Below, piece after piece: positions 1 to 64,000 of a stretch of 64,000 nt of DNA (its first letter is position 1; every line of letters begins with the position of its first letter). Made by a program: the position numbers and the translations under genes. Origin of the DNA: Candidatus Gastranaerophilales bacterium (GTDB lineage Bacteria; Cyanobacteriota; Vampirovibrionia; Gastranaerophilales; Gastranaerophilaceae); contig CALVDX010000003.1 of NCBI GenBank assembly GCA_944326425.1, positions 1 through 64,000 of the forward strand, written 5' to 3'. Under the pieces are notes generated by a model. It was given only the letters and a program-made list of their open reading frames with translations, did not search any database and was not told where the DNA came from.

Positions 1-450
1 AATATTACTAATGCAAATGTTGAGAAAGATGCAAATATTACATCTAATAATAAGACTACTATCGGCAATGCCGTAATTGGAAACAACTTTACTTCAATAT
101 CAGAAGATTTAGAAGTTACCGGCAAAGTAACAACAGTCGGTGATGCAGACATTGATGCTGATAATTCTGTTACTATTGCTGATGCTGATATTAAGGGAAA
201 TGCTGATATTAATTCGGCAATTGTTAATATTACTAATGCAAATGTTGAGAAAGATGCAAATATTACATCTAATAATAAGACTACTATCGGCAATGCCGTA
301 ATCGGAAACAACCTTACTTCAATATCAGAAGATTTAGAGGTTACCGGCAAAGTAACAACAGGCGGTGATGCTGATATCAATGCTGATAGTTCTGTTACTA
401 TTGCTGATGCTGATATTAAGGGCAATGCTGATATTAATGCCAATAACATA
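1..450 (+). repeat. 225-bp in-frame tandem repeat within the adhesin gene
   Basis: Bases 1-225 and 226-450 are two copies of the same 75-codon unit. Both begin AATATTACTAATGCAAATG and stay alignable to about base 440, with roughly ten scattered substitutions. The window starts at a repeat boundary or inside a longer array, so further copies probably lie to the left. High nucleotide identity, not just protein similarity, points to recent duplication or ongoing gene conversion. Confidence 0.9.
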
Positions 451-1485
451 ATTACTATACAGGATGCAGACATTACAGGTGATTTAATAGCGGCTGCTAA
501 TGATATAATAATTGACGAAATTAATTTAGCCGGAAATATCAATGCAAACGTTGATAATTTATCAATCAACAGTTCAAATGATATTAATATCGGAACAATC
601 CAGGGGAACACAAGCCAATACACAAATAATGCCGTAATAACTACAGATAAATCAATTCTGAACGGACTTGATACAAATGAAGTTAATATGTACGTTCAAT
701 CAGTAGATTTAACTGCAGGTGATAAAATCAGTACATCAGAAAAACCATTAAACATAATGCTGACAAACGGTAATAAGCTCAGTATGACATCAGGCAACTC
801 TATAGCCATTTCTACCAGCGGTTCATCTGCTCATTATTCAAAAATCGAAACAGATAATTTTGAATTGGCAACAGAGAATGATATTAATATTGAAGAATTC
901 AAAGTAAATAATGCTCAATTGAATACAACTGCTAATAATATAAATATTGATAAAATGCAGGTTGAAAATAATGCGGTATTAGAGACTGCCAATAAACGTA
1001 TTGTTGTTAATAATACCAGCTTGCAGCCTATTATAGATGCAGATGTACAGATGACTCTTAATGTACAGCCAACCTCACTGAAAATTGACAGCAGCAATAA
1101 TATTATTACTGACTCAAGAAACGTTGTACGCCATAACGGTTATATTCAGATATTAACGGACAGCAACTATAACAGTATGAATAGTGCAATAAATTCATCG
1201 GGTGCTGCTAATATGAAAAATACAAATGTAGGTGAAAAAACTATCGAAAAAACTGATAAGCTTCTTTATACAATATCTACGGCGCATAACTATGTACAAA
1301 GTGTTATTGGTGATATAATTGGCCGTACAGGGAAACAACTTGTAAAAACATATTACGGAGATGTTGTAACACCTAAAAATATTTTTGATACAATTAATAC
1401 ATCAGTATTAAATCAAATATATAATGTTAATCAAAAGAAAGAACTTTCGGAAAACAGCGAGGATGATAAATTAGGTTTGCTATAA
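1..1485 (+). CDS. Large repetitive surface adhesin/exoprotein, 3' part only
   Basis: The frame is open from base 1 to the TAA at 1483-1485 (494 residues), so the window begins inside a longer gene and the Met at 688 is internal. The visible part is rich in Asn, Asp, Ile, Thr and Ala, with recurring short blocks (DADI, NADIN, ANVD, SVTIAD) that look like rungs of a parallel beta-helix, as in filamentous-haemagglutinin-type exoproteins. Residues 1-75 and 76-150 are near-identical tandem copies; the last ~200 residues are less repetitive. No autotransporter barrel or sorting signal is visible at the C-terminus, so the secretion route must be read from the missing 5' end. An OmpH-like chaperone gene follows 19 bp downstream, which fits an exported client. 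The family call rests on composition and repeat pattern only. Confidence 0.75.
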   Translation, partial: NITNANVEKDANITSNNKTTIGNAVIGNNFTSISEDLEVTGKVTTVGDADIDADNSVTIADADIKGNADINSAIVNITNANVEKDANITSNNKTTIGNAVIGNNLTSISEDLEVTGKVTTGGDADINADSSVTIADADIKGNADINANNIITIQDADITGDLIAAANDIIIDEINLAGNINANVDNLSINSSNDINIGTIQGNTSQYTNNAVITTDKSILNGLDTNEVNMYVQSVDLTAGDKISTSEKPLNIMLTNGNKLSMTSGNSIAISTSGSSAHYSKIETDNFELATENDINIEEFKVNNAQLNTTANNINIDKMQVENNAVLETANKRIVVNNTSLQPIIDADVQMTLNVQPTSLKIDSSNNIITDSRNVVRHNGYIQILTDSNYNSMNSAINSSGAANMKNTNVGEKTIEKTDKLLYTISTAHNYVQSVIGDIIGRTGKQLVKTYYGDVVTPKNIFDTINTSVLNQIYNVNQKKELSENSEDDKLGLL

Positions 1486-1504
1486 GGCAAGAAAGGACAG
1501 GAAA

Positions 1505-1969
1505 ATGAAAATTGATTCAAAATTATTATCAGCAGGTATTTTAGCAATTGGTATTGTAATTGGATCTTGTAATACGGCTATATCAAATATTAGCACACAA
1601 AAAATTGCAGTTGTTGATGTTCCTGCAGTTGTTTCACAGTCAGCGCAAGTAAAAGCTCTTAAGGATGAGCAAACAAAAAAAGCACAAGAATTATCTAAAT
1701 GGTTAGAGACTGTAAATGCAGATGTAAAAAAACAAACAACAGAAGCCAATAAAAAGAAATTATTAACAAAGTATAACGAAGAATTTGCAAAGAAAAAAGA
1801 AGCAAATACTAAAGCGTATACAGCAAAATTAGCCGAAATCGATAAAAGTATATCTGCAACAATTGCCGCACAAGCAAAGGCAAAAGGTTATGATATAGTT
1901 TTAGCGAAGTCAACAGTCTTATATGGCGGTGATGATATAACAGCAGAAGTTGCTAAAGTTGTCAAATAA
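1505..1969 (+). CDS. OmpH/Skp-like periplasmic chaperone
   Basis: 154 residues. The order is that of the OmpH/Skp family: an N-terminal export signal (residues 1-22), a short strand KIAVVDVPAVV near residue 33, a long Lys/Glu/Ala-rich coiled coil (about 47-115), and a C-terminal strand ending in the family-like YGGDDIT segment. Skp-type proteins hold unfolded outer-membrane proteins in the periplasm. Cys22 sits in a lipobox-like IGSC, so it could be lipid-anchored; this is uncertain because Gly is unusual at that position. The start has a good ribosome site (AAAGGACAGG). It follows the adhesin gene by 19 bp and is closed by a terminator at 1988-2023, so the two are probably co-transcribed. 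Skp family proteins are about this length. Confidence 0.85.
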   Translation: MKIDSKLLSAGILAIGIVIGSCNTAISNISTQKIAVVDVPAVVSQSAQVKALKDEQTKKAQELSKWLETVNADVKKQTTEANKKKLLTKYNEEFAKKKEANTKAYTAKLAEIDKSISATIAAQAKAKGYDIVLAKSTVLYGGDDITAEVAKVVK

Positions 1970-1987
1970 CAATTAATTTAAACAGTA

Positions 1988-2023
1988 AAATGCTATGCTC
2001 TATCTTAGAACATAGCATTTTTT
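1988..2023 (+). terminator. Intrinsic terminator after the adhesin/OmpH-like unit
   Basis: A stem AAATGCTATG...CATAGCATTT, with further pairing of TCT to AGA past one mismatch, is followed by a run of six T. It ends transcription from the left; the gene on the other side (ending 2041) is convergent. Confidence 0.85.
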
Positions 2024-2040
2024 ATTGAAAATTATCCCTT

Positions 2041-2460
2041 TTAAAAACATACATGCATTAAGCTGCTGAATTTAATTAAACAACGATTTAAATTTTTTTT
2101 AATAGGCTTAACATAGTTTAATACAATACTGCCGCTTTCAATAAGCTTTTTACGAACAAATCCCGTTTTCGGGTATAATTTATTATAGGTATCAATTAAG
2201 TTTTTATTTGCTAATTTAACCTCATCCATATTATAGTACATTTTTTCATTACGCTTATAAAATACCGGATAATTATTGGTTTTATACATCTGTCTAGCTA
2301 AGAGGCCGGTTGTCGGATGTTTTTTACAGTCATTAATATGTCTTACAATATCCTCTGCAAAATCAGGATCGGGCAGGAGCCTTGTATCAAATTTTTGGGC
2401 AAAGTAAGCATTCCTTTTTATACCATCAAACCGGCCAGCGCCTATAATTTCTTCAGACAT
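2041..2460 (-). CDS. Hypothetical basic protein
   Basis: 139 residues, no family recognised. The start ATG at 2460 has a clear ribosome site (AAAGGAGAAG) six bases upstream on the minus strand, which supports a real gene. The product is basic and Lys/Asn/Tyr-rich, has no signal peptide or membrane segment, and its N-terminal half carries a His/Cys pair (HINDCKKHP, about residues 41-49). It stands alone between the OmpH-like gene (convergent) and the glycosyltransferase gene (divergent). Confidence 0.65.
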   Translation of the reverse strand: MSEEIIGAGRFDGIKRNAYFAQKFDTRLLPDPDFAEDIVRHINDCKKHPTTGLLARQMYKTNNYPVFYKRNEKMYYNMDEVKLANKNLIDTYNKLYPKTGFVRKKLIESGSIVLNYVKPIKKNLNRCLIKFSSLMHVCF

Positions 2461-2573
2461 TTTCTTCTCCTTTTATACATTATAAAAACAAATAAAATTA
2501 AATTTGCTCTATATAGTAATTTTATTAAGAAAATTTTACAGAAAAATGATTAAATTTCTCAGAAACTTAATTT

Positions 2574-3605
2574 ATGTTATTATTAAATAAATCCATGGGA
2601 AACTCATTATCAAAAAAGAAAAAGATTCTTATAATTAAACTTGGTGCCATTGGCGACAGTATTCATGCGACGATTATTGGCAGTTCCATAAAACTAACGC
2701 ATCCGGACTGGCAGGTTGACTATTTAACGTATGATTTTTTAGGAGAGCTCTTGAAAGATTGTCCTCATTTTGATAACCTGATTTTTTGGCGCAGCCGGGA
2801 AAAAAATAAACATTTAGAATTGATGAGACTGGCAAAGACGCTCTATAAGGAGCATTACGATATCATTTTTAACCTTACTATCACTCTTAGAAACTGTATT
2901 CTGACAATTTTGGCAAGACCTGTGAAAATTGTTAACAAAAAAGAATTCAATAAATCCTGGATAGAAAATTTTTATCTTACGGCAAAACAGGAAATAAAAG
3001 ATTTAAATCTGCCGGAAAGATTATATTTAGATGTTGATAGAGTAGCAATAAATAAAATCAGATCGGATATTAATATTTATAAGCGTCCGTATTTTATAGT
3101 TGCCCCAGGGGGAAATTCTGATAGAAACAGACAGGGAAGGCTTTGGAATATCGATAAATGGAAGGAGTTAGCAGGACTGTTAATAGAAAATTTTGGCGGC
3201 ACAGTCTTTGTGTGCGGCGGAAGAGAGGAAGTCGATTATCATAGAAAATTAGAAGCAGAAAATATTATATTGCTAACAGGGAAATATACCTTATCTGAGT
3301 CAAGTGCTTTATTCACGATGGCTGATTTATTTATATCTGGAGATACAGGTCCGCTTCATATTGCTTCAGCACATAATATTAAAACACTCGCTATATTAGG
3401 CTCAACTTCGCCGGATAAAATAAAACCTTATGGACCAAACGGATTTTATATTGAGCCTAAAAGCGATTGTAAATATTGCTGGAAAAAGAAATGTAAATTT
3501 CTAAAGGCAGGAGATACCTATACCCCGTGTATGGAAAGTATTGTACCACAGGATGTAATAGACACAATAATGACAAAAATTTTAATTTCAAATACTATTA
3601 AATAA
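2574..3605 (+). CDS. Glycosyltransferase family 9 (heptosyltransferase-like)
   Basis: Up to 343 residues. The N-terminal Rossmann segment KLGAIGDSIHA (about residues 22-32) and the C-terminal GDTGPLHIASA are the hallmarks of ADP-heptose:LPS heptosyltransferases (WaaC/WaaF/RfaQ, GT9). The segment PGGNSDRNRQGRLW in the middle fits the nucleotide-sugar site. The family adds heptose to lipid A-core on the cytoplasmic face of the inner membrane. A Cys-rich stretch near residues 298-320 (CKYCWKKKC, then a further Cys) resembles a small metal-binding insert. Neither this ATG nor the alternative at 2595 has a good ribosome site, so the start is uncertain. gmhA, which makes the heptose precursor, follows 12 bp downstream, supporting a heptose or related sugar as donor. 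Confidence 0.85.
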   Translation: MLLLNKSMGNSLSKKKKILIIKLGAIGDSIHATIIGSSIKLTHPDWQVDYLTYDFLGELLKDCPHFDNLIFWRSREKNKHLELMRLAKTLYKEHYDIIFNLTITLRNCILTILARPVKIVNKKEFNKSWIENFYLTAKQEIKDLNLPERLYLDVDRVAINKIRSDINIYKRPYFIVAPGGNSDRNRQGRLWNIDKWKELAGLLIENFGGTVFVCGGREEVDYHRKLEAENIILLTGKYTLSESSALFTMADLFISGDTGPLHIASAHNIKTLAILGSTSPDKIKPYGPNGFYIEPKSDCKYCWKKKCKFLKAGDTYTPCMESIVPQDVIDTIMTKILISNTIK

Positions 3606-3617
3606 AAGAGGTATGCA

Positions 3618-4187
3618 TTGATAAAAGCGTATATTAAGGAAAGTATTGAAGTAAAAAAGCAGATACTAAATAATGATGAAATAATTACCAATATAAATAA
3701 AGCCTCCGAACTAATAATATCTTCAATAAGGCAGGGAGGAACAATTTTCACTGCAGGAAACGGCGGGTCAGCAGCAGATGCGCAGCACATGGCAGGAGAA
3801 TTTGTATCAAAATTTGCAATAGAACGAAAAGGACTGCCGGCTATTGCACTTACAACTGATTCTTCTATACTTACTGCTGTAAGCAATGATTTAGGATACG
3901 AAAATATATTTGTACGGCAAATAGAAACTCTTGCGAAGCCGGGTGATATATTTATAGCAATTTCTACTTCCGGAACTTCTCCTAATATTATAAAAGCAAT
4001 TAATGCAGCGCGCGCAAGGGAGATTGTCACAATAGCTCTTACTGGTGGCAAGGTATCACCTATTGACAGCTTATGTGATTGTATAATTAAGGTGCCCTCT
4101 TCTAAAGTACCTATAATTCAGGAGGCGCATATTATGATTGAACATATTATATGCGATATTGTAGAAACAACCCTCTTCAAAATATAA
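3618..4187 (+). CDS. gmhA: Phosphoheptose isomerase (sedoheptulose-7-phosphate isomerase)
   Basis: 189 residues, close to the ~190 of E. coli GmhA. A single SIS domain contains the family block AGNGGSAADAQHMAGEF (about residues 45-61) and the C-terminal QEAHIMIEHIICD that carries the catalytic His. It converts sedoheptulose 7-phosphate to D-glycero-D-manno-heptose 7-phosphate, the first step of ADP-heptose synthesis in the cytoplasm. The start is a TTG, chosen because AGAGG at 3607-3611 lies six bases before it; the nearer ATG at 3613 runs into a stop after two codons. It is probably co-transcribed with the glycosyltransferase gene. Confidence 0.92.
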   Translation: MIKAYIKESIEVKKQILNNDEIITNINKASELIISSIRQGGTIFTAGNGGSAADAQHMAGEFVSKFAIERKGLPAIALTTDSSILTAVSNDLGYENIFVRQIETLAKPGDIFIAISTSGTSPNIIKAINAARAREIVTIALTGGKVSPIDSLCDCIIKVPSSKVPIIQEAHIMIEHIICDIVETTLFKI

Positions 4188-4247
4188 ACTAATGTCGGAT
4201 GTTTTAATTCTCACAGACTTTTATTATTCAAGTTAAGAGGAGAATCT

Positions 4248-4907
4248 ATGACACGAAACATTTTAATGGTATTAACAAATACAAGCATTACAAAAAATGG
4301 TAAAAAAACAGGGGTATGGTTTGAAGAATTTGCAGTACCATATACAAAATTTCTAAAAGAAGGCTATTATATCACTGTCTCAACCACTTTAGGCGATATT
4401 CCGCCGATTGATCCTGCAAGCTGCTATTTTGCAGAAAGCGGCAATTATAAAATGGCTGAAGAAGGCATAAATAATACAAAAAAATTAGAAACACTGGACA
4501 GCACAGACTACGATGCGATAGTTCTCCCGGGCGGACACGGTCCGATGTTTGATTTAGCAAAGGATATCACACTTGCTAAAAAGCTTGAAGAGTTTAATAA
4601 CAAATCAAAACTAATTGCCGCAATATGCCATGGCCCTGCAGGATTGCTAAAAGCCTGTACGAACGGAGAACCTTTTGTTTCAGGACGAAGATTAACCTGT
4701 TTTACAAACGAAGAAGAAACTGTCAACCATAAAGAGGACATATTACCTTTTTATCTTGAGGACAGGCTAAAAGAACTAGGTGCTCATTTCATAAAAAAAT
4801 TGCCGGGAGAAATTAATATAGTAGAAGATGCAAACCTCATTACCGGACAAAACTTTCAATCCTCAGAAGCTTTTGCGAAGGCCATTATCAAATGGCTTTC
4901 TAGATAA
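4248..4907 (+). CDS. DJ-1/PfpI family protein (class I glutamine amidotransferase-like)
   Basis: 219 residues. It has the nucleophile elbow AICHGPAGLL with Cys127, the upstream PGGHGPM loop (94-100) and the Glu of GVWFEEFAVPY (22-32), which together match the Hsp31/YajL-like branch of the DJ-1 superfamily. Members act as glyoxalase III, protein-repair enzymes or chaperones; which applies cannot be read from sequence. Ribosome site AAGAGGAGAA. The 3' end overlaps the convergent carbonic anhydrase gene by 8 bp. Confidence 0.88.
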   Translation: MTRNILMVLTNTSITKNGKKTGVWFEEFAVPYTKFLKEGYYITVSTTLGDIPPIDPASCYFAESGNYKMAEEGINNTKKLETLDSTDYDAIVLPGGHGPMFDLAKDITLAKKLEEFNNKSKLIAAICHGPAGLLKACTNGEPFVSGRRLTCFTNEEETVNHKEDILPFYLEDRLKELGAHFIKKLPGEINIVEDANLITGQNFQSSEAFAKAIIKWLSR

Positions 4908-5487
4908 GATTTACAAGTCCTGTAGAATGGTCAAAATGACATTTTGCAATATACAATTCCCGATTGTTAACAGCATTTGCAATTATTTCCGAATGGTTAA
5001 GCAAAAACTCTTCTACCCATAAAGTATGCTGCTGTGCAAAAAAGTTATGGCAGGTAATATCTTCTTTCTTATCCAAAACAGGATAAACACAATTCAAAAT
5101 GGAATCAAAGTGTCCCGTTTTATTTGGATAATTATCCCTGGCATATTTCATAACTCCGCAATCATCGTGACCAAGTAAAATCATAAGAGGGACTTTAAGC
5201 TTATAAACAGCATATTCCAGGCTTTCTACAACATTAGGTCCTGCCGTAATTCCTGCAACTCTTACAACGAACAGTTCACCAATCCCGCAATCAAAAATAA
5301 TTTCAGGAACAACCCTTGAATCGGAGCAGCTTAAAACAGCTGCGTAAGGCTCCTGGTGAAATGCATATTTTCTAAGAGTATCAAGATTCATATTTGAAGC
5401 CGTAGGATTTCCTTTTACAAAGTTTAGATTTCCATTAAGAAGTTTATCTAACTCTTTTTTAGCTTTTTCAGGTATGTTATCAATCAT
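4900..5487 (-). CDS. Beta-class carbonic anhydrase
   Basis: 195 residues. The zinc site is complete: Cys54-x-Asp56-x-Arg58 in SCSDSRV, then His107 and Cys110 in GHDDCG. The core order SCSDSRVVPE, ELFVVRVAG, SLEYAV, GHDDCG is standard for bacterial beta-carbonic anhydrases. It interconverts CO2 and bicarbonate in the cytoplasm. No ribosome site is present; instead a perfect TATAAT (minus strand, 5499-5494), preceded by TGG, ends six bases before the ATG, predicting a leaderless mRNA. The 3' end overlaps the DJ-1 family gene. Confidence 0.93.
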   Translation of the reverse strand: MIDNIPEKAKKELDKLLNGNLNFVKGNPTASNMNLDTLRKYAFHQEPYAAVLSCSDSRVVPEIIFDCGIGELFVVRVAGITAGPNVVESLEYAVYKLKVPLMILLGHDDCGVMKYARDNYPNKTGHFDSILNCVYPVLDKKEDITCHNFFAQQHTLWVEEFLLNHSEIIANAVNNRELYIAKCHFDHSTGLVNLI

Positions 5488-5502
5488 AAAATTATTATAC
5501 CA
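5488..5502 (-). promoter_or_regulatory. Leaderless -10 element of carbonic anhydrase gene
   Basis: On the minus strand TGG-TATAAT-AATTTT-ATG: an extended -10 box whose expected start site falls on the A of the start codon. No Shine-Dalgarno is present. Confidence 0.65.
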
Positions 5503-5559
5503 AATATTAGGAAAAAAGAAAAATTTATGTTAAACTATACAAAAGGAAAGAGATGCAGG

Positions 5560-7152
5560 ATGTCAACAATAATTCTTTTTTGCGCGATAGTAATATTATC
5601 TTGTATAGTAACAAACAAATTCTCCAATAAACTTGGTATGCCGGCTCTTTTATTTTTTATGTTTCTCGGTATGCTGTTTGGTTCGGACGGAATTTTTAAA
5701 CTTGATTTTGATGATTATAATTTAACATCAAAATTATGTTCAATAGGTCTGCTATTTATAATTTTTTACGGCGGCTTTTGCACAAAAAAAATTGATGATA
5801 CAAAGGCAACTGCACAGGCGATTTTGCTTTCTTCAGCAGGCACTGTAATAACTGCATTGTTAACGGCTGCATTCTGTCATTTTGTCCTAAAAATTTCATT
5901 TGCAGAGAGTTTCTTAATTGGCTCGGTTATTAGTTCTACAGATGCAGCCTCAGTATTTGCAATATTACGATCAAAAAGATTAAACTTAAAGTATAATACT
6001 GCGCCGATACTTGAATTTGAAAGCGGGAGCAACGATCCGTTTGCGTATATGCTTACAATTATCGGAATATCATTCCTACACTCAGGGCGTGCTGATGCAA
6101 TTGTTCCGATGCTGTTTTCCCAGGTAGGCATAGGACTTCTTACAGGTATTGCAATTGCTTACTTTGCAATGTTTGTGTTTAAAAGAACCCATATACTTTC
6201 TGAAGGTACTGATACTCTTTTTATGGTTGCTATCGCACTGGCATCTTTTGCAATACCGGATTTAGTCGGCGGTAACGGTTATTTGAGCGTTTATATTACC
6301 GGTCTTATTTTAGGTAATAGTGAAATAAAAAATAAAATCAGTATGATATACTTCTTTGACGGTATAACAGCATTGTGTCAGATTGTAATATTTTTCTTAA
6401 TAGGTTTCCTGGCGTTTCCGCATAAAATACCTGAAAGTATTGTACCGGCGTGCTTAATAATGGCATTTTTATCCTTTATTGCGCGTCCTCTGGCTGTTTC
6501 TCTTATAATGCTTCCTTTTAAAGCATCACTGGCACAAATATCTTTTATTTCGTGGGCAGGATTAAGAGGGGCGGCCTCAATAGTATTTGCCATTCTGGTC
6601 GTAGCAGACAGTGCCGCGCTAAAATATGATTTATTTCATATAGTCTTTATAGTTGTTCTTATATCGGTTGCAGTTCAAGGGTCGCTTCTTCCGCTTATAG
6701 CAAAACGGGAAAACATGATTGACCGCTTTTGCGACGTTAGAAAAACCTTCAATGATTATCAACAAGAATCCGCTATAAACCTGAGCACAATAAAAATTAC
6801 AGACCGGCACCCATGGCACGGTTTACAGCTAAAAGATATCCATATAAGCGACAATGCGCTTATACTTCTTGTAAACCGAAGCGGTGAAAAGATAGTGCCA
6901 AACGGTGAAACTACTCTTCTTCCCGGGGATGAGGTACTTACAGGAACAACCGTTGTAAATTCTAAAAGTGATATTAACTTATGTGAAACAACCATAGATG
7001 AAAATCACCAGTGGTTAAATAAAAGAATAAAAGATTTAAACTGCGGAGAAGGCTTCCTTATTGCTATAATCAAACGCGGCAATTCATCTTTTGTACCTAA
7101 CGGTAACACAAAAATCGAACTCAATGATACAGTAGTATTCCACTCTGCATAA
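5560..7152 (+). CDS. Cation/proton antiporter, CPA1/NhaP2 type, with TrkA-C domain
   Basis: 530 residues from the ATG at 5560, chosen because GGAAAGAG lies just before it; an in-frame ATG at 5527 has no close ribosome site. Residues ~1-385 form 12 or so membrane segments with the CPA motifs SSTDAASVFAILR (about 126-138), ESGSNDPFAYM (about 153-163) and AGLRGAASIVFAIL; the ND pair is the expected ion site. Residues ~400-530 are soluble and resemble one or two RCK_C (TrkA-C) regulatory domains, as in NhaP2/CvrA potassium/proton antiporters. Probably expels K+ or Na+ in exchange for protons at the inner membrane. It stands alone, upstream of the rplJL promoter. Confidence 0.88.
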   Translation: MSTIILFCAIVILSCIVTNKFSNKLGMPALLFFMFLGMLFGSDGIFKLDFDDYNLTSKLCSIGLLFIIFYGGFCTKKIDDTKATAQAILLSSAGTVITALLTAAFCHFVLKISFAESFLIGSVISSTDAASVFAILRSKRLNLKYNTAPILEFESGSNDPFAYMLTIIGISFLHSGRADAIVPMLFSQVGIGLLTGIAIAYFAMFVFKRTHILSEGTDTLFMVAIALASFAIPDLVGGNGYLSVYITGLILGNSEIKNKISMIYFFDGITALCQIVIFFLIGFLAFPHKIPESIVPACLIMAFLSFIARPLAVSLIMLPFKASLAQISFISWAGLRGAASIVFAILVVADSAALKYDLFHIVFIVVLISVAVQGSLLPLIAKRENMIDRFCDVRKTFNDYQQESAINLSTIKITDRHPWHGLQLKDIHISDNALILLVNRSGEKIVPNGETTLLPGDEVLTGTTVVNSKSDINLCETTIDENHQWLNKRIKDLNCGEGFLIAIIKRGNSSFVPNGNTKIELNDTVVFHSA

Positions 7153-7158
7153 AACTAT

Positions 7159-7187
7159 TTGACAATAAAAAACTTTTTTGTTACCAT
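7159..7187 (+). promoter_or_regulatory. Promoter of the rplJ-rplL transcript
   Basis: TTGACA (7159-7164), 17-bp spacer, TACCAT (7182-7187). The -35 is a perfect consensus and spacing is ideal. The predicted start near 7194 leaves a ~240-nt untranslated leader. Confidence 0.75.
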
Positions 7188-7193
7188 ACAAAA

Positions 7194-7434
7194 AGAACCG
7201 CAGACAATTAGTCCCGGGGACAAAAATTAGCGGGGCGGCGAGAATGACCAAAGAAGCCGTGTCCAGTAAAAAGTCACCAATCGGGTTAAATTGATTAATA
7301 TCAGGCTAATCGAGGTTACACAGTCGAATTAATAATAGCTTTGTGTACGATTTTGCGGTTTTATACTTCGCAAAATCTTTTTAGTATGGGTCGAACGGAG
7401 AAATCCGATATATATATAAACAAAGGAGCAAATT
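7194..7434 (+). promoter_or_regulatory. Long structured leader of rplJL, probable L10 autoregulatory leader
   Basis: About 240 nt of G-rich, non-coding leader lies between the promoter and rplJ. It can form several stems (GGACA with TGTCC around 7217-7265; GATTA with TAATC around 7293-7311) and an intrinsic terminator at 7349-7382. Bacterial rplJL operons are commonly controlled by L10 or the L10(L12)4 complex binding such leaders. Whether the fold matches the known L10 leader family was not tested; the assignment is by position and structure. Confidence 0.6.
7349..7382 (+). terminator. Intrinsic terminator inside the rplJ leader
   Basis: Perfect 9-bp stem GATTTTGCG / CGCAAAATC with an 11-nt loop and a T5 tail, ending 53 nt before the rplJ ATG. 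Lying downstream of the rplJL promoter and upstream of the coding region, it is placed to act as an attenuator. Confidence 0.8.
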
Positions 7435-7956
7435 ATGTCAACAAAAGCCTTTAAAAACGAAAAACTTGCTAAAATCAAATCTAATATTGAAAAAGCGCAA
7501 GTTGCTATCGTTTCTGATTATAAAGGTCTTACAGTTGAAGAAATTACCAACTTAAGACGTTCTATTCAAAAGGAAGACGGTGACTACATGGTTACCAAAA
7601 ATACATTGGCTAAAATTGCAATTAAGGATACCCCTTATGAAGTTTTATCCGATGTATTAACAGGACCTGTTGCAATTGCTTTTGGTTTCAAAGATCAGGT
7701 AGCCCCTGCAAAAGCATTGTCAAAGTTCATTAAAAACACTAAAAAAGGTGAAATAATTGCGGCCGCTCTTGATGGAAAACTGTTAAGCGCTAAAGAAGCA
7801 AAAGCTCTTGCAGATATGCCGTCAAAAGAAGAAATCTACGCAAAAATGCTTGGAAGCCTCAATTCACCTGCGTCAGGTCTTGTTTACACTGTCAACGGTG
7901 TTATGGCAGCACTTACACGTGCCGTTGCAGCTGTGCGTGATAAAAAAACTGCCTAG
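7435..7956 (+). CDS. rplJ: Large ribosomal subunit protein uL10
   Basis: 173 residues, the usual L10 length. The N-terminal block IVSDYKGLTVEEITNLR and the TKNTLAKIA segment are conserved L10 features; the C-terminal helix that carries L7/L12 dimers follows. L10 anchors the ribosomal stalk on 23S rRNA. Strong ribosome site (AAAGGAG). rplL follows after 37 bp. The usual upstream neighbours rplK and rplA are absent; an antiporter gene sits there. Confidence 0.97.
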   Translation: MSTKAFKNEKLAKIKSNIEKAQVAIVSDYKGLTVEEITNLRRSIQKEDGDYMVTKNTLAKIAIKDTPYEVLSDVLTGPVAIAFGFKDQVAPAKALSKFIKNTKKGEIIAAALDGKLLSAKEAKALADMPSKEEIYAKMLGSLNSPASGLVYTVNGVMAALTRAVAAVRDKKTA

Positions 7957-7993
7957 TTTAACGTAGTACTTAATATAAAAAAGGAGAATAATT

Positions 7994-8371
7994 ATGAGTA
8001 ATGTAGAATCAATTTTAGAATCAATTGAAAAATTAACACTTTTAGAAGCAGCTGAATTAGTAAAAGCAATGGAAGAAAAATTCGGTGTTTCAGCAGCAGC
8101 TCCTGTAGCAGTTGCAGCAGCTCCGGCAGCAGGCGCAGCAGCTCCGGCTGAAGAAGAAGCTTCAGAAGTATCTGTTATCCTTGCATCAGCAGGCGCTAAC
8201 AAAATCGCAGTTCTTAAGGAAGTACGTGCAATCACAGGTCTTGGCTTAAAAGAAGCTAAAGATTTAGTTGACGGCGCACCGAAACCTGTTAAAGAAAATA
8301 TCAAGAAAGAAGATGCAGAAGCTATTAAAAAACAATTGGAAGCAGCTGGCGCATCAGTTGAAATCAAGTAG
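7994..8371 (+). CDS. rplL: Large ribosomal subunit protein bL12 (L7/L12)
   Basis: 125 residues. An N-terminal dimerisation segment ([17 protein letters not shown]) is followed by an Ala/Pro-rich hinge (about residues 36-57) and the C-terminal factor-binding domain with [13 protein letters not shown]. It forms the mobile stalk that recruits translation factors. Ribosome site AAGGAG. A strong terminator follows, and rpoB is not downstream. Confidence 0.97.
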
Positions 8372-8397
8372 TTTTATTTTGATATTTTCAAGATTAA

Positions 8398-8430
8398 AAA
8401 GGCGGACTTTATATCCGCCTTTAGTTTTTT
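8398..8430 (+). terminator. Intrinsic terminator of the rplJL operon
   Basis: Perfect 9-bp stem AAAGGCGGA / TCCGCCTTT, seven-base loop, then AG and T6. It isolates rplJL from the convergent marR-type gene. Confidence 0.92.
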
Positions 8431-8443
8431 ATTATTATAAAAA

Positions 8444-8896
8444 TTATTCCAGAGAAATGTCACCAACACTCTCTAAAACCAAATTTTGAATTCTCCTTAA
8501 TTCATTAATTAAGTTTGAGGTATTTTCAAATTTTTTCTCCCAGAGTATTATTATATCATTTAAGTAACCTTTTACCTCTTCATATAGCTTTAGTCCTTTA
8601 TCGGTTATATTCATTAAATAAATCATTTTTCCATTCTTCGTGCTTTGTGTTCTTGTAATATATTTCTTTTTTTCTAAGGATGATAATATTTTACTGGTAT
8701 GAGAGCGGCCTTTCAGAACCAGTTTAGACAAATCACTCTGTGATATACCCGGATTATTAATTAAAGTATCAAGGATAACAAATTCATCATGAGTAATATC
8801 ACATTTAATTTTATTGTTAAATGTATTTTTTGCACTAATCTGCAGCAGCCTAGCCGTTTTTTCAATTTCATACGGTAAACACTCGGTGTAAGTCAC
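8444..8896 (-). CDS. MarR-family transcriptional regulator
   Basis: 150 residues. A winged helix-turn-helix (about 35-105) with the MarR order: ITHDEFVILDTLI, then ISQSDLSKLVLKG..HTSKILSSLEKKKYI and a wing ending MNITDKG; flanking helices would form the dimer interface. MarR proteins usually repress a nearby gene and respond to small phenolic or oxidising ligands; no target is evident here. The start is GTG, supported by AGAGGGG about 8 bases upstream; the nearby ATG is out of frame. It lies 12 bp after another small DNA-binding gene, so the two may form one transcript. Confidence 0.85.
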   Translation of the reverse strand: MTYTECLPYEIEKTARLLQISAKNTFNNKIKCDITHDEFVILDTLINNPGISQSDLSKLVLKGRSHTSKILSSLEKKKYITRTQSTKNGKMIYLMNITDKGLKLYEEVKGYLNDIIILWEKKFENTSNLINELRRIQNLVLESVGDISLE

Positions 8897-8908
8897 TTTT
8901 CATCCCCT

Positions 8909-9223
8909 CTAATAAGAAAAATATCTATCAAAATCCACATCATCAAAACTGCATAACAAAGCAAATATTTCGTCATCATCATCAAGTCGCTGAAAGTTAT
9001 ACTCATCAAAAAGCCAGTATTTTGGATTTATCCCCTTAACTCTTACGATATTTTTATCCTTTAATATTTGCAGCTTTTTTTTTACAATATCAATCGGCAG
9101 CCCGACAAGTTTAGACAGCTCTACCGCCGTTATGCCATCAGGATTTGAGTATTTTTGCGGTGTTAAAAACATCAATTCCAAGCCGACCTTTTTTAATTCA
9201 GAATCCTCAATTAGATAACTCAT
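8909..9223 (-). CDS. Small winged-helix DNA-binding protein
   Basis: 104 residues from ATG 9223. A helix-turn-helix of the form ITAVELSKLVGLPIDIVKKKLQ followed by a wing (KNIVRVKGINPKYWLFDEY) suggests a compact transcription regulator; an acidic tail rich in Asp closes it. The start at 9223 is preferred over the in-frame ATG at 9268 because a perfect TATAAT ends exactly six bases before it on the minus strand and no ribosome site exists for either. Probably leaderless and co-transcribed with the MarR-type gene. Target unknown. Confidence 0.7.
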   Translation of the reverse strand: MSYLIEDSELKKVGLELMFLTPQKYSNPDGITAVELSKLVGLPIDIVKKKLQILKDKNIVRVKGINPKYWLFDEYNFQRLDDDDEIFALLCSFDDVDFDRYFSY

Positions 9224-9235
9224 ACTAATATTATA
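9224..9235 (-). promoter_or_regulatory. Leaderless -10 element of winged-helix gene
   Basis: Minus strand TATAAT-ATTAGT-ATG. The hexamer is a perfect consensus and the expected start site is the A of ATG, which decides the start codon for this gene. Confidence 0.65.
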
Positions 9236-9375
9236 CATTGAAAGTAAAAAAACATGCGAGCATGCCATAAAAGCATGAATAATACAAAAATTTTTACAAT
9301 TAATTAAAAATAAATCTGATTTATGAAATTTAATTTATTCTTAAAAGATAATAATACTAAGGGCTTTAGGGAATA

Positions 9376-9422
9376 TTGCCATTTTTTTTATAATTGTAAA
9401 CATTTTGTTACAAAAAGGCAAT
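9376..9422. other. Long imperfect hairpin upstream of the glycine-zipper gene
   Basis: TTGCC-A-TTTTT pairs with AAAAAGGCAA, enclosing an inner TTGTAA/TTACAA inverted repeat with an 8-nt loop. It lies 46 bp before the ATG at 9468, with no T-run after it, so it looks more like an operator or 5' structural element than a terminator. Confidence 0.4.
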
Positions 9423-9467
9423 TTAGCGATGAATATTAACTTTATTAATATATAAATAGGGCTTATT

Positions 9468-10808
9468 ATGGGAAACGAAGAAATCAGGATAACAGGAATA
9501 GGGACTAATCAACCTGCGCTTAATGAAAACCTGAGTAAATCTTACGACTTAGTCAGAGGGGTGCAGGAAGAACCCAGTATTTGGGAGAATTTTTCTCCCG
9601 GAACACTGGCGTTTTCAGTAGTGGTTCCACTAGTATTTTCCAGCAGCGAGTTCAAACATGTAAAAATGAATCCTGCGCTGAAGGGCACTGATCTGGCTGC
9701 AAATAAGTACCGGATGATTAAGGCTAATGAGCTATCAGCACTTCTTAATCGAATGAAAGTTAAAGATCCGTTTTTAAATGCAGATATTATCTCAATGCAA
9801 AACGAAATCAAATCAATTCAAAACAGCGGAGCTCTGGCTAAAGAGAGACTTGCGGCATTAAATAAAAAATATATCGAATTAATTGACAAAAATTCAACCT
9901 GGAAAAAATCTTTTATACAAAAAGCACTTGCAAAGGGGGCTGCTAAATCTCCGTCATTTGCAGGAGAGCTTCTCAAAGGATATAAAACAAATAAGTTAAT
10001 GATTCTTTTTGAAGCTGTACAGGAAATACCAAGTATAGTAAGCGCATTCCAGACAGATACATCAACAGGTATGAAACAGCTTGCAAAATCTACCGGACGT
10101 ACAGCAGTAGGTTTTGGCGGATTTATTGCCGGTACAGCTGCCGGAGCAAAAGTAGGTGCTATTTTAGGTTCTGTTATTCCGGGTGCAGGAACACTTGTTG
10201 GCGGATTAATCGGCAGTGTTTTAGGCTTTGCTATAGGCGGATTTACATCGCAGCTCGCAAAAATGGGATATGATCAAGTTATACCAAGTGAACAAAAATT
10301 ACAAAAAAATAAAGATATAGAGACAATGCTAAGCAGTACGGCCAATCCAGAAGAGGTAAAAACAGCATTACTTCAAGAAATTTCACTTTGTGATGCTTAC
10401 CTTAGCGAAACAGGGCAGGTACTTGCTCAGGCAAAAGCAGAAGGCGACGAAGAAACCGCAGCACAAGTCCGTTCACAAATGACAATAGTTTTAGATACAA
10501 TGAATCAGTTAAACGAAATATACAAAAATAAATTTGGTGAGAGTCTGCTTTCAGATGCCGGAAACCAAAGTCAGCAACAAACAGCAGCCGGCAGTACAAC
10601 TGCTGAAGGAAATACAGGCAGCACAGCAACTGCGGCGGCAAATCTTTATTCAAACCCGTCAGCAATGACACTGCCGGCAAGTCCAATGATAAATCAGTAT
10701 AACCCGACCGGATTTATGGGTAATGAGTTTATGAACTATACCCCGCAAAGGGATTGGTCTGCAATGCTGCCGGACAATGTTGCTAACAAATTGTTTGCAG
10801 TTGGTTAA
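9468..10808 (+). CDS. Hypothetical protein with glycine-zipper membrane segment
   Basis: 446 residues, no family recognised. Residues 1-60 are not a signal peptide but include a hydrophobic stretch (about 46-58). Residues 105-145 are likely coiled coil. Residues 212-262 are a dense glycine zipper with repeated GxxxG and a central IPGAGTLVGG turn, of the type that forms membrane hairpins in pore-forming proteins and some phage or toxin proteins. Residues 290-355 are helical and acidic; the tail (365-446) is Gln/Ser/Thr/Asn-rich and disordered. The ribosome site is weak (AGGG). Its stop shares four bases with the rubrerythrin stop. Style and composition resemble the unknown membrane proteins at 41.5 and 51.4 kb, suggesting a lineage-specific set. 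Confidence 0.75.
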   Translation: MGNEEIRITGIGTNQPALNENLSKSYDLVRGVQEEPSIWENFSPGTLAFSVVVPLVFSSSEFKHVKMNPALKGTDLAANKYRMIKANELSALLNRMKVKDPFLNADIISMQNEIKSIQNSGALAKERLAALNKKYIELIDKNSTWKKSFIQKALAKGAAKSPSFAGELLKGYKTNKLMILFEAVQEIPSIVSAFQTDTSTGMKQLAKSTGRTAVGFGGFIAGTAAGAKVGAILGSVIPGAGTLVGGLIGSVLGFAIGGFTSQLAKMGYDQVIPSEQKLQKNKDIETMLSSTANPEEVKTALLQEISLCDAYLSETGQVLAQAKAEGDEETAAQVRSQMTIVLDTMNQLNEIYKNKFGESLLSDAGNQSQQQTAAGSTTAEGNTGSTATAAANLYSNPSAMTLPASPMINQYNPTGFMGNEFMNYTPQRDWSAMLPDNVANKLFAVG

Positions 10809-11374
10809 AATTTATCGCATAACAACTGAAAATGATTATATTCATGTTTGCAAACAGGACAGCATAGCGGTGCAGCTTTTGCAGTAGTATGATAGCCGCA
10901 TTTCATGCAAATCCACCGGGTTTCATAATTTTTTGCAAATACGGCATTATCTTTAACAAGTTTTGCAAGTTCAAGATATCTGTTTTGATGGTACTTTTCA
11001 ATATCACAAATCAATGCAAACGCTTCGGAAATCTCTTTAAAGCCTTCTTCTGCAGCAATTTCAGCGGAATTTTTATATATAACTGACCATTCTTCATGCT
11101 CCGCATCGGCCGCGGCTAAAAGATTATCATAAGTTTTACCAAGGAAAAAAGGATAGGTAGCATTTACCTGATAGAGTTCGGGGGGAATAAACTTATAGAA
11201 TATTTTAGCGTGTTCCCGCTCATTGGAAGCAGTTTCTGTAAATATATCTGATATTTCATTGTAACCTTCTTTTAAGGCAGTTTTTGCATAAAATGTATAC
11301 CTGTTTCTTGCTTGAGATTCACCGGCAAAGGCATTTACAAGATTTTGAATAGTTTCGGATTTTGCTAATTGCAT
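10805..11374 (-). CDS. Rubrerythrin
   Basis: 189 residues. The N-terminal ferritin-like four-helix domain carries the di-iron ligand blocks GESQARNRY (about 18-26), NEREHAKIF and DIEKYHQNRY; the C-terminal rubredoxin-like knuckle has two Cys pairs, CMKCGYH and CCPVC. Rubrerythrins reduce hydrogen peroxide in the cytoplasm of anaerobes and microaerobes. Ribosome site AAAGGAGGG. The stop codons of this gene and the convergent gene overlap in TTAA (10805-10808). The FAD oxidoreductase lies 43 bp upstream on the same strand. Confidence 0.93.
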   Translation of the reverse strand: MQLAKSETIQNLVNAFAGESQARNRYTFYAKTALKEGYNEISDIFTETASNEREHAKIFYKFIPPELYQVNATYPFFLGKTYDNLLAAADAEHEEWSVIYKNSAEIAAEEGFKEISEAFALICDIEKYHQNRYLELAKLVKDNAVFAKNYETRWICMKCGYHTTAKAAPLCCPVCKHEYNHFQLLCDKF

Positions 11375-11417
11375 ATTGTATCCCTCCTTTTGAAACAGGA
11401 TACTATATTTAGAAGAA

Positions 11418-12836
11418 TTATAAATTAGACAATTTAACTAAATATTTGGCAAGCCCTTCCCCCATTGAAAAGCAAGAAGGGATAATTCTAAGAGCCGCCT
11501 GAGAGTAAAAATCGCAGCTTATGGAACGGCCGGCAAAGAATAAATTGTCATAATCGGCAGAGATAAGCGCTTCAATGGGAAGCTGGTATTCTCTGGTAAC
11601 TTTTTCAAGAAGCGCGCCTTCTTTTTTGTCAGAATGGACATCTACCGGATAATCGGATATTAATACAGGATTATCAAAAATTTTTCCGCATTTTAAATCA
11701 TCAATTGAGTAGAGATATTTTCCAAGCGGCCGCGCCGAAGTTCTAACACCTGCAGCAGCAGCGATTGAAGAAATGTACGCATTTTCAAAGCCTGGAAAGA
11801 ATTTTTTACAGAAATCAATAATACGTAAAATAGCAGCACGTGCCTCAATTAGCTGGTTAGAATAAGCTGATAATTGGGCAGGTTGAACGTTTTTTATAAA
11901 CCTCGGGCAGTTAAAAGCAATTGAGGAAGTCATTCCGGGGATTGTAAAAAGCTGAAAATAAGCTAAATCGGAGTATTTTAAGATACCTGCGTTCACCCCT
12001 TCCTTAAATACAGGGGTTAATGCCCATTCTTTATCCCAGGTACAAGCGGTGGAGAGATGTACAACACCGTCTATAATAGCGCCGGTTGTTGCATTCCTGT
12101 CTTTATCAAGCTCTAAAATGTACTCCATAAAAGCCGTTAAGTCGACTCCGGAGGCAATAAACCTCAGACTGGAAGGCTGTTTTTTATCTTCATCATCTAT
12201 AAACCTGCAGCCTAAGGATTTGCATATAGTTTCATCAGCTGTAGCGTCAATAAAATAATTTGTTTGAATATAATTATTTAAATTGTTATCCACTTTATTT
12301 GATATCGTTTCGATAGGTACTGATAATTTACCAGCGACTCCGGAGCAACCCGCATAATTAGCCGTTTCGATAGATGGTGATAATATTTGATTTTCTAAAG
12401 CTGTACCATTACTAAAATCAGCCATCGAGAACACAGAAATTTGCGGCTCAGTTGAAAGCTTTACGGCTATAATTTTCTTACCGGATATTAAAATATCAGT
12501 AATATAAGTATTAAAAGCAATGCTGACGTTAACCTCAGTTAAAAGTTCATCAAGGGCAATTTTTGCAAGTTCAGGATTAAACCAGCCTTCATTACCGTCT
12601 GTATATGTCACCTGCCCGCCAAGCATTTTTAGTTTATTTGTAAACGATGTAAAAAAATCGTTATTTAACTTTGAATTAATAGTTTTCATTGCAGGAGTTA
12701 CGAGAGCGGCAGTCATGGTTCCGCCAAGAAAAGAATTTTTTTCAACAAGAAGCGTTTTTAACCCGAGCTTAGCAGCAGTATATGCCGTAGCACAACCGGC
12801 AGTACCGCCGCCGGCAACTATTAAATCATATTTCAC
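11418..12836 (-). CDS. FAD-dependent oxidoreductase (FAD_oxidored family)
   Basis: 472 residues. The N-terminal dinucleotide fold is clear (VAGGGTAGCATAYTAAKLG, about 7-25, then VEKNSFLGGTM), and the C-terminal flavin-contacting part shows AGRSISCDFYSQAALRIIPSC and SMGEGLAKYL. The call follows resemblance to the broad FAD_oxidored group; substrate unknown. Residues ~151-177 come from a repeat-element pair at 12307-12384 (read as ILSPSIET...LSVPIET), and the stretch around it (about 135-195) looks like an insertion in the loop before YFIDATADE. It overlaps the MnmD-like gene by 11 bp. MnmC in E. coli joins an MnmD domain to an FAD oxidoreductase, but this protein does not look like the MnmC oxidase, so a shared role is only a possibility. 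Confidence 0.8.
   Translation of the reverse strand: MKYDLIVAGGGTAGCATAYTAAKLGLKTLLVEKNSFLGGTMTAALVTPAMKTINSKLNNDFFTSFTNKLKMLGGQVTYTDGNEGWFNPELAKIALDELLTEVNVSIAFNTYITDILISGKKIIAVKLSTEPQISVFSMADFSNGTALENQILSPSIETANYAGCSGVAGKLSVPIETISNKVDNNLNNYIQTNYFIDATADETICKSLGCRFIDDEDKKQPSSLRFIASGVDLTAFMEYILELDKDRNATTGAIIDGVVHLSTACTWDKEWALTPVFKEGVNAGILKYSDLAYFQLFTIPGMTSSIAFNCPRFIKNVQPAQLSAYSNQLIEARAAILRIIDFCKKFFPGFENAYISSIAAAAGVRTSARPLGKYLYSIDDLKCGKIFDNPVLISDYPVDVHSDKKEGALLEKVTREYQLPIEALISADYDNLFFAGRSISCDFYSQAALRIIPSCFSMGEGLAKYLVKLSNL
12307..12384 (+). repeat. GTTTCGATA repeat pair inside the FAD oxidoreductase gene
   Basis: Two 21-bp copies of GTTTCGATA-N6-GATAAT at 12307-12327 and 12364-12384 (57-bp period). 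The 36-bp spacer contains the palindrome CTCCGGAG. Minus-strand translation stays open through both copies and adds residues ~151-177. Confidence 0.8.
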
Positions 12837-14127
12837 TTCGTACTCCTTTCAGATATTGGGAAAGAGTAGGGAGGTTTGAGGTCCCTACCTGTTCTTGTAA
12901 ATCCTTAAGTATTTGTTCCTTTGAGGAAGAAAGAGTATAGTCTCTGTATGGAATGCCGGATTTAGTATAGAGTTTTGCCTCCTCATCATCAGTCAGCGGG
13001 CATATTATATTTTCCATAGATTTTGAAGCCGCAGTTCCAGCCGGAAAGCCCTTTGAATCTTTTATTGTACCGATATAAAAACCGGCAAGTCTCATTGAAT
13101 TTCTGATACGCGCGGAGTTTGAATAAGTAAGCAGTATCCCGTCAGGGGAAATAAGCCTGTACAATTCTTTAAAGAATTCAACCGACCAGAGAGCAGGAGC
13201 CTTTGCCGGAGTAAAAGCATCAAGGAAAATACAATCATACTGTTTATCCAGATTTTTAATTGTACGTCTTGCATCCTCAATATGGTATTTAATATTAACA
13301 TTATCGAGTAACAAAGAATAAAAGTTCTTAAAATACCGTTTCGATAGATGACGATAATCGCAGGGTGTCAAAAGTCCGACACCCTTATTTAGTTGTTTCG
13401 ATATATTCTGATAATATATATTATGTAACAAGGCAGATAAAAGACATCTATGGGTATAATTACACCCCCCAACAGCATGTTTTGGAAGTGCTTTTAACCT
13501 GTTTTTGTCAAAATAACGGGAATAAAATTTATGGTACTCCATTTTTTTTACTTCATTAAGAAAATCTGTTCCAAATTGTTCAATTAATTTATCAATAATT
13601 AAATCATCGACAATTGGCAAAATTTTCAAATCATTATTATAGCAGTTTTCTTTAATAAAGCCTGACAGGTAGACGAAATCCCGTTCCAATTCAATTGCAT
13701 CAATGTTTATTACAGGTAACTTATCACCCACGCGGCTATCTTGTTTAACTCCTGCAGAACTAGAAATATTATTTATGGTTTCTTCACTATTAGGAGTTAG
13801 ATTTATTTCAGAGTTCTTAGAGCATTTTTCCCACTTAAAATTATCTTCATCTATCGAAACGGTATTCGTTGTATTTATATGGTTAAAGAAGTATTTTTTT
13901 ATTATAAAATTTAAAAATGCTTTAGAATTATAACCAATCCCGTAGCAAATATCCAGAAGATTTATTTTATTATACTTATTTAGTATTTTATCAAGTTGTG
14001 CAGGAAAAACAAATTTTTCATAAGCTTCGGTAAGGGCGCCCGTTCTGGAATGAAAAACATCATTAAAATCGCCTGAAAACAGACCTATTGAGCCGTCATC
14101 TGTCAAATATGGCTTGAATTTAGGCAT
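12826..14127 (-). CDS. MnmD-like tRNA (mnm5s2U34) methyltransferase, enlarged by insertions
   Basis: 433 residues from ATG 14127, chosen because GGGAGG lies six bases upstream; a GTG two codons earlier is less likely. The SAM-binding motif LLDICYGIGYNSKAF (about 57-71) and the later block CIFLDAFTPAKAPALWS, with ILLTYSNSARIRNSM after it, are typical of the DUF752/MnmD domain that completes 5-methylaminomethyl-2-thiouridine in tRNA. The protein is much longer than a bare MnmD domain (about 230-250 residues). Two extra stretches contain GTTTCGATA repeat copies (about residues 90-96 and 238-264), and the region 77-140 is Asn/Ser-rich and looks inserted. Family is clear; whether the enlarged enzyme is active is not. 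Confidence 0.82.
   Translation of the reverse strand: MPKFKPYLTDDGSIGLFSGDFNDVFHSRTGALTEAYEKFVFPAQLDKILNKYNKINLLDICYGIGYNSKAFLNFIIKKYFFNHINTTNTVSIDEDNFKWEKCSKNSEINLTPNSEETINNISSSAGVKQDSRVGDKLPVINIDAIELERDFVYLSGFIKENCYNNDLKILPIVDDLIIDKLIEQFGTDFLNEVKKMEYHKFYSRYFDKNRLKALPKHAVGGCNYTHRCLLSALLHNIYYQNISKQLNKGVGLLTPCDYRHLSKRYFKNFYSLLLDNVNIKYHIEDARRTIKNLDKQYDCIFLDAFTPAKAPALWSVEFFKELYRLISPDGILLTYSNSARIRNSMRLAGFYIGTIKDSKGFPAGTAASKSMENIICPLTDDEEAKLYTKSGIPYRDYTLSSSKEQILKDLQEQVGTSNLPTLSQYLKGVRSEI
13338..13415 (+). repeat. GTTTCGATA repeat pair inside the MnmD-like gene
   Basis: Copies at 13338-13358 and 13395-13415, again 57 bp apart. The 36-bp spacer holds a perfect 8-bp hairpin AGGGTGTC / GACACCCT (13362-13385). 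The minus-strand gene reads through in a different frame from the FAD gene copy (giving YQNISKQ and YRHLSKR). Confidence 0.8.
13840..13860 (-). repeat. Single GTTTCGATA repeat copy inside the MnmD-like gene
   Basis: One 21-bp copy in the opposite orientation to the pair at 13338-13415, read in the sense direction as VSIDEDN. No partner is visible 50-60 bp on either side. Confidence 0.7.
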
Positions 14128-14371
14128 ACACACCCTCCCTGGAAAATATTTTTACATAAAAATAGTGTACGCACAATAGAAAAGAGTTTCCGGGTTCCTC
14201 ACTAAGTTTGTTCGCGTTTAAGCATGATAAATTTAAGTTTTATTTTTCTACTTTTTCTACAGGCTCTTAACGAAACAATTGCAAGCCTCGTTTTGTTTGA
14301 GCGTAGCGAGTTAACGAGGCTTTGGTTGAGTATAGAGACTGTTTTTGGGAGCGTAGTTTTTCTTTCTTTAT

Positions 14372-14418
14372 CCAAGTTTCTTTCTTTTGTCATCGCAATA
14401 CAAAAGAAAGAAATTTGG
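14372..14418. repeat. 19-bp inverted repeat with 9-nt loop
   Basis: CCAAGTTTCTTTCTTTTGT (14372-14390) pairs with 14400-14418 with one mismatch. The right arm runs into the dispersed repeat at 14403-14454, so the hairpin is part of the same composite element. Confidence 0.8.
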
Positions 14419-14454
14419 TGCGGGCTCGGGGGCGCATAGCCCCCGATAAAATTA
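14403..14454. repeat. Dispersed intergenic repeat, copy 1
   Basis: About 52 bp shared with 16764-16815: AAGAAAGAAATTTGGTGCGG followed by a CGGGGGC...GCCCCCG hairpin and GATAAAATTA. Only a few differences separate the copies, most in the segment just before the hairpin. Both copies lie in spacers flanking thrS. Confidence 0.85.
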
Positions 14455-14528
14455 TTGCCTTAATATTTTTCTAAGATACTCTATTTCAATAATATATTGT
14501 TATATGAATAATTAATATTAAATTATTC

Positions 14529-14563
14529 GGGACAGTTGTGGAAACAAGTTCAGCAGGACAAAA
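14529..14563. repeat. AAGTTCAG-type intergenic repeat, copy 1
   Basis: GGGACAGTTGTGG then AAACAAGTTCAGCAGGACAAA. The same unit appears inverted at 16681-16721 and in part at 54301-54327. A further partial unit (ATCATGGACAGTAGTG) follows at about 14568-14585. Confidence 0.65.
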
Positions 14564-14607
14564 TAATTTATCATGGACAGTAGTGTAAATAAATAATATC
14601 ATTAAGA

Positions 14608-14680
14608 ATTATCAGTATATATCGAAACAATCATGGATGACTAGAAATTGTTCAAGTATATTATCGATACCTATCGAAAC
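14608..14680 (-). repeat. GTTTCGATA repeat pair, intergenic copy
   Basis: Two copies on the minus strand, 14628-14608 and 14680-14660, 52 bp apart with a 31-bp spacer. This pair lies in non-coding DNA, showing the element is not simply a protein motif. Confidence 0.8.
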
Positions 14681-14743
14681 ATACTAATATATAAGATAAT
14701 AAAAATTAAATTATTTCTTTTAGAAAAATTAAATACAAAATTT

Positions 14744-14778
14744 AAAAAACCCCTTACTATTTTGGTAAGGGGCTTTTT
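14744..14778 (-). terminator. Intrinsic terminator of thrS
   Basis: CCCCTTAC / GTAAGGGG stem with a seven-base loop; on the minus strand it is followed by GGTTTTTTAAA. Good fit 3 bp beyond the thrS stop. Confidence 0.88.
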
Positions 14779-14780
14779 AA

Positions 14781-16553
14781 TTATTCCGATTTTTTAGTTC
14801 TTATTTCTTCAAGTATTTGTTCTACAAAATCATCGACTTTCATTGTGCCGACCTGTCCTATTTTACGCTTACGAACAGCGACAGAATCTGCTTCAATTTC
14901 CCTGTCACCTATTACACAAACATAAGGAACCTTTTTATCTTGCAGCGAGTCTCTTATTTTGTAATTCATGCTTTCCGAACGGTCATCAAGTCTTACGCGG
15001 ATACCCTTATCTCTGAGCTTTTTGTAGACTTTTTCAGCAAAATCAATGTGTTTCTCGTTAGAAATCGGAACAACAGCCACCTGTGTAGGAGCAAGCCACA
15101 GCGGAAAAGCACCTGCATAGTGTTCAATAAGAATACCGTGGAAGCGTTCCATAGAGCCAAATACAACCCTGTGAAGCATAACCGGCGTCTTTAAAGATCC
15201 GTCTTTGTCCTGATATTTAAGCTCAAAACGTTCGGGAAGGTTGAAATCCAACTGTATAGTTGCACACTGCCATGTTCTGCCGAGAGCATCCTTTACTTTA
15301 AAATCGATTTTAGGCCCGTAGAAAGCACCGTCACCTTCGTTAATTTCGTATTTCATACCGCGCCTGTCCATTGCTTCTTTCAATCCGGCTTCTGCTCTGT
15401 TCCAGTTTTCAATTTCACCTACATAGCTTTCGGGGCGGGTTGATAATTCAACATCAAAAGTCATGTTGAATATAGCCATAGTATCGGCAACAAAATCAAT
15501 AATTTCATTAATTTCGTCAACTAACTGTTCCGGAGTACAGAAAATATGCGCATCATCCTGAGTAAAGCCTTGTACACGGGTTAAACCGGACAGAGCCCCT
15601 GATTTTTCTTTTCTGTATACGGTGCCTAGTTCAGCCATTCTAAGCGGCAATGAGCGGTAAGAATGTCTATTAGCCTGATATATAAGAATATGGAACGGAC
15701 AGTTCATTGGTTTAACAATGTATTGTTCTTCATCATCGCTGTCTTTTTGGATAAAGAACATATTTTCTTTATAGTGGTCAATATGCCCTGAGAGTTCCCA
15801 GAGTTTAGATTTTGCAAGTTGCGGAGTATTAACAATCACATAACCGCGTTTTCTGTGCTCTGTTCTCCAATAGTTTTCAATTTCTTCGCGGACAATAGCC
15901 AGATTTGGGTGCCAGAGAACAAACCCTGCTCCGATTTCCTCTCTTACAGAGAAAAGATCCAGCTTGGCGCCAAGTTTACGGTGATCGCGTTTTTCAGCTT
16001 CTGCAAGAAAATCTAAATACTTTTGTAAATCTTCTTTTGTCCAAAACGCCGTTGCATAAATTCTTTGAAGCATTTTATTCTTTTCAGACCCTCTCCAGTA
16101 TGCGCCTGCAACTTTTAGGAGTTTAAACGCTTTAATATCGCGGGTTGATTCAAGGTGCGGCCCCTTACAAAGGTCATTGAACAAAATTTTTCCATCGCGT
16201 GTTTTTGTTAAATACAGAGTAGGATTATCGTTTTTATGTTCCTCCAATAATTCTGCCTTGTATATTTCACCTTCTGATTTAAATTCATCTATCTGTTCTT
16301 CAACGTTGTTAATAGAAACTTTTTCAAAAACAAGATCTTCTTTAACAATACGTTTCATTTCGTGTTCAATTTTTACAAGATCCTCTTCTGTAAAAGTATG
16401 GCCGTCTGTCATATCAAAATCATAATAAAACCCTGTATCGGTTGAAGGTCCGATTGCCAGTTTAGCCTGCGGGAACAGGTTTTGAACAGCCTGCGCCATA
16501 ATGTGAGAAGTGGAGTGTCTCAATATCCCGAGAGTTGACTCATTTTTTTCCAT
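14781..16553 (-). CDS. thrS: Threonine--tRNA ligase, lacking the TGS domain
   Basis: 590 residues. It begins directly with the editing domain (RHSTSHIMAQAV, about 12-23), continues to the class II core with PMNCPFHILIYQ (zinc/threonine site), motif 2 YRKEKSGALSGLTRVQGF, and motif 3 near LHRVVFGSMERF, and ends with the anticodon-binding domain (APTQVAVVPIS onward). It charges tRNA-Thr. E. coli ThrRS is 642 residues; the ~60 missing residues are the N-terminal TGS domain, which some bacterial ThrRS lack. ATG 16553 with AGGA about 10 bases upstream. No T-box leader is visible. It is flanked by repeat-rich spacers and closed by its own terminator. Confidence 0.96.
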   Translation of the reverse strand: MEKNESTLGILRHSTSHIMAQAVQNLFPQAKLAIGPSTDTGFYYDFDMTDGHTFTEEDLVKIEHEMKRIVKEDLVFEKVSINNVEEQIDEFKSEGEIYKAELLEEHKNDNPTLYLTKTRDGKILFNDLCKGPHLESTRDIKAFKLLKVAGAYWRGSEKNKMLQRIYATAFWTKEDLQKYLDFLAEAEKRDHRKLGAKLDLFSVREEIGAGFVLWHPNLAIVREEIENYWRTEHRKRGYVIVNTPQLAKSKLWELSGHIDHYKENMFFIQKDSDDEEQYIVKPMNCPFHILIYQANRHSYRSLPLRMAELGTVYRKEKSGALSGLTRVQGFTQDDAHIFCTPEQLVDEINEIIDFVADTMAIFNMTFDVELSTRPESYVGEIENWNRAEAGLKEAMDRRGMKYEINEGDGAFYGPKIDFKVKDALGRTWQCATIQLDFNLPERFELKYQDKDGSLKTPVMLHRVVFGSMERFHGILIEHYAGAFPLWLAPTQVAVVPISNEKHIDFAEKVYKKLRDKGIRVRLDDRSESMNYKIRDSLQDKKVPYVCVIGDREIEADSVAVRKRKIGQVGTMKVDDFVEQILEEIRTKKSE

Positions 16554-16680
16554 AATCTAAAAATCCTCGCTATCCATAAATGTTATAGGGAAATTATACC
16601 ACCTAAAAGAATGAATACAAACAAATAAAAAAAGTGCTTATATACAATACCACACAAAATACAGGTATAATGTCATTCCA

Positions 16681-16721
16681 AACTTGTTCCACTACTGTCC
16701 CTTTGTCATGCTGAACTTGTT
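16681..16721. repeat. AAGTTCAG-type intergenic repeat, copy 2 (inverted)
   Basis: AACTTGTTCCACTACTGTCCC followed by TTTGTCATGCTGAACTTGTT: two consecutive degenerate units on the opposite strand to the copy at 14529-14563. Confidence 0.65.
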
Positions 16722-16763
16722 CTTGCTCACTCGCGTTAAACGGCATTACGGGCAATCCAAGAC

Positions 16764-16815
16764 AAGAAAGAAATTTGGTGCGGGGTTTGGGGGCGCACAG
16801 CCCCCGATAAAATTA
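16764..16815. repeat. Dispersed intergenic repeat, copy 2
   Basis: Same orientation and same hairpin as 14403-14454, with T-to-C in the loop and changes in the preceding G-rich stretch. The long inverted repeat seen left of copy 1 is not preserved here. Confidence 0.85.
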
Positions 16816-16817
16816 CT

Positions 16818-16847
16818 AAAAAAACTCTCTTTAGAACTAAAGAGAGT
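16818..16847 (-). terminator. Intrinsic terminator of the 465-residue protein gene
   Basis: Perfect 11-bp stem ACTCTCTTTAG / CTAAAGAGAGT with a two-base loop centre; on the minus strand it is followed by a run of T. Confidence 0.9.
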
Positions 16848-16882
16848 CGGAAATTTTGAATTATGGGTTATAGATGTCAGGA

Positions 16883-18280
16883 TTAACCTGAGAAGGTTTT
16901 GTAAGTACGTTCGATGTTGTCGCCTAATACTGTTTGTAAAGCGTCTAACTCTGTAGTGATTTGAGTTCTTCTTGTATCTAACTCTGTCAATTGGAGTTCG
17001 AGACGTTTGTCTTGTGATTGAATAGTAGACAACTGGGCGTTGATTGCTGCCTGATCTTTGTCGTACATAGATTTTTCATAAGTATAATTTGCATAGGCTT
17101 CTTCATAGGCTAATTCATCCACTTCTGTATTTGATTCTACGGCATAACGTTTAGTATCATTCGGAAGAGTAACTGCAGCTAAACGACCGTTTGAGTCAAA
17201 TTCAAGATGTGCTCCTTCAATTTCTTCATCAACAAGTATTTGCCCAGATGTTGAAGTGTATGTATTGGCAACACCGTCACCATCCTCAACGTCATCTTTT
17301 TTGAAGCATTTGTAACCATTATTACCATCAGAGACAACGTAGTAATCATCAGGATCTTCACCAGCATTTGTAATTGCAGTTTTCAAATTTTGAATTACAG
17401 AGTTTTCACTATTTTCAAACTGCTCATCGCCAAGAGAAATCAATTCACGCCCATCACAATAATAATTTGTTTGTGTTGCAGCCTTTTGACCAATATAAGC
17501 TTCCGCTTCGTTTTCGTCTACTTCTTCATAGTAGTCTTGAACACATCCTGCAAAATCTTCTGCGGTAACTTCACCGGCAGATTTATATTTAGGAGGATCA
17601 TATGAACGTTCTTTTTCTACTTGACGAGTTTGTTCTTCACCATTTTCGTCAGTATAAGTTTCTTCTTCGTAATATGTTTCAAATTCTTCTTCGCCTTTCT
17701 TTTGAAGCCCATCTGTATATTCTGAAACTATATTACCATTTGAATTAATGTATTGATTAGAAGCGACCTGTGCGTTAACTCTCTCTCTAACTTGGTCGTT
17801 AACAGAGTTGCCTTGAGAGTCAACATAATTTGCATCAGAAGTATAACCTGTTGCCGCTTTTACAGAAGTCGAAATACTATATAAATCTTCAGGATTTTCT
17901 GTAAAATAAGGTTCCGTAACTTCACTATCTGGAATAATTTCTTCTTCTGATGTTATTTCCATAGTATCCGTTTGTTTACCAATTGTAATACCATTTTGGG
18001 TGGATTGAACATTGATAGTCGCCACGTTGTTCTCATCCATAGGTCCGATTGAGGAAATCGTATACTCTTGGTTATTCGCGGTATAAGTATATACAATATT
18101 TGTATAATCTGTTTTAACCGGCGGGGTTGGAACTTCCATACTCAGAAGTTGATTGTAAAACTTTGCACTAGTTGAGGACAATTGTGTTCTCGCCATGTTG
18201 ATTTGTTGTCCCTCAAATTCAACATCGTTTAGCATTGAGGTTAATTGAAGTAACCTTGCTTGTGTTGCTGACATACCCAT
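16883..18280 (-). CDS. Hypothetical acidic protein with terminal coiled coils
   Basis: 465 residues, no family recognised. The N-terminal ~45 residues (MSATQARLLQLTSMLNDVEF onward) and the C-terminal ~85 residues (DKDQAAINAQLSTIQSQDKR onward) are amphipathic helices able to pair, while the middle (50-370) is acidic, Thr/Tyr/Asn-rich and of beta character, with EETYTDENGEEQ-like blocks. This helix-variable middle-helix layout is that of flagellin-like filament or axial proteins, but no flagellin signature is present, so only the architecture is comparable. Strong ribosome site (AAAGGAG), a consensus-like promoter and a perfect terminator show it is a well-expressed stand-alone gene. Confidence 0.78.
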   Translation of the reverse strand: MGMSATQARLLQLTSMLNDVEFEGQQINMARTQLSSTSAKFYNQLLSMEVPTPPVKTDYTNIVYTYTANNQEYTISSIGPMDENNVATINVQSTQNGITIGKQTDTMEITSEEEIIPDSEVTEPYFTENPEDLYSISTSVKAATGYTSDANYVDSQGNSVNDQVRERVNAQVASNQYINSNGNIVSEYTDGLQKKGEEEFETYYEEETYTDENGEEQTRQVEKERSYDPPKYKSAGEVTAEDFAGCVQDYYEEVDENEAEAYIGQKAATQTNYYCDGRELISLGDEQFENSENSVIQNLKTAITNAGEDPDDYYVVSDGNNGYKCFKKDDVEDGDGVANTYTSTSGQILVDEEIEGAHLEFDSNGRLAAVTLPNDTKRYAVESNTEVDELAYEEAYANYTYEKSMYDKDQAAINAQLSTIQSQDKRLELQLTELDTRRTQITTELDALQTVLGDNIERTYKTFSG

Positions 18281-18365
18281 AATTCTTTTCTCCTTTATAG
18301 TTTTTTATTCCGTTACTAGAGTTAACGGCAACTTTTTCTAAAACTTTAATGTTTTAGAGAAAATA

Positions 18366-18394
18366 TTTACAAAAGTTTACAATTAGCATGTCAA
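18366..18394 (-). promoter_or_regulatory. Promoter of the 465-residue protein gene
   Basis: Minus strand TTGACA (18394-18389), 17-bp spacer, TGTAAA (18371-18366). The leader is about 80 nt and contains two stem-loops before the ribosome site. Confidence 0.6.
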
Positions 18395-18465
18395 ATACGC
18401 CTAAAACGCAATAATAATAAGAAAGTTAAAAACGGCTAAATATTAACAATACGTTCAGAAGTAGT

Positions 18466-18520
18466 ACCCTCACCACCTGCCCTCGCCCCTGCGGGGACTC
18501 TCAGATGGGCGAGGGGACAG
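18466..18520. repeat. CCCTCACC-type GC-rich hairpin element
   Basis: CCTCGCCC (18481-18488) pairs with GGGCGAGG (18507-18514), preceded by ACCCTCACCACCTGC. A related sequence, CCCCTCACCTCTGCC followed by a different hairpin, is at 54331-54374. Confidence 0.6.
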
Positions 18521-18555
18521 AATGTATGGAGTGAAAACTTTCCACCCGATAAGAA

Positions 18556-18588
18556 CAAAAAAAAAGAAGGCCTGCCGTTAAGCAGACC
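18556..18588 (-). terminator. Intrinsic terminator of the 20.7-18.6 kb operon
   Basis: On the minus strand GGTCTGC-TTAAC-GGCAGGCC followed by TTCTTTTTTTTT. It lies 40 bp after the stop of the last gene. Confidence 0.82.
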
Positions 18589-18628
18589 GATAAGATAATT
18601 TTAAACACGTACATATATATAAAACAAT

Positions 18629-19195
18629 TTACCACTCGTAATAGTAATAGGCAGGAATATCATCTGCCGGCTTTAGCACTGCCTGACCGCCCTTAATTAG
18701 ATTAGTAAACGATCCTACAAACGGAAGCCAGGTTAATGCCCATTTTAGAGGCAATATCCAAACTGTACGGTTTTGCCCCTCTTTTACATAATAACAATAA
18801 ATCTTGTCTGAGTCCAGCCCCGGAATTTCAACACGGCCGATTGTAATTGTTGCAGGAATACCTGTCATCCCGTTAGTTGTATAAAGCTCTATTATTGCAT
18901 TAACCGGCGTACCCCGTTTCAATAAATTTCTACCGATACGCACATTCTTTTTTACCTGCAGTTTTATCGGCATCCCATCGTAAACGTTGTGGGGAGTAGA
19001 ATATTTTTCAACAGGTGTAAGCCATATTTTTTCACGTTTCACGCTTGAATAATCATATTCCAAATGCGGTTCTATGTATTTAATGTCTTTATCTTTATAC
19101 CACCCGGCAGGAAAATCATCAACAGCCAGCTCCGCAGCCATTACCGGCAGCGATAAGATGATAATTTGTAAAAATATTACCAATAATTTATTCAT
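18629..19195 (-). CDS. Hypothetical exported protein
   Basis: 188 residues with a clear signal peptide (MNKLLVIFLQIIILSLPVMA, cleavage after VMA). No known family. The mature part has a beta-rich stretch, roughly residues 75-130, with LLKRGTPVNAIIEL and ATITIGRVEIPG; this resembles the segment VLPEGTRFVAEIMD...HILLPDG of the SLH protein at 36.1 kb, so the two may share a domain. A short hydrophobic stretch (about 148-168) near the C-terminus may be membrane-associated. It overlaps the M48-like gene by 8 bp and is the last gene of its operon. Confidence 0.72.
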   Translation of the reverse strand: MNKLLVIFLQIIILSLPVMAAELAVDDFPAGWYKDKDIKYIEPHLEYDYSSVKREKIWLTPVEKYSTPHNVYDGMPIKLQVKKNVRIGRNLLKRGTPVNAIIELYTTNGMTGIPATITIGRVEIPGLDSDKIYCYYVKEGQNRTVWILPLKWALTWLPFVGSFTNLIKGGQAVLKPADDIPAYYYYEW

Positions 19196-19958
19196 ACCTC
19201 GGACTCGCTGTTGTTCCTGATTCCATCTTCTGTCTTAGCTTTAAGCGGTTATTCACTGAATCTAACAAAAAGTTTTGATATACCTCATCATTAATATATT
19301 CATTATTAACAAGGAACTGCGGGTATTTGGTAAATATGTATTCATATATAACCGCAAGGCGTTTTGAGGTCAAATTAGTAGTAGAAATAGCATCATACCT
19401 CTTTTGCGGGTATGCCTTATGTATAAGAGTAATAAGACCGAGCGGGTTGTAACCTGCATATACCATATAATCAACAGCCCGTTTATCCGCAAAAATTTCA
19501 TATTTCTTAGGCGCCATCTTTATCTGTGCTGCAGATATCCAGCCGCCCCATGCCCCGTCATAAGAACGAACTGCCTTTGATATATCATGCGCCAATATTG
19601 CCGCGATTTCATCATCATTTGAAGCGTATTTAAAATATACATCATAAAACATTATCTGGCGCTTTGTCACAGACGTATCAACAGGCAGCAGCGGACGGTT
19701 ATCAACAGTATAAGTAAATACTATCGGCTTATCAATTTTATTTGCATTAAGTATTCTGTATCCGATATTGTTAACTTTCTGCTGCAAACTTTGTTCCTTC
19801 AAAATCTGTGACTCGCGTTCATCGTTAGACTGCAGCTTATGTTCCTCAGTGATTACCGCGGATTCCCCCCCGCTCTCTGTTTTTACAACAGTCTCATCAG
19901 CAGCATATACTACACAGCTAAGCATTAATATAGAAACTATTAGTATAATCTTTTTCAT
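19188..19958 (-). CDS. Exported M48-like protein with degenerate zinc site
   Basis: 256 residues with a signal peptide (about residues 1-19). The core resembles M48/HtpX-type peptidases: a helix ending EIAAILAHDISKAV where the family has HExxH, followed by YEIFADKRAVDYMVYAGYNPLG, which matches the third-ligand helix (E-x-x-A-D) and the AGYxP signature. The active-site motif is H-D-I-S-K: the catalytic Glu is Asp and the second zinc His is Lys. This should abolish normal catalysis, so it may be a pseudoprotease with a structural or regulatory role in the periplasm. In an operon with a membrane protein (16 bp upstream) and the exported protein downstream. Confidence 0.78.
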   Translation of the reverse strand: MKKIILIVSILMLSCVVYAADETVVKTESGGESAVITEEHKLQSNDERESQILKEQSLQQKVNNIGYRILNANKIDKPIVFTYTVDNRPLLPVDTSVTKRQIMFYDVYFKYASNDDEIAAILAHDISKAVRSYDGAWGGWISAAQIKMAPKKYEIFADKRAVDYMVYAGYNPLGLITLIHKAYPQKRYDAISTTNLTSKRLAVIYEYIFTKYPQFLVNNEYINDEVYQNFLLDSVNNRLKLRQKMESGTTASPRYE

Positions 19959-19974
19959 CTTACAACCTTTAATT

Positions 19975-20748
19975 TTATTGTGCTAATTTATCTTTATATA
20001 TTATAAAAACGGAAAATACAAATACTATAAATATATAATAACCCAGTATACTAAATAGTGCACCAAGTACAGGCACCGGCATAGAAAGTGCCTCTAAAAG
20101 ATTTAAAATAAAGAGCAAAATCATAAGCACAATACATACTGCAATGCTCTTAAAGAAGTTTTTATACAGGAACTTTAAAGAATTCCAGAGCGATTTAAAT
20201 ATATTCTTCTTATTTCCCAAATACAGAGCAGGTACCCAGTACAAAAACTGAAAAAATACAACTGCAAAAACAGAAAATGAAACCAGCAGAAAAATATTTG
20301 TCTGATATAAAGTAACAGGATTTGCAGTTTCAAGAATTGATTTCATCGCAGCAGGGTCTGCAAGTGCCCTGTTAATAAGATCTACAACCTGCTCCAAACT
20401 CCCGAACTTATACTGCAGAATAAGCCATGAAGCCTCTGTAGCAACAAGACAAATAATCATAGAAATAAAAAACATACCGAGCACCGGCAGAAAATATTCT
20501 CCTACGCCCTCTACAAATCTGGATTTTGTATCCTCTCCATTAACAACACTTTTTACAAGATTACAGAAGCCCGCCATAAAAGCAGTCAGCATAAGGAAAT
20601 ATAGTATTATCGCAAGAAAACTTTGCAGAGGATTTGCACCCTGCGATATGTAAATATATACACTGCTTAAGCACTGGAAAAGTATCAGCGCACAAAGAAT
20701 AAGCATATTTTTGTTTGTATACCCGAACGCTCTTTTGACAAACTCCAT
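19975..20748 (-). CDS. Hypothetical polytopic membrane protein
   Basis: 257 residues, about six hydrophobic segments (near 14-34, 40-62, 90-110, 150-175, 198-220, 225-250), no recognised family. It has short charged loops and no enzyme motif. Strong ribosome site (GGAGGG) before ATG 20748. It lies 39 bp downstream of hemW and 16 bp upstream of the M48-like gene, so it may be membrane partner of the degenerate protease; this is inference from position. Confidence 0.7.
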   Translation of the reverse strand: MEFVKRAFGYTNKNMLILCALILFQCLSSVYIYISQGANPLQSFLAIILYFLMLTAFMAGFCNLVKSVVNGEDTKSRFVEGVGEYFLPVLGMFFISMIICLVATEASWLILQYKFGSLEQVVDLINRALADPAAMKSILETANPVTLYQTNIFLLVSFSVFAVVFFQFLYWVPALYLGNKKNIFKSLWNSLKFLYKNFFKSIAVCIVLMILLFILNLLEALSMPVPVLGALFSILGYYIFIVFVFSVFIIYKDKLAQ

Positions 20749-20787
20749 ATTCGTCCCTCCAATTATCTAAAGCAATTATATCATAAA

Positions 20788-21870
20788 TTACAAAAATTCC
20801 GACAAGATAGGGGTACTAAGCATAAAGCCTTTACGCGTAAAGCGTAAACACTCTCCCGCGCATAATAAAAATTCAGGAGAGTATTTATCTATAATTTTGC
20901 CGTACCGGCTTCTAAAATCTATATTAAATTTTTTATTTATTTCATCAATATTTATACCATCTGCCTTGCGCAGCCCCAGAAATATTTCCTCTTCAAGCCT
21001 TTCAGTATCTGTAACATGATGCGCATACTCGCTCTGAACAGGATTATTCATATATGCATCAATATCCGAAGTATTATAATACCTGAATCCGTCCGTGTAC
21101 CCGTGCGCAGAAACCCCGAAACCATAATAAGTATTATTATTCCAATAATTAACATTATGCTTAGAACTGTATCCCGGAAGTGCAAAATTACTTATCTCAT
21201 ATTGTTTATACCCGTTTTTTTCAAGTTCATCACAGGCTGCCAGATACATATCAGCCTGTTTATCAGAATCAGGGAGTAATTCAGGTTTATACTCCGCAAA
21301 ATATGTACCTTCCTCTATTTTTAACCCGTACAAAGAAATGTGTTTTACAGGAAGCTCTAAGGCACGTTTTATGTCATCAATAAAACCGGACGTTGTCTGC
21401 CCGGGCAGCCCGTATATTAAATCAATGCTAATATTTTCAAAACCGGCATGATTAAGTGTATTAACAGCACTTATCACAGAAGCTGCGTTATGCCTGCGCC
21501 CTATCGCACTTAATATCGCATCATCAAAGCTTTGCACTCCGACACTTATACGATTAATACGCGAAGCCGCATAGTTTTCCGCAAGAATAGATGTAACGTC
21601 ATCAGGATTAACCTCAATAGTACACTCATATTCTTCTGCATATCTGAATTTGTTTAATATTTTGGACAGCAACTCAAATGGCAGCAGGGAAGGCGTACCG
21701 CCGCCGATATACAGGGTCGAAAGTTCTTCGCCTCTATAGTTATCTGCTATTTCTTTCAGCAAAGAGTATACGTATCCTGTTATTTTATTTATTTCCGGAA
21801 CTGAAACAAAAGCACAGTACCTGCATTTAGACTTACAAAAGGGTATATGAATATAGGCATTACGTATCAT
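20788..21870 (-). CDS. hemW: Radical SAM heme chaperone HemW / coproporphyrinogen dehydrogenase-like
   Basis: 360 residues. The radical SAM cluster motif is at the N-terminus, Cys12-x3-Cys16-x2-Cys19 in HIPFCKSKCRYC, followed by LYIGGGTPSLLP and the EVNPDDV block, then RISVGVQSFDD and DLIYGLPGQT. Order and length match HemW, which binds heme and was long annotated as oxygen-independent coproporphyrinogen III oxidase. True HemN carries CX3CX2CXC; here the residues after the third Cys are Ala-Phe, so HemW is preferred. No ribosome site; a TATAAT lies 11 bases before the ATG, giving a very short 5' leader. Confidence 0.88.
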   Translation of the reverse strand: MIRNAYIHIPFCKSKCRYCAFVSVPEINKITGYVYSLLKEIADNYRGEELSTLYIGGGTPSLLPFELLSKILNKFRYAEEYECTIEVNPDDVTSILAENYAASRINRISVGVQSFDDAILSAIGRRHNAASVISAVNTLNHAGFENISIDLIYGLPGQTTSGFIDDIKRALELPVKHISLYGLKIEEGTYFAEYKPELLPDSDKQADMYLAACDELEKNGYKQYEISNFALPGYSSKHNVNYWNNNTYYGFGVSAHGYTDGFRYYNTSDIDAYMNNPVQSEYAHHVTDTERLEEEIFLGLRKADGINIDEINKKFNIDFRSRYGKIIDKYSPEFLLCAGECLRFTRKGFMLSTPILSEFL

Positions 21871-21978
21871 AGCACTATGGTATTATAAAAAACTCAATAT
21901 TTCTATTTATTTATATTTTGAACAGATGATTGCCCGCGCTCTTTCCATACAATATTGTACATTTTTAATAACAAGCAT

Positions 21979-22112
21979 AAAAAAAACCACCCAGTTAATG
22001 AGTGGATTGTTTTCTGCATCCTAATGGTCTTTAGTGTTTATTATTTAGGAGTTTATATGATATTCGGGGTTATTACGTTGCATTTGGTGTTTGTTTTACA
22101 CTTATCTGCAAC
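21979..22112 (-). ncRNA. Candidate small RNA
   Basis: Promoter on the minus strand: TTGACA (22147-22142), 17 bp, CACAAT (22124-22119). The predicted transcript ends at a stem CCACTCA / TGGGTGG (22005-21987) with a T8 tail. The 5' end (ATTGTT then GCA) can pair with TGC...AACAAT near the terminator, making a closing stem, and AGTGT pairs with ACACT inside. A 12-codon frame (starting MQRNNPEY) is present without a ribosome site. No known RNA family recognised; it is shorter than typical 6S RNA. Confidence 0.5.
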
Positions 22113-22118
22113 AATTAC

Positions 22119-22147
22119 ATTGTGACATAACTAAACTTTAATGTCAA
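22119..22147 (-). promoter_or_regulatory. Promoter of the candidate small RNA
   Basis: Perfect TTGACA at optimal 17-bp spacing from CACAAT on the minus strand. No open reading frame with a ribosome site follows. Confidence 0.6.
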
Positions 22148-22352
22148 GTGATTAGTTTTATATTATTTTGAATATTAACCTTATTTCTTGTTATTAGTGT
22201 AACTTAGACACTATACAAAACTTAACAATTGCAGAAACATAAGCATTTAAGCGGTATTTATCTTATTTATTACACCGATACCAATAGATTACATTATTCA
22301 AGCGGCATATTATCCATACTTAGTTGAGTATATTTTTATTTTTTGTTTAGTG

Positions 22353-22365
22353 TAAAATTAATTAT
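22353..22365 (+). promoter_or_regulatory. Leaderless -10 element of TPR gene
   Basis: TAAAAT followed by seven bases and ATG, with no Shine-Dalgarno. Confidence 0.5.
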
Positions 22366-24483
22366 ATGAAGAGAATATTAATCGCAATTGTTTTATCTAT
22401 AGGGTTATGCACGCCTGCAATGGCTGATTTTAGAGAGCACTTTGAAGAAGGACAGGAAAGCCTGCTTCAAAACCAATACTCGACAGCTATTATAGAATTT
22501 AAAAAGGCTCTCAGAATTAACTTCATGGACAATTCTGCAAGAATCGGTCTTATTAACTCTTATCTTGCCCGCGGAGCCTACTATGCAACCACGGCACAAG
22601 ACTGGGAGTCCGCTGCTAATGACTTTAGGGCAGCACTGTTTTATCTGAAATATTACAATACAAACGGAACAAATCCCTCTAATTCCACGGCTATCATAGC
22701 GCAGGCAGGGGAAAATCTGAATAAATGCCTGAAAATGCAAAACTTTAATACTTCTCCGTCAAGCAGATTTCAAAAAGCCCAACAATTACGACAGCAGGGT
22801 AAATTTGCAGAATCCGGATACGAATTCAATCAGGCCGCGTTAAGCCAACAATTCCAAACAGAATCATATATACAGTTAGCAGATTTGTTCAAACTTATGG
22901 GAAATGAAGAAGCTTCACTCCCATATTACGCAAAAGCATTAGAAGCAGAGCCGAATAACGGCCCCGTCAGGCTTAAATACGCACGGACATTAGACAGGCT
23001 TAACAAAGAAGATGATGCCGTAACCCAATATAATTATGCCTTAACTCAAAGCAACGGAGATCAGGAAATTCTCTACGCTCTGGAGAGAATTTACATGAAA
23101 AAAATTCAAAAATCTCCCAACGATGCGGAATTATACGCTAATCTCGGCGCTATTAAACAAAAACAAAATGACTTTGAAACAGCCCTGAGATACTATGCAA
23201 AAGCTGAACAAATTAATCCGTCTAACGTGCAGACAAGATTAAATATTGGAACACTCTTCCAGCAGCAAAAAGACTATGTAAAAGCTTTACAGTCTTATAA
23301 CTCAATACTTGTTCTTTATCCCGATAATGTAGAAGCAAATCTGTATAAAGCACAGGCGCTGGAAGCCTCCGGACAAAAAGAACAAGCCTATGATGCATAT
23401 AAAAAAGTTCTTGAACTTGATCCGGCAAATATACTGGCAAAGACAAAAGTTAATTCTATGGTTGCCGAAAGCATGTCACCGGAAGAAACACTTGCTTATC
23501 TTAAATCCAGCGTTACCAAAAATCCGCAAATGGTTAATTCTCTGTACAAATATGCCATAAAAATGCACAAAGCAAATAATCTGGATGAAGCAATTAAATA
23601 CTACAGAGAAGTTATAAGGTTTGACTCATCCAATGCGGAAGCTTATGTTAACCTTGCTATATGCTACGGTCAAAAACAAGATTATGACAAAGCAGCACAG
23701 GTCCTTAATGTAGCACAGGCAAAATTTCCAAACAACACACAAATAAAGTCAACACTTGCTAATATTCAAACTGATAACTCTTCAGCAAAAATTGCGGATG
23801 CCTCAAAAAGTTATTCATCCGGCAACTACACAGAAGCACTAAAAGATTACTTAGCAGTAAAGCCAGCAACAAAAGACTCACTAATCGGTGCTGCAGCATG
23901 CTATCAGGGGCTTAAGCAATTTGATAATGCTATTAGCTACTACAAACAAGCAGAAAAACTTGCTCCCAATGACAAAGAGATTAAATACTATATTGGCGCC
24001 ATGTATACTGAAAAAGGTGATTATACTAATGCAGAGCAATATCTTAAACCCATTGTTAATCAGGTGCCACAGGCAAATGAACTGCTAACTTTTATCAGTC
24101 AAAAATCTTCAATGGATACCTTAGAAAGTGCCATAAGCGATTTTGAAGCAGAAAACTACGACAGCAGTCTTTCCAAAATAGAACAGGTCTTAAAAACCGA
24201 TGCAAACAATGCTTATGCTCTTTACTACCGCGGCATGGTATATGATGCGAAAGGGGAAAAAGCAAAGGCTATAGAAGATTATAAAAAAGTAGTACAACTA
24301 AGCCCTGATATAGTAATAGCAAACTATCTATTAGCTGTCGACTACGATGCTTTACAAAAATTTATTGATGCATATAATGCCTACAGCACATTTCTGAAAA
24401 ACTACACAAATAATGATGAATATAAACAATATGCAGAAAAAAGACTGGAAGATTTAAAACCATATGCCCCGGATAAAAAATAA
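22366..24483 (+). CDS. Exported tetratricopeptide-repeat protein
   Basis: 705 residues. A signal peptide (residues 1-20, ending PAMA) is followed by about 12-15 TPR units covering most of the protein, recognisable by repeats such as YYAKALEAEPNN, ALRYYAKAEQINPSN, AYDAYKKVLELDPAN and AIKYYREVIRFDSSN. The shorter unit spacing near residues 470-560 suggests one or two degenerate repeats. It probably serves as a periplasmic scaffold for protein interactions; no catalytic domain. The 3' end overlaps dus by 20 bp in a different frame, so the two are likely co-transcribed. Confidence 0.9.
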   Translation: MKRILIAIVLSIGLCTPAMADFREHFEEGQESLLQNQYSTAIIEFKKALRINFMDNSARIGLINSYLARGAYYATTAQDWESAANDFRAALFYLKYYNTNGTNPSNSTAIIAQAGENLNKCLKMQNFNTSPSSRFQKAQQLRQQGKFAESGYEFNQAALSQQFQTESYIQLADLFKLMGNEEASLPYYAKALEAEPNNGPVRLKYARTLDRLNKEDDAVTQYNYALTQSNGDQEILYALERIYMKKIQKSPNDAELYANLGAIKQKQNDFETALRYYAKAEQINPSNVQTRLNIGTLFQQQKDYVKALQSYNSILVLYPDNVEANLYKAQALEASGQKEQAYDAYKKVLELDPANILAKTKVNSMVAESMSPEETLAYLKSSVTKNPQMVNSLYKYAIKMHKANNLDEAIKYYREVIRFDSSNAEAYVNLAICYGQKQDYDKAAQVLNVAQAKFPNNTQIKSTLANIQTDNSSAKIADASKSYSSGNYTEALKDYLAVKPATKDSLIGAAACYQGLKQFDNAISYYKQAEKLAPNDKEIKYYIGAMYTEKGDYTNAEQYLKPIVNQVPQANELLTFISQKSSMDTLESAISDFEAENYDSSLSKIEQVLKTDANNAYALYYRGMVYDAKGEKAKAIEDYKKVVQLSPDIVIANYLLAVDYDALQKFIDAYNAYSTFLKNYTNNDEYKQYAEKRLEDLKPYAPDKK

Positions 24484-25447
24484 AGTTATTAAACAGGTTG
24501 TGGATACAAAAGTTTCCCTTGCCCCGCTTGCAGGTATAACAGATTACGTATTAAGAGAATTAATCCGTGAGAATGCCACTGCCGCATTAATTACTACTGA
24601 AATGATCAGCTCGGAAGCTTTAAATCAGGTTAATGATCCTGTTATAATTAAACGCACACCTCAGCAATCACCAATTGCGTATCAAATAAGCGGACATAAA
24701 CCGGATTTAATGGCAAAAGCGGCAAAAATTCTTGAACCCTGCGCGGATATTATCGATATAAACATGGGCTGTCCGGTAAATAAAGTAGTTAAAGGAGGCG
24801 ACGGCTCGGCTCTTATGAAAACTCCGCAGCTTGCCGCTGATATAATTAAAGCAGTTAAAGAGAATGTACAATGTCCTGTTAGCGTAAAATTTAGGCTCGG
24901 CTACACTTCCGACAGTATGAACTATATTGAATTCGGGCAAAAAATGCAGGAGGCAGGCGCAGAATTGATAACCCTTCATGCTCGCACAAGGGCACAAATG
25001 TACGGAGGAAACGCCGATTGGGCTAAAATACATGATTTGGTAACAAATGTTGATATCCCGGTTTTTGCAAACGGTGATATCACCTCAGTTGAAAAAGCCG
25101 CAGAATGTTTACAAATATCCGGTGCAGCAGGTGCAGCAATAGGACGCGGCGCTCTGGGAGATATCACGCTTATAGGCAGAATAGAAGAATTCTTTAAGTC
25201 AAATAAAATTCTTCCGCCTCCATCACCTGGCGAAAGAATTGAGGCACTAAAAAAGCATTTATACGCGGAAATAGAACTTAGGGGCGAAAATGTAGGAATA
25301 AAATTTGTAAGAAAATTTTATCCTTATTATATCTCAGGAATTAAAAATGCTGCAAAATACCGTTCAATACTCGTTACAACTGAAAGTTTAGATGAAATTA
25401 ATTACGTATTAAATTATATTTTGAAAGAAGAAACTTCTATGGTATAA
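24464..25447 (+). CDS. dus: tRNA-dihydrouridine synthase
   Basis: 327 residues. The Dus family pattern is complete: APLAGITDYVLR (about 20-31), NMGCPVNKVVKGGDGSALM with the catalytic Cys103, then LHARTRAQMYGG and the FMN-binding ANGDI. It reduces uridines in tRNA D-loops using FMN and NADPH; the DusB-like length and motifs suggest that subfamily. The start lies within the end of the TPR gene. ATG 24464 has no strong ribosome site, consistent with translational coupling. Confidence 0.93.
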   Translation: MPRIKNKVIKQVVDTKVSLAPLAGITDYVLRELIRENATAALITTEMISSEALNQVNDPVIIKRTPQQSPIAYQISGHKPDLMAKAAKILEPCADIIDINMGCPVNKVVKGGDGSALMKTPQLAADIIKAVKENVQCPVSVKFRLGYTSDSMNYIEFGQKMQEAGAELITLHARTRAQMYGGNADWAKIHDLVTNVDIPVFANGDITSVEKAAECLQISGAAGAAIGRGALGDITLIGRIEEFFKSNKILPPPSPGERIEALKKHLYAEIELRGENVGIKFVRKFYPYYISGIKNAAKYRSILVTTESLDEINYVLNYILKEETSMV

Positions 25448-25501
25448 TATTTATATAGCAATTATTGCTTGTCCGTTTATTAAATTAGAGGATATTGAAG
25501 A

Positions 25502-27178
25502 TTGAATAGCGCATTTAATGTTAATATGGCTGCTCTTTCTAACAGCAGTCTGAAGAAAAGACTTTCTGCGATAAGTTTTGAAGAGGCATCAAAAGATTTT
25601 AACTGCTTTATTGCTAAATCCGGAGATTATGCTCTGGCAAAGAAAAATTTTCCTTATGATGACATAGAAAATCCTGTCCAAAGCGTTATAGATACTTGCA
25701 AAAATACAATTACAGCTGAGCCTCAGAAAACAGACTTTATTGTAATATACGGACTCGGGTTAGGCTATATTCTGGATGAAGTTTATACAAGATATAACTC
25801 AAGAATTATTGTCTTTGAACCGGATTTGCAGCTTTTAAGATTTGTTATGGAAAATGTAGATCTTTCCCACATTCTCTCAGATCCCCGTGTATATATTTCA
25901 AATAATTGCGAAGAGTGCTGCCTTAAAATTGCAGAACACTACTTATCGCACGATAAAATTGATATTTTATACCTTAAAAACTACGGGCTGATTAAACCCA
26001 AAGAGCTTATTCTCCTATCTAATATGCTGTTTAATACCTGCAAGTCAAAAATTGCCGATATTAATTCTATCAAAGTAATTTCAAAAGCGTGGGTTAAAAA
26101 TATTATTAATAATATTACCTCTTACCGGTACATTAAACCGCTTTACAGTTTAGATAACTGCGTAACAGGCGGAACAGCGCTCATACTGGCCGCCGGGCCA
26201 TCGCTTTTAGATAATATTGAACAAATCAAAGCTAACAGAGATAAATTCGTAATTTTTGCAATATCAAAAACACTGTCTACACTTCAGCAGCACGGAATAG
26301 TGCCGGATTTTGCGGTATTTGCTGATGCAATAAACCGCTCAGATTTAAACTCGCTCAGCTCTGACTTTATATCAAAAACTAAAATTATTGCAGACATAAA
26401 AACTGACAATATTATTTACTCAAAAAAATGGAAAGATGTTTATTTCTATTTTTCAAACAATACAGAATTTGTTAATAAACTGGCAAACAAAGGTCTTATA
26501 AAAACATATCCAGCAGTTGGCACAACTACAATTAATGCATTGATGTGCGCTTCACAGCTCGGGTTTAAGAAAATAGCTGTCTGCGGATTTGATCTGGCTT
26601 TCAGAGATAATATTGCCTACTGTGATAGTACATCTTTAATCCTAAAAGATAATAAAGCGCAAATTAATGACTACAGTGTTGATACAACACTTGTTAAATC
26701 GGTAACCGGAGATATGGTGCGTACAAGAGTCGATTATGCAAACTTTATTCCGCAATGCGAAAATAACCTTAGATTAATTAACTCCGGTACAGAAATTTTT
26801 AATATAACCGACTTTGGCGCTTATATAAGAGGTATGACTTATACCGTTTTGCAAAAAGTTATATCAGATGAAAAGTCTAATTTAAATGAAATTATAAATA
26901 ATACCAGTATACAAAGAATTAATCTATGCGAAGAACTTGATAACGAAATCAAAAACATGGAGGAATTAAGAGAAGCGTTCTCAAGCCCTGAAATTAATTT
27001 CACAAAAATTTATGCACTTAAAAAATCATCGCTGCTCTCGGAATATACAAGATTTGATTTACTGCAGCTGGTACAGGGCGACTTTACGCATGAACAGTTG
27101 AGTACTTTTGTTAATACAATCCTTGCTTCGATTGATGAATTAAAAGGATTAATTAAAGGGAATCTTGTTCATTCTTAA
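25502..27178 (+). CDS. Maf/DUF115 (MptE-like) family protein
   Basis: 558 residues. Central block TALILAAGPSLLDNIEQIK, then FAISKTLSTLQQHGIVPDF, FADAINRSDL and VGTTTINALMCASQLGFKKIAVCGFDLAF, is the DUF115/MAF_flag10 signature. Family members in motile bacteria modify flagellin with nonulosonic sugars. Flagellar genes occur at the right end of this window, so a motility role is plausible but unproved; others in the superfamily act on pterins. Start is a TTG with AGAGG about ten bases upstream; an ATG at 25526 is the alternative. Stop shares TTAA with ispE. Confidence 0.85.
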   Translation: MNSAFNVNMAALSNSSLKKRLSAISFEEASKDFNCFIAKSGDYALAKKNFPYDDIENPVQSVIDTCKNTITAEPQKTDFIVIYGLGLGYILDEVYTRYNSRIIVFEPDLQLLRFVMENVDLSHILSDPRVYISNNCEECCLKIAEHYLSHDKIDILYLKNYGLIKPKELILLSNMLFNTCKSKIADINSIKVISKAWVKNIINNITSYRYIKPLYSLDNCVTGGTALILAAGPSLLDNIEQIKANRDKFVIFAISKTLSTLQQHGIVPDFAVFADAINRSDLNSLSSDFISKTKIIADIKTDNIIYSKKWKDVYFYFSNNTEFVNKLANKGLIKTYPAVGTTTINALMCASQLGFKKIAVCGFDLAFRDNIAYCDSTSLILKDNKAQINDYSVDTTLVKSVTGDMVRTRVDYANFIPQCENNLRLINSGTEIFNITDFGAYIRGMTYTVLQKVISDEKSNLNEIINNTSIQRINLCEELDNEIKNMEELREAFSSPEINFTKIYALKKSSLLSEYTRFDLLQLVQGDFTHEQLSTFVNTILASIDELKGLIKGNLVHS

Positions 27179-28032
27179 GCTTCACAAACGCCGGTGCCGG
27201 TAAATTCAAGTCCTGTAAATATTTGATAACGGTTTTCAGGCAGATTAATCTGCGGAGCCGCATCAAGAATAAAAAAGGCAGATCCGGAGCCCGTCATCAT
27301 TGCAGATGGATAAGCTTTCTTAATTGTTTTTAAAATATCAAACTTTTTAAGCGGTACAATTTCCAAATCATTATAAATTAAATCTGTAATATCTACTCCG
27401 GCTGTAAGAGCTTTTTTCAATTCAAAAACTTTAGCCGGCTCTTTTGACGGTAAATTAAGAGTATCAAACATTAAGTAACCATCCCGCGCAGTTATGCCAA
27501 AGTTTAGCGGCTTTATCACTGACACCCCTGATTTGCATACTGAATTAATACGTGTAACCTTTTCTCCGCGGGATTCAGCATAACAAGTTCCTCCATGATA
27601 ACAAACATTTACATCAGACCCCAACCTTGCACAAAGTTCATCCATTTTGTTTTCCGGCAAATTTGTGTTCAATAACTTATTTAATGCCCACAATGCTCCT
27701 GCAGCATTAGAACTTCCGCCGCCAAGCCCCGCCTGCACAGGAATATTTTTCTCAATCCCAACATTTATTTTACAGGGGGTTAGTCCTGAAACAGAGGTGT
27801 AAAAAAGGTCTATAGCCTTATAAATAATATTATTTTTATCATAAGGGATATCCTGACGTTCGCCGGAAAGTACTATTTCAAGCGAGTCCGAGGGCGTTAT
27901 AGTAAATGTTAAATAATCATAAAGGGATATCGTTTGCATAATACTTGCAATATTATGAAATCCGTCCTCCCTTATTCCAAGGACCTCAAGACCGAGATTA
28001 ATTTTTGCAGGAGTTTTAACTTTTATTTGCAT
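27175..28032 (-). CDS. ispE: 4-diphosphocytidyl-2-C-methyl-D-erythritol kinase
   Basis: 285 residues, the normal IspE length. PAKINLGLEVLG (8-19), the GHMP kinase ATP loop PVQAGLGGGSSNAAGAL (98-114) and C-terminal MMTGSGSAFF are present. It phosphorylates CDP-ME in the MEP isoprenoid pathway. It overlaps rsmA by 17 bp and is translated from the same transcript, an rsmA-ispE pairing seen in many bacteria. The stop codon overlaps the convergent Maf/DUF115 gene by four bases. Confidence 0.96.
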   Translation of the reverse strand: MQIKVKTPAKINLGLEVLGIREDGFHNIASIMQTISLYDYLTFTITPSDSLEIVLSGERQDIPYDKNNIIYKAIDLFYTSVSGLTPCKINVGIEKNIPVQAGLGGGSSNAAGALWALNKLLNTNLPENKMDELCARLGSDVNVCYHGGTCYAESRGEKVTRINSVCKSGVSVIKPLNFGITARDGYLMFDTLNLPSKEPAKVFELKKALTAGVDITDLIYNDLEIVPLKKFDILKTIKKAYPSAMMTGSGSAFFILDAAPQINLPENRYQIFTGLEFTGTGVCEA

Positions 28033-28873
28033 TTAATAACGCCTCTGAAAGCTCGCCGAATTTTTGAATAGAAAGCTTTTCACCTCTTATATCCTCAGGA
28101 ATATTTACTTTTTTAAATGCGGCTTCTATATAACTCTTTGAATACGCTGCCTGCAAGAGACAATTCTTTAGAGTTTTCCTGCGCTGTGCAAAAGCGGCTT
28201 TAATAACACGCCTGAAATGTTTATAATCACTTAACGTCAACAGCGGAGTTTCTCTTATGTCGAGCCGTACAATTGCTGAATTAACTTTTGGGGCCGGATA
28301 AAATGACCGTCTGCCAACCAGTTTAACAATCTCACAATCTGCCCAAAACTGAGAAAGTATTGATAATAAACCATAAGCCTTATTTTCTGCACCTGCATAC
28401 GCGGTCATACGTCTTGCGACTTCCTCCTGAACCATCAATAAAACCGTATCAATACAGTTACGGTTTTTATTATCCATGTCGTCTATTTCTCCTAACAGGT
28501 GAGCTATAATCGGGGAGGTAATATAATAAGGAATATTTGCAACAACCTTAATTTTTCCCTGCACATCCTTGCATAATTCAGAAATATCCGTTTTCAAAAT
28601 ATCCTTATGTACTATTTGCAAATTAGCAGCATCAAGCTTTTTCAAAACTTCTATAGCGTCTTCATCTAATTCTACGGCAATAACTTTTTTTGCACGCTTA
28701 ACCAATAATTCCGTAACAAAACCAATTCCGGGCCCGATTTCAAGAACTGTATCATTCTTGTTGATATCAGCAAATTCTAAAATCGACTCTATAACATCAG
28801 GATTCACTAAAAAATTCTGCCCTAATCTTTTTTTTGTTCTGAAAAATTTTGCTCTTTGCAAGTAATCACTCAT
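28016..28873 (-). CDS. rsmA: 16S rRNA dimethyladenosine methyltransferase (KsgA)
   Basis: 285 residues. KKRLGQNFLVNPDVI (13-27), the SAM loop VLEIGPGIGFVTELL, the acidic VIAVELDED strand and the catalytic NIPYYITSPI are all present. It dimethylates two adjacent adenines in helix 45 of 16S rRNA. No ribosome site precedes the ATG; TATTAT ends seven bases upstream, so a leaderless mRNA is likely. The operon continues into ispE. Confidence 0.96.
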   Translation of the reverse strand: MSDYLQRAKFFRTKKRLGQNFLVNPDVIESILEFADINKNDTVLEIGPGIGFVTELLVKRAKKVIAVELDEDAIEVLKKLDAANLQIVHKDILKTDISELCKDVQGKIKVVANIPYYITSPIIAHLLGEIDDMDNKNRNCIDTVLLMVQEEVARRMTAYAGAENKAYGLLSILSQFWADCEIVKLVGRRSFYPAPKVNSAIVRLDIRETPLLTLSDYKHFRRVIKAAFAQRRKTLKNCLLQAAYSKSYIEAAFKKVNIPEDIRGEKLSIQKFGELSEALLNANKS

Positions 28874-28886
28874 ACTATTTATAATA
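28874..28886 (-). promoter_or_regulatory. Leaderless -10 element of rsmA
   Basis: Minus strand TATTAT (28886-28881), seven bases, ATG; no Shine-Dalgarno. Confidence 0.5.
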
Positions 28887-28959
28887 ATACAAACAGGTAA
28901 ATGTTTTTAGTTTATTATTTGTTATTTTATTAATGATAAAATAATAAAAGGAGTACATC

Positions 28960-30237
28960 GTGAACTATTGCAAAGAAAAACTGAGAACAGAAGAAATTTT
29001 AGAATTATTCCAATCCGGCTGTAAAACAGATACCAAACTCGGTTTGGAATACGAACGGATACCCGTATCTAACAAGGATTACAGAAGCGTCTCATACTAC
29101 GGAGAATGGGGTATTTGCGAACTTCTGGCAGACTTTGCAAGAATTGATAACTGGGATTATATACTTGATGACCTTAATATAATCGGTCTGAAAAAGCTAC
29201 ACAATACAATAACAATCGAACCGGGCTGCCAGTTTGAAATAAGCCTGGAGCCTAAGAAATATATAAAAGAAATAAAGTCAGAAATTAACAGGATTAACAA
29301 AGAACTAAAACCTCTTTTAAAACAATATGAAATAGAACTTCTTAACTATGGTGTAACTCCTGTTTCAACTTACAGGTACATACCGCTAAATCCTAAAAGA
29401 AGATACCGGGTTATGGCAAATTATTTAGGCGGCATTTTATCAGATGTTATGATGAGAGAAACAGCAGGAATACAGGTTTGCATTGATTATAAAAATGAAG
29501 ATGATGCCGTAAGAAAATTTAATCTGGCAAACAAAATGTCACCGTTTATGACTGCAGCCTTTGCAAATTCTAAAATCAGGGGCGGGGTTGATACAGGATA
29601 TCAAAGTTTCAGAGCTCTGGCATGGCTTAATACTGATAATGAGCGCTGCGGTTTTGGAACAAAGTTTCAAAAAGAAAATCTTTTCAAATCTTATATTGAT
29701 TTTCTTATGGAAGTACCGGTAATATTTATACAACGCGGGGAAAATCTTATAGAAGTAAACGGAAAAATTAATTTTAAACAGTTCATGGATAACGGATACG
29801 AAGGATTATATCCGACAATAGACGACTTTAAACTGCACGCAAATCTTGCCTTCCCTGATATAAGGCTGAACTCTTTTATTGAAATAAGAAACCACGACAG
29901 TGTGCCGGAAGAATATATTTACTCTGCATTAGCTGTTTACAAAGGCATAATGTACGATACAAGCGCCTTAGAGAGTGCAGAAGAACTGTTAGAAAGATTT
30001 GACTACGAGGAAATCAGCGAATTCAGATACCGTGTTCCCAGAGAAGGGCTAAAAACAAGACTCGGTCACTATAAAGTGAGAGATATAGCAAAAGAGTTAA
30101 TTGAAATTGCATATTACTCATTAAAAGAAAAATTTGACAAAGAGGAGGAATATTTACAGCCCATAAAAGAATTGATAAGACAGGGGCTAACGCCGGGAGA
30201 CTTAACTACTCCGCTGATAGAGGTGCACACCCGCTAA
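28960..30237 (+). CDS. Glutamate--cysteine ligase, GCS2-type
   Basis: 425 residues. The N-terminal GLEYERIPV block, the TIEPGCQFEISLEP strand, METAGIQVCID-like segment (RETAGIQVCIDY) and IRNHDSVPEEY near the C-terminus match the GCS2/plant-proteobacterial gamma-glutamylcysteine ligase family. It makes gamma-glutamylcysteine, the first step to glutathione or related thiols. A glutathione synthetase gene is not in the window. GTG start with a strong AAAGGAG. The stop overlaps the recR stop in CTAA. Confidence 0.88.
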   Translation: MNYCKEKLRTEEILELFQSGCKTDTKLGLEYERIPVSNKDYRSVSYYGEWGICELLADFARIDNWDYILDDLNIIGLKKLHNTITIEPGCQFEISLEPKKYIKEIKSEINRINKELKPLLKQYEIELLNYGVTPVSTYRYIPLNPKRRYRVMANYLGGILSDVMMRETAGIQVCIDYKNEDDAVRKFNLANKMSPFMTAAFANSKIRGGVDTGYQSFRALAWLNTDNERCGFGTKFQKENLFKSYIDFLMEVPVIFIQRGENLIEVNGKINFKQFMDNGYEGLYPTIDDFKLHANLAFPDIRLNSFIEIRNHDSVPEEYIYSALAVYKGIMYDTSALESAEELLERFDYEEISEFRYRVPREGLKTRLGHYKVRDIAKELIEIAYYSLKEKFDKEEEYLQPIKELIRQGLTPGDLTTPLIEVHTR

Positions 30238-30830
30238 ATATCGCGGCGCCCTTCTATAGCCTTTGCAAGAGTAATTTCATCTGCGAACTCTAAATCAGCA
30301 CCAACAGGCAGCCCAAACGCAATTCTTGATATTTTTATCCCGAAGGGTTTTATCAATTTTGTAAGGTAAAGGCATGTTGCTTCGCCTTCAACATTAGGGT
30401 TAAGCGCAAGAATAACCTCTTTTACCCTGTCATCAACAAGCCGGTTTAGAAGTTCTTTAATGCGTATATCATCAACTCCAATACCCTCCATTGGAGAAAT
30501 AACCCCTTGCAAAACGTGATACAGTCCATTGTATTCATTTGTTTTTTCTATTGCTATAAGATCTTTTGTTTCCGCAACAACACAGATGATAGAACGATCA
30601 CGTTTAGAGGATTGACAAATCTCGCATGGCGATTCTGTTGAAATATTAAAACATATTTCGCATGTACATGTATTACGCTTTGCTTCAATAATAGCATTAG
30701 CAAACTTTTCGACCTCGGAAAGCGGCATTTTTAAGATATGAAAAGCCATCCTCTGCGCCGATTTCTGCCCGATTGACGGAAATTTTTGGAACTGTTCTAT
30801 TAAAGCTGCAATGGACTTAGGATAAATCAT
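30234..30830 (-). CDS. recR: Recombination mediator protein RecR
   Basis: 198 residues, standard for RecR. The N-terminal helix-hairpin-helix (FQKFPSIGQKSAQRMAF), the four-Cys zinc finger (CTCEIC...CEIC, about 56-73) and the Toprim domain starting ICVVAETKDL are intact. It works with RecO/RecF to load RecA at gaps. One base separates it from the ybaB stop, the usual ybaB-recR arrangement. Confidence 0.96.
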   Translation of the reverse strand: MIYPKSIAALIEQFQKFPSIGQKSAQRMAFHILKMPLSEVEKFANAIIEAKRNTCTCEICFNISTESPCEICQSSKRDRSIICVVAETKDLIAIEKTNEYNGLYHVLQGVISPMEGIGVDDIRIKELLNRLVDDRVKEVILALNPNVEGEATCLYLTKLIKPFGIKISRIAFGLPVGADLEFADEITLAKAIEGRRDI

Positions 30831-30831
30831 A

Positions 30832-31176
30832 CTAGAACAAGCCCGGAATATTAGGGAGATTTAACCCTTTTGCAATGGCACCTGTTTTTTCTTCAAATAT
30901 CTGTGTTGCTTTTGTATCTGCTTCTTTTAATGCGGCATTAAGCAAATCTTCAAGCATTTCCAAAGTATCATCTGAAACACTTTCCGGATTATCAGGAGAA
31001 ATTGCATTTTTTGCAAGTTTAAGAGATTTAAAATGCGCCTGTCCGGTATAAACAATTTTTACTGCTCCGTTTGCAGCAGCAACTTCAACATCCGTTTTTG
31101 CAAGCTCATCCTGCAAATCTTTCATTTTCTTTTGGAATTGTTGCGCCTGCTTTACTATATTCATCATATTCATCAT
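30832..31176 (-). CDS. YbaB/EbfC nucleoid-associated protein
   Basis: 114 residues. The family pattern is present: an N-terminal helix MVKQAQQFQKKMKDLQDEL-like (IVKQAQQFQKKMKDLQ), a strand with VKIVYTGQAHFKSLKL and a C-terminal helix of Ala/Asp/Lys. It binds DNA as a dimer and sits upstream of recR in most bacteria. The ribosome site is GGGGGAT. Confidence 0.93.
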   Translation of the reverse strand: MMNMMNIVKQAQQFQKKMKDLQDELAKTDVEVAAANGAVKIVYTGQAHFKSLKLAKNAISPDNPESVSDDTLEMLEDLLNAALKEADTKATQIFEEKTGAIAKGLNLPNIPGLF

Positions 31177-31223
31177 AATTAAATATCCCCCATAATTATA
31201 TTTACCAAGCTGTTAATTTATTA

Positions 31224-31235
31224 TACAATAAAAGT
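31224..31235 (+). promoter_or_regulatory. Leaderless -10 element of matrixin gene
   Basis: TACAAT-AAAAGT-ATG, with TTTACC at the -35 position (17-bp spacing). No Shine-Dalgarno. Confidence 0.6.
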
Positions 31236-32027
31236 ATGCAAAGTAAAACATATCTTAATTCCAGTATAAAAAACGGGCAACTAATCAGATGGTGTATTAT
31301 GCCATTAAGTGTTTATATTGCCCCTATGAATTTTTACTCAAAAAAAGGAGAAGATCCTATATACAGAAGAATGGTTGTGGATGCACTTAATGCATGGGTC
31401 TCTGCCAGCGGAGGAAAATTCCAGTATAAAATTACAAATGTTTTACTTGAATCACACATGAACGTTGATTGGAAACGTGTAGAAAGAACAGCACTCGGAC
31501 ATTGTTACACAAATTATGATGCAAGCGGCAGACTTTGCGGGGCAGAAGTATCCATCGGGCTGTCTGACGGAATTATTCACCAAAAATATATGGCGGAAAA
31601 TGAAGTTTATCACACAATACTGCACGAAATAGGGCATGGACTCGGGCTGGGACACTCCCCTTATAAAACCGATATAATGTATACCCCGCATCAATACGGA
31701 GTAACTGCTCTTTCCCCAAATGATATCAACTCCATCAGGTGGCTTTATACTCTGCCTGCAAACATGAATGTTCAGGATTTCTGCGGGAAAAACGGGCATC
31801 CGCACAGCATGAATCTGGATTCAGTTCTTTATAAAATTGACAGTAAAAGTTTACAAAAAGATAATCAGACAGCATCAAATGCTGCACCTTACGGAAACAG
31901 AGATCTGCTCTCGGAAGCAGAGAATATCGGAGACCTAAAACGATATAATATGCTTATCCATCAATCTGTTAATCTTTCAAGTGACCTAAAAAAATTCATA
32001 AATGACAGACAGCGGGATAATAATTAA
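31236..32027 (+). CDS. Matrixin-like zinc metalloprotease (M10)
   Basis: 263 residues. The metzincin site is complete: His130-Glu131-x2-His134-x5-His140 in HEIGHGLGLGH, with the Met-turn at Met148 (DIMYTP). The upstream half (RWCIMPLSVYI, about 18-28) resembles the first strand of matrixin domains. No signal peptide is visible, so either the enzyme acts in the cytoplasm or uses an unrecognised export route. Residues 185-263 are an unrelated, probably flexible tail. The ATG has no ribosome site and is predicted to be leaderless. Confidence 0.85.
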   Translation: MQSKTYLNSSIKNGQLIRWCIMPLSVYIAPMNFYSKKGEDPIYRRMVVDALNAWVSASGGKFQYKITNVLLESHMNVDWKRVERTALGHCYTNYDASGRLCGAEVSIGLSDGIIHQKYMAENEVYHTILHEIGHGLGLGHSPYKTDIMYTPHQYGVTALSPNDINSIRWLYTLPANMNVQDFCGKNGHPHSMNLDSVLYKIDSKSLQKDNQTASNAAPYGNRDLLSEAENIGDLKRYNMLIHQSVNLSSDLKKFINDRQRDNN

Positions 32028-32037
32028 ATTTTAGACT

Positions 32038-32550
32038 CTAATGCTTGCAGCCCTCACAATTTCCGCTGCATCCTCCGCCCATTACACAGCTAAAACTAAA
32101 CGGCTTATTTTCCAATACAGAATTAATTACTAATGGATAGAGCATATTTTCTGTTTTTTTTATATTTTCTTCAAACTCATCAAAATGAGTATCATAATCA
32201 ATTAATACGGGGAATTGTGCTATGATTTTTTCATTTCTCCCTTCCTTATCAAGGGTGCAAACAGTTACACCGCTGACTTTTACGCCCGCCAGAAAAGCAC
32301 TTTTAACCGGCTCATTAATATCAAATGCAGGCAAAAGCGAAGGGTGAAGCCGAATCACTTTATTTTCTTTGAAAATCTTTTTATCAATCTTATTTACCGA
32401 AGAATTCACAATGACTAAATCAAATTTATTCAGTTTAAATACCTCACTATCAATATCGCTCACAGCAGTTATTTCTACCTCTTTATTTTTAAAGAAATTA
32501 ATAATTGAACCTAATACATCTCCGCCGTTTATTATAGCAATTTTTTTCAT
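32038..32550 (-). CDS. PurN-like formyltransferase homologue with Cys-rich tail, probably not PurN
   Basis: 170 residues. The fold is that of the formyltransferase N-terminal domain: KIAIINGGDVLGSI, then VIRLHPSLLPAF (PurN has N-x-HPSLLPAF), GVKVSGVTVCTLD and KIIAQFPV, LYPLVI. The key Asn before the His is replaced by Arg, and the GxDxGxII-type loop carrying the catalytic Asp reads KEGRNEKII. The last ~18 residues contain four Cys (CVMGGGCSGNCEGCKH), a possible metal or cluster site. Catalysis of the GAR reaction is therefore doubtful. It lies 14 bp after the U32 gene, so may act with it. Confidence 0.72.
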   Translation of the reverse strand: MKKIAIINGGDVLGSIINFFKNKEVEITAVSDIDSEVFKLNKFDLVIVNSSVNKIDKKIFKENKVIRLHPSLLPAFDINEPVKSAFLAGVKVSGVTVCTLDKEGRNEKIIAQFPVLIDYDTHFDEFEENIKKTENMLYPLVINSVLENKPFSFSCVMGGGCSGNCEGCKH

Positions 32551-32564
32551 AAAAAAACTCTCCT

Positions 32565-34355
32565 TTAATTTTTTGGTGCAAGTACTACCATCTCACAATT
32601 TTTACAGTCAAATTTTAACGGATATTTTTGACCGCAATCATCAATCAGGAACAGTTCTTCCGGTGATTTACATTTTCTGATTGCCCACTTAATACAATGC
32701 TTTGTACGCATAAGTTCAAACTCTCCCCGCGGCGCAGACTTTTCAGGCGCATACTCTTCTATATTGCAACCGGCCTCTTTATAAAACGATTCCGAAAGTT
32801 TATTATAAACATTTTCATGATAATCCCCCGCGGGAATTGGATAACCTGCTGTTTTTAAAGCAGCAGTATCAGGTCTGCGTAAATATTTTTCAAGTCGTTT
32901 TTTCATTAATTCACCAAAAACGAGACGTCTGAATTCGTTTATTTTGGAAACCGGATAAAATTTAATTTCCTGTTCTAATTTTAAATCTTCTATATAAAAA
33001 TCAGTATTTCCCGTCTTTGAAAGCTGGTTTACAAAATTTTCTTTTGCCTTATCAGGATTTTTAGGGATGTCACCAACTGGAAGCGGCAGCACTATTCTAT
33101 TTTCATCCTCATCTATTGTGTATAAATAATCATCCTTTACTGTAATTTTACATGCTATTTTTCTGATTATTTTGCTTGCGGACAATTGTTTTTCAAATTC
33201 AACATCCTGATTTCTATAAATAATTGTTCCGACAGGAATATCTGACCAATTGTTCGGAAATATTCTTTCTCCGGCTACCCTGTTTACCGCAAAACCTTTC
33301 AGCTCCCCTTTATCAGTAAAATAACAAAGCCCGTCCTGCGGAGATAGTTTTTGTACTGTGCTGATATTATAATAATTTTTCCCAGAATACGTGATTTTTC
33401 CCAATTTTTCCCCGATAGATTTAGGAGAATTAAAATTAAAACACTGTTCTCTCTTTTTTAGAAAATAAGTTGTGTACCCTCTATTAAAAGTTTTATTTAT
33501 ATCAGGAACAAAACCGTTTGTAAAAATCTTTCCTGATGAAGTCTTAATACTATATTTATCAAGTAACCGGCGATAATATAAGGTCACATTCTTAACATAA
33601 TTTCTATCTTTTAGCCGGCCTTCTATTTTAAAAGATTTAACTCCCGCTTTTATCATTTCATCCAGATATTTAGATGCATTAAAGTCTTTCATTGAAAGTA
33701 AATACTTATCTTTTAAAAGAATATTTCCGTATTTATCGCACAAAGTATACTTTTTTCTGCATGGCTGCGCGCATTCTCCTCTGTTAGCCGAACGCCCGCC
33801 TATGTATTGGCTTAAATAACACTGTCCGCTGTAAGAGACGCATAAAGCCCCGTGAACAAAACATTCTAACTCAATATTTGGAGCATATCCGGATATTTCT
33901 TTTATTTGTTCAATTGATAACTCTCTTGCAAGTACAACACGCGGAATGCCAAGAGTTTCAAAAAATTTAACTTTTTCTTTTGTCCTGTTATTACACTGGG
34001 TGCTTATATGTATAGGTATCGGCGGCAGTAATCCGTCACATGCAAGTTTTAAGAGCCCCATATCCTGTATAATTATAGCATCTGCCTTTATTTCGCAGAG
34101 CTGCTTAATAAGTTCTGCCGCCTGTCTTATTTCATTATCAGTAAGAATCGTATTAACAGTAACAAAAACCTTTACATAATATTTATGTGCATAATCTATA
34201 ATTTCTTTTATATCTTCAAGAGTATTACCGGCATTTTTTCTTGCACCAAAAGAAGCAGCACCGATATATACAGCATCAGCACCTGCATTAATTGCATCAA
34301 TTGCAGTTTCTTTATCTTTTGCAGGCGCCAGCAGTTCTGTTACATAATTATCCAT
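32565..34355 (-). CDS. U32 family protein (RlhA/TrhP-like)
   Basis: 596 residues from ATG 34355. U32 signature: LLAPAKDKETAIDAINAGAD at the N-terminus, then ECFVHGALCVSYSGQC and RSANRGECAQPCRKKY with the conserved Cys set, SMKDF and SFKIEGRLK. Long U32 proteins with a C-terminal DUF3656-like half are RNA hydroxylases (E. coli RlhA acts on 23S C2501; TrhP acts on tRNA). The C-terminal half (about 330-596) fits such an extension but is divergent. A perfect TATAAT, preceded by TGT, ends six bases before this ATG, supporting it over the ATG nine codons upstream. Downstream of the acetolactate-synthase-type gene. Confidence 0.85.
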   Translation of the reverse strand: MDNYVTELLAPAKDKETAIDAINAGADAVYIGAASFGARKNAGNTLEDIKEIIDYAHKYYVKVFVTVNTILTDNEIRQAAELIKQLCEIKADAIIIQDMGLLKLACDGLLPPIPIHISTQCNNRTKEKVKFFETLGIPRVVLARELSIEQIKEISGYAPNIELECFVHGALCVSYSGQCYLSQYIGGRSANRGECAQPCRKKYTLCDKYGNILLKDKYLLSMKDFNASKYLDEMIKAGVKSFKIEGRLKDRNYVKNVTLYYRRLLDKYSIKTSSGKIFTNGFVPDINKTFNRGYTTYFLKKREQCFNFNSPKSIGEKLGKITYSGKNYYNISTVQKLSPQDGLCYFTDKGELKGFAVNRVAGERIFPNNWSDIPVGTIIYRNQDVEFEKQLSASKIIRKIACKITVKDDYLYTIDEDENRIVLPLPVGDIPKNPDKAKENFVNQLSKTGNTDFYIEDLKLEQEIKFYPVSKINEFRRLVFGELMKKRLEKYLRRPDTAALKTAGYPIPAGDYHENVYNKLSESFYKEAGCNIEEYAPEKSAPRGEFELMRTKHCIKWAIRKCKSPEELFLIDDCGQKYPLKFDCKNCEMVVLAPKN

Positions 34356-34370
34356 AGGGTAATTATAACA
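34356..34370 (-). promoter_or_regulatory. Leaderless -10 element of U32 gene
   Basis: Minus strand TGT-TATAAT-TACCCT-ATG, an extended -10 box. It would give the U32/PurN-like pair a promoter separate from the upstream gene. Confidence 0.6.
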
Positions 34371-34388
34371 TGTAATAATCAAAGCAGG

Positions 34389-35987
34389 TTAAACATTCTC
34401 ATACCCGTTAGTTATGCAGTCAACAACAGCAGGCTCGGAAGATGCAAATAACTCCGGCATTAAACTGTTTAATTCACTAATATTGGTAACCCTGTACCCT
34501 TTAATACCGTAGCCTTCTGCTATTTTCATAAAATCCGGATTACACATCTTAGATTGATAATACTTGCCGTTAAAAAACTTTTCCTGCATTTGTCTTATCA
34601 TTCCCAGATAACCATTATTCATAACGAAAATTTTTACAGGAATTTTATACTCTTTTACCGTCGCCAGTTCTTGAATATTCATTTGAAAAGAACCGTCACC
34701 CGTAATATTAATAATATAGTCATCAGGCATGGCAAAATGCACCCCGCAGGAAGCAGGAAGCCCAAACCCCATAGTTCCCATCCCGCCGGAGGTTAAAAAA
34801 CGCTTTGGAGTAACAAACTCAAAACTCTTAGCCGCAAGCATTTGGTGCTGACCTACATCAGTTATTATTATCGGATTTAGAGTTTTCGTATAATTGTTAA
34901 TTAATTTTAATACCGCACTCGTTTCCATTCCGGATAGATTACTAAAAGTATTTAAAGAAACATTATCAGAAGCAAAATTTTTACGTTCTTTCACTCCGGC
35001 TTCCGTAAGTTTTTTTATTGCAAAAACACAATCACAATTTACTTCTTTGACAATGTTTACATTATCAAAAGTATATGGCAATGTATTTATATTAATTACA
35101 GGAGTTCCGCCGGCAAACATACCGGACTTACAAATTGTACGGTCGCTAAAAGCAACCCCCAAAGCTACTATTAAATCTGAGTTTGAAAGCAGTGAATTAG
35201 CACTTTCAGAACCATTGACACCAATCATGCCGTAATTGGAACTAACCTGTGCAGAAACATTTCCTACACCCATCAGTGTTGTAACAGCCGGAAGATTAGT
35301 TTTCACAAGAAAATCAGAGAGCTCGTAAAATGCATCTCTACATCCGCCGCCAATAATAAATACCGGATTTAAAGCCGTATTAATCATAGAAGCCAATTCC
35401 ATAAAATCGATATCAGGGCTAATCTCCGCACTTAAATTACTCTCATTTTGTTCCTGAAATTCAAACTGCCTTTCCAAAACAGAACGCTGCAAATAAACAA
35501 GCACAGGCCCTTTCTTTCCCTCTGTAGAGAAACTAACCGCCTCTTTTATTATTCCGTATATATTATCAGAAAGCTCCGGTGTATAAACTTTTTTTACAAT
35601 TGGCTGTACCATTGACATAAAGTCAACACTCTGAAAAACCTTACCATTAGAATTATTTGCCGCACCTGCTATGATAACAAGGGGCGTAGAATCAGCATAA
35701 GCATTTGCAATACCAGTTACAGTATTTGTTGCCCCCGGGCCGGAGGTTACGAGAACAATACCGGATTTTCCTGATGTTATTGCATACCCCTCTGCTGCAT
35801 GAACACAAGCCTGCTCGTGACGGCACAAACAGTGAACTATTTCGCGCCCATCAGCTAGCTCATTGTAAAGAGCAAGCACACTTGCCCCAGGATACCCGAA
35901 AATATTTGTCACAGAAGAATCTTTTAATGCTTTTACGACTAATGCGGCTCCTGTTTTGTAAATTTTTGGCTGATTTATGGCTAACAT
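34389..35987 (-). CDS. ilvB: Acetolactate synthase-type ThDP-dependent enzyme, large subunit
   Basis: 532 residues, slightly short of the ~560 usual for IlvB/IlvI. The PYR domain has GYPGASVLALYNEL and the catalytic Glu in CRHEQACVHAAEGYA, with VTSGPGATNTVTGIA; the PP domain has GDGSFQMNIQELATV and MNNGYLGMIRQMQ, the ThDP/Mg site. It probably condenses pyruvate to acetolactate for branched-chain amino acids. The regulatory subunit gene (ilvN/H) is not nearby, so other ThDP-dependent decarboxylase roles cannot be excluded. Ribosome site GAGGGG close to ATG. Confidence 0.82.
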   Translation of the reverse strand: MLAINQPKIYKTGAALVVKALKDSSVTNIFGYPGASVLALYNELADGREIVHCLCRHEQACVHAAEGYAITSGKSGIVLVTSGPGATNTVTGIANAYADSTPLVIIAGAANNSNGKVFQSVDFMSMVQPIVKKVYTPELSDNIYGIIKEAVSFSTEGKKGPVLVYLQRSVLERQFEFQEQNESNLSAEISPDIDFMELASMINTALNPVFIIGGGCRDAFYELSDFLVKTNLPAVTTLMGVGNVSAQVSSNYGMIGVNGSESANSLLSNSDLIVALGVAFSDRTICKSGMFAGGTPVININTLPYTFDNVNIVKEVNCDCVFAIKKLTEAGVKERKNFASDNVSLNTFSNLSGMETSAVLKLINNYTKTLNPIIITDVGQHQMLAAKSFEFVTPKRFLTSGGMGTMGFGLPASCGVHFAMPDDYIINITGDGSFQMNIQELATVKEYKIPVKIFVMNNGYLGMIRQMQEKFFNGKYYQSKMCNPDFMKIAEGYGIKGYRVTNISELNSLMPELFASSEPAVVDCITNGYENV

Positions 35988-36040
35988 AACCCCTCAAATA
36001 TATCAAAACAAAGTCAAATTGTAAAGAATTAGTTATTTTC

Positions 36041-36069
36041 TTGAATTAAAAAAATCAGCGTACTATAAT
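36041..36069 (+). promoter_or_regulatory. Promoter of the SLH-domain protein gene
   Basis: TTGAAT (36041-36046), 17-bp spacer, TATAAT (36064-36069). A perfect -10 and 4-5/6 -35; the leader is ~30 nt and contains AAGAGG. Confidence 0.78.
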
Positions 36070-36104
36070 TTAAATGGAATTTTATTTTAAGAGGTATGTA
36101 TTAT

Positions 36105-37406
36105 ATGAAGAAGTTATTAGCATCAATGTTAGCAGCCGCAATGTTCGGGCTAAACACTTTGCCGGTATTGGCACAATATGGTATTGATGATTCCTACTGG
36201 GCTAGTAAAGAAATTTACAAGGTAGTTACAGATGGTATTTTACCTGTTGATGAAAACGGAAACTTTAATCCGGAAAATACTATTACAAGAATACAATTTG
36301 TCCAAGGTTTATTAAAAGTTTTATCAAATGATAACCTTGACGTAACTATTACGAATACTATGTCAGATGTTTCAGTTTATGACAGTTACTATGACGATGT
36401 ATTAAGAGGCCAACAGCTAGGTGTTGTTTATGGATATCCGGATGGAACTTTTAAAGCAGAAAAAAACTTGCTCAGATCCGAAGTTACATCACTAATGAGC
36501 CATATAACAAAAGAACAAGCAAGTGATCCGACTGTTCTTGATGCATTTAAAGATACCGGTGATATCCCGGGCTGGGCAGAATATTCTTACCAGAAAGCAA
36601 TCAGCTACGGGCTTTATGTAAACCACCCTGACGAAGCTTTATTAGAACCAAATAGAGAATTAACCAGAGCAGAAGCAGCTGTACTTTTGGCAAAACTATC
36701 TGATATGCTTAATGTTGTTAAAGATGAGTACTTAGGTGATGCAGAAGAACCCGTTGTCGAAGAACCGCAGGAAATTGTACTAGGAGTTGAGCACCTTTGC
36801 GTACACAGACAAGCACCTAATAATACCGTTACTAAAACTAATTTTAAGAAAATTATCAACCAGGGTAACGTAGTTCAAATTGCATTCTCTGAAAAATTCC
36901 TTTCTAAAAAGCATAAAGGCGGAGAAATAGTTAACTTCTACCTTCCTAAGGACTTATATACCGTAGAAGGAACAAAAGTTCTTCCGGAAGGAACAAGATT
37001 TGTTGCAGAAATTATGGATATACAAAATCCAAAAATTTTCAACAAAAAAGCAAGAGTTAACTTAATCTTCAAACACATCCTGCTTCCGGACGGCAGCGTA
37101 ATTGATATAACAGGTAAACCGTTTACGAAAGACGGCAGACTTGCAGAAGGCGCATGGGTTACATTCGGAAAAGTTCTTCTTTATACCATCACAGGCGGGG
37201 CTGTTGGTTCAGGTGTTGGCTTGAGTATGGCATTTATACCTGATCCTTCAAGAGTTGGTACAGCTCTCGGTATAGGTATTCCTGTCGGCTGTACTGTCGG
37301 GTTAATAACAGGGCTTATTACTCCCGGGGTTAACTATAAAGCAAAACAAGGCGAATGTATCTACCTCTTGCTGATTGATGATGTTAATCTTGAAGAACAA
37401 TTATAA
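36105..37406 (+). CDS. Exported SLH-domain protein
   Basis: 433 residues from ATG 36105, chosen because AAGAGG lies ten bases upstream; an ATG three codons earlier is too close. A signal peptide (residues 1-24, ending VLA) is followed by two to three S-layer homology motifs (about 28-75 with DDSYWASKEIYKVV, 85-150, and 150-205 with ELTRAEAAVLLAKL). After an acidic linker, residues 255-345 form a beta-rich domain (VLPEGTRFVAEIMD, ILLPDGSVIDITG) and residues 350-410 a Gly-rich hydrophobic hairpin. SLH motifs tether proteins to cell wall polymers; in outer-membrane lineages they often link envelope layers. A bidirectional terminator follows. Confidence 0.85.
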   Translation: MKKLLASMLAAAMFGLNTLPVLAQYGIDDSYWASKEIYKVVTDGILPVDENGNFNPENTITRIQFVQGLLKVLSNDNLDVTITNTMSDVSVYDSYYDDVLRGQQLGVVYGYPDGTFKAEKNLLRSEVTSLMSHITKEQASDPTVLDAFKDTGDIPGWAEYSYQKAISYGLYVNHPDEALLEPNRELTRAEAAVLLAKLSDMLNVVKDEYLGDAEEPVVEEPQEIVLGVEHLCVHRQAPNNTVTKTNFKKIINQGNVVQIAFSEKFLSKKHKGGEIVNFYLPKDLYTVEGTKVLPEGTRFVAEIMDIQNPKIFNKKARVNLIFKHILLPDGSVIDITGKPFTKDGRLAEGAWVTFGKVLLYTITGGAVGSGVGLSMAFIPDPSRVGTALGIGIPVGCTVGLITGLITPGVNYKAKQGECIYLLLIDDVNLEEQL

Positions 37407-37421
37407 TTAAATCTTACAAAA

Positions 37422-37458
37422 AAACTCCCTTTTAGTTATAAAAGGGAGTTTTTTTTTA
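37422..37458. terminator. Bidirectional intrinsic terminator
   Basis: Perfect 12-bp stem AAACTCCCTTTT / AAAAGGGAGTTT with a six-base loop and T8-10 on the plus side; the minus side has TTTTTTTG. It serves the SLH gene and the convergent operon ending at 37481. Confidence 0.93.
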
Positions 37459-37480
37459 TAAACGAACAGTATAACTTTTA

Positions 37481-38290
37481 TTATTTATTTCCACCGCGAT
37501 AAATCATAAACGATTTTAACTTTCTACCGGTATCATTTCCATTATTTTCCAGTGAAACTACATTTATTTTATCAAGATAATTAAGGGAAGTAGAACTGCC
37601 GCCGTCAAAAGCCATAGCTTTATCCAGATTATAACTCTCAACAAGCTCTCTTACTTCATACATAGTCATCGGATTCTCATTAGTTATAATAAAAATATGC
37701 ACTAATCCGCCTTTTAAACCAATTATGGTTCTTGCGGTTTTATGGAGAACAGATGCAGATTCCCTAATAACATTACCATCCTTATCCTTTTCTATAAAAT
37801 ACTCTTCTTCCAGTCTTAAATCAGGATATACCATAGGTCCCCCCTGTGCAGACGTTAGCAACAAGCAGCCATCCGGCAGCGGCGAATCATGAGAAGCAAT
37901 ATCATAAGTTTTTTTTATTCCGCAGTCCAAGACCCTAAACTCAGTCCTGTTTAAAATTTTAGATAAATTGTTCCGCAGTTTAGGATTTTGGATTAATGAC
38001 TCATTAAATAACGGGTCTAAATCCTCAGTCGTTTTTGAGGTGACATAAGAAATTGTTTTTTTATTATTTGGATCAAAAAAACCGGCATTGATTGTCAAAG
38101 TTGATTTTGAGATTTGATGAATACGCTTATTTGTTTCTAATTCTCCAACAGTAACGAAATCAACACGCTTTGCATCTTTTTTATCATCCAAAACAATATG
38201 ATAAATACCATTGTTAAAATCAACAACAGGCTGGGAATATACACATGGTGCCGCGCATAAAATAAGTAACAATAATATTTTTTTCATCAA
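37481..38290 (-). CDS. Exported phosphodiester glycosidase-like (NAGPA domain) protein
   Basis: 269 residues with a signal peptide (about 1-19). The NAGPA-domain signature is present: INAGFFDP (about 68-75), RTIIGLKGG and the C-terminal KAMAFDGGSSTSLNYL. Homologues act on phosphodiester-linked GlcNAc or related envelope glycans; substrate unknown here. It is the last gene of a four-gene cluster with lptB and lptF/G and overlaps the permease gene by four bases (ATGA), suggesting a periplasmic envelope role. Confidence 0.82.
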   Translation of the reverse strand: MMKKILLLLILCAAPCVYSQPVVDFNNGIYHIVLDDKKDAKRVDFVTVGELETNKRIHQISKSTLTINAGFFDPNNKKTISYVTSKTTEDLDPLFNESLIQNPKLRNNLSKILNRTEFRVLDCGIKKTYDIASHDSPLPDGCLLLTSAQGGPMVYPDLRLEEEYFIEKDKDGNVIRESASVLHKTARTIIGLKGGLVHIFIITNENPMTMYEVRELVESYNLDKAMAFDGGSSTSLNYLDKINVVSLENNGNDTGRKLKSFMIYRGGNK

Positions 38291-39456
38291 TTAGAACACC
38301 TTTTAAATTTATTAAAAAATAATTTTAGTTTAGTACACAGCGGTACTGTGTCAGAAGCAAGTTCCTTAGCCTGATAAAACTTATAAGTAGCAATTGCAAA
38401 TAATATAGGAGAGAAAGAAGCCGCTATTAAAGGCGGTAAAACACCTTTTTCTGCCAGTAAATCAAAGAATGGCAGCGTAATATAATAGATAAATACACAG
38501 CCTATTGCTATTACAAAACCAACTAGCGAACGTTCACGCGGACGTGAAAAACCAAGAATACACCCCATCAGAGCAAGAAGAATACAAACCAATGGATGAA
38601 TAAAACGCTGATAGTATTTATTAGCATTTAGCCGATACTCTTCATCGAGATTTTCAGATTTTAACAGATTGATATATTTTTTCAAATCAGCATTGTCTAT
38701 TTCTCTATCACGTTTTGTAGAATAATCCATTAAAATTTTAGCGTTTTCGGCCTCAACACCTTTTAAAATGACAAACGTATCGGATTTGGAAATTTCTTCA
38801 AATATACCATCAGTTGAAATAGCATAAGAAGTCACATCTTTAAGAGTCCATTTATTATCTTTAATATACCCTGTCTCTGCAACATGAATATTTGTAAGCG
38901 GGTGCATATCACTGTATACTTTATCCGCAAAATCAAGGACTATAATATTTTCCATTGAATCTCTATTATATCTTGAGACTATAATACCTGCCAGCGGGTG
39001 CTTATCTACATCCTTTTGGATATAAACAAACTGAGATACAGGATTTGCACCTTTTATTTCATTCAATTTATTACATGAATAAGGAATGAGTTTATCATAA
39101 GTAATAAAACAAAGGTATGTAACAATAACAGATAAAACAACGACAGGAGCAATTATACGTGCAAAAGACATTCCGGCAGCACGAAATATTGTTAATTCAA
39201 AATCCTTGCTTAATTTATCAAACGTAAACAAAGTACCGAGCAAAAGCCCTACAGGGAATGCTTTACCAAGTATTTTAGGCAGTTCACAAACCAGAACCAT
39301 AACAGCAACCTGAGGTGTATAAACTCCTTCTATAGTTCTCTTTATAGTATTTAAAAGCATTTCCGGCGCTATCCATATAACAGTAAAAAGAATTATAGCA
39401 ACAAGGGTTGCCATAAGCACCTGCATAAAAATATATTTATCATATATTTTTATCAT
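38287..39456 (-). CDS. LPS-export permease, LptF/LptG (YjgP/YjgQ) family
   Basis: 389 residues. Three N-terminal membrane segments (about 10-32, 52-75 and 98-120), a large periplasmic domain (125-265) and three C-terminal segments (about 290-365) follow the LptF/G layout; HPLVCILLALMGCILGFSRP is a typical family segment. With LptB it extracts LPS from the inner membrane. Only one such permease is seen here; the partner must lie elsewhere, or a single gene serves as both. Overlaps lptB by four bases. Confidence 0.9.
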   Translation of the reverse strand: MIKIYDKYIFMQVLMATLVAIILFTVIWIAPEMLLNTIKRTIEGVYTPQVAVMVLVCELPKILGKAFPVGLLLGTLFTFDKLSKDFELTIFRAAGMSFARIIAPVVVLSVIVTYLCFITYDKLIPYSCNKLNEIKGANPVSQFVYIQKDVDKHPLAGIIVSRYNRDSMENIIVLDFADKVYSDMHPLTNIHVAETGYIKDNKWTLKDVTSYAISTDGIFEEISKSDTFVILKGVEAENAKILMDYSTKRDREIDNADLKKYINLLKSENLDEEYRLNANKYYQRFIHPLVCILLALMGCILGFSRPRERSLVGFVIAIGCVFIYYITLPFFDLLAEKGVLPPLIAASFSPILFAIATYKFYQAKELASDTVPLCTKLKLFFNKFKRCSN

Positions 39457-40178
39457 AATTTAAAGTCCTTCCCTAGATAAAACTCTTTAGCTACAGGGTC
39501 CACAGCAACTTCTTCACTTCTTCCCTGTATTTTAATTTTTCCGTCAAAAATAACATAGGCTCTGTCAGTAATAGATAATGTAGCCTTTGGATTATGGTCC
39601 GTAATTAAAACCCCTAAACCTTTATCCTCGGAAAGTTTTCTAATATTATCTTTAATTTCTCCGATAGCAATAGGGTCAATACCGGTAAATGGTTCATCAA
39701 GAAGAATAAAATCAGGACTTGCGGCAAGGGCTCTTGCCAGTTCCACCCTTCTGCGTTCACCGCCTGAAAGTGATATAGCCTGTGATTTTCTTAACTTTGC
39801 AACCCCGAATTCAGTTAATAAATCCTCCAGTTTTTGCTTCTTCTCATCACCGGTTAACTTATCATTCATTTCCAATACAAGCTTAATATTGTCCTCTACA
39901 GTAAGTTTTCTGAATATAGAGGTTTCCTGCGGAAGATATCCTATTCCTGCTTTAGCCCTCAAATTCATAGGCCAGGCAGAAATATCCTCACCGTTAAACA
40001 CAACTTTTCCGGAGTATGGTTTTACCAAACCGACAATCATATAAAATGTTGTTGTCTTACCTGCTCCGTTCGGACCGAGGAGACATACAACTTCACCCTT
40101 ATTAATATAAAAGGATACGTCATTTACTACACTCCTGTCCCCGTATACCTTAACGAGATTAAATGCCTCTATCTTCAT
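39453..40178 (-). CDS. lptB: LPS export ABC transporter ATP-binding protein
   Basis: 241 residues, the usual LptB size. Walker A GPNGAGKTTTFYMIVG (about 35-50), Q-loop GYLPQETSIFRKLTV, signature LSGGERRRVELARALA, Walker B FILLDEPFTGIDP and the switch His in ITDHN are all present. It powers LPS transport with LptF/LptG. Overlaps both neighbours by four bases, so translation is coupled along PurD-like, lptB, lptF/G, NAGPA. Confidence 0.95.
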   Translation of the reverse strand: MKIEAFNLVKVYGDRSVVNDVSFYINKGEVVCLLGPNGAGKTTTFYMIVGLVKPYSGKVVFNGEDISAWPMNLRAKAGIGYLPQETSIFRKLTVEDNIKLVLEMNDKLTGDEKKQKLEDLLTEFGVAKLRKSQAISLSGGERRRVELARALAASPDFILLDEPFTGIDPIAIGEIKDNIRKLSEDKGLGVLITDHNPKATLSITDRAYVIFDGKIKIQGRSEEVAVDPVAKEFYLGKDFKL

Positions 40179-41413
40179 ACTAAACCTCTGTTTCCTGATA
40201 ATATTGCACCAATATCTTTCCTGTAAAATTTTCCTTCAAAATTTATATCCCCGACCTCGGAATACACGATTTCTCTTGCTCTCGATATAGTTCCCGCTAT
40301 AGATGTAAGAATAAGATTTTTTCCTTTTACTGTTTCATACTCTAAATATTTATTTTTTGTAAGCGGAAATAACGCTACTAAAGTTTCATCATCAAGATTT
40401 TTTAGGCCTTCAATACTTTGACCTTCTTTGTACGAAGATATAACAACAGATACAGCATTGTCATCTTTTTGCGGGATATAATCATAAACATCTGCAAATA
40501 TACCCATTAAGCAATCATCAACAATTTTCATAAAATCAATATCAAGAAGTGCTAAAATACCCTGAGCGTCGGCATCTGATAAAAAGTATTTTAAGTTAGT
40601 TACAAAAAGCTGTTCATCACCGGTAAAAACACACTCAATACCAAATATACCAATGAACGGCTTGCCCTGTTGTTCAAAGTATTCAATAATAGAATTAGCA
40701 ATAGTTGATGTAAGATAATCAATATGGGCATCTGTTAATTTATAAAAAGGAGAACACGCACCAACACCATTAGTTAGAACTCCGCCATCCCCCTCTAATG
40801 AATAGTTATAATTTAAGGCAGTTCCCATTGGCAATGCTTTGTACCCGTCAGAAACAAAATAAATTGTAAAAGTTTTTCCGTACAAAAATTCTTCAATAAG
40901 AACAGTTTCATCATTAAAAATCAAATCATCAACAACAGTTTTTGCAATTTTATCATTTACGCAAACCGTAGCATACTCCTTCAAATTTGACTTAATAATC
41001 AACGGCATTTTTGCATTTTTTACATATTCATAAGCCGCTCCTGCCTTATCAAAAGATGCAAACCTAGGAACGGGGATGCGAAGTTTATAAAGCAGCTTCA
41101 TAATTGAAAGTTTATCATTAAATAGCACAGAAGTATCAAATGCAGGGGCGAAAACCTGTAGATTTTTTTCTGTAAATACAGAAATCAGTTCAGAGGTTAG
41201 TGCATTTTTATCGACAGGAATTGTTACAGAAATATCATTTTTCTCAATAAATTCAGCAATATTAGCAGGATTATAATCCGGTATATCAACCAAAACAGCG
41301 AACTCACTCATTATTTGATTACCAGGACATACATAAACTTCGTTATTTTTAGAAAGGTACTTTGCAAGAGAATATTCTTGTACGCCTTTTCCCAATATCA
41401 GTACTTTTTTCAT
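40175..41413 (-). CDS. PurD-like ATP-grasp ligase, divergent
   Basis: 412 residues. The architecture is that of GAR synthetase (PurD): N-terminal KVLILGKGVQEYSLAKYL, ATP-grasp with VLIEEFLYGKTFTIYFVSDG and GDGGVLTNGVGACSPF (PurD has D-x-GPNTGGMG), and GIFGIECVFTG. The block NVRFGDPE that binds metal and substrate in PurD reads NLKYFLSDAD here. It may be a true but divergent PurD, or an ATP-grasp ligase with another substrate linked to the envelope operon it heads. A perfect TATAAT ends six bases before ATG, with no ribosome site. Confidence 0.75.
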   Translation of the reverse strand: MKKVLILGKGVQEYSLAKYLSKNNEVYVCPGNQIMSEFAVLVDIPDYNPANIAEFIEKNDISVTIPVDKNALTSELISVFTEKNLQVFAPAFDTSVLFNDKLSIMKLLYKLRIPVPRFASFDKAGAAYEYVKNAKMPLIIKSNLKEYATVCVNDKIAKTVVDDLIFNDETVLIEEFLYGKTFTIYFVSDGYKALPMGTALNYNYSLEGDGGVLTNGVGACSPFYKLTDAHIDYLTSTIANSIIEYFEQQGKPFIGIFGIECVFTGDEQLFVTNLKYFLSDADAQGILALLDIDFMKIVDDCLMGIFADVYDYIPQKDDNAVSVVISSYKEGQSIEGLKNLDDETLVALFPLTKNKYLEYETVKGKNLILTSIAGTISRAREIVYSEVGDINFEGKFYRKDIGAILSGNRGLV

Positions 41414-41425
41414 ACAACAATTATA
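41414..41425 (-). promoter_or_regulatory. Leaderless -10 element of the PurD-like/lptB operon
   Basis: Minus strand TATAAT-TGTTGT-ATG; no Shine-Dalgarno. Confidence 0.65.
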
Positions 41426-41510
41426 TCTTAAAAATGAACTCTATTTATATTTTTGTAAATTTTTATATACAATTCCCGATAAAAAAGCAATTTTTTATAT
41501 TCATGTGTTT

Positions 41511-41522
41511 TATAGTAGTACT
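41511..41522 (+). promoter_or_regulatory. Leaderless -10 element of the HELGH protein gene
   Basis: TATAGT-AGTACT-ATG. It favours ATG 41523 over an in-frame GTG at 41505 that has no ribosome site. Confidence 0.55.
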
Positions 41523-42326
41523 ATGGTGCAAAGTGTAGGTTACAATTATTATAATCCGTACTATAATAATCAGGCGGAGAACACATACGAAAGGCTTGAT
41601 GAAGTCATAGAGAATCCTTTACTCTCTATCGGCGGGTTATTTCTTGCATCACAAGGCATAAACCTGCTGTCAAATCAAGCCTCAAAAGCACTCATGCGCG
41701 GAAAAGAGTATACAACACCATCAAATGTTCTTGAAGTAACAAAATCCATGCTAAATAAAAACAAATTAGACGTTGACGTATTTTTTGTAAACCCTGAAAA
41801 TATTAACAGAGTCAGTCAAAAAAGCGGAATAAGAATCGACGATTTAAGAGAAGTTGCAGCCGGTAAAAATGCATTTTATGCAGACAGCGCAAAAGTAGCT
41901 GTTGCTCCGACCGGTAAACCCTCATTAATACAGCACGAACTCGGACACGCAATAAATGCAAAGAACCCCGTATTAAAAATGCTGCAAAAATCAAGAAATT
42001 ATGTAGCGGCTGTACCAACCGCTCTTATTGCACTCAACTATCTAATAAAAAAGAATTCTAATACAAACAAAGAAACTTTTATTGAAAAAAATGCCGGTAC
42101 TTTAGGATTTTTAGCATACTCGCCAACTATCATTGAGGAGGGACTTGCCTCCATAAGAGGAATAAAAGCCGCACAAAAAACGCTTGCAGGTAAAGGTGTT
42201 AAATTCGGCGCATTAAAGAAAAATTATTTCCTTGCCTGGTTAACATACCTTTGTGCAGGGATAGGGCTCGGCATTGCCTCAAAACTATCCGTAAAAACCG
42301 GCATTCCAACATCAATGGGAATGTAA
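41523..42326 (+). CDS. Hypothetical membrane protein with HELGH zinc-protease motif
   Basis: 267 residues. A Tyr/Asn-rich N-terminus is followed by a hydrophobic stretch (about 33-50), a soluble part and HELGHAIN (His138, Glu139, His142), the zincin HExxH motif, followed ~65 residues later by EEGLAS, a possible third-ligand Glu helix. Two more hydrophobic segments flank this (about 160-175 and 232-255). The layout suggests a membrane-embedded gluzincin-type protease of no recognised family. It lies divergent to the PurD-like gene with only ~110 bp between start codons. Confidence 0.7.
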   Translation: MVQSVGYNYYNPYYNNQAENTYERLDEVIENPLLSIGGLFLASQGINLLSNQASKALMRGKEYTTPSNVLEVTKSMLNKNKLDVDVFFVNPENINRVSQKSGIRIDDLREVAAGKNAFYADSAKVAVAPTGKPSLIQHELGHAINAKNPVLKMLQKSRNYVAAVPTALIALNYLIKKNSNTNKETFIEKNAGTLGFLAYSPTIIEEGLASIRGIKAAQKTLAGKGVKFGALKKNYFLAWLTYLCAGIGLGIASKLSVKTGIPTSMGM

Positions 42327-42330
42327 CAGA

Positions 42331-42648
42331 TTATTGCATACTATTATTCTGCATATCGGAAGGTAAACAGACTCCAAACTGACAATTAGAGTTATATTGT
42401 TTTTGATTTTGCAACTGGTTATGGTCCTTAAAAGTTCTCTCTACATTACTCCTGTCCGCAGGTGCAAGGCGGATAAAAGGCTGACCTGCAAAATCTGCAG
42501 CTTTATCATAATTTTGGTATATTGGTTTATATGGTTCTCTTATCAAAGCCGCATCACTTGCTGTACATACCAGTCCGTCAACAGAACAAGAAGCATAAGC
42601 CGCGCCGGCACCAATAATAAGGATTGCAATTATATATATCTTTTTCAT
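42331..42648 (-). CDS. Small exported Cys-containing protein
   Basis: 105 residues. Signal peptide (residues 1-19, ending AYA), then four Cys (Cys21, Cys28 and two in NCQFGVC near 88-94) that could form two disulphides. Tyr/Asn/Gln-rich middle. Very strong ribosome site (AAAGGAGGT) shows the gene is real. Function unknown. It stops 4 bp from the convergent HELGH protein gene. Confidence 0.72.
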   Translation of the reverse strand: MKKIYIIAILIIGAGAAYASCSVDGLVCTASDAALIREPYKPIYQNYDKAADFAGQPFIRLAPADRSNVERTFKDHNQLQNQKQYNSNCQFGVCLPSDMQNNSMQ

Positions 42649-42720
42649 TATTAACCTCCTTTAGTTTATATCTAAAGATTACGTTAATAAATAAAAAATA
42701 CATTGGAAAAAAAGCTTAGC

Positions 42721-44370
42721 CTAATTTATTAATGTTTTTGCAAACTCAATTGATACATCTGAGAGGACACCGCCGGCCAGTTCTGCAACAGCATTAATCT
42801 TTTCTTCGGCAGAAAGAACTTTGACAGATATTTTAGTTGAATTATCCTGAGATTTTGAAACATAAAAATGACGGTCAGAACGCGATGCAATTATTGCCTG
42901 ATGGGTAATCATTAATATTTGACGGTATTTCGCAAGCTCTTTAACTTCATCAGCAACACTCTGAGCAGCTTTACCGGATATTCCGGTATCTATTTCATCA
43001 AAAATAACAGTATCAATATTATCACTTTGTGCAAAAATAACTTTAAGAGCAAGCATAACCCTTGATATTTCACCACCAGACGCAACTTTTACAAGCGGTT
43101 TGGGCTGTTCTGAAATATTTGTTGATATTAGAAATTCAACATCATCTGCACCTGAAGGGTTTAATTCTGCCGGTTTAACATCAATTAAAAATCTTGCTTT
43201 AGGGAGTTCAAGCGCTGCCAGTTTTTCCGAAATCATGCAAGAGAGAACTTCGGCATAAGTTTTACGCTGCTCTGTAATAACAGCAGCTAACGTTTTAAGT
43301 TTTTCTACTGTTATTTGTAAATCTTTTTCCAACTGTAACTCATCGGCTTCATTAGTTTCAACAGATGACAATTCCTTTTGAGCTTCAAATAAAGTATCCA
43401 TTACACTGGAAAGAGAGCCGCCGTATTTCCTTTTTAACTTATCAAGCAAAAACAGTCTTTCCTGCAGCAGGTTTAATCTTTCTGTATCGTTATCCAGAGA
43501 CTGTGAATAGTCTCTTAAAACAGATGCAATATTTTTAACACTTTCCATGACATTAATAAGTTCAGTTTCTGTTTCAGTCAAAGACGGTTCCAGTGCTACT
43601 ATTGAAGAAAGATTTTTCCTCACCTTGCTTAAGCCTTCAAGTATTGACTCATCATCATTACTAATTGCCCAGGAAATTGCTCCGGATAACTCTTTAAGTT
43701 TTTCAGCATTTTCAAGAATATTAATTTCGTTGGTTAAATCCTCATCCTCTGTTTCAGATTTAATATCCGCATCCTCAATTTCTTTAATTTGAAACTTCAA
43801 AAAATCAATTTGCGCTTCTGTTAGAGTATTAGAATTCTTTACATTTTCAAGACGGCTTTTAAGATTTAAATAATTCTGCCAGACAAGATGATATTCGTCC
43901 AAATGTGCTTGAAGTGTAGCCCTTGCATAATTATCCAACAGTGTAATATGGCATTTGGGCTTCATAAAAGTATACATTTCATGCTGGGAATGAATATCGA
44001 CAAATATTTCTCTTAACGCACGAACAGCATCCTGATTTACCATACTGCCGTTAATTTTAGTCCTTGAACCTGACATTGTTATTTCTTTTGTTATAACAAG
44101 CTCATCGCCAAGATTATCTATACCGTAATCCTCATAGAAATTTGCTAATTTACCTTCAGTATTAACGATTGTTAATTCAATCAGCGACTTAGCTTCTCCT
44201 GATTTAATTAACTCTTTAGAAGCCTTAGCACCGAGAGCTATATCAATCGCATTAATCATAATACTTTTACCGGCTCCGGTTTCACCTGTTATTATATTTA
44301 GTCCCTTATCAAACTCCAGAAGAAGTTCATCTATTAATATGAAATTTTTTATAAATAACTTTGACAGCAT
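42721..44370 (-). CDS. recN: DNA repair protein RecN
   Basis: 549 residues, typical of RecN. Walker A GETGAGKSIMINAIDIALG (about 30-48), a coiled-coil arm (155-360), the SMC-like signature VASGGEISRVMLALK and Walker B TVIFDEIDTGISG are in order. It is an SMC-type ATPase in double-strand-break repair. No strong ribosome site; TAATTT six bases before ATG is a weak -10. Monocistronic by spacing. Confidence 0.96.
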   Translation of the reverse strand: MLSKLFIKNFILIDELLLEFDKGLNIITGETGAGKSIMINAIDIALGAKASKELIKSGEAKSLIELTIVNTEGKLANFYEDYGIDNLGDELVITKEITMSGSRTKINGSMVNQDAVRALREIFVDIHSQHEMYTFMKPKCHITLLDNYARATLQAHLDEYHLVWQNYLNLKSRLENVKNSNTLTEAQIDFLKFQIKEIEDADIKSETEDEDLTNEINILENAEKLKELSGAISWAISNDDESILEGLSKVRKNLSSIVALEPSLTETETELINVMESVKNIASVLRDYSQSLDNDTERLNLLQERLFLLDKLKRKYGGSLSSVMDTLFEAQKELSSVETNEADELQLEKDLQITVEKLKTLAAVITEQRKTYAEVLSCMISEKLAALELPKARFLIDVKPAELNPSGADDVEFLISTNISEQPKPLVKVASGGEISRVMLALKVIFAQSDNIDTVIFDEIDTGISGKAAQSVADEVKELAKYRQILMITHQAIIASRSDRHFYVSKSQDNSTKISVKVLSAEEKINAVAELAGGVLSDVSIEFAKTLIN

Positions 44371-44496
44371 ACTTATAAATTAGCCTAAATAGATAATCAA
44401 ATCAATATTTACAAATGTTAACAATTGAATCAAAAAAAAGGCAATTATTTAGCATTTATATACTTTATATATATAAGCAGGAGAATTTGTAATACT

Positions 44497-45381
44497 ATGA
44501 GTTATGATAATGTAACGAATTATACACTCAACAGGTATCCGGCACAATGCAATCCTACTTGCACATGCCAGCAGAGAAACACGGGCTATACAACTATGCC
44601 CGGACTCTTTAATTTTGGTATGAGCGGAGGATTTGCCCCTGCAAATTTCTCATTTTTCAATTTTACAAATTCCTTTTTCCCGCAAATGTTTAATCCTTTC
44701 CAATTCCAAATACAATTATTTAATAACTTAAATTTCAACCTGTCACAGATGTTTCCTATGCCTAAAATTGACTTAAGCCAATTAACAGAATCAGTAATGG
44801 CATCAACAATACCAGCGCTGCCATCGATATCTTTCGGTAGTTTAACAACAATAGCAAGGGTCAAATCAAATAACAAAACTAAAACGACAACAACTTCTGC
44901 ATACAGTAACAGAAAATCAACTTTATTACAAACTGTTGAAAAAAATGATAATAGTTTCGCGGATCAGCTTAAAGCTAAAGGAGTCACCTATAATGCAGAA
45001 CTCGGTCACAATCTTGCAAAATATACAATTAACCACTCAACAGGAGGAACAGGAAGGTGCGCCCATTTCGTTAATAATGCATTAGAAGAATACAATATAA
45101 ATGCCAAAAGAGATGATCATGCTTATACGAGGGCTAATGTTCTTGCTAATGATAAAAACTTTACAGAAATCACCGTAAAAAATGCAGAAGAACTAAAAAG
45201 CCTTCCGGGCGGTTCGGTAGTAGTTTATCCGCAGGGTGTATGCAACTATAGCAATGAACACGGGCATGTCTTTATTGCAACAGGAAATGGCGGCGCCGTA
45301 TCAGACCACATTCAAAACAATATTAAATATGGAGACGGTGTAAGGGTATTTATTCCAACGCAGCAAACAGCTACAGCGTAG
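44497..45381 (+). CDS. Protein with C-terminal CHAP/NlpC-like domain
   Basis: 294 residues from ATG 44497, chosen because AGGAGA lies 12 bases upstream; an in-frame TTG at 44425 is less likely. Residues 1-135 are Asn/Phe/Gln-rich, low-complexity and lack a signal peptide; a Cys cluster (CNPTCTC) is near residue 20. Residues ~160-285 resemble a papain-fold CHAP amidase: GGTGRCAHFVNNAL with a candidate catalytic Cys, and NEHGHVFIATGNGG with a candidate catalytic His. Such domains cut peptidoglycan peptides or act as bacterial effectors. The domain call is from motif spacing and is tentative. It overlaps the convergent gene by 11 bp. Confidence 0.62.
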   Translation: MSYDNVTNYTLNRYPAQCNPTCTCQQRNTGYTTMPGLFNFGMSGGFAPANFSFFNFTNSFFPQMFNPFQFQIQLFNNLNFNLSQMFPMPKIDLSQLTESVMASTIPALPSISFGSLTTIARVKSNNKTKTTTTSAYSNRKSTLLQTVEKNDNSFADQLKAKGVTYNAELGHNLAKYTINHSTGGTGRCAHFVNNALEEYNINAKRDDHAYTRANVLANDKNFTEITVKNAEELKSLPGGSVVVYPQGVCNYSNEHGHVFIATGNGGAVSDHIQNNIKYGDGVRVFIPTQQTATA

Positions 45382-46738
45382 CCAGATATTCATTAATTGC
45401 CTTAGCCGCTTTTTTACCTGCTCCCATAGCGTTTATAGCATTTGACTCGCCAACAGGTGCAACATCACCGCCTGCATATATATGTTGTATCGAAGTTTCG
45501 CGGGTATCAGGATTAACAACGAAATACCCCTTTCTGTCAACTTCAAAATCAAGCCCCTCCGATTTTGCCGATTTTTGAATAATCGGGTTTGGTCCGGTAC
45601 CTAATGCTACAATAACCGTATCGACATCCAAATCTATAAATTCACCCGTACCAACCGGTGAACGTCTGCCCGACTCATCCGGCTCGCCCAGTTCACAGAT
45701 TTCAAACTTCATAGATTTAACATAGCTGTTTTCTCCAAGTATCTCGTGCGGTGCAAGCAGGAACTTAAAAATAACCCCTTCTTCTTTAGCATGACGAATT
45801 TCTTCAAGTCTTGCAGGAAGTTCTTTTTCAGTTCTCCTATAAACTATATAAACTGTCTTGTACCCTACTCTTACAGCAGTCCTTGCCGCATCCATTGCAA
45901 CATTTCCGCCGCCGATTACAGCCGCTTTTTCTCCGACTTTTAACGGAGTAGCCGTTTTAGGATCGTTTGCATGCATTAAATTCACTCTGGTTAAAAATTC
46001 ATTTGCCGAAGAAACACCATTTAGATTTTCTCCCGGAATACCCAGCATTTTGGGCAGTCCTGCGCCTGAACAAATAAACACTGCATCAAAGCCATCATCT
46101 TTTAACTGTTCAAGAGTAACTGATTTACCGACAATAACATTCTTTTCAAATTTTACCCCCATAGATTTAAGGGTATCTATCTCTCTGTCAAGAACAGTTC
46201 TGGGAAGTCTAAACGGAGGAATTCCATAACGAAGAACACCGCCGAATTCATGAAGCGCCTCAAACACAGTAACGTCATGCCCCGCCTTTCTAATATCGGC
46301 AGCGGCTGTTATTCCCGCACATCCGGAACCAACAATAGCAACCCGCTTACCTGTAGGAATAATTTGAGGTGTAACAGCAGAAGTATTATCACCGACATAA
46401 CGTTCTAATGCCCCTATAGCTATCGGCTCGCTTTTAATACCCAATATACATTTCCCTTCGCATTGACGTTCCTGCGGACAAACTCTTCCGCACACAGAAG
46501 GCAGCATTGAAGTTTGTCTTATAACATCACCTGCCAGTTTTAAATTATCTTCTTTAACAGCCTTTATAAAATCAGGAATATTGATATTTACAGGGCACCC
46601 TTTTACGCACTGCGGATTTTTACAGTGTAAACATCTTTCAGCCTCCAGCCTGGCCTGTTCGGGTGTAAAATTTTCCTCTACCGGCTCAAAATTAGTTCTT
46701 CTGATATTAGGGTCTTGTTCTTTTGGTCTTTGTCTCAT
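45371..46738 (-). CDS. NADPH-dependent glutamate synthase small-chain-like oxidoreductase (GltD/GltA/NfnB type)
   Basis: 455 residues. N-terminal Cys motifs for [4Fe-4S] clusters (CLHCKNPQCVKGCPVNI, about 36-52; CGRVCPQERQCEGKC, about 88-102), an FAD fold (VAIVGSGCAGITAAADI) and an NADPH fold (AAVIGGGNVAMDAARTA) match the GltD family. Length and lack of a large subunit gene nearby fit the homotetrameric GltA type or the NfnB/SudA type. It transfers electrons between NADPH and an acceptor; whether it makes glutamate is open. 24 bp after the radical SAM gene. Confidence 0.88.
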   Translation of the reverse strand: MRQRPKEQDPNIRRTNFEPVEENFTPEQARLEAERCLHCKNPQCVKGCPVNINIPDFIKAVKEDNLKLAGDVIRQTSMLPSVCGRVCPQERQCEGKCILGIKSEPIAIGALERYVGDNTSAVTPQIIPTGKRVAIVGSGCAGITAAADIRKAGHDVTVFEALHEFGGVLRYGIPPFRLPRTVLDREIDTLKSMGVKFEKNVIVGKSVTLEQLKDDGFDAVFICSGAGLPKMLGIPGENLNGVSSANEFLTRVNLMHANDPKTATPLKVGEKAAVIGGGNVAMDAARTAVRVGYKTVYIVYRRTEKELPARLEEIRHAKEEGVIFKFLLAPHEILGENSYVKSMKFEICELGEPDESGRRSPVGTGEFIDLDVDTVIVALGTGPNPIIQKSAKSEGLDFEVDRKGYFVVNPDTRETSIQHIYAGGDVAPVGESNAINAMGAGKKAAKAINEYLATL

Positions 46739-46762
46739 ACATTACTCTCCTCAGGTTATATT

Positions 46763-48313
46763 TTACTCCAAACCCGAAATATTCATCAACCGGTTATGTT
46801 CTTTTTTTAAGAATTCTTTACCAGGTTTTTTGATCGTAATATCATCCCACGGTAATCTTTCTTCAAATAAAAATGGTCTTGTTACAAAATAATCAGTATC
46901 AATGCCTAACTCTCTTGCAGCCGCTTTATACGCTCCAAGCTTTCCGCCAAGCTGATATACTCTATACAGGTAGGATGAAATAGTTTCATCACCTCTGGAA
47001 ATAAGAGTCTGGTAATAATCCCATTTAAAACTTGTAAATTTAGACTTCACACCTATTTTGGCAAGTTCTTTAGTAAGATACTTTTCTTTTTTTTCAAGTG
47101 AGGATGTCGTTTCTCTGGCTGTCCATTGGAAAGGAGTATGCGGCTTTGGAATAAATGATGAAAAGGAAAACATAATATCCAGACTTTTATAATTTTTTTT
47201 AAACATCCGCCCCAGATCAATAAAAGCTTTTACATCTTCCTCCTGTTCACACGGGAGACCAATCATGCAATAAAATTTTATTCCTTTTAAACCGGCATCT
47301 GCAGCAAGTTCTACAGCATTAAATATTTGTTCTTCACTAATATTTTTATTTATTATACTTCTTAACCTTTCGGTCGCCGCTTCAATAGCAATTGTAAACG
47401 TTTTTTGTCCGGAAAGCTTTAGCAGATGTAAAACCTCCGGAGTAATAGCATCAACTCTTAAAGAAGAAAAATTAAGATTAATATCTTGTCCGTTCTCAAT
47501 TTTTGAAATAACATACCTGCATATTTTATCAAAAGCAGGATGCGCACTTATTTGAGCACCAAGCAGCGCTATATTTTTTGTATATCCAAGCCCTAAATCA
47601 ATCTTATTTATAATGTCCTCATATGGCAAAAACCGCACGGGAAGATTTAAATATGAAGCAAGGCAGAAGCCGCAGCGGTTATAACACCCTCTCTCAACCT
47701 CAATGATAAAAGTGTCTTTAAAATAGGCCCTGCTGCTTATAACAGGTGTAAAAACACAATCACTCACTTTATGCGTAACTTTATTTGCCTTATTTTTGAG
47801 AGCCGGAATATAAACCCCTTCTATTTGCAAAAGTTTTTTTAATAATTCTTCTTTTTTAAGCCCTTTATTAACAGTCAAAACATCCATAACACTGTTTAAA
47901 AGCTCTTCTCCGTCCCCAATCAAAAAGAAGTCAAAGAAACCGGCAAAGGGTGCAGGGTTTGAAGTAATAACTGGGCCTCCGGCAAACACAAGTACATTTT
48001 CTCTGTCCATAGCCCTAACAGGAATATTCAGTTTTTCCAGAATAGTAAAAATACTCATAATATCCATTTCAAAAGAAACAGAAAAAGAAATTGCATCTAT
48101 TGATGACGGCAATGTCATTTTATCAATAGTATCCTCCGTTGCAGAAAAAACATTAATATCATCTCTTTCCTGCATAAGCTTATTAAGCCATAAATAACCA
48201 AGTGACGATAATGCAAAACTCTCAGGCCCGGGGAAGCCCATTACTAAATTATAAGAAGCTCTGTCTGCCCTTGCCGGTTTGTACAATAATTTATCATCTG
48301 TACTACACATCAT
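46763..48313 (-). CDS. B12-binding-like radical SAM protein
   Basis: 516 residues. Residues ~20-185 resemble a B12-binding Rossmann-like domain with the GDGEELLNSV element common in this group; the radical SAM motif is CYNRCGFC (about 213-220: Cys-x3-Cys-x2-Cys), followed by NFSSLRVDAITPE and TIAIEAATERLRSIINK. Substrate unknown. It is in an operon with an AI-2E family transporter upstream (11 bp overlap) and the GltD-like gene downstream. Confidence 0.82.
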   Translation of the reverse strand: MMCSTDDKLLYKPARADRASYNLVMGFPGPESFALSSLGYLWLNKLMQERDDINVFSATEDTIDKMTLPSSIDAISFSVSFEMDIMSIFTILEKLNIPVRAMDRENVLVFAGGPVITSNPAPFAGFFDFFLIGDGEELLNSVMDVLTVNKGLKKEELLKKLLQIEGVYIPALKNKANKVTHKVSDCVFTPVISSRAYFKDTFIIEVERGCYNRCGFCLASYLNLPVRFLPYEDIINKIDLGLGYTKNIALLGAQISAHPAFDKICRYVISKIENGQDINLNFSSLRVDAITPEVLHLLKLSGQKTFTIAIEAATERLRSIINKNISEEQIFNAVELAADAGLKGIKFYCMIGLPCEQEEDVKAFIDLGRMFKKNYKSLDIMFSFSSFIPKPHTPFQWTARETTSSLEKKEKYLTKELAKIGVKSKFTSFKWDYYQTLISRGDETISSYLYRVYQLGGKLGAYKAAARELGIDTDYFVTRPFLFEERLPWDDITIKKPGKEFLKKEHNRLMNISGLE

Positions 48314-49337
48314 TATTATTAATATTCTTTATATACAATTCGTCGACCAAAACACAAACCGTTGCTGCTATGGCAGGAGCAAAAATCACTCCGATAACCC
48401 CAAGAAGTTTTGCCGTTACAAGCAATGAGAAAAATATTACAAGCGGATGCAAGTCCATGAATTTTGAAAATATATAGGGCCGCAGAAGATTATTTTCAGC
48501 CCATTGTGCCAAAATAAAGGCCAAAGTTATACCAATAAGTACAGGCATCCCCATCTGCCAGCATACAGCAATTGCAATTACGTAGGCAATCAGCGGACCT
48601 ATAACAGGAACAATATCAAGCACACCGGTTATAACACCCAAGATTAAAGCGTAATCAACACGCATTAATAACAATGCCATTGCAAAGATAAAGCCTACAG
48701 CAGCCATTGTAACAACCTGGGCAAATACATAACCGCCGATTTTTTTAGAAATCGTTTCAAGTATATCTCCTACATTTTTACCATCTTTTTTAGGAAATAA
48801 TTTTACTATAGACTCTTTTATGTATGCTTCGTCAAGCATAAAATAGTAAGTAATCAGACAAAACGCAAAGAAATTAACAAGCGCAGACGCAATTCCGATT
48901 GTTGCAGTTATAGAACGGTTCACAAAATCCGAAGCAAACTCGGAAGCATGCTGAAAGAGGGAGGACGCATCAATCAGAGAGGTTAAACTATAACCAAGAA
49001 TTTTCATATTAATAAGATAATTTTTTAACTTTATAAAATGCTCGGGAAGGTGTTGAAATAAAATTTTAATTTGCTCATAAGAAAGCATTACCGGAATAAA
49101 AAGAATACAGAGTACAATAACCAATCCCAATAGTACCAGTGCTACGGCAAGCGAACGCTTCATTTTTTTTGCGAGTTTATTAACAATAGGATTGAAAGAA
49201 CAGGCAATAACGTATGAAGCAAAAAACAGCATAATAACATTACTAACCTGCGCCAAAAACCACAATGCAACCAGAATTAATGAAAAAACTAGAATATTTT
49301 TTACTGAAATATACTCTCTTAGCACTGATAATGACAT
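48303..49337 (-). CDS. AI-2E family transporter (PerM/YdiK-like)
   Basis: 344 residues. Seven to eight membrane segments with the family layout: N-terminal pair, amphipathic stretch (about 90-145), and the C-terminal block GVITGVLDIVPVIGPLIAYV and LRPYIFSKFMDLHPLVIFF. Family members export diverse small molecules; AI-2 is one example only. Strong ribosome site (AAAGGAGCAGG). First gene of its operon. Confidence 0.9.
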   Translation of the reverse strand: MSLSVLREYISVKNILVFSLILVALWFLAQVSNVIMLFFASYVIACSFNPIVNKLAKKMKRSLAVALVLLGLVIVLCILFIPVMLSYEQIKILFQHLPEHFIKLKNYLINMKILGYSLTSLIDASSLFQHASEFASDFVNRSITATIGIASALVNFFAFCLITYYFMLDEAYIKESIVKLFPKKDGKNVGDILETISKKIGGYVFAQVVTMAAVGFIFAMALLLMRVDYALILGVITGVLDIVPVIGPLIAYVIAIAVCWQMGMPVLIGITLAFILAQWAENNLLRPYIFSKFMDLHPLVIFFSLLVTAKLLGVIGVIFAPAIAATVCVLVDELYIKNINNNDV

Positions 49338-49453
49338 ATCCTGCTCCTTTTATGAAGATTATACCAGAGAGAAGGAAGGAATACAATAAACTTATAAACT
49401 AGGTGATATAAATTATTAAAAATGTGGTATATAAACTAGGAAGGAAGTATATT

Positions 49454-50071
49454 ATGACAAATACAGATGAGTTGATGGTTATTGACGGGCACAGTATAGA
49501 TTTTGAAAAAAATGAATTTCCTAAATTAAATGATATCAGGGAAATTTATGATATTAATTTGTCAAAATCAATAGATAATTGCAAAAACAGTTTAGTAAAC
49601 CGGGATGAAGAATTTACAAACAAGAATATATGGAGTATCAATGTAAACATTTCCGATAGGGAAATTATACAAATTGAAGACAATATTTATGAAATAATCT
49701 CCGGTCCGTGCGGACTATCACTCAAACTATATGGCAGAAACGGAACAATATTTGAATTTAAAACAAACAAAGATTTTAAACTGGATGAAAAGAAATACGG
49801 CAAAAGCATAGATGTTGAGGATAATCCCAACTTATGCCATTATACAAACGGCGATACAAGCGTTATAAGCAACGATTTAACAAACAGGATAATTAAATAC
49901 TCATCTTCTGAAAATATTAATCATCATATTTATACAAAATACTATGAATTTATAGATGGTATGGATATAGCCGTGTATTTACTGCTGATTGATTATACTC
50001 CGTTCAGAATGACAACCTATTATGACGGAGGGAAACATTATGATACACTGAACTTTAATTATGAAAAATAA
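49454..50071 (+). CDS. Hypothetical protein
   Basis: 205 residues from ATG 49454, selected because GGAAGGAAG lies seven bases upstream. No family recognised. It is acidic and Asn/Asp/Tyr-rich, without signal peptide or membrane segment, and looks beta-rich (IWSINVNISDREIIQIED, LYGRNGTIFEF). Only two Cys. It is monocistronic between its promoter region and a strong terminator, so it is an expressed gene of unknown role. Confidence 0.68.
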   Translation: MTNTDELMVIDGHSIDFEKNEFPKLNDIREIYDINLSKSIDNCKNSLVNRDEEFTNKNIWSINVNISDREIIQIEDNIYEIISGPCGLSLKLYGRNGTIFEFKTNKDFKLDEKKYGKSIDVEDNPNLCHYTNGDTSVISNDLTNRIIKYSSSENINHHIYTKYYEFIDGMDIAVYLLLIDYTPFRMTTYYDGGKHYDTLNFNYEK

Positions 50072-50072
50072 T

Positions 50073-50109
50073 AAAAAAAGGGCTCTATTGAATAATAGAG
50101 CCCTTTTTT
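50073..50109. terminator. Bidirectional intrinsic terminator
   Basis: Perfect 10-bp stem GGGCTCTATT / AATAGAGCCC with a four-base loop, A7 to the left and T6 to the right. It serves the hypothetical gene on the plus strand and the Ser-rich gene on the minus strand. Confidence 0.93.
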
Positions 50110-50128
50110 ATAATCTGATATCAATTTA

Positions 50129-50491
50129 CTAACATGAATATGAGCACGAACTTCCGGTTGAAGCGCTTGAAGAGACCGCACCTGCAGAAGTTGATACCGC
50201 TGTTCCTGTTGAAATACTACCTGTACTAAATCCTCCTACAGAAGCAGAGGCGATAGAACCTGCCGTTTCAACAGGCGGAGTAGCATAAGCCGAATAGTCA
50301 ACTTCTGTTGTTGTAGAAAACTCACAAACATCAAAACCGCCCCAGGCAACAGAGCCTGCAGTTTCAACAGTCGAACTGTCGGCCCCAATAACCGGTGAAT
50401 AGTTTTCAACATTTGATACTGCGTTTGTATAATTATTTTCCGATGATGCTGTTTGAAGAATTGTTCCAAAACTTGATGTACCTAGTGCCAT
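50129..50491 (-). CDS. Small Ser/Thr/Ala/Gly-rich repeat protein
   Basis: 120 residues, no family. The composition is extreme: no Lys or Arg, mostly Ser, Thr, Ala, Gly and Val. An internal repeat VETAGSVAWGGF (about 42-53) and VETAGSIASASVGGF (about 74-88) is visible. The protein ends SSCSYSC. Ribosome site TAAGAGG and a strong shared terminator support expression. With no signal peptide it could be a structural low-complexity protein or, speculatively, a precursor peptide whose Ser/Thr/Cys residues are modified. Confidence 0.65.
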   Translation of the reverse strand: MALGTSSFGTILQTASSENNYTNAVSNVENYSPVIGADSSTVETAGSVAWGGFDVCEFSTTTEVDYSAYATPPVETAGSIASASVGGFSTGSISTGTAVSTSAGAVSSSASTGSSCSYSC

Positions 50492-50660
50492 TTTAAATAT
50501 CCTCTTAACATATCTTACATATATATAAAGTCAAATAAAAAACATAAATTTCAACAAGATAATCTTTTGTAACAAAACTTAATAATTAACCTTTCCCATA
50601 AAAAGTATTAACAATAAAAATTTAAGTACTAAAATATAAGAGAAAAAGAAAGGAGCTCTT

Positions 50661-51170
50661 ATGTTATCAGAAAAAATGAACAAAGCATTTAATGACCAGA
50701 TAAATGCTGAATTATACTCGGAATATTTATATTTATCAATGAAGGCATATTTTGCGGATAAAAATCTGCAGGGATTTGTAAACTGGATGGATGTACAGGT
50801 TCAAGAAGAACACGCTCATGCAATGGGAATGTTTGATTACGTAATAGAAAGAGGCGGACGAGTAGAGTTAGGACAAATTGATAAACCGCGCCACGACTGG
50901 GAATCGCCATTAGAAGTTTTTGAACATGTACTGGAACATGAAGTATATGTTACATCACGTATTAATGCGCTAATGGATACTGCAGAAGAAGTTAAAGACA
51001 GAGCCGCATTATCATTCCTTGATTGGTATTTAAAAGAACAGGTAGAAGAGGAATCAAATGTCGGCGGAGTACTTGCGACATTAAAACTAATAGGTAATGA
51101 TACACAAGCTTTGTTTATGCTTGATAAAGAATTAGCAGCAAGAACATTTGTTGCGCCGGTTATCGGATAA
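50661..51170 (+). CDS. ftnA: Ferritin
   Basis: 169 residues. The bacterial non-heme ferritin pattern is complete: NDQINAELYSEYLYLSM (about 10-26), WMDVQVQEEHAHAMGMFDY with the ligand Glu and His, and the later EQVEEESNVGGVL. It stores iron as a 24-mer in the cytoplasm. Strong ribosome site (AAAGGAG). A rubrerythrin and carbonic anhydrase elsewhere in the window fit an anaerobe handling iron and peroxide. Confidence 0.95.
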   Translation: MLSEKMNKAFNDQINAELYSEYLYLSMKAYFADKNLQGFVNWMDVQVQEEHAHAMGMFDYVIERGGRVELGQIDKPRHDWESPLEVFEHVLEHEVYVTSRINALMDTAEEVKDRAALSFLDWYLKEQVEEESNVGGVLATLKLIGNDTQALFMLDKELAARTFVAPVIG

Positions 51171-51188
51171 TTATATATATTTGATATA

Positions 51189-51217
51189 TTGACAAACATA
51201 CTTGTTTGTGTAACTAT
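51189..51217 (+). promoter_or_regulatory. Promoter with overlapping operator-like palindrome
   Basis: TTGACA (51189-51194) lies 17 bp from a weak -10 (AACTAT, 51212-51217). Its spacer is filled by a perfect inverted repeat ACAAACA-TACT-TGTTTGT (51192-51209), a typical dimer-binding operator position that would occlude RNA polymerase. Confidence 0.5.
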
Positions 51218-51267
51218 TTGAATATGAGATACACAAATATACATTTAAATAATAATTCTTGGTGGCG

Positions 51268-51345
51268 CCTGTAATTAGTACAGGTTGCTTTATAAAATTC
51301 TTGATAAAAGTAAACCTGTACAGAAAATGTTCAGGTTTATTTTTT
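51268..51345 (+). promoter_or_regulatory. Four-segment transcription attenuator
   Basis: Segment 1 CCTGTA (51268-51273) can pair with segment 2 TACAGG; segment 2 GTACAGGTT (51278-51286) pairs perfectly over 9 bp with segment 3 AACCTGTAC (51313-51321); segment 3 AAACCTG also pairs with segment 4 CAGGTTT (51332-51338), followed by T6, making a terminator (stem AAACCTG-T-ACA / TGT-T-CAGGTTT, loop GAAAA). The 2:3 and 3:4 pairings exclude each other. It ends six bases before the ribosome site of the gene at 51362. Confidence 0.65.
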
Positions 51346-51361
51346 AGTCAAGGAGAAAATT

Positions 51362-52549
51362 ATGTCAGTCAGTTTAATAAATACATTATCCAACCCCTTA
51401 AAAACAGCATCAAAATTTGTATCGTATCAGGAAAGTGCATCAGGTTTGTCAGCATCCAGACTTATTCAGGATACCGGCACCTGCCTTGCGCCTAAAGTTA
51501 CGTTTTCAAGAAGTAAAGAAGATTTAGCTGAAAATATATTTTTAGAATTATCCGAAAATGCTATTGTGTACCTCGGGCCGGCTGTACTTGGCGAAAAAGT
51601 TGCAAGAAAAATCTTTTCAAAGGGGCTCAATAATCAGGAAAAAGAACTTGTGGCTAAATCATTCAAAGAACTGAGCGGAATGCCCTCAAAGATAAAAGGG
51701 AAAATAGTTCCCATAAAAGCAGCCATCGCACTTTCTACAATGCTGATTCCTCTTGCGGAATTTTCTTTAAGTTACTTCAAGAACTTATTTACACTAAAAG
51801 TTTTCAATAAGAGTGATTTTCAAAATATAGCCTCATTAGAAAAGAACGAAGAAGATAAAGAGCAGCAAAAACATGTAGAAAAGAGCGCAAAACAAAAAAT
51901 CGGACTAGCAGGAACAGTGTATGGAGCCCTTCTAGGATTGAGCGTATTAATGGCAGCAAAGGGGAATAAGTCTAATACATTACAAAAATTAAGCGAGTTT
52001 ATAATTGCACCGGGTGATAAATTATTTAAAAACAATACTAAAAGAGCAGGTTTTGTAAACAGATACTTTAGTCAGGATTTTAATTCAGAGAACGGGAAAC
52101 TGGCAATGAGCAAGGGACAGCTCACAGCATGCGTAGGGATTGGCGGATTGGGATACTTTGGATCTTCCGCAGACAGGGGTAAAGAAAATCTGTTAGAAAC
52201 GGCTTCACGCTTTCCGCTTATTGGTTTTTACATAATAACAGGCGGTGAACTTTTTGACAAAGGTTTTAAAAAACTTTTAAGCAAGCTTGGCTGCTGCAAA
52301 GACGTTATCAACAAAGATTACAGCTCGCCAAGCTTTAAGGAACTGGAAACAAAGGCAGCAGAACTTGCAAAATCAAGGAATACAAATATTACAAAAGAAT
52401 TCAAAAAACTTGCAGGGCAAAAAGTTGTAGTAGCAGGCGTCCCATATCTTTTTGGAATAGGGATTATGGGCTTCTTTGTTGCAGGTATGACAAACTATTT
52501 TACGAGAAGAAGGCACAAAAACTTTATTAGGCAAGAAAATAATATTTAA
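51362..52549 (+). CDS. Hypothetical multi-spanning membrane protein
   Basis: 395 residues, no recognised family. Hydrophobic segments at about 65-80, 112-135, 180-200, 265-280, 292-312 and 355-375; a charged linker rich in Lys/Glu (about 155-178); a Cys pair near 325 (LGCCKD); basic C-terminus (RRRHKNF). Ribosome site AAGGAG directly after the attenuator. Style resembles the unknown membrane proteins at 9.5 and 41.5 kb. The regulated leader suggests expression responds to a specific signal. Confidence 0.7.
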   Translation: MSVSLINTLSNPLKTASKFVSYQESASGLSASRLIQDTGTCLAPKVTFSRSKEDLAENIFLELSENAIVYLGPAVLGEKVARKIFSKGLNNQEKELVAKSFKELSGMPSKIKGKIVPIKAAIALSTMLIPLAEFSLSYFKNLFTLKVFNKSDFQNIASLEKNEEDKEQQKHVEKSAKQKIGLAGTVYGALLGLSVLMAAKGNKSNTLQKLSEFIIAPGDKLFKNNTKRAGFVNRYFSQDFNSENGKLAMSKGQLTACVGIGGLGYFGSSADRGKENLLETASRFPLIGFYIITGGELFDKGFKKLLSKLGCCKDVINKDYSSPSFKELETKAAELAKSRNTNITKEFKKLAGQKVVVAGVPYLFGIGIMGFFVAGMTNYFTRRRHKNFIRQENNI

Positions 52550-52558
52550 TAGGAACAA

Positions 52559-52588
52559 AGCCGCTCTTTCATTGAGCGGCTCCTCTTT
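52559..52588. terminator. Stem-loop between convergent genes
   Basis: Perfect 8-bp stem AGCCGCTC / GAGCGGCT with a seven-base loop, followed by CCTCTTT on the plus side. The T-run is weak, so it may be a less efficient terminator or act with both convergent genes. Confidence 0.6.
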
Positions 52589-52898
52589 ATAAATATTTTT
52601 CAATATTTGATATAATAGTACTTTTCGGCATAAGCCCGACCATACGTTCAACCGGCTCACCGTCTTTAAAAATAATAACACTGGGCAGTGCACTTATTGC
52701 ATAATACTGTGCAGAAGCAATATTTTCATCTGTATTTATCTTACAAACTTTAACTTTGTCTCCAAGTTCGACAGCAACTTCGTCAAGCACAGGACCTAAT
52801 TTTCTGCATGGACCACACCACGGAGCCCAAAAATCTACAACAACAAGTCCGGAACTTATTTCTTCCTTCAAATTATCATCCCTAAGTTCAATACTCAT
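52587..52898 (-). CDS. trxA: Thioredoxin
   Basis: 103 residues from ATG 52898, selected because AAAGGAGGA lies immediately upstream; the frame is open 39 codons further but without a ribosome site. The active site WAPWCGPCRK (about 26-35), the cis-Pro loop SALPSVIIFKDGE and the C-terminal helix are standard. It is a general cytoplasmic disulphide reductant. Confidence 0.96.
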   Translation of the reverse strand: MSIELRDDNLKEEISSGLVVVDFWAPWCGPCRKLGPVLDEVAVELGDKVKVCKINTDENIASAQYYAISALPSVIIFKDGEPVERMVGLMPKSTIISNIEKYL

Positions 52899-52977
52899 AA
52901 ATATCCTCCTTTTTACCAATATTAGCATGTAATTTATTTTTATGCTATCATTCTGTAGAGGATGATAAAGGGTAATA

Positions 52978-53895
52978 ATGGTTAGAAAAAAAATTGTTGA
53001 AATAGTATTAGACACTGAAACTACCGGATTAGACTACACCCGGGAAAAAATGATAGAGTTTGCAGCAGTCCGGCTTGAAAACGGAAAAATTAAAGATGAG
53101 TTTCAAACACTGATAAATCCTAAACAGCATATTAGAAAATCAAGTATTGCAATACACGGTATAACACCGGACATGGTCGAAGACGCACCTACAGAAGAAG
53201 AGGTTATGCCAAGAATACTTGAGTTTTTAGGAGATGCCCCCATTGTTGCCCACAATGCCATTTTTGATTATTCTTTTTTAAATGAAGCATGTATAAGGTT
53301 TACGGGAGAAAAACTTAAAAATCAGCATATTGATACACAGCAAATGTTTAAAGAAGTTTGTCCGGAATTAGAATCCCATGGACTTGAAGCCCTTACAAAG
53401 ACCTTCGGAGTAGAACTCGTAAACCACCACCGCGCAATGGCAGATACAATGGGGCTTGCACTTGCATATCCGAAACTAAAAAAACTTTACCTTCAAAAAT
53501 GTGACTGGCAGGCAAAGCAGCTTGATAATATTGACTATCTGTTTGACAGATATTTAAGAATACAACAGACTATTCAGACACTTCAGGCAGAAATTCAGGA
53601 TTTAAAATCAGTATTTAAGCTTTATTTTGATTTGGGCGGAGAACCGATTAGAGCTCTTACCGGAGAAACTATGATCTACCAGTCAAAACAATCTTTCAGT
53701 TACGATTTTGATGACATTAAAGATATTCTTGAAGATATAGGCGCCCTTGATAAAGCAGTAAAACTTAATAACGGTTTTATTGACAGGCTCTGCAACGGAC
53801 TAAGTTTGTCAGAAGAACACAGAACTGTAATAAAAGATGCACGTCATGATATTACGGAATCACGAAATATTCAAATAATAAAACCAAATCGTTAA
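52978..53895 (+). CDS. DnaQ-like 3'-5' exonuclease (DEDDh)
   Basis: 305 residues. The exonuclease domain (about 5-165) has the DEDDh residues: Asp and Glu in VLDTETTGLDY, Asp in AHNAIFDYSFL, and the HxAxxD in NHHRAMADTMG. The rest (170-305) is helical and unrecognised. Such exonucleases proofread or process nucleic acid ends; similar ones form the epsilon-like domain of PolC. The TAA at 53893-53895 is followed in the same frame by another 96 sense codons of different composition (see the next entry). Confidence 0.88.
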   Translation: MVRKKIVEIVLDTETTGLDYTREKMIEFAAVRLENGKIKDEFQTLINPKQHIRKSSIAIHGITPDMVEDAPTEEEVMPRILEFLGDAPIVAHNAIFDYSFLNEACIRFTGEKLKNQHIDTQQMFKEVCPELESHGLEALTKTFGVELVNHHRAMADTMGLALAYPKLKKLYLQKCDWQAKQLDNIDYLFDRYLRIQQTIQTLQAEIQDLKSVFKLYFDLGGEPIRALTGETMIYQSKQSFSYDFDDIKDILEDIGALDKAVKLNNGFIDRLCNGLSLSEEHRTVIKDARHDITESRNIQIIKPNR

Positions 53896-54186
53896 TACGG
53901 CATCACCGTCGCCATCTCTGACGAATGTGTCATATCCATCGATGGCGACGGTCTCATTTCCGGTAAGCTTGCTACCGCTCTCGCTCTCTCCTACGTAGAA
54001 TCTGGGTCCGAAATTTCCGGCACTATTGCTGAAACTAATATTCTGCAAGGTGCCAAAACACAGATTGCTTCCTCTAAGGTCGATTTCTACAAGTCCATGC
54101 TTGAAAACAATTTCTCAAACATGGAGCTACTATACTCCAACATGAAATCTAATTACTCCAACTTCTTCTCCGGTAGTATTGTGTAA
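53896..54186 (+). pseudogene. Start-less gene remnant of foreign composition
   Basis: From 53896 the frame of the exonuclease gene stays open for 96 codons to a TAA at 54184-54186, but contains no ATG, GTG or TTG until 54097. Its codons end largely in C (ATC, GTC, TCC, CTC, TTC, TAC), unlike neighbouring genes that prefer A or T, so it was probably acquired. The translation (beginning YGITVAISDECVISIDGDG and ending NYSNFFSGSIV) matches no family I recognise. It looks like the 3' end of a lost gene. Expression as a C-terminal extension by readthrough is an alternative. Confidence 0.55.
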
Positions 54187-54196
54187 TTTGTTATAC

Positions 54197-54262
54197 CCGC
54201 TAGGATGTAGGTTTTGGTAATCTTTGATTACCGAAACATTTATTGTTGCGGACATCCTACGG
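54197..54262. repeat. Long nested palindrome
   Basis: CCG-C-TAGGATGT (54197-54208) is complementary to ACATCCTA-CGG (54252-54262) with one bulged base; inside is a second hairpin GGTAATC-TTT-GATTACC (54216-54232). Confidence 0.75.
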
Positions 54263-54300
54263 ACTTACTAATAGAGCGTGTATACTTCCTGCCGATAAGC

Positions 54301-54327
54301 CCCTGAAACAAGTTCAGGGTGACAATG
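54301..54327. repeat. AAGTTCAG-type intergenic repeat, copy 3
   Basis: CCCTGAAACAAGTTCAGGG then TGACAATG; shares TG-AAACAAGTTCAG-x-TGACA with copies at 14529-14563 and 16681-16721. Confidence 0.6.
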
Positions 54328-54374
54328 TTTTCCCCTCACCTCTGCCGCTCTCCAGAAGGGAGAGCGGGAAACAT
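54325..54374. repeat. CCCTCACC-type hairpin element, copy 2
   Basis: CCCCTCACCTCTGCC precedes and enters a stem CCGCTCTCC/GGGAGAGCGG (54345-54367); the flanks ATGTTT/AAACAT extend it. Related to 18466-18520 in its first half only. Confidence 0.55.
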
Positions 54375-54398
54375 GCTTTCTCTCATGTATGAGTGGAA

Positions 54399-55241
54399 TT
54401 ATCCTTCTACTAATTCAATTAAATAATTAGGAAGCGCAAATCTTGCGTTATGGTAGTCCTTATTATAGATTTTACAACTTTTAATAATTTCAGAAGCTCT
54501 ATCCTCAGCATAGTAAGATAACGGCTTAACGTCAACCGAACAAAATGCCCATGCCCAATAACCGCCGGGGTATGTCGGTATCGGAGATGTATATGCCGCA
54601 CATACAGGAAAGACCTTCTTGAGCAATGCATACATTTTCTTTATTTCGTTTTTGTTAACAACAGGGGATTCAGACTGTGCTGCCATAATTCCGCCCTGTT
54701 TTAAAGAATTTTTGACGTTTGTATAAAACTCTTCCGTAAACAAGCCTTCACCGGGGCCCATCGGATCGGTTGAATCAATTAAAATAATATCAAACTCGTT
54801 TTTCTTATCCTTAATATATTCAATAGCATCCTCTACCAAAATTTCGACACGCGGATCGCTTAATCCGCAGGAAATAGTAGGAAGATACTTCTTGCAGACT
54901 TCAATTACCATTCCGTCAATTTCACATAATACAACTTTTTTTACGCTGGAGTGTTTTAAAACTTCTCTTACAGTTCCGCCGTCGCCGCCGCCTATAACAA
55001 GTACGGTTTCAGGATTTTTGTGGTGCATCATCGGTATATGTGATATCATTTCGTGGTAATAGTATTCATCTCCTTCTGTTGTCATCATAAGTCCGTCTAA
55101 TGTTAATATTTTCCCTAACTCGCTGTCAGAATCTATTATCTCAACTTTTTGAAAGTCAGATTGCTTAGAAAATAAAACCTCTTTTTGTTTTATTGCAATA
55201 CCAAACCCCGCAGGATTAATTTCTTTATAAAATTCACTCAT
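54399..55241 (-). CDS. speE: Spermidine synthase
   Basis: 280 residues. The SpeE pattern is intact: LDGLMMTTEGDEYYYHEMISH (near 49-70), VLVIGGGDGGTVREVLKH (SAM-type loop for dcSAM), DAIEYI and IDSTDPMGPGEGLF with the catalytic Asp region. It transfers aminopropyl from decarboxylated SAM to putrescine. Strong ribosome site (AAAGGAG). It is the last gene of a nrnA, YihY, HIT, speE operon. Confidence 0.95.
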   Translation of the reverse strand: MSEFYKEINPAGFGIAIKQKEVLFSKQSDFQKVEIIDSDSELGKILTLDGLMMTTEGDEYYYHEMISHIPMMHHKNPETVLVIGGGDGGTVREVLKHSSVKKVVLCEIDGMVIEVCKKYLPTISCGLSDPRVEILVEDAIEYIKDKKNEFDIILIDSTDPMGPGEGLFTEEFYTNVKNSLKQGGIMAAQSESPVVNKNEIKKMYALLKKVFPVCAAYTSPIPTYPGGYWAWAFCSVDVKPLSYYAEDRASEIIKSCKIYNKDYHNARFALPNYLIELVEG

Positions 55242-55242
55242 T

Positions 55243-55566
55243 TTACACTCCTTTTATATTTCCAGATAGTACATGTATATGCAGGTGAAAAACCTCCTGT
55301 CCTGCTTCTTTTCCCGTATTTATAACCGTTTTATATGATTTCAGCCCCAATTCCTTAGCAGCTTTTTTTACCCCGCCAAGCAGTTTTCCGAGCAGAGACT
55401 CATCTTCAAGTTCAGTCAAGGATTCGTAATGCTGCTTTGGAACAACTAAAACATGGGTATCTGCTTTAGGATTAATATCTCTAAAAACTACGTAATCATC
55501 AGTTTCAATAATAAACGGTGTATTAAATTCACCGTTTGCTATTTTACAAAAAATGCAGTCAGTCAA
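55243..55566 (-). CDS. HIT-family nucleotide hydrolase (HinT-like)
   Basis: 107 residues. CIFCKIANGE (4-13) binds zinc in many bacterial HIT proteins, and HLHIHVLSG at the C-terminus is the His triad. It probably cleaves AMP-linked compounds. TTG start, with GGAGGAAG upstream; it overlaps the YihY gene by four bases and is one base from speE. Confidence 0.92.
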   Translation of the reverse strand: MTDCIFCKIANGEFNTPFIIETDDYVVFRDINPKADTHVLVVPKQHYESLTELEDESLLGKLLGGVKKAAKELGLKSYKTVINTGKEAGQEVFHLHIHVLSGNIKGV

Positions 55567-56453
55567 TTATCTTCCTCCTTATGTTTAGTCCTTTTCTTTT
55601 CATAAATAATATCTTTTCGCTCTAAAACGTTATAAAGCTGTGAATTTATCTCTCCGCCAATCAGTATTAGCGTAGATGTATAATACAGCCATACCATTAA
55701 AACAGCAAATGCACCGATTGTTCCGTAAACAAAATTATATGTGTGTAAATTGTTTACATAAACTGAAAACCACCACGATCCTGCTAACCAGCATACGCAG
55801 AAAAATATTGTTCCCGGCAGTGCGCTTTTTCTCCGCAAAAGTTCCTTCCCGCTTAAATCCGGCAGTATATAGTACTGAAGATAAGCCAGTACAAACAATG
55901 CTAAAAAGGCAACAGGCCATCTTAAAACAAGGATTGCATTTGCTATATCAATATCCAAACCAAGCGACGTAGTAAAGAATTTCAGGATAACTTTCCCAAA
56001 TACAATAAGGTTTACTGTTAAAAATAAAACAGCCGTATTTACAAACACCATGGTAAGTGATAATAGCCGCGTATAAATGAAAGAACGCGTTTCTTCAACC
56101 TTATATGCCCTGTTTAACCCCTTTAAAACTACCGCCATTGCATTTGTAGAAAGTATCACTGTAATAATAAACCCTATAACGGCAAGCAGTCCGCCCTTTT
56201 CATAGAACGAAACTTCATTTATTACAGATCTTATTAAATCAAGGGCATCATTAGGCATAATTTTGCTCAGTGCTATAAATATCGGATTGACAAAAGACTT
56301 CCTTCCCAGACGGCTAAAAACTTCAATTAAAAACAATGCAAAAGGGAAAATCCCGATAATAAGCATAAATCCCATCTCTGCTGCCATGCCGGAAAAATCA
56401 TTGTCTATTACTGACTTAATTATACTTTTTATAACCTTTAAATATCTTCTCAT
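55563..56453 (-). CDS. YihY/BrkB-family inner-membrane protein
   Basis: 296 residues with six membrane segments and the family features MAAEMGFMLIIGIFPFALFLIEVF near the N-terminus (about 25-47) and YGTIGAFAVLMVWLYYTSTLILIGGE near the C-terminus. The role of this widespread family is not established; it was once mis-annotated as ribonuclease BN. It overlaps both neighbours by four bases. Confidence 0.9.
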   Translation of the reverse strand: MRRYLKVIKSIIKSVIDNDFSGMAAEMGFMLIIGIFPFALFLIEVFSRLGRKSFVNPIFIALSKIMPNDALDLIRSVINEVSFYEKGGLLAVIGFIITVILSTNAMAVVLKGLNRAYKVEETRSFIYTRLLSLTMVFVNTAVLFLTVNLIVFGKVILKFFTTSLGLDIDIANAILVLRWPVAFLALFVLAYLQYYILPDLSGKELLRRKSALPGTIFFCVCWLAGSWWFSVYVNNLHTYNFVYGTIGAFAVLMVWLYYTSTLILIGGEINSQLYNVLERKDIIYEKKRTKHKEEDN

Positions 56454-57406
56454 ACTCTTTCTTTTATCAAGTTTAAAATCTTCTTAACAGAAGTATTTAC
56501 AGAAGATTTTATAACACATCCCGCAGCGTACGTATGCCCGCCGCCGCCAAATTGTGCACATATTTCTGCAACATCCAGTTCTTTTGACCGCATAGAAACT
56601 TTGCTGGTTTTTGAATCAATTTCTTTTACCAGAAACGCGGCATCCACGCTGTCAATCGTCCGTAATTTCTCAACCAGCCCCTCGGTAAAGTCCTCGGTTG
56701 ATTGATAGCCTTCCAAATCCTTTTTGTAAATCGTAATATAAGCAATTTTGTCATTATTGCAAAATTTTGCTCTGCTTACAGCTCCTGCTTGAAACATAAC
56801 GTTATCTTTCGTTTTGGTTTCATATACAGACTTGTAAATTTTATTTGGATTAACCCCCAGAGTAATTAACTCTCCGGCGATTTTAAGGGTTTCTGCCGTT
56901 GTATTCTCATACTTGAACCCGCCGGTATCCGTTAAAATTGATATATATAAGCACTCTGCTGTGTCTTTAGATATGTTCCAATTATGTTCACGGAAATATT
57001 TAAACAATATCATACCAGCAGAGGACGCCGCACTATCTATGATATTAATATCTCCATACCCGTGATTTGTTTTATGATGATCAATATTTATCCGGCAGCG
57101 GGCTTTATCAAATAGTTCTACTGCTTCACCCATTCTGTCTTTTGCAGCCACATCCACGCTTATAACAACATCATACACAAGGGATTTGTCAAACTCTCTT
57201 TTAGACAGATTTACAAAAGGCAAATCTCTGTAGGTATAAGGAACTTTAGATGCTATGAACATATCTGCCTGTTTCTTAAAGTTTTCCTTTATCCCGTTAT
57301 AAAGAGCACACATCGAGCCTAAAGTATCGCCATCCGGGTTAATATGTGATGTTATCAGTATCTTAGAAGCACTTTTTATGGTATCATCAATATTAATATT
57401 ACTCAT
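56450..57406 (-). CDS. nrnA: Bifunctional oligoribonuclease/PAP phosphatase NrnA-like (DHH family)
   Basis: 318 residues. DHH and DHHA1 domains: HINPDGDTLGSM (about 19-30), NIDHHKTN (about 109-116), ILTDTGGFKY, and the C-terminal GGGGHTYAAGC that binds substrate. NrnA degrades short RNAs and 3'-phosphoadenosine 5'-phosphate. First gene of its operon. No ribosome site; a weak -10 (GATAAA) is six bases from ATG. Only 30 bp from the divergent DciA-like start. Confidence 0.92.
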   Translation of the reverse strand: MSNINIDDTIKSASKILITSHINPDGDTLGSMCALYNGIKENFKKQADMFIASKVPYTYRDLPFVNLSKREFDKSLVYDVVISVDVAAKDRMGEAVELFDKARCRINIDHHKTNHGYGDINIIDSAASSAGMILFKYFREHNWNISKDTAECLYISILTDTGGFKYENTTAETLKIAGELITLGVNPNKIYKSVYETKTKDNVMFQAGAVSRAKFCNNDKIAYITIYKKDLEGYQSTEDFTEGLVEKLRTIDSVDAAFLVKEIDSKTSKVSMRSKELDVAEICAQFGGGGHTYAAGCVIKSSVNTSVKKILNLIKERV

Positions 57407-57436
57407 TATTGTTTTATCTTATCACAAAAAGGCAAA

Positions 57437-57775
57437 ATGAAAAAAATTCTATACACAAATTTTGAATCTGCTGATGACATAATTGCTTCACTTCTTGATA
57501 ACAAAGAAATTAAAAAAGCCGTTACACGCTCAAACCTGTATTCTTTCTGGAAAAAAATAGCCGGCAAATACAAGGATAAATCCCGTCCCTGGGGGATGGG
57601 AGCAAACGGACTTATGATAATTGCCTGTGAAAATTCCATTGTTGCACAGGAGCTTGCTATGTCTAAAGCTATGCTTCTTGTAAAATTGGAACCTTATTTA
57701 AAAACTCTTAACATCAGGGTTAAAGATTTAAAATTTGATGTTAAAAGATGGGAAAATGAGGACAATAATACATAG
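57437..57775 (+). CDS. DUF721/DciA-like protein
   Basis: 112 residues. The pattern LYSFWKKIAGKYKDKSRPWGM...LMIIACENSIVAQELAMSK is that of the DUF721 domain, known as DciA in bacteria that lack DnaC, where it helps load the replicative helicase DnaB. This is short but spans the domain. Ribosome site AAAAAGG. It lies 42 bp upstream of rsgA on the same strand. Confidence 0.8.
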   Translation: MKKILYTNFESADDIIASLLDNKEIKKAVTRSNLYSFWKKIAGKYKDKSRPWGMGANGLMIIACENSIVAQELAMSKAMLLVKLEPYLKTLNIRVKDLKFDVKRWENEDNNT

Positions 57776-57805
57776 TCCTTTCTGGTAAAATTTCTTATAT
57801 TGCGC

Positions 57806-57817
57806 TACAATAAACCT
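57806..57817 (+). promoter_or_regulatory. Leaderless -10 element of rsgA
   Basis: TACAAT-AAACCT-ATG; no ribosome site. It favours ATG 57818 over an in-frame TTG at 57800. Confidence 0.58.
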
Positions 57818-58819
57818 ATGGATAAAGGACAGATTTTTAAAATTCATTCGGATTTCTACTATGTGTATTTTAATGAAGCTCTGCACGAATGTAAGCTCAG
57901 GGAAATCTTAAAGAAACAAGGTGTAAAGCCACTTGTCGGCGACTTCGTTTTTTTTGAAAAGAATGCAATAACAGAAATCCTTGAACGCTCAAACTTTATC
58001 CCGCGTCCTGCCGTTGCCAATGTGAACCAGATAATAATAGTCTCCGCGCTTAAAGAACCTGACTTGAGCTACCTGCAATTAAACAGGTATATCGCATTTG
58101 CAGAGTACTATAAAATCACCCCGATTCTCTGCTTTAACAAGGATGACTTAATTTCTGACGAAACACTTTTAAACCAGGTTAAATCAATATATCAACCGTT
58201 GGGGTATAAGATAGTTTTTACCTCTGCAAAAGAAAATGACGGGATTTCAGAATTAATAAATTTGCTAAGCAATAAAACTTCTGCACTATGCGGAACGTCG
58301 GGAGTAGGGAAATCCAGCCTTATTAATGCGATAAATCCGGCTCTTTCTCTCAGAACTAAAGAAATAAGTAAAAAAACTATGAGAGGCACCCACACAACAC
58401 GCCACTGCGAAATTATACAAATTGATAATAAGTACAGGATAATCGATACTCCGGGTTTTTCTAATCTCAAATTTGATTTTCTATACCCGAGGGACGTTGA
58501 TAATCTCTTTGTTGAAATGAAACCGTTTAAAAATGACTGCAAATATCCTGATTGCCTGCATATTTCCGAGGACGGCTGCTGTGTGCTTGCCAATAAAAAT
58601 AAAATATCCACGACCAGATATCAAAGTTACATTGCTTTTGTAGAAGAAGCACAGGAGTTTAAAAATAAAGTTAAGTATGAGGGGAATAAAATAGAAAAAA
58701 GAAGCAAGTACAGCGGCGAAAAAAGACTTGCCAAAATCAGTGCAAAAAGCAGAAGTTCTGCAAGAAATACTCAAAAACAAAATATTTATAAGGAATTAGA
58801 AGATGGAAACATTAATTGA
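57818..58819 (+). CDS. rsgA: Small ribosomal subunit biogenesis GTPase RsgA
   Basis: 333 residues from ATG 57818. Circularly permuted GTPase: an OB-like N-terminal domain (1-70), G4 CFNKDD (about 106-111), G1 GTSGVGKSSLINA (about 159-171), G3 DTPGF, and a zinc knuckle (CKYPDCLHISEDGCCV). It checks 30S maturation. The C-terminal tail is Lys/Ser-rich. Overlaps ispA by 17 bp. Confidence 0.95.
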   Translation: MDKGQIFKIHSDFYYVYFNEALHECKLREILKKQGVKPLVGDFVFFEKNAITEILERSNFIPRPAVANVNQIIIVSALKEPDLSYLQLNRYIAFAEYYKITPILCFNKDDLISDETLLNQVKSIYQPLGYKIVFTSAKENDGISELINLLSNKTSALCGTSGVGKSSLINAINPALSLRTKEISKKTMRGTHTTRHCEIIQIDNKYRIIDTPGFSNLKFDFLYPRDVDNLFVEMKPFKNDCKYPDCLHISEDGCCVLANKNKISTTRYQSYIAFVEEAQEFKNKVKYEGNKIEKRSKYSGEKRLAKISAKSRSSARNTQKQNIYKELEDGNIN

Positions 58820-59681
58820 ACAGGTAAATAAAAAACTGGATGAATATATAGAAATCGAGTATCCTAAAACCATATTTGAAGCAATGAAATACACATTATC
58901 GCTCAAGGGTAAGAGGTTACGCCCTGTTATGTGTCTGGAAACAACACGTATTCTCGGCGGCAGTATAGAGCAAGCGCTGCCTGCTGCCTGTGCATTGGAA
59001 ATGCTTCATGTTCAAAGTCTTATTCACGATGATTTACCCTGTATGGATAATGATGATTTCAGGCGGGGAAAGCCTTCTAATCATAAAGTATTTGGTGAAG
59101 CTGCTGCTGTACTTGCCGGAGATGCCCTTATTACTTACGCAATACAAACTATTATTGAAAAATCAAAAGGTTTGTCATCAGATCAGCTTGTGAAAATTAT
59201 TTATGAGTACTCAAAAGCGGCGGGCGCATACGGTTTAATCGGCGGACAAATAGTTGATATTGAAAGTGAAAAAAAACATTTTGAACGTGAAGAAAAAGAA
59301 ACACTATCTTATATTCACATCCATAAAACAGCAGTATTATTCAGACTTGCAGTTAAGCTTGGATGTATTGTTACTGACGCTCCCGAGGAAAAAGAATTAG
59401 AGTTTGATGAATTTGCCCTAAAATTTGGATTAGCTTTCCAGATTTATGACGATATTATGGATGAGATTTCCTCTTTTGAAGAGCTGGGAAAAACCACGGG
59501 CAAAGACAAAGCGGCACAAAAACTTACGTATACTTCATTATACGGAATTGAAGATGCAAAAAATAAGTGTATTGAATTAATTAAAAATGGTCATGGTATA
59601 ATTGATAAGTATGGATCAGAAGTATTTGAAGAAATACTCGGAATAGTTGAACATAGACTGGAAGCGAGGATAAGTTGTTAG
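58803..59681 (+). CDS. ispA: Polyprenyl synthetase (geranyl/farnesyl diphosphate synthase)
   Basis: 292 residues. The first Asp-rich motif DDLPCMDNDD (about 78-87) and the second DDIMDE (about 216-221) are typical of IspA-type short-chain enzymes; the two-residue insert in the first motif is the bacterial farnesyl type. It condenses IPP with DMAPP/GPP. ispE elsewhere in the window is in the same pathway. It overlaps rsgA at its start and the PAP2-like gene at its end. Confidence 0.94.
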   Translation: METLIEQVNKKLDEYIEIEYPKTIFEAMKYTLSLKGKRLRPVMCLETTRILGGSIEQALPAACALEMLHVQSLIHDDLPCMDNDDFRRGKPSNHKVFGEAAAVLAGDALITYAIQTIIEKSKGLSSDQLVKIIYEYSKAAGAYGLIGGQIVDIESEKKHFEREEKETLSYIHIHKTAVLFRLAVKLGCIVTDAPEEKELEFDEFALKFGLAFQIYDDIMDEISSFEELGKTTGKDKAAQKLTYTSLYGIEDAKNKCIELIKNGHGIIDKYGSEVFEEILGIVEHRLEARISC

Positions 59682-60154
59682 AGGTTTTATCAAAAATATA
59701 CGGAACAGGAATGGAAGCTTTATTAATAGGATTGGCTGCTGCATTTACCGCGCAATGTATAAAGTTTTTACTGCACTTAATTACAAAAAAAGAAATAGAC
59801 TTAACGCTGTTTACAACTACAGGCGGAATGCCAAGCTCTCACTCTGCCGGTGTAGTAGGACTGGCTGTTCCTGTAGGAATTCTTACAGGTTTTACTTCTG
59901 TTGATTTTGCACTCGCAACAGGACTTGCCCTGGTTGTTATGTATGATGCTGCTGGTGTAAGAAGAGCTGCAGGCAAGCAGGCTGCCTGCTTAAACAAAAT
60001 TATCCTGGATTTCTATAAGCATGACGTTGCACAGTTCGGGGGACGGCTCAAAGAACTCTTGGGGCATACTCCGCTGCAGGTCTTTGCCGGAGCAATTTAC
60101 GGTGTGTGTTTTGCTTTATTAGCTCATTACTACTGGGGAATTTTATTTAGCTAA
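59675..60154 (+). CDS. Divergent PAP2-family (DUF212) membrane protein
   Basis: 159 residues, four membrane segments. TTGGMPSSHSAGVVGLA (about 47-63) with the SSH of PAP2-like phosphatases and VVMYDAAGVRRAAGKQA (about 87-103) are DUF212 signatures. Possibly acts on isoprenoid or lipid diphosphates, consistent with ispA upstream. TTG start with GAGGA nearby; overlaps ispA by seven bases and shares the CTAA stop with the GNAT gene. Confidence 0.9.
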   Translation: MLEVLSKIYGTGMEALLIGLAAAFTAQCIKFLLHLITKKEIDLTLFTTTGGMPSSHSAGVVGLAVPVGILTGFTSVDFALATGLALVVMYDAAGVRRAAGKQAACLNKIILDFYKHDVAQFGGRLKELLGHTPLQVFAGAIYGVCFALLAHYYWGILFS

Positions 60155-61134
60155 GCTTCAAGGTAAGCCTGAGGATAACAGTAATCTTCCTTAAATCCTA
60201 CCTGTCTGTACATTTTTAATGCCCTGTAATTGTTAGTTTCTGTAGTTACGTTTATTTCTTTGCAATCATTTTCTCCAAGCTTAGAGGCATCAACAATACT
60301 TCTCACTGTTCTTTGAAGCAGGTGTTTGGAGAAACCTTTACCGCGGTGTTTTTTAGCAATGCCAACGAGGGGGATATTTGCTATTTGCGGGGTTGTAAGA
60401 TTTGCAAATGATATACCGCAAACTTTTTCATCACATAGCAGTACACTTGTATGATTAGGTAAAAACTCACCGTAAATATTTTCTATAATTTTATTTAAAA
60501 TATCTTCGACTCCGTTATAACTTCTAAATCTTGTATCAAAAAGTGCGTCTGCTGTATCTTTAAAAGCTTCCAGAATTAGTTCCGTTGTTTGTTGTAGATA
60601 ATCTTCTGACCAGCCTGTTATTTTGTACTGGGCAGGAAGAGTACTTAATTTTACATTTTCAAGTATTCTTTCACTTTGGGCATCTCCCATTTTTAAACGT
60701 AAAACAGCCTGTCCAATAAACTTAAACCCAAATTTTGATATTTCTGAAACAAAAGCGGCCTGTGATCCAAGCAAAGGATAACAAATCACTTTCCTTTTCC
60801 GTTCCTGTTCCGTAAGTTCAAGAAATTTATCCATCAGGACTTTAAATTTCTGATTTTTATCATCTTTACCAAGAAAGTGTATCATGTTAAGCTCAATACC
60901 TTCCGATATGGATGTTGTATAAGCCAAAAAGCCCGTGGGAATATCATTTTCAAGCAGCGATATGCATTTTAAAAGTTTTTCATCAATAGCTTTGATAAAA
61001 TCTTCATAATCGAGCGGTTCCAATTCAAACTGATAATCAGTTTTAGCTTTATTTTTAAAATCATTGTAAACCCCTGTAAAAAATTTATACATTGTCGGGT
61101 TCAATAATTCTGCTTTGTAAATATTTTCGCTCAT
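60151..61134 (-). CDS. GNAT N-acetyltransferase (two GNAT-like halves)
   Basis: 327 residues. The C-terminal half (about 165-325) has the acetyl-CoA loop KKHRGKGFSKHLL and the late NNYRALKMYRQVGF, hallmarks of GNAT enzymes. The N-terminal half has GNAT-like strands without the CoA loop, so may be a degenerate second domain. Substrate unknown. Strong ribosome site (AAAGGAG); overlaps ribBA by four bases. Confidence 0.85.
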   Translation of the reverse strand: MSENIYKAELLNPTMYKFFTGVYNDFKNKAKTDYQFELEPLDYEDFIKAIDEKLLKCISLLENDIPTGFLAYTTSISEGIELNMIHFLGKDDKNQKFKVLMDKFLELTEQERKRKVICYPLLGSQAAFVSEISKFGFKFIGQAVLRLKMGDAQSERILENVKLSTLPAQYKITGWSEDYLQQTTELILEAFKDTADALFDTRFRSYNGVEDILNKIIENIYGEFLPNHTSVLLCDEKVCGISFANLTTPQIANIPLVGIAKKHRGKGFSKHLLQRTVRSIVDASKLGENDCKEINVTTETNNYRALKMYRQVGFKEDYCYPQAYLEA

Positions 61135-62357
61135 AAAACTCCTTTAAATGTATGCTGCATTCTGTCTTGTTTTGTTTTTAGATAGTACTTATTGTATTCT
61201 GTTATATCTGCTTCAAGATTAATTGTCTCAACAATATTAAGTCCGTAGCCCTTTAAACCTATTATCTTTTTAGGGTTATTTGTAATAAGCTTGAAATTGT
61301 TAAATCCCAAATCCAAAATTATTTGGGCACCGACACCGTAATTTCTTAAATCCGGGGGGAAACCGAGTGATACATTTGCGTCTACTGTATCTAACCCTTC
61401 TTCTTGGAGATGGTAAGCCTTTATTTTATTAATAAGTCCAATGCCGCGCCCCTCGTGGTTCCGAAGGTAAACGACAGCTCCCTTACCATATTTATCAACC
61501 ATTTTTAATGCGTGATGGAGCTGTGCATTACAGTCACACTTAAGGCTATGGAAAATATCTCCGGTTAAACATTCGCTGTGGACTCTGATAAGCGGAACTT
61601 TATCTGAGCCGTCATCTTTTACTAATGCAACATGTTCAAAGCCTGTTAAATGATCTTTATATCCGATAATTTCAAAATTACCAAATTCTGTAGGCAAAAA
61701 GGCTTCGGCTTCTCTTGTAACTGTCCGTTCAGATTTCAGCCTGTAAGCAATTAAATCTGCAACAGTTATAAATTTTATGTCGTGTTTCTTCGCAAATTTA
61801 GCTAAATCATCCCTTCTTGCCATAGTGCCGTCATCCGCCATAATTTCACACATAACTCCGGCGTTTGTTAGCCCGCACAGTCTTGCCATATCTACAGCGG
61901 CTTCTGTATGTCCTGTTCGTGCAAGAACACCGCCTTTTTTTGCAGTACACGGAAACAGGTGTCCCGGACGCCTTAAGTCTCCCGGCACAGCATCAGGAGC
62001 AATTGCGACCTCTATTGTTTTTGCCCTGTCAAATGCCGAAATTCCTGTTGTTACTCCATATTTTTCATTTGCATCAATACTTACGGTAAATGCTGTTCTC
62101 ATGCTTTCATTGTTATCAGATACCATTTGAGGTAAATCAAGCTTATTTGCAATTTCATCAGAGATTGCAAGACAAATAAGCCCTTTACACTCAGAAGCCA
62201 TAAATTTAATAATTTCAGGAGTAGCATATTGGGCTGCAACAATTAAGTCACCTTCGTTTTCTCTATGCTCATCATCAGCAATAATTACAGGTTTTCCTTG
62301 CCTGTAATCGTTCAAAGCATCTTCGATTGTATCAAATTGAATATGTTTTTCTTCCAT
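61131..62357 (-). CDS. ribBA: Bifunctional DHBP synthase / GTP cyclohydrolase II
   Basis: 408 residues. N-terminal RibB: DDEHRENEGDLIVAA (about 28-42) and RTGHTEAAVDMARL; C-terminal RibA: HSECLTGDIFHSLKCDCNAQLHH zinc site Cys triad (about 257-279; longer blocks abbreviated) and YLRNHEGRGIGL. It makes both first committed intermediates of riboflavin. One base overlap with ribE. No FMN riboswitch is visible upstream. Confidence 0.95.
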   Translation of the reverse strand: MEEKHIQFDTIEDALNDYRQGKPVIIADDEHRENEGDLIVAAQYATPEIIKFMASECKGLICLAISDEIANKLDLPQMVSDNNESMRTAFTVSIDANEKYGVTTGISAFDRAKTIEVAIAPDAVPGDLRRPGHLFPCTAKKGGVLARTGHTEAAVDMARLCGLTNAGVMCEIMADDGTMARRDDLAKFAKKHDIKFITVADLIAYRLKSERTVTREAEAFLPTEFGNFEIIGYKDHLTGFEHVALVKDDGSDKVPLIRVHSECLTGDIFHSLKCDCNAQLHHALKMVDKYGKGAVVYLRNHEGRGIGLINKIKAYHLQEEGLDTVDANVSLGFPPDLRNYGVGAQIILDLGFNNFKLITNNPKKIIGLKGYGLNIVETINLEADITEYNKYYLKTKQDRMQHTFKGVL

Positions 62358-62983
62358 TATGCAAACCCATTTTCTTCCAGAAAATTTAGATTAATCCTAG
62401 ATTTATTATGATATATTATTAAGTTTTTTTCAATATACTTAGAAATTATATCGAATTCTATATTAACACTTCTGCCTGTGCACAGATTATTGAGTGCTGT
62501 ATTTTCCCATGTATGAGGTATAACTGCGATTTCTATGCCCTCAGCAGTTTCGTCTGCTATTGTTAAACTTATTCCGTCAATAGCAATAGAACCTTTTTTT
62601 ACAGTGTAATGATTAAATTCTGCAGGTATTTTTATTGTGAGTGTATAAAATTCATTATGCTTTGTTATTCTAATAACTTTTGCGGTTGTATCCACGTGAC
62701 CGTAAACAAGATGCCCGTCCAGACGGGAATTAAGCTGCATAGCGCGTTCAAGATTAACTGTATCACCGGTCTTTTTCTCTGAAAAATTTGTGACCTTAAA
62801 TGTTTCAGGTGAAAGATTTGCCTCAAATATATCATTTGCCGCCTTAATAACAGTAAGGCAGACCCCGTTTACCGCAATACTGTCACCAACATTTAATTCT
62901 CTTGCTATAAATGTTCTGATAGTAATCTGATTTGTGTTAATAACAGAAATACTTCCGGTCGCTTCTACTAACCCTGTAAACAT
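62357..62983 (-). CDS. ribE: Riboflavin synthase alpha chain
   Basis: 208 residues. Two similar barrels: MFTGLVEATGSI and GDSIAVNGVCLTV (about 33-45) in the first, HLVYGHVDTTAKV and GSIAIDGISLTI in the second, as in bacterial riboflavin synthase. It dismutates lumazine to riboflavin. A perfect TATAAT, preceded by TGA, ends six bases before the ATG and there is no ribosome site. The gene for lumazine synthase (ribH) is not in the window. Confidence 0.95.
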   Translation of the reverse strand: MFTGLVEATGSISVINTNQITIRTFIARELNVGDSIAVNGVCLTVIKAANDIFEANLSPETFKVTNFSEKKTGDTVNLERAMQLNSRLDGHLVYGHVDTTAKVIRITKHNEFYTLTIKIPAEFNHYTVKKGSIAIDGISLTIADETAEGIEIAVIPHTWENTALNNLCTGRSVNIEFDIISKYIEKNLIIYHNKSRINLNFLEENGFA

Positions 62984-62998
62984 AGTTAAATTATATCA
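62984..62998 (-). promoter_or_regulatory. Leaderless -10 element of the ribE-ribBA operon
   Basis: Minus strand TGA-TATAAT-TTAACT-ATG, an extended -10 box that would start transcription at the ATG. This leaves no room for a 5' riboswitch. Confidence 0.65.
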
Positions 62999-63187
62999 CA
63001 AAAATCAGGGAGGAATAATTTGCAGTTTGACTGCTTACCAGTATTTTATTATATTTTGTGCTTTATTTCAAAACAAAAACTCTGTTTTGATGTTGTCTTT
63101 TTGTTAATTTGCATTAATCATACAAACAGAGGTACGCAAAATCAGCATATATGAGTCATAATTATAAAATATAGTGAGATAATTATA

Positions 63188-63661
63188 ATGCCTTTTTCTT
63201 ACAGGTTGCAAAAAGTTCTTGATTTTAGGATCAGGGAAAAAGAAAAACAGCTTCTTGTCGTACAGGAAGCGCAGCAAAGAGTTGCGGAAGCGGAGCAGGC
63301 AATTATAAGAAATAATGAGGAAATAGAACTTACTATAAAGAATAAAAGAGTAGCGGATTTTAAACTGATGGAGTATTATGATAAATATTTGCATCACCTG
63401 TGGGATAAGGCGGAAGAACTGGAAGCTCACAGGCAGGAAGTTCAAAAAATACTTGATCAGGAACTCATGACTCTTACTTATATGGAACAGAGGGTTAAAG
63501 TTCTGGAGAAACATAAAGAACGGCTAAAAGAAGAGTATGATTATGAGCAAAAACAAATAGAAATGAAACAATTTTCCGAAATCGGCGTTCAACGATTTTT
63601 TCAACGTAAAAACGAAGAAATTGAAGAACAGGAACGAATAAATAAACAGGAGCAGATATGA
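63188..63661 (+). CDS. fliJ: Flagellar export protein FliJ
   Basis: 157 residues, nearly all coiled coil. N-terminal YRLQKVLDFRIREKEKQ (about 5-21) is the FliJ start pattern, and the length is usual. FliJ is the soluble stalk of the flagellar type III ATPase complex. The next gene overlaps its stop in ATGA, and looks like fliK. Similar coiled-coil proteins (e.g. YscO in type III secretion) are the alternative. Confidence 0.8.
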   Translation: MPFSYRLQKVLDFRIREKEKQLLVVQEAQQRVAEAEQAIIRNNEEIELTIKNKRVADFKLMEYYDKYLHHLWDKAEELEAHRQEVQKILDQELMTLTYMEQRVKVLEKHKERLKEEYDYEQKQIEMKQFSEIGVQRFFQRKNEEIEEQERINKQEQI

Positions 63662-64000
63662 ATATAGAAACAGGAACAGTATCAAATTTAAAACAAACAG
63701 AAAAACCGCGTAAAACAACAGCATCAGCAGGTGGCGATAAAGACTTTCGTTCTGAAATGGAAGACTTAAAAAGAAGTCAAAAAGAACCGGTAGAAAAAAA
63801 TAACAAATCGGCTATTAATGCACAGTTCGATAACACTGCAGAACAAGATGATGGCGGTATAATTCAAAAAAATGAAACAGAGGAACAGAAACTTCCTCAA
63901 GTTGATAAGAATACCCAAAACCTTACTTCTACAATAGAAGAAATTAATAACTCTATCCATCAAACGGAGGATTTTGATGGTAATATATTAAACCAACAGC
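63658..64000 (+). CDS. Probable flagellar hook-length control protein (FliK-like), 5' part
   Basis: Open from ATG 63658, overlapping the fliJ TGA, to the window end (114 codons seen). The visible part is polar, disordered, rich in Lys, Glu, Gln, Asn and Thr, which is what FliK N-termini look like; the diagnostic C-terminal domain is beyond the window. The assignment comes mainly from position after fliJ. Confidence 0.55.
   Translation, partial: MNIETGTVSNLKQTEKPRKTTASAGGDKDFRSEMEDLKRSQKEPVEKNNKSAINAQFDNTAEQDDGGIIQKNETEEQKLPQVDKNTQNLTSTIEEINNSIHQTEDFDGNILNQQ

Follow-up and report, generated by a model that had tools for sequence, protein, structure and literature searches.

A probable Trp-codon transcription attenuator upstream of an uncharacterised membrane protein gene in Candidatus Gastranaerophilales

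RESULTS

Features of the leader region

In the window (the whole 64,000-nt stretch of DNA analysed here) the gene for an uncharacterised membrane protein is preceded by a promoter, a short ORF with tandem Trp codons, four RNA segments with the potential to pair with one another and an intrinsic terminator, the stem of which (−16.1 kcal/mol) is followed by U6 (Table 1). The stop codon of the leader ORF (51272-51274) is located within segment 1. All four segments had been noted in a preliminary description of this DNA and were found where it had placed them; folding bore out the pairings it had proposed. These mutually exclusive pairings, 1:2, 2:3 (antiterminator) and 3:4 (terminator), make up a set of the trp type.

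Table 1. Features of the attenuator locus (positions in the window)
Feature	Position	Strand	Basis
Promoter: TTGACA (51189-51194), 17-nt spacer, AACTAT (51212-51217)	51189-51217	+	Sequence; TTGAC spacing in Trp leaders
7-bp inverted repeat ACAAACA-TACT-TGTTTGT (N4 spacer)	51192-51209	.	'Operator' of the preliminary description; not conserved
Leader ORF MRYTNIHLNNNSWWRL*, 16 codons, probably leaderless	51224-51274	+	ORF reading; comparison with homologues
Tandem Trp codons UGG UGG (regulatory codons)	51260-51265	+	ORF reading; homologues
Segment 1, GCCUGUA (DNA GCCTGTA), overlapping the last leader codons and the stop	51267-51273	+	Sequence; folding
Segment 2, GUACAGGUU (DNA GTACAGGTT)	51278-51286	+	Folding; comparison
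Segment 3, AACCUGUAC (DNA AACCTGTAC)	51313-51321	+	Folding; comparison
Segment 4, CAGGUUU (DNA CAGGTTT, 51332-51338, then A-T6), and U run of the intrinsic terminator	51332-51345	+	Sequence; folding
Shine-Dalgarno sequence AAGGAG of the structural gene	51350-51355	+	Sequence
Structural gene: 395-aa polytopic membrane protein, zero Trp, without known family	51362-52549	+	Sequence; family and fold searches

To represent the states of the ribosome we folded the RNA that the ribosome leaves free, with its leading edge assumed at 13 nt. The leader without a ribosome folded into 1:2 and 3:4 at −27.3 kcal/mol, as compared with −13.8 kcal/mol for shuffled sequences (sd 2.7; z = −4.9). With the ribosome stalled at either Trp codon the 2:3 pairing formed and the terminator did not (−17.5 kcal/mol), while with the ribosome at the stop codon the 3:4 pairing formed (−16.1 kcal/mol); under the assumed 13-nt edge, segment 2 is computed to be free in the former state and masked in the latter. 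Since this folding reproduces the textbook switch, a low level of charged tRNA-Trp should turn the gene on. The preliminary description had read the region as a four-segment attenuator in front of an uncharacterised membrane protein, which stands, but had overlooked the leader ORF with its Trp codons, and it is this ORF that names both the signal and the mechanism. In place of iron, redox state or a metabolite, which had been suggested as conditions to vary, the tandem Trp codons point to tryptophan as the signal.

Promoter and start of the leader ORF

Because the −10 hexamer ends 6 nt upstream of the leader ATG, transcription is expected to start at the ATG itself. The TTGAC motif was found exactly 35 nt upstream of the leader ATG in 28 of the 87 Trp leaders and within 2 nt of this distance in 31 (0.8 expected); none of these 31 leaders has a Shine-Dalgarno-like sequence, as against 43 of the 56 others. 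No such arrangement was present in the 44 Met leaders described below. About two thirds of the orthologues lack the leaderless arrangement, most of them having a Shine-Dalgarno sequence instead. Judging by these promoter distances and by the missing Shine-Dalgarno sequence, the leader ORF in the window and those in about a third of Trp leaders are probably translated from a leaderless start. A precedent is the trpL attenuator of Sinorhizobium meliloti (rnTrpL), whose transcript begins with the start codon ATG of its leader ORF (PMC7298713).

The inverted repeat in the TTGACA promoter was present as described, though the operator role assigned to it did not hold up beyond the genus. The repeat is perfect in two genomes, that of the window and one congener (locus L005), and the other leaderless promoters match it at 1-6 of the 7 positions. 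It is the sole match in the window when up to two mismatches are allowed, with 0.63 expected by chance, so that it is not rare; we rejected the operator, and a function of the repeat appears doubtful.

A different element, the perfect 22-nt palindrome TTGTATCGATATATCGATACAA, was observed just upstream of the leader ORF at 12 Trp-leader loci of one genus, g25 (L092, L098, L099, L101, L102, L133-L135, L139, L153, L186 and L187). It begins 31-37 nt upstream of the leader ATG, where it replaces the leaderless promoter, and is a likely operator for an uncharacterised regulator. The palindrome does not occur in the 64,000-nt window. A ferritin gene (PF00210) is situated directly upstream of the locus, at 50661-51170 of the window; it was seen beside the locus only within the genus and is probably unrelated to the attenuator.

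Trp and Met leaders at homologous loci

Of 99 relatives, 43 have a homologue of the 395-aa protein, and a profile search detected homologues in 181 of 382 genomes from the class; the family is spread over Candidatus Gastranaerophilales, to which most of the named homologue records belong, and other families of the class. Among the loci read, a leader ORF with WW was found at 87 homologous loci from Candidatus Gastranaerophilales and related families, in the forms WWRL*, WWRGLV*, WWxLxxxTGxLSWQ*, WWWLQxxAGTFCWR* and similar (asterisk, stop). Two orthologues (L019 and L022) have one Trp only (SWRSLT). Many Trp leaders have a longer ORF that carries a second Trp close to its end (TGxFCWR* or TGxLSWQ*, in L020, L023-L031, L034 and similar), which perhaps serves as another stalling point.

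At 44 paralogue loci the leader ORF is rich in Met, e.g. MAMMMGMQMMMCMPVLTCRM*. In these leaders an antiterminator arm, A, is located inside the ORF after the Met codons, and the A:B pairing is in competition with the terminator, B:C; one switch logic is thus put to use for two amino acids. By their sequences these are apparent methionine attenuators, and a literature search with the phrases tried found no methionine attenuator.

Coordinated change of the paired segments

The stems show almost no variation among the 20 closest leaders, where counts of pairs are uninformative; compensatory change becomes visible across clades only. The covariation in relatives that the preliminary description had called for was seen between clades and not within the closest one. 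Between clades the segment 2/segment 3 pairs are swapped whole: GTACAGGT/ACCTGTAC, TAACTACCC/GGGTAGTTA, TTAACTGCC/GGCAGTTAA, AGTGCAAGC/GCTTGCACT and others. In 57 of 86 leaders the 2:3 helix was matched by no more than 5 of 100 shuffles. The complementarity of segments 2 and 3 taken from the same Trp leader was 1634, versus 1325 for cross-species combinations (sd 30.5; maximum 1438 in 2000 permutations, which ignore relatedness); for the Met leaders the values were 916 and 680 (sd 21.5; maximum 775, the permutation again ignoring relatedness). A covariance model of the leader run against 59 genomes gave matches only upstream of genes of this family, apart from two weak chance ones inside or after unrelated genes.

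The structural gene product

The preliminary description had assigned no known family to the gene, and searches agreed: the protein matched no Pfam or NCBIfam family and had no convincing sequence relative in PDB, scattered weak matches being all that was seen. None of these three sources gave a sequence match to a known transporter family. The protein has six hydrophobic segments, three strong and three weaker. Charged or polar residues that are invariant or almost so (E62, K119, N141, E279, R283 and K354) lie within these segments or next to them. Its structure was modelled with pLDDT 88.5 and pTM 0.84; a Foldseek search with the model returned nothing below an E-value of 0.001 (best 0.097), and the best hit of the VIA fold search (Z 6.2, rmsd 4.0, 151 aligned residues) was within the background for helical models. 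Homology, fold and neighbours gave no link between the structural gene and Trp metabolism.

The absence of Trp from one protein is no evidence in itself, because 7 of the 26 long ORFs in the window are Trp-free too. The 83 Trp-leader proteins of the window's family contain 6 Trp in 33,693 aa (0.018%), whereas Trp accounts for 0.67% of the Met-leader paralogues and 0.50% of the window ORFs; this contrast over 83 sequences is evidence of Trp avoidance, though the sequences are related. Conversely, Met makes up 0.73% of Met-leader proteins versus 1.34% of Trp-leader proteins (window, 1.89%). A lower Met content of the Met-leader proteins recurs in the distant families f9 and f15 (p = 0.009, from few sequences; here as elsewhere the composition p-values overstate independence, the sequences being related), where Trp content does not differ. 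Cys and His contents also differ between the Trp-leader and Met-leader groups.

Protein tree and host physiology

Within the order, the Trp-leader proteins group in a single clade (support 100/100) amid Met-leader proteins, while those of family f9 fall in a separate clade (99/96) along with some members lacking a recognised leader. In this tree, taken as unrooted, well-supported branches require the Trp label to have changed five times or more, so the pairing with Trp or Met arose or switched more than once.

No trpB gene scored over the cut-off in the host genome, and the host is probably a Trp auxotroph. Within the family trpB is lacking in 24 of 32 genomes with a Trp-leader gene versus 14 of 28 that have no such gene (p = 0.06); over the whole order the association has p = 0.016, neither value being corrected for relatedness. 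Genes metH and metE over the cut-off were missing from nearly all searched genomes of the window's family. In eight trpB-bearing genomes no plausible WW leader was found near trpB.

DISCUSSION

Mechanism and alternatives to it

The locus is very probably a trp-type, ribosome-mediated attenuator of transcription that senses charged tRNA-Trp and controls a single gene. This reading comes from sequence and comparison: the leader ORF, its Trp codons, the logic of the segments, their coevolution, the dedication of the leader to one gene family, Trp avoidance in the product and the lack of a detected trpB in the host. Transcription would begin with the A of the leader ATG or a neighbouring nucleotide, and translation of the leader ORF would follow. 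With sufficient Trp the ribosome would reach the stop codon and cover segments 1 and 2, upon which the 3:4 terminator would form and transcription would end near 51345. With charged tRNA-Trp scarce, the ribosome would stall at UGG UGG and mask segment 1 alone, letting 2:3 pair, so that the terminator would be blocked and the downstream gene transcribed. It is such switching that we infer for the living cell, its product being a starvation-induced membrane protein devoid of the scarce amino acid.

A response of the opposite sign would follow if the leader encoded an arrest peptide like TnaC, with free Trp stalling the ribosome and inducing the gene. A short leader ORF containing Trp, in a host that is probably a Trp auxotroph, would suit such a peptide, which we still regard as highly improbable: two or three adjacent Trp stand at a fixed place just upstream of segment 1 and no other peptide motif is conserved, no Pro is conserved at the stop, and the segment logic suits stalling by starvation. 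The Met-rich leaders of equal design also indicate codon sensing, and the Trp-free product agrees with starvation. Slightly less credible again is that the terminator only ends an independent small RNA or the ferritin transcript, the leader structures being by-products. The promoter and the terminator do flank ∼120 nt, and attenuator RNAs can act in trans, as in the case of S. meliloti rnTrpL (PMC7298713); but the conserved feature is a Trp-Trp ORF linked to this gene family, and the ferritin neighbour is seen in the genus alone, whereas the attenuator is kept far beyond it. The preliminary description had itself named the small RNA as a competing explanation, and conservation of the Trp-Trp ORF together with the terminator in 87 homologues ran against it.

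A T-box or another tRNA- or metabolite-binding riboswitch has the smallest probability of all. The slight resemblance of GGTGGCGCC to the T-box core is offset by the fact that these letters are Trp-Trp-Arg codons, and a stem I does not fit between the promoter and segment 1. Neither a T-box nor a riboswitch was matched at gathering score in the window or at 15 homologous loci, and the Rfam models of the trp, thr and other operon leaders gave no gathering-score match either. The best sub-threshold match, Thr_leader with 25.1 bits (cut-off 55), is itself a ribosome-mediated attenuator.

Possible role of the protein family

A biosynthetic role is unlikely, because the inducing condition would be shortage of an amino acid that the cell is itself unable to synthesise. 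The likeliest role that we would propose for the Trp-controlled protein is acquisition of Trp, and for the paralogues acquisition of Met, by cells unable to make the amino acid; that the family serves acquisition of a scarce amino acid has, in our estimate, somewhat less than an even chance. More tentative is the fuller version, in which we infer uptake: the members would be amino-acid-specific uptake systems of auxotrophs, each controlled by an attenuator whose leader peptide matches its substrate (Trp, Met and, once, Ile/Leu).

The main rival to acquisition accepts the attenuation but gives the protein a general role in starvation or in the envelope, not in amino acid import, and we put it only just short of an even chance. 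No fold was matched, transporter homology was not seen, and there are only three strong and three weaker hydrophobic segments; moreover, members under Trp and Met control have originated repeatedly in one family, as if one function could be called up by scarcity of any amino acid. Against this, separate Trp and Met members coexist in many genomes, which suggests amino-acid-specific functions. If the uptake reading is true, it would include methionine attenuators seemingly undescribed so far, and leader specificity would have switched repeatedly while the proteins lost the very amino acid that they serve to acquire.

Relation to known attenuators

In E. coli and its relatives trpL has a leader ORF with tandem UGG codons, the 1:2/2:3/3:4 pairings and a stop codon placed so that finished translation releases the terminator, and leaders of thr, his, leu, ilv and phe genes work by the same logic. 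The locus described here shares the three features of trpL; it differs in that the gene controlled encodes a membrane protein of no known family rather than Trp biosynthesis enzymes, in a host without a detected trpB, in that the stop codon lies inside segment 1 of an apparently leaderless ORF, and in that the leader has no gathering-score match to any Rfam leader. The paralogues use Met codons, unlike the thr, his, leu, ilv and phe leaders. With S. meliloti rnTrpL the locus appears to share the start of the transcript at the leader ATG, although that attenuator controls trpE(G) and belongs to another phylum (PMC7298713). The avoidance of a scarce amino acid recalls the low cognate bias described for amino acid biosynthesis proteins, in which proteins required during starvation likewise avoid the amino acid in short supply (PMC4209129); here it concerns a membrane protein family and is reciprocal, for Trp and Met, between paralogues.

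The mechanism is of a known kind; what is new lies in the target family, in the phylum of the host, in the apparent methionine attenuators and in the probably leaderless leader. Ribosome-mediated attenuation would be extended to Melainabacteria and to a non-biosynthetic gene, with apparent methionine attenuators added. For the role of a large orphan family the leader provides a strong clue that can be tested; the hosts are gut bacteria known mostly from MAGs and lacking key Trp and Met biosynthesis genes, and the family offers a case of leader specificity and amino acid make-up of the controlled protein changing together.

Other observations on the family

An operon with metabolic genes was considered and rejected, a co-directional follower within 80 nt being possible at just 8 of 50 loci. 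In family f9 a second family member follows the WW-leader gene in tandem (L108, G128:C8; L109, G115:C24). Shorter divergent homologues (∼320-370 aa), almost free of Trp and without a recognisable leader, occur at L053, L055, L056, L110, L115, L116, L120 and L121. One paralogue, L051 (G018:C33), has the Ile/Leu-rich leader ORF MITSLNIAIISLIIISLLDSKRLLYCECEI* and a terminator, the leader extending from 177 to 84 nt upstream of the gene. By sequence this is a single switch of leader specificity; the gene is nested among Met-leader genes, and its protein, with 16 Met, is not Met-poor.
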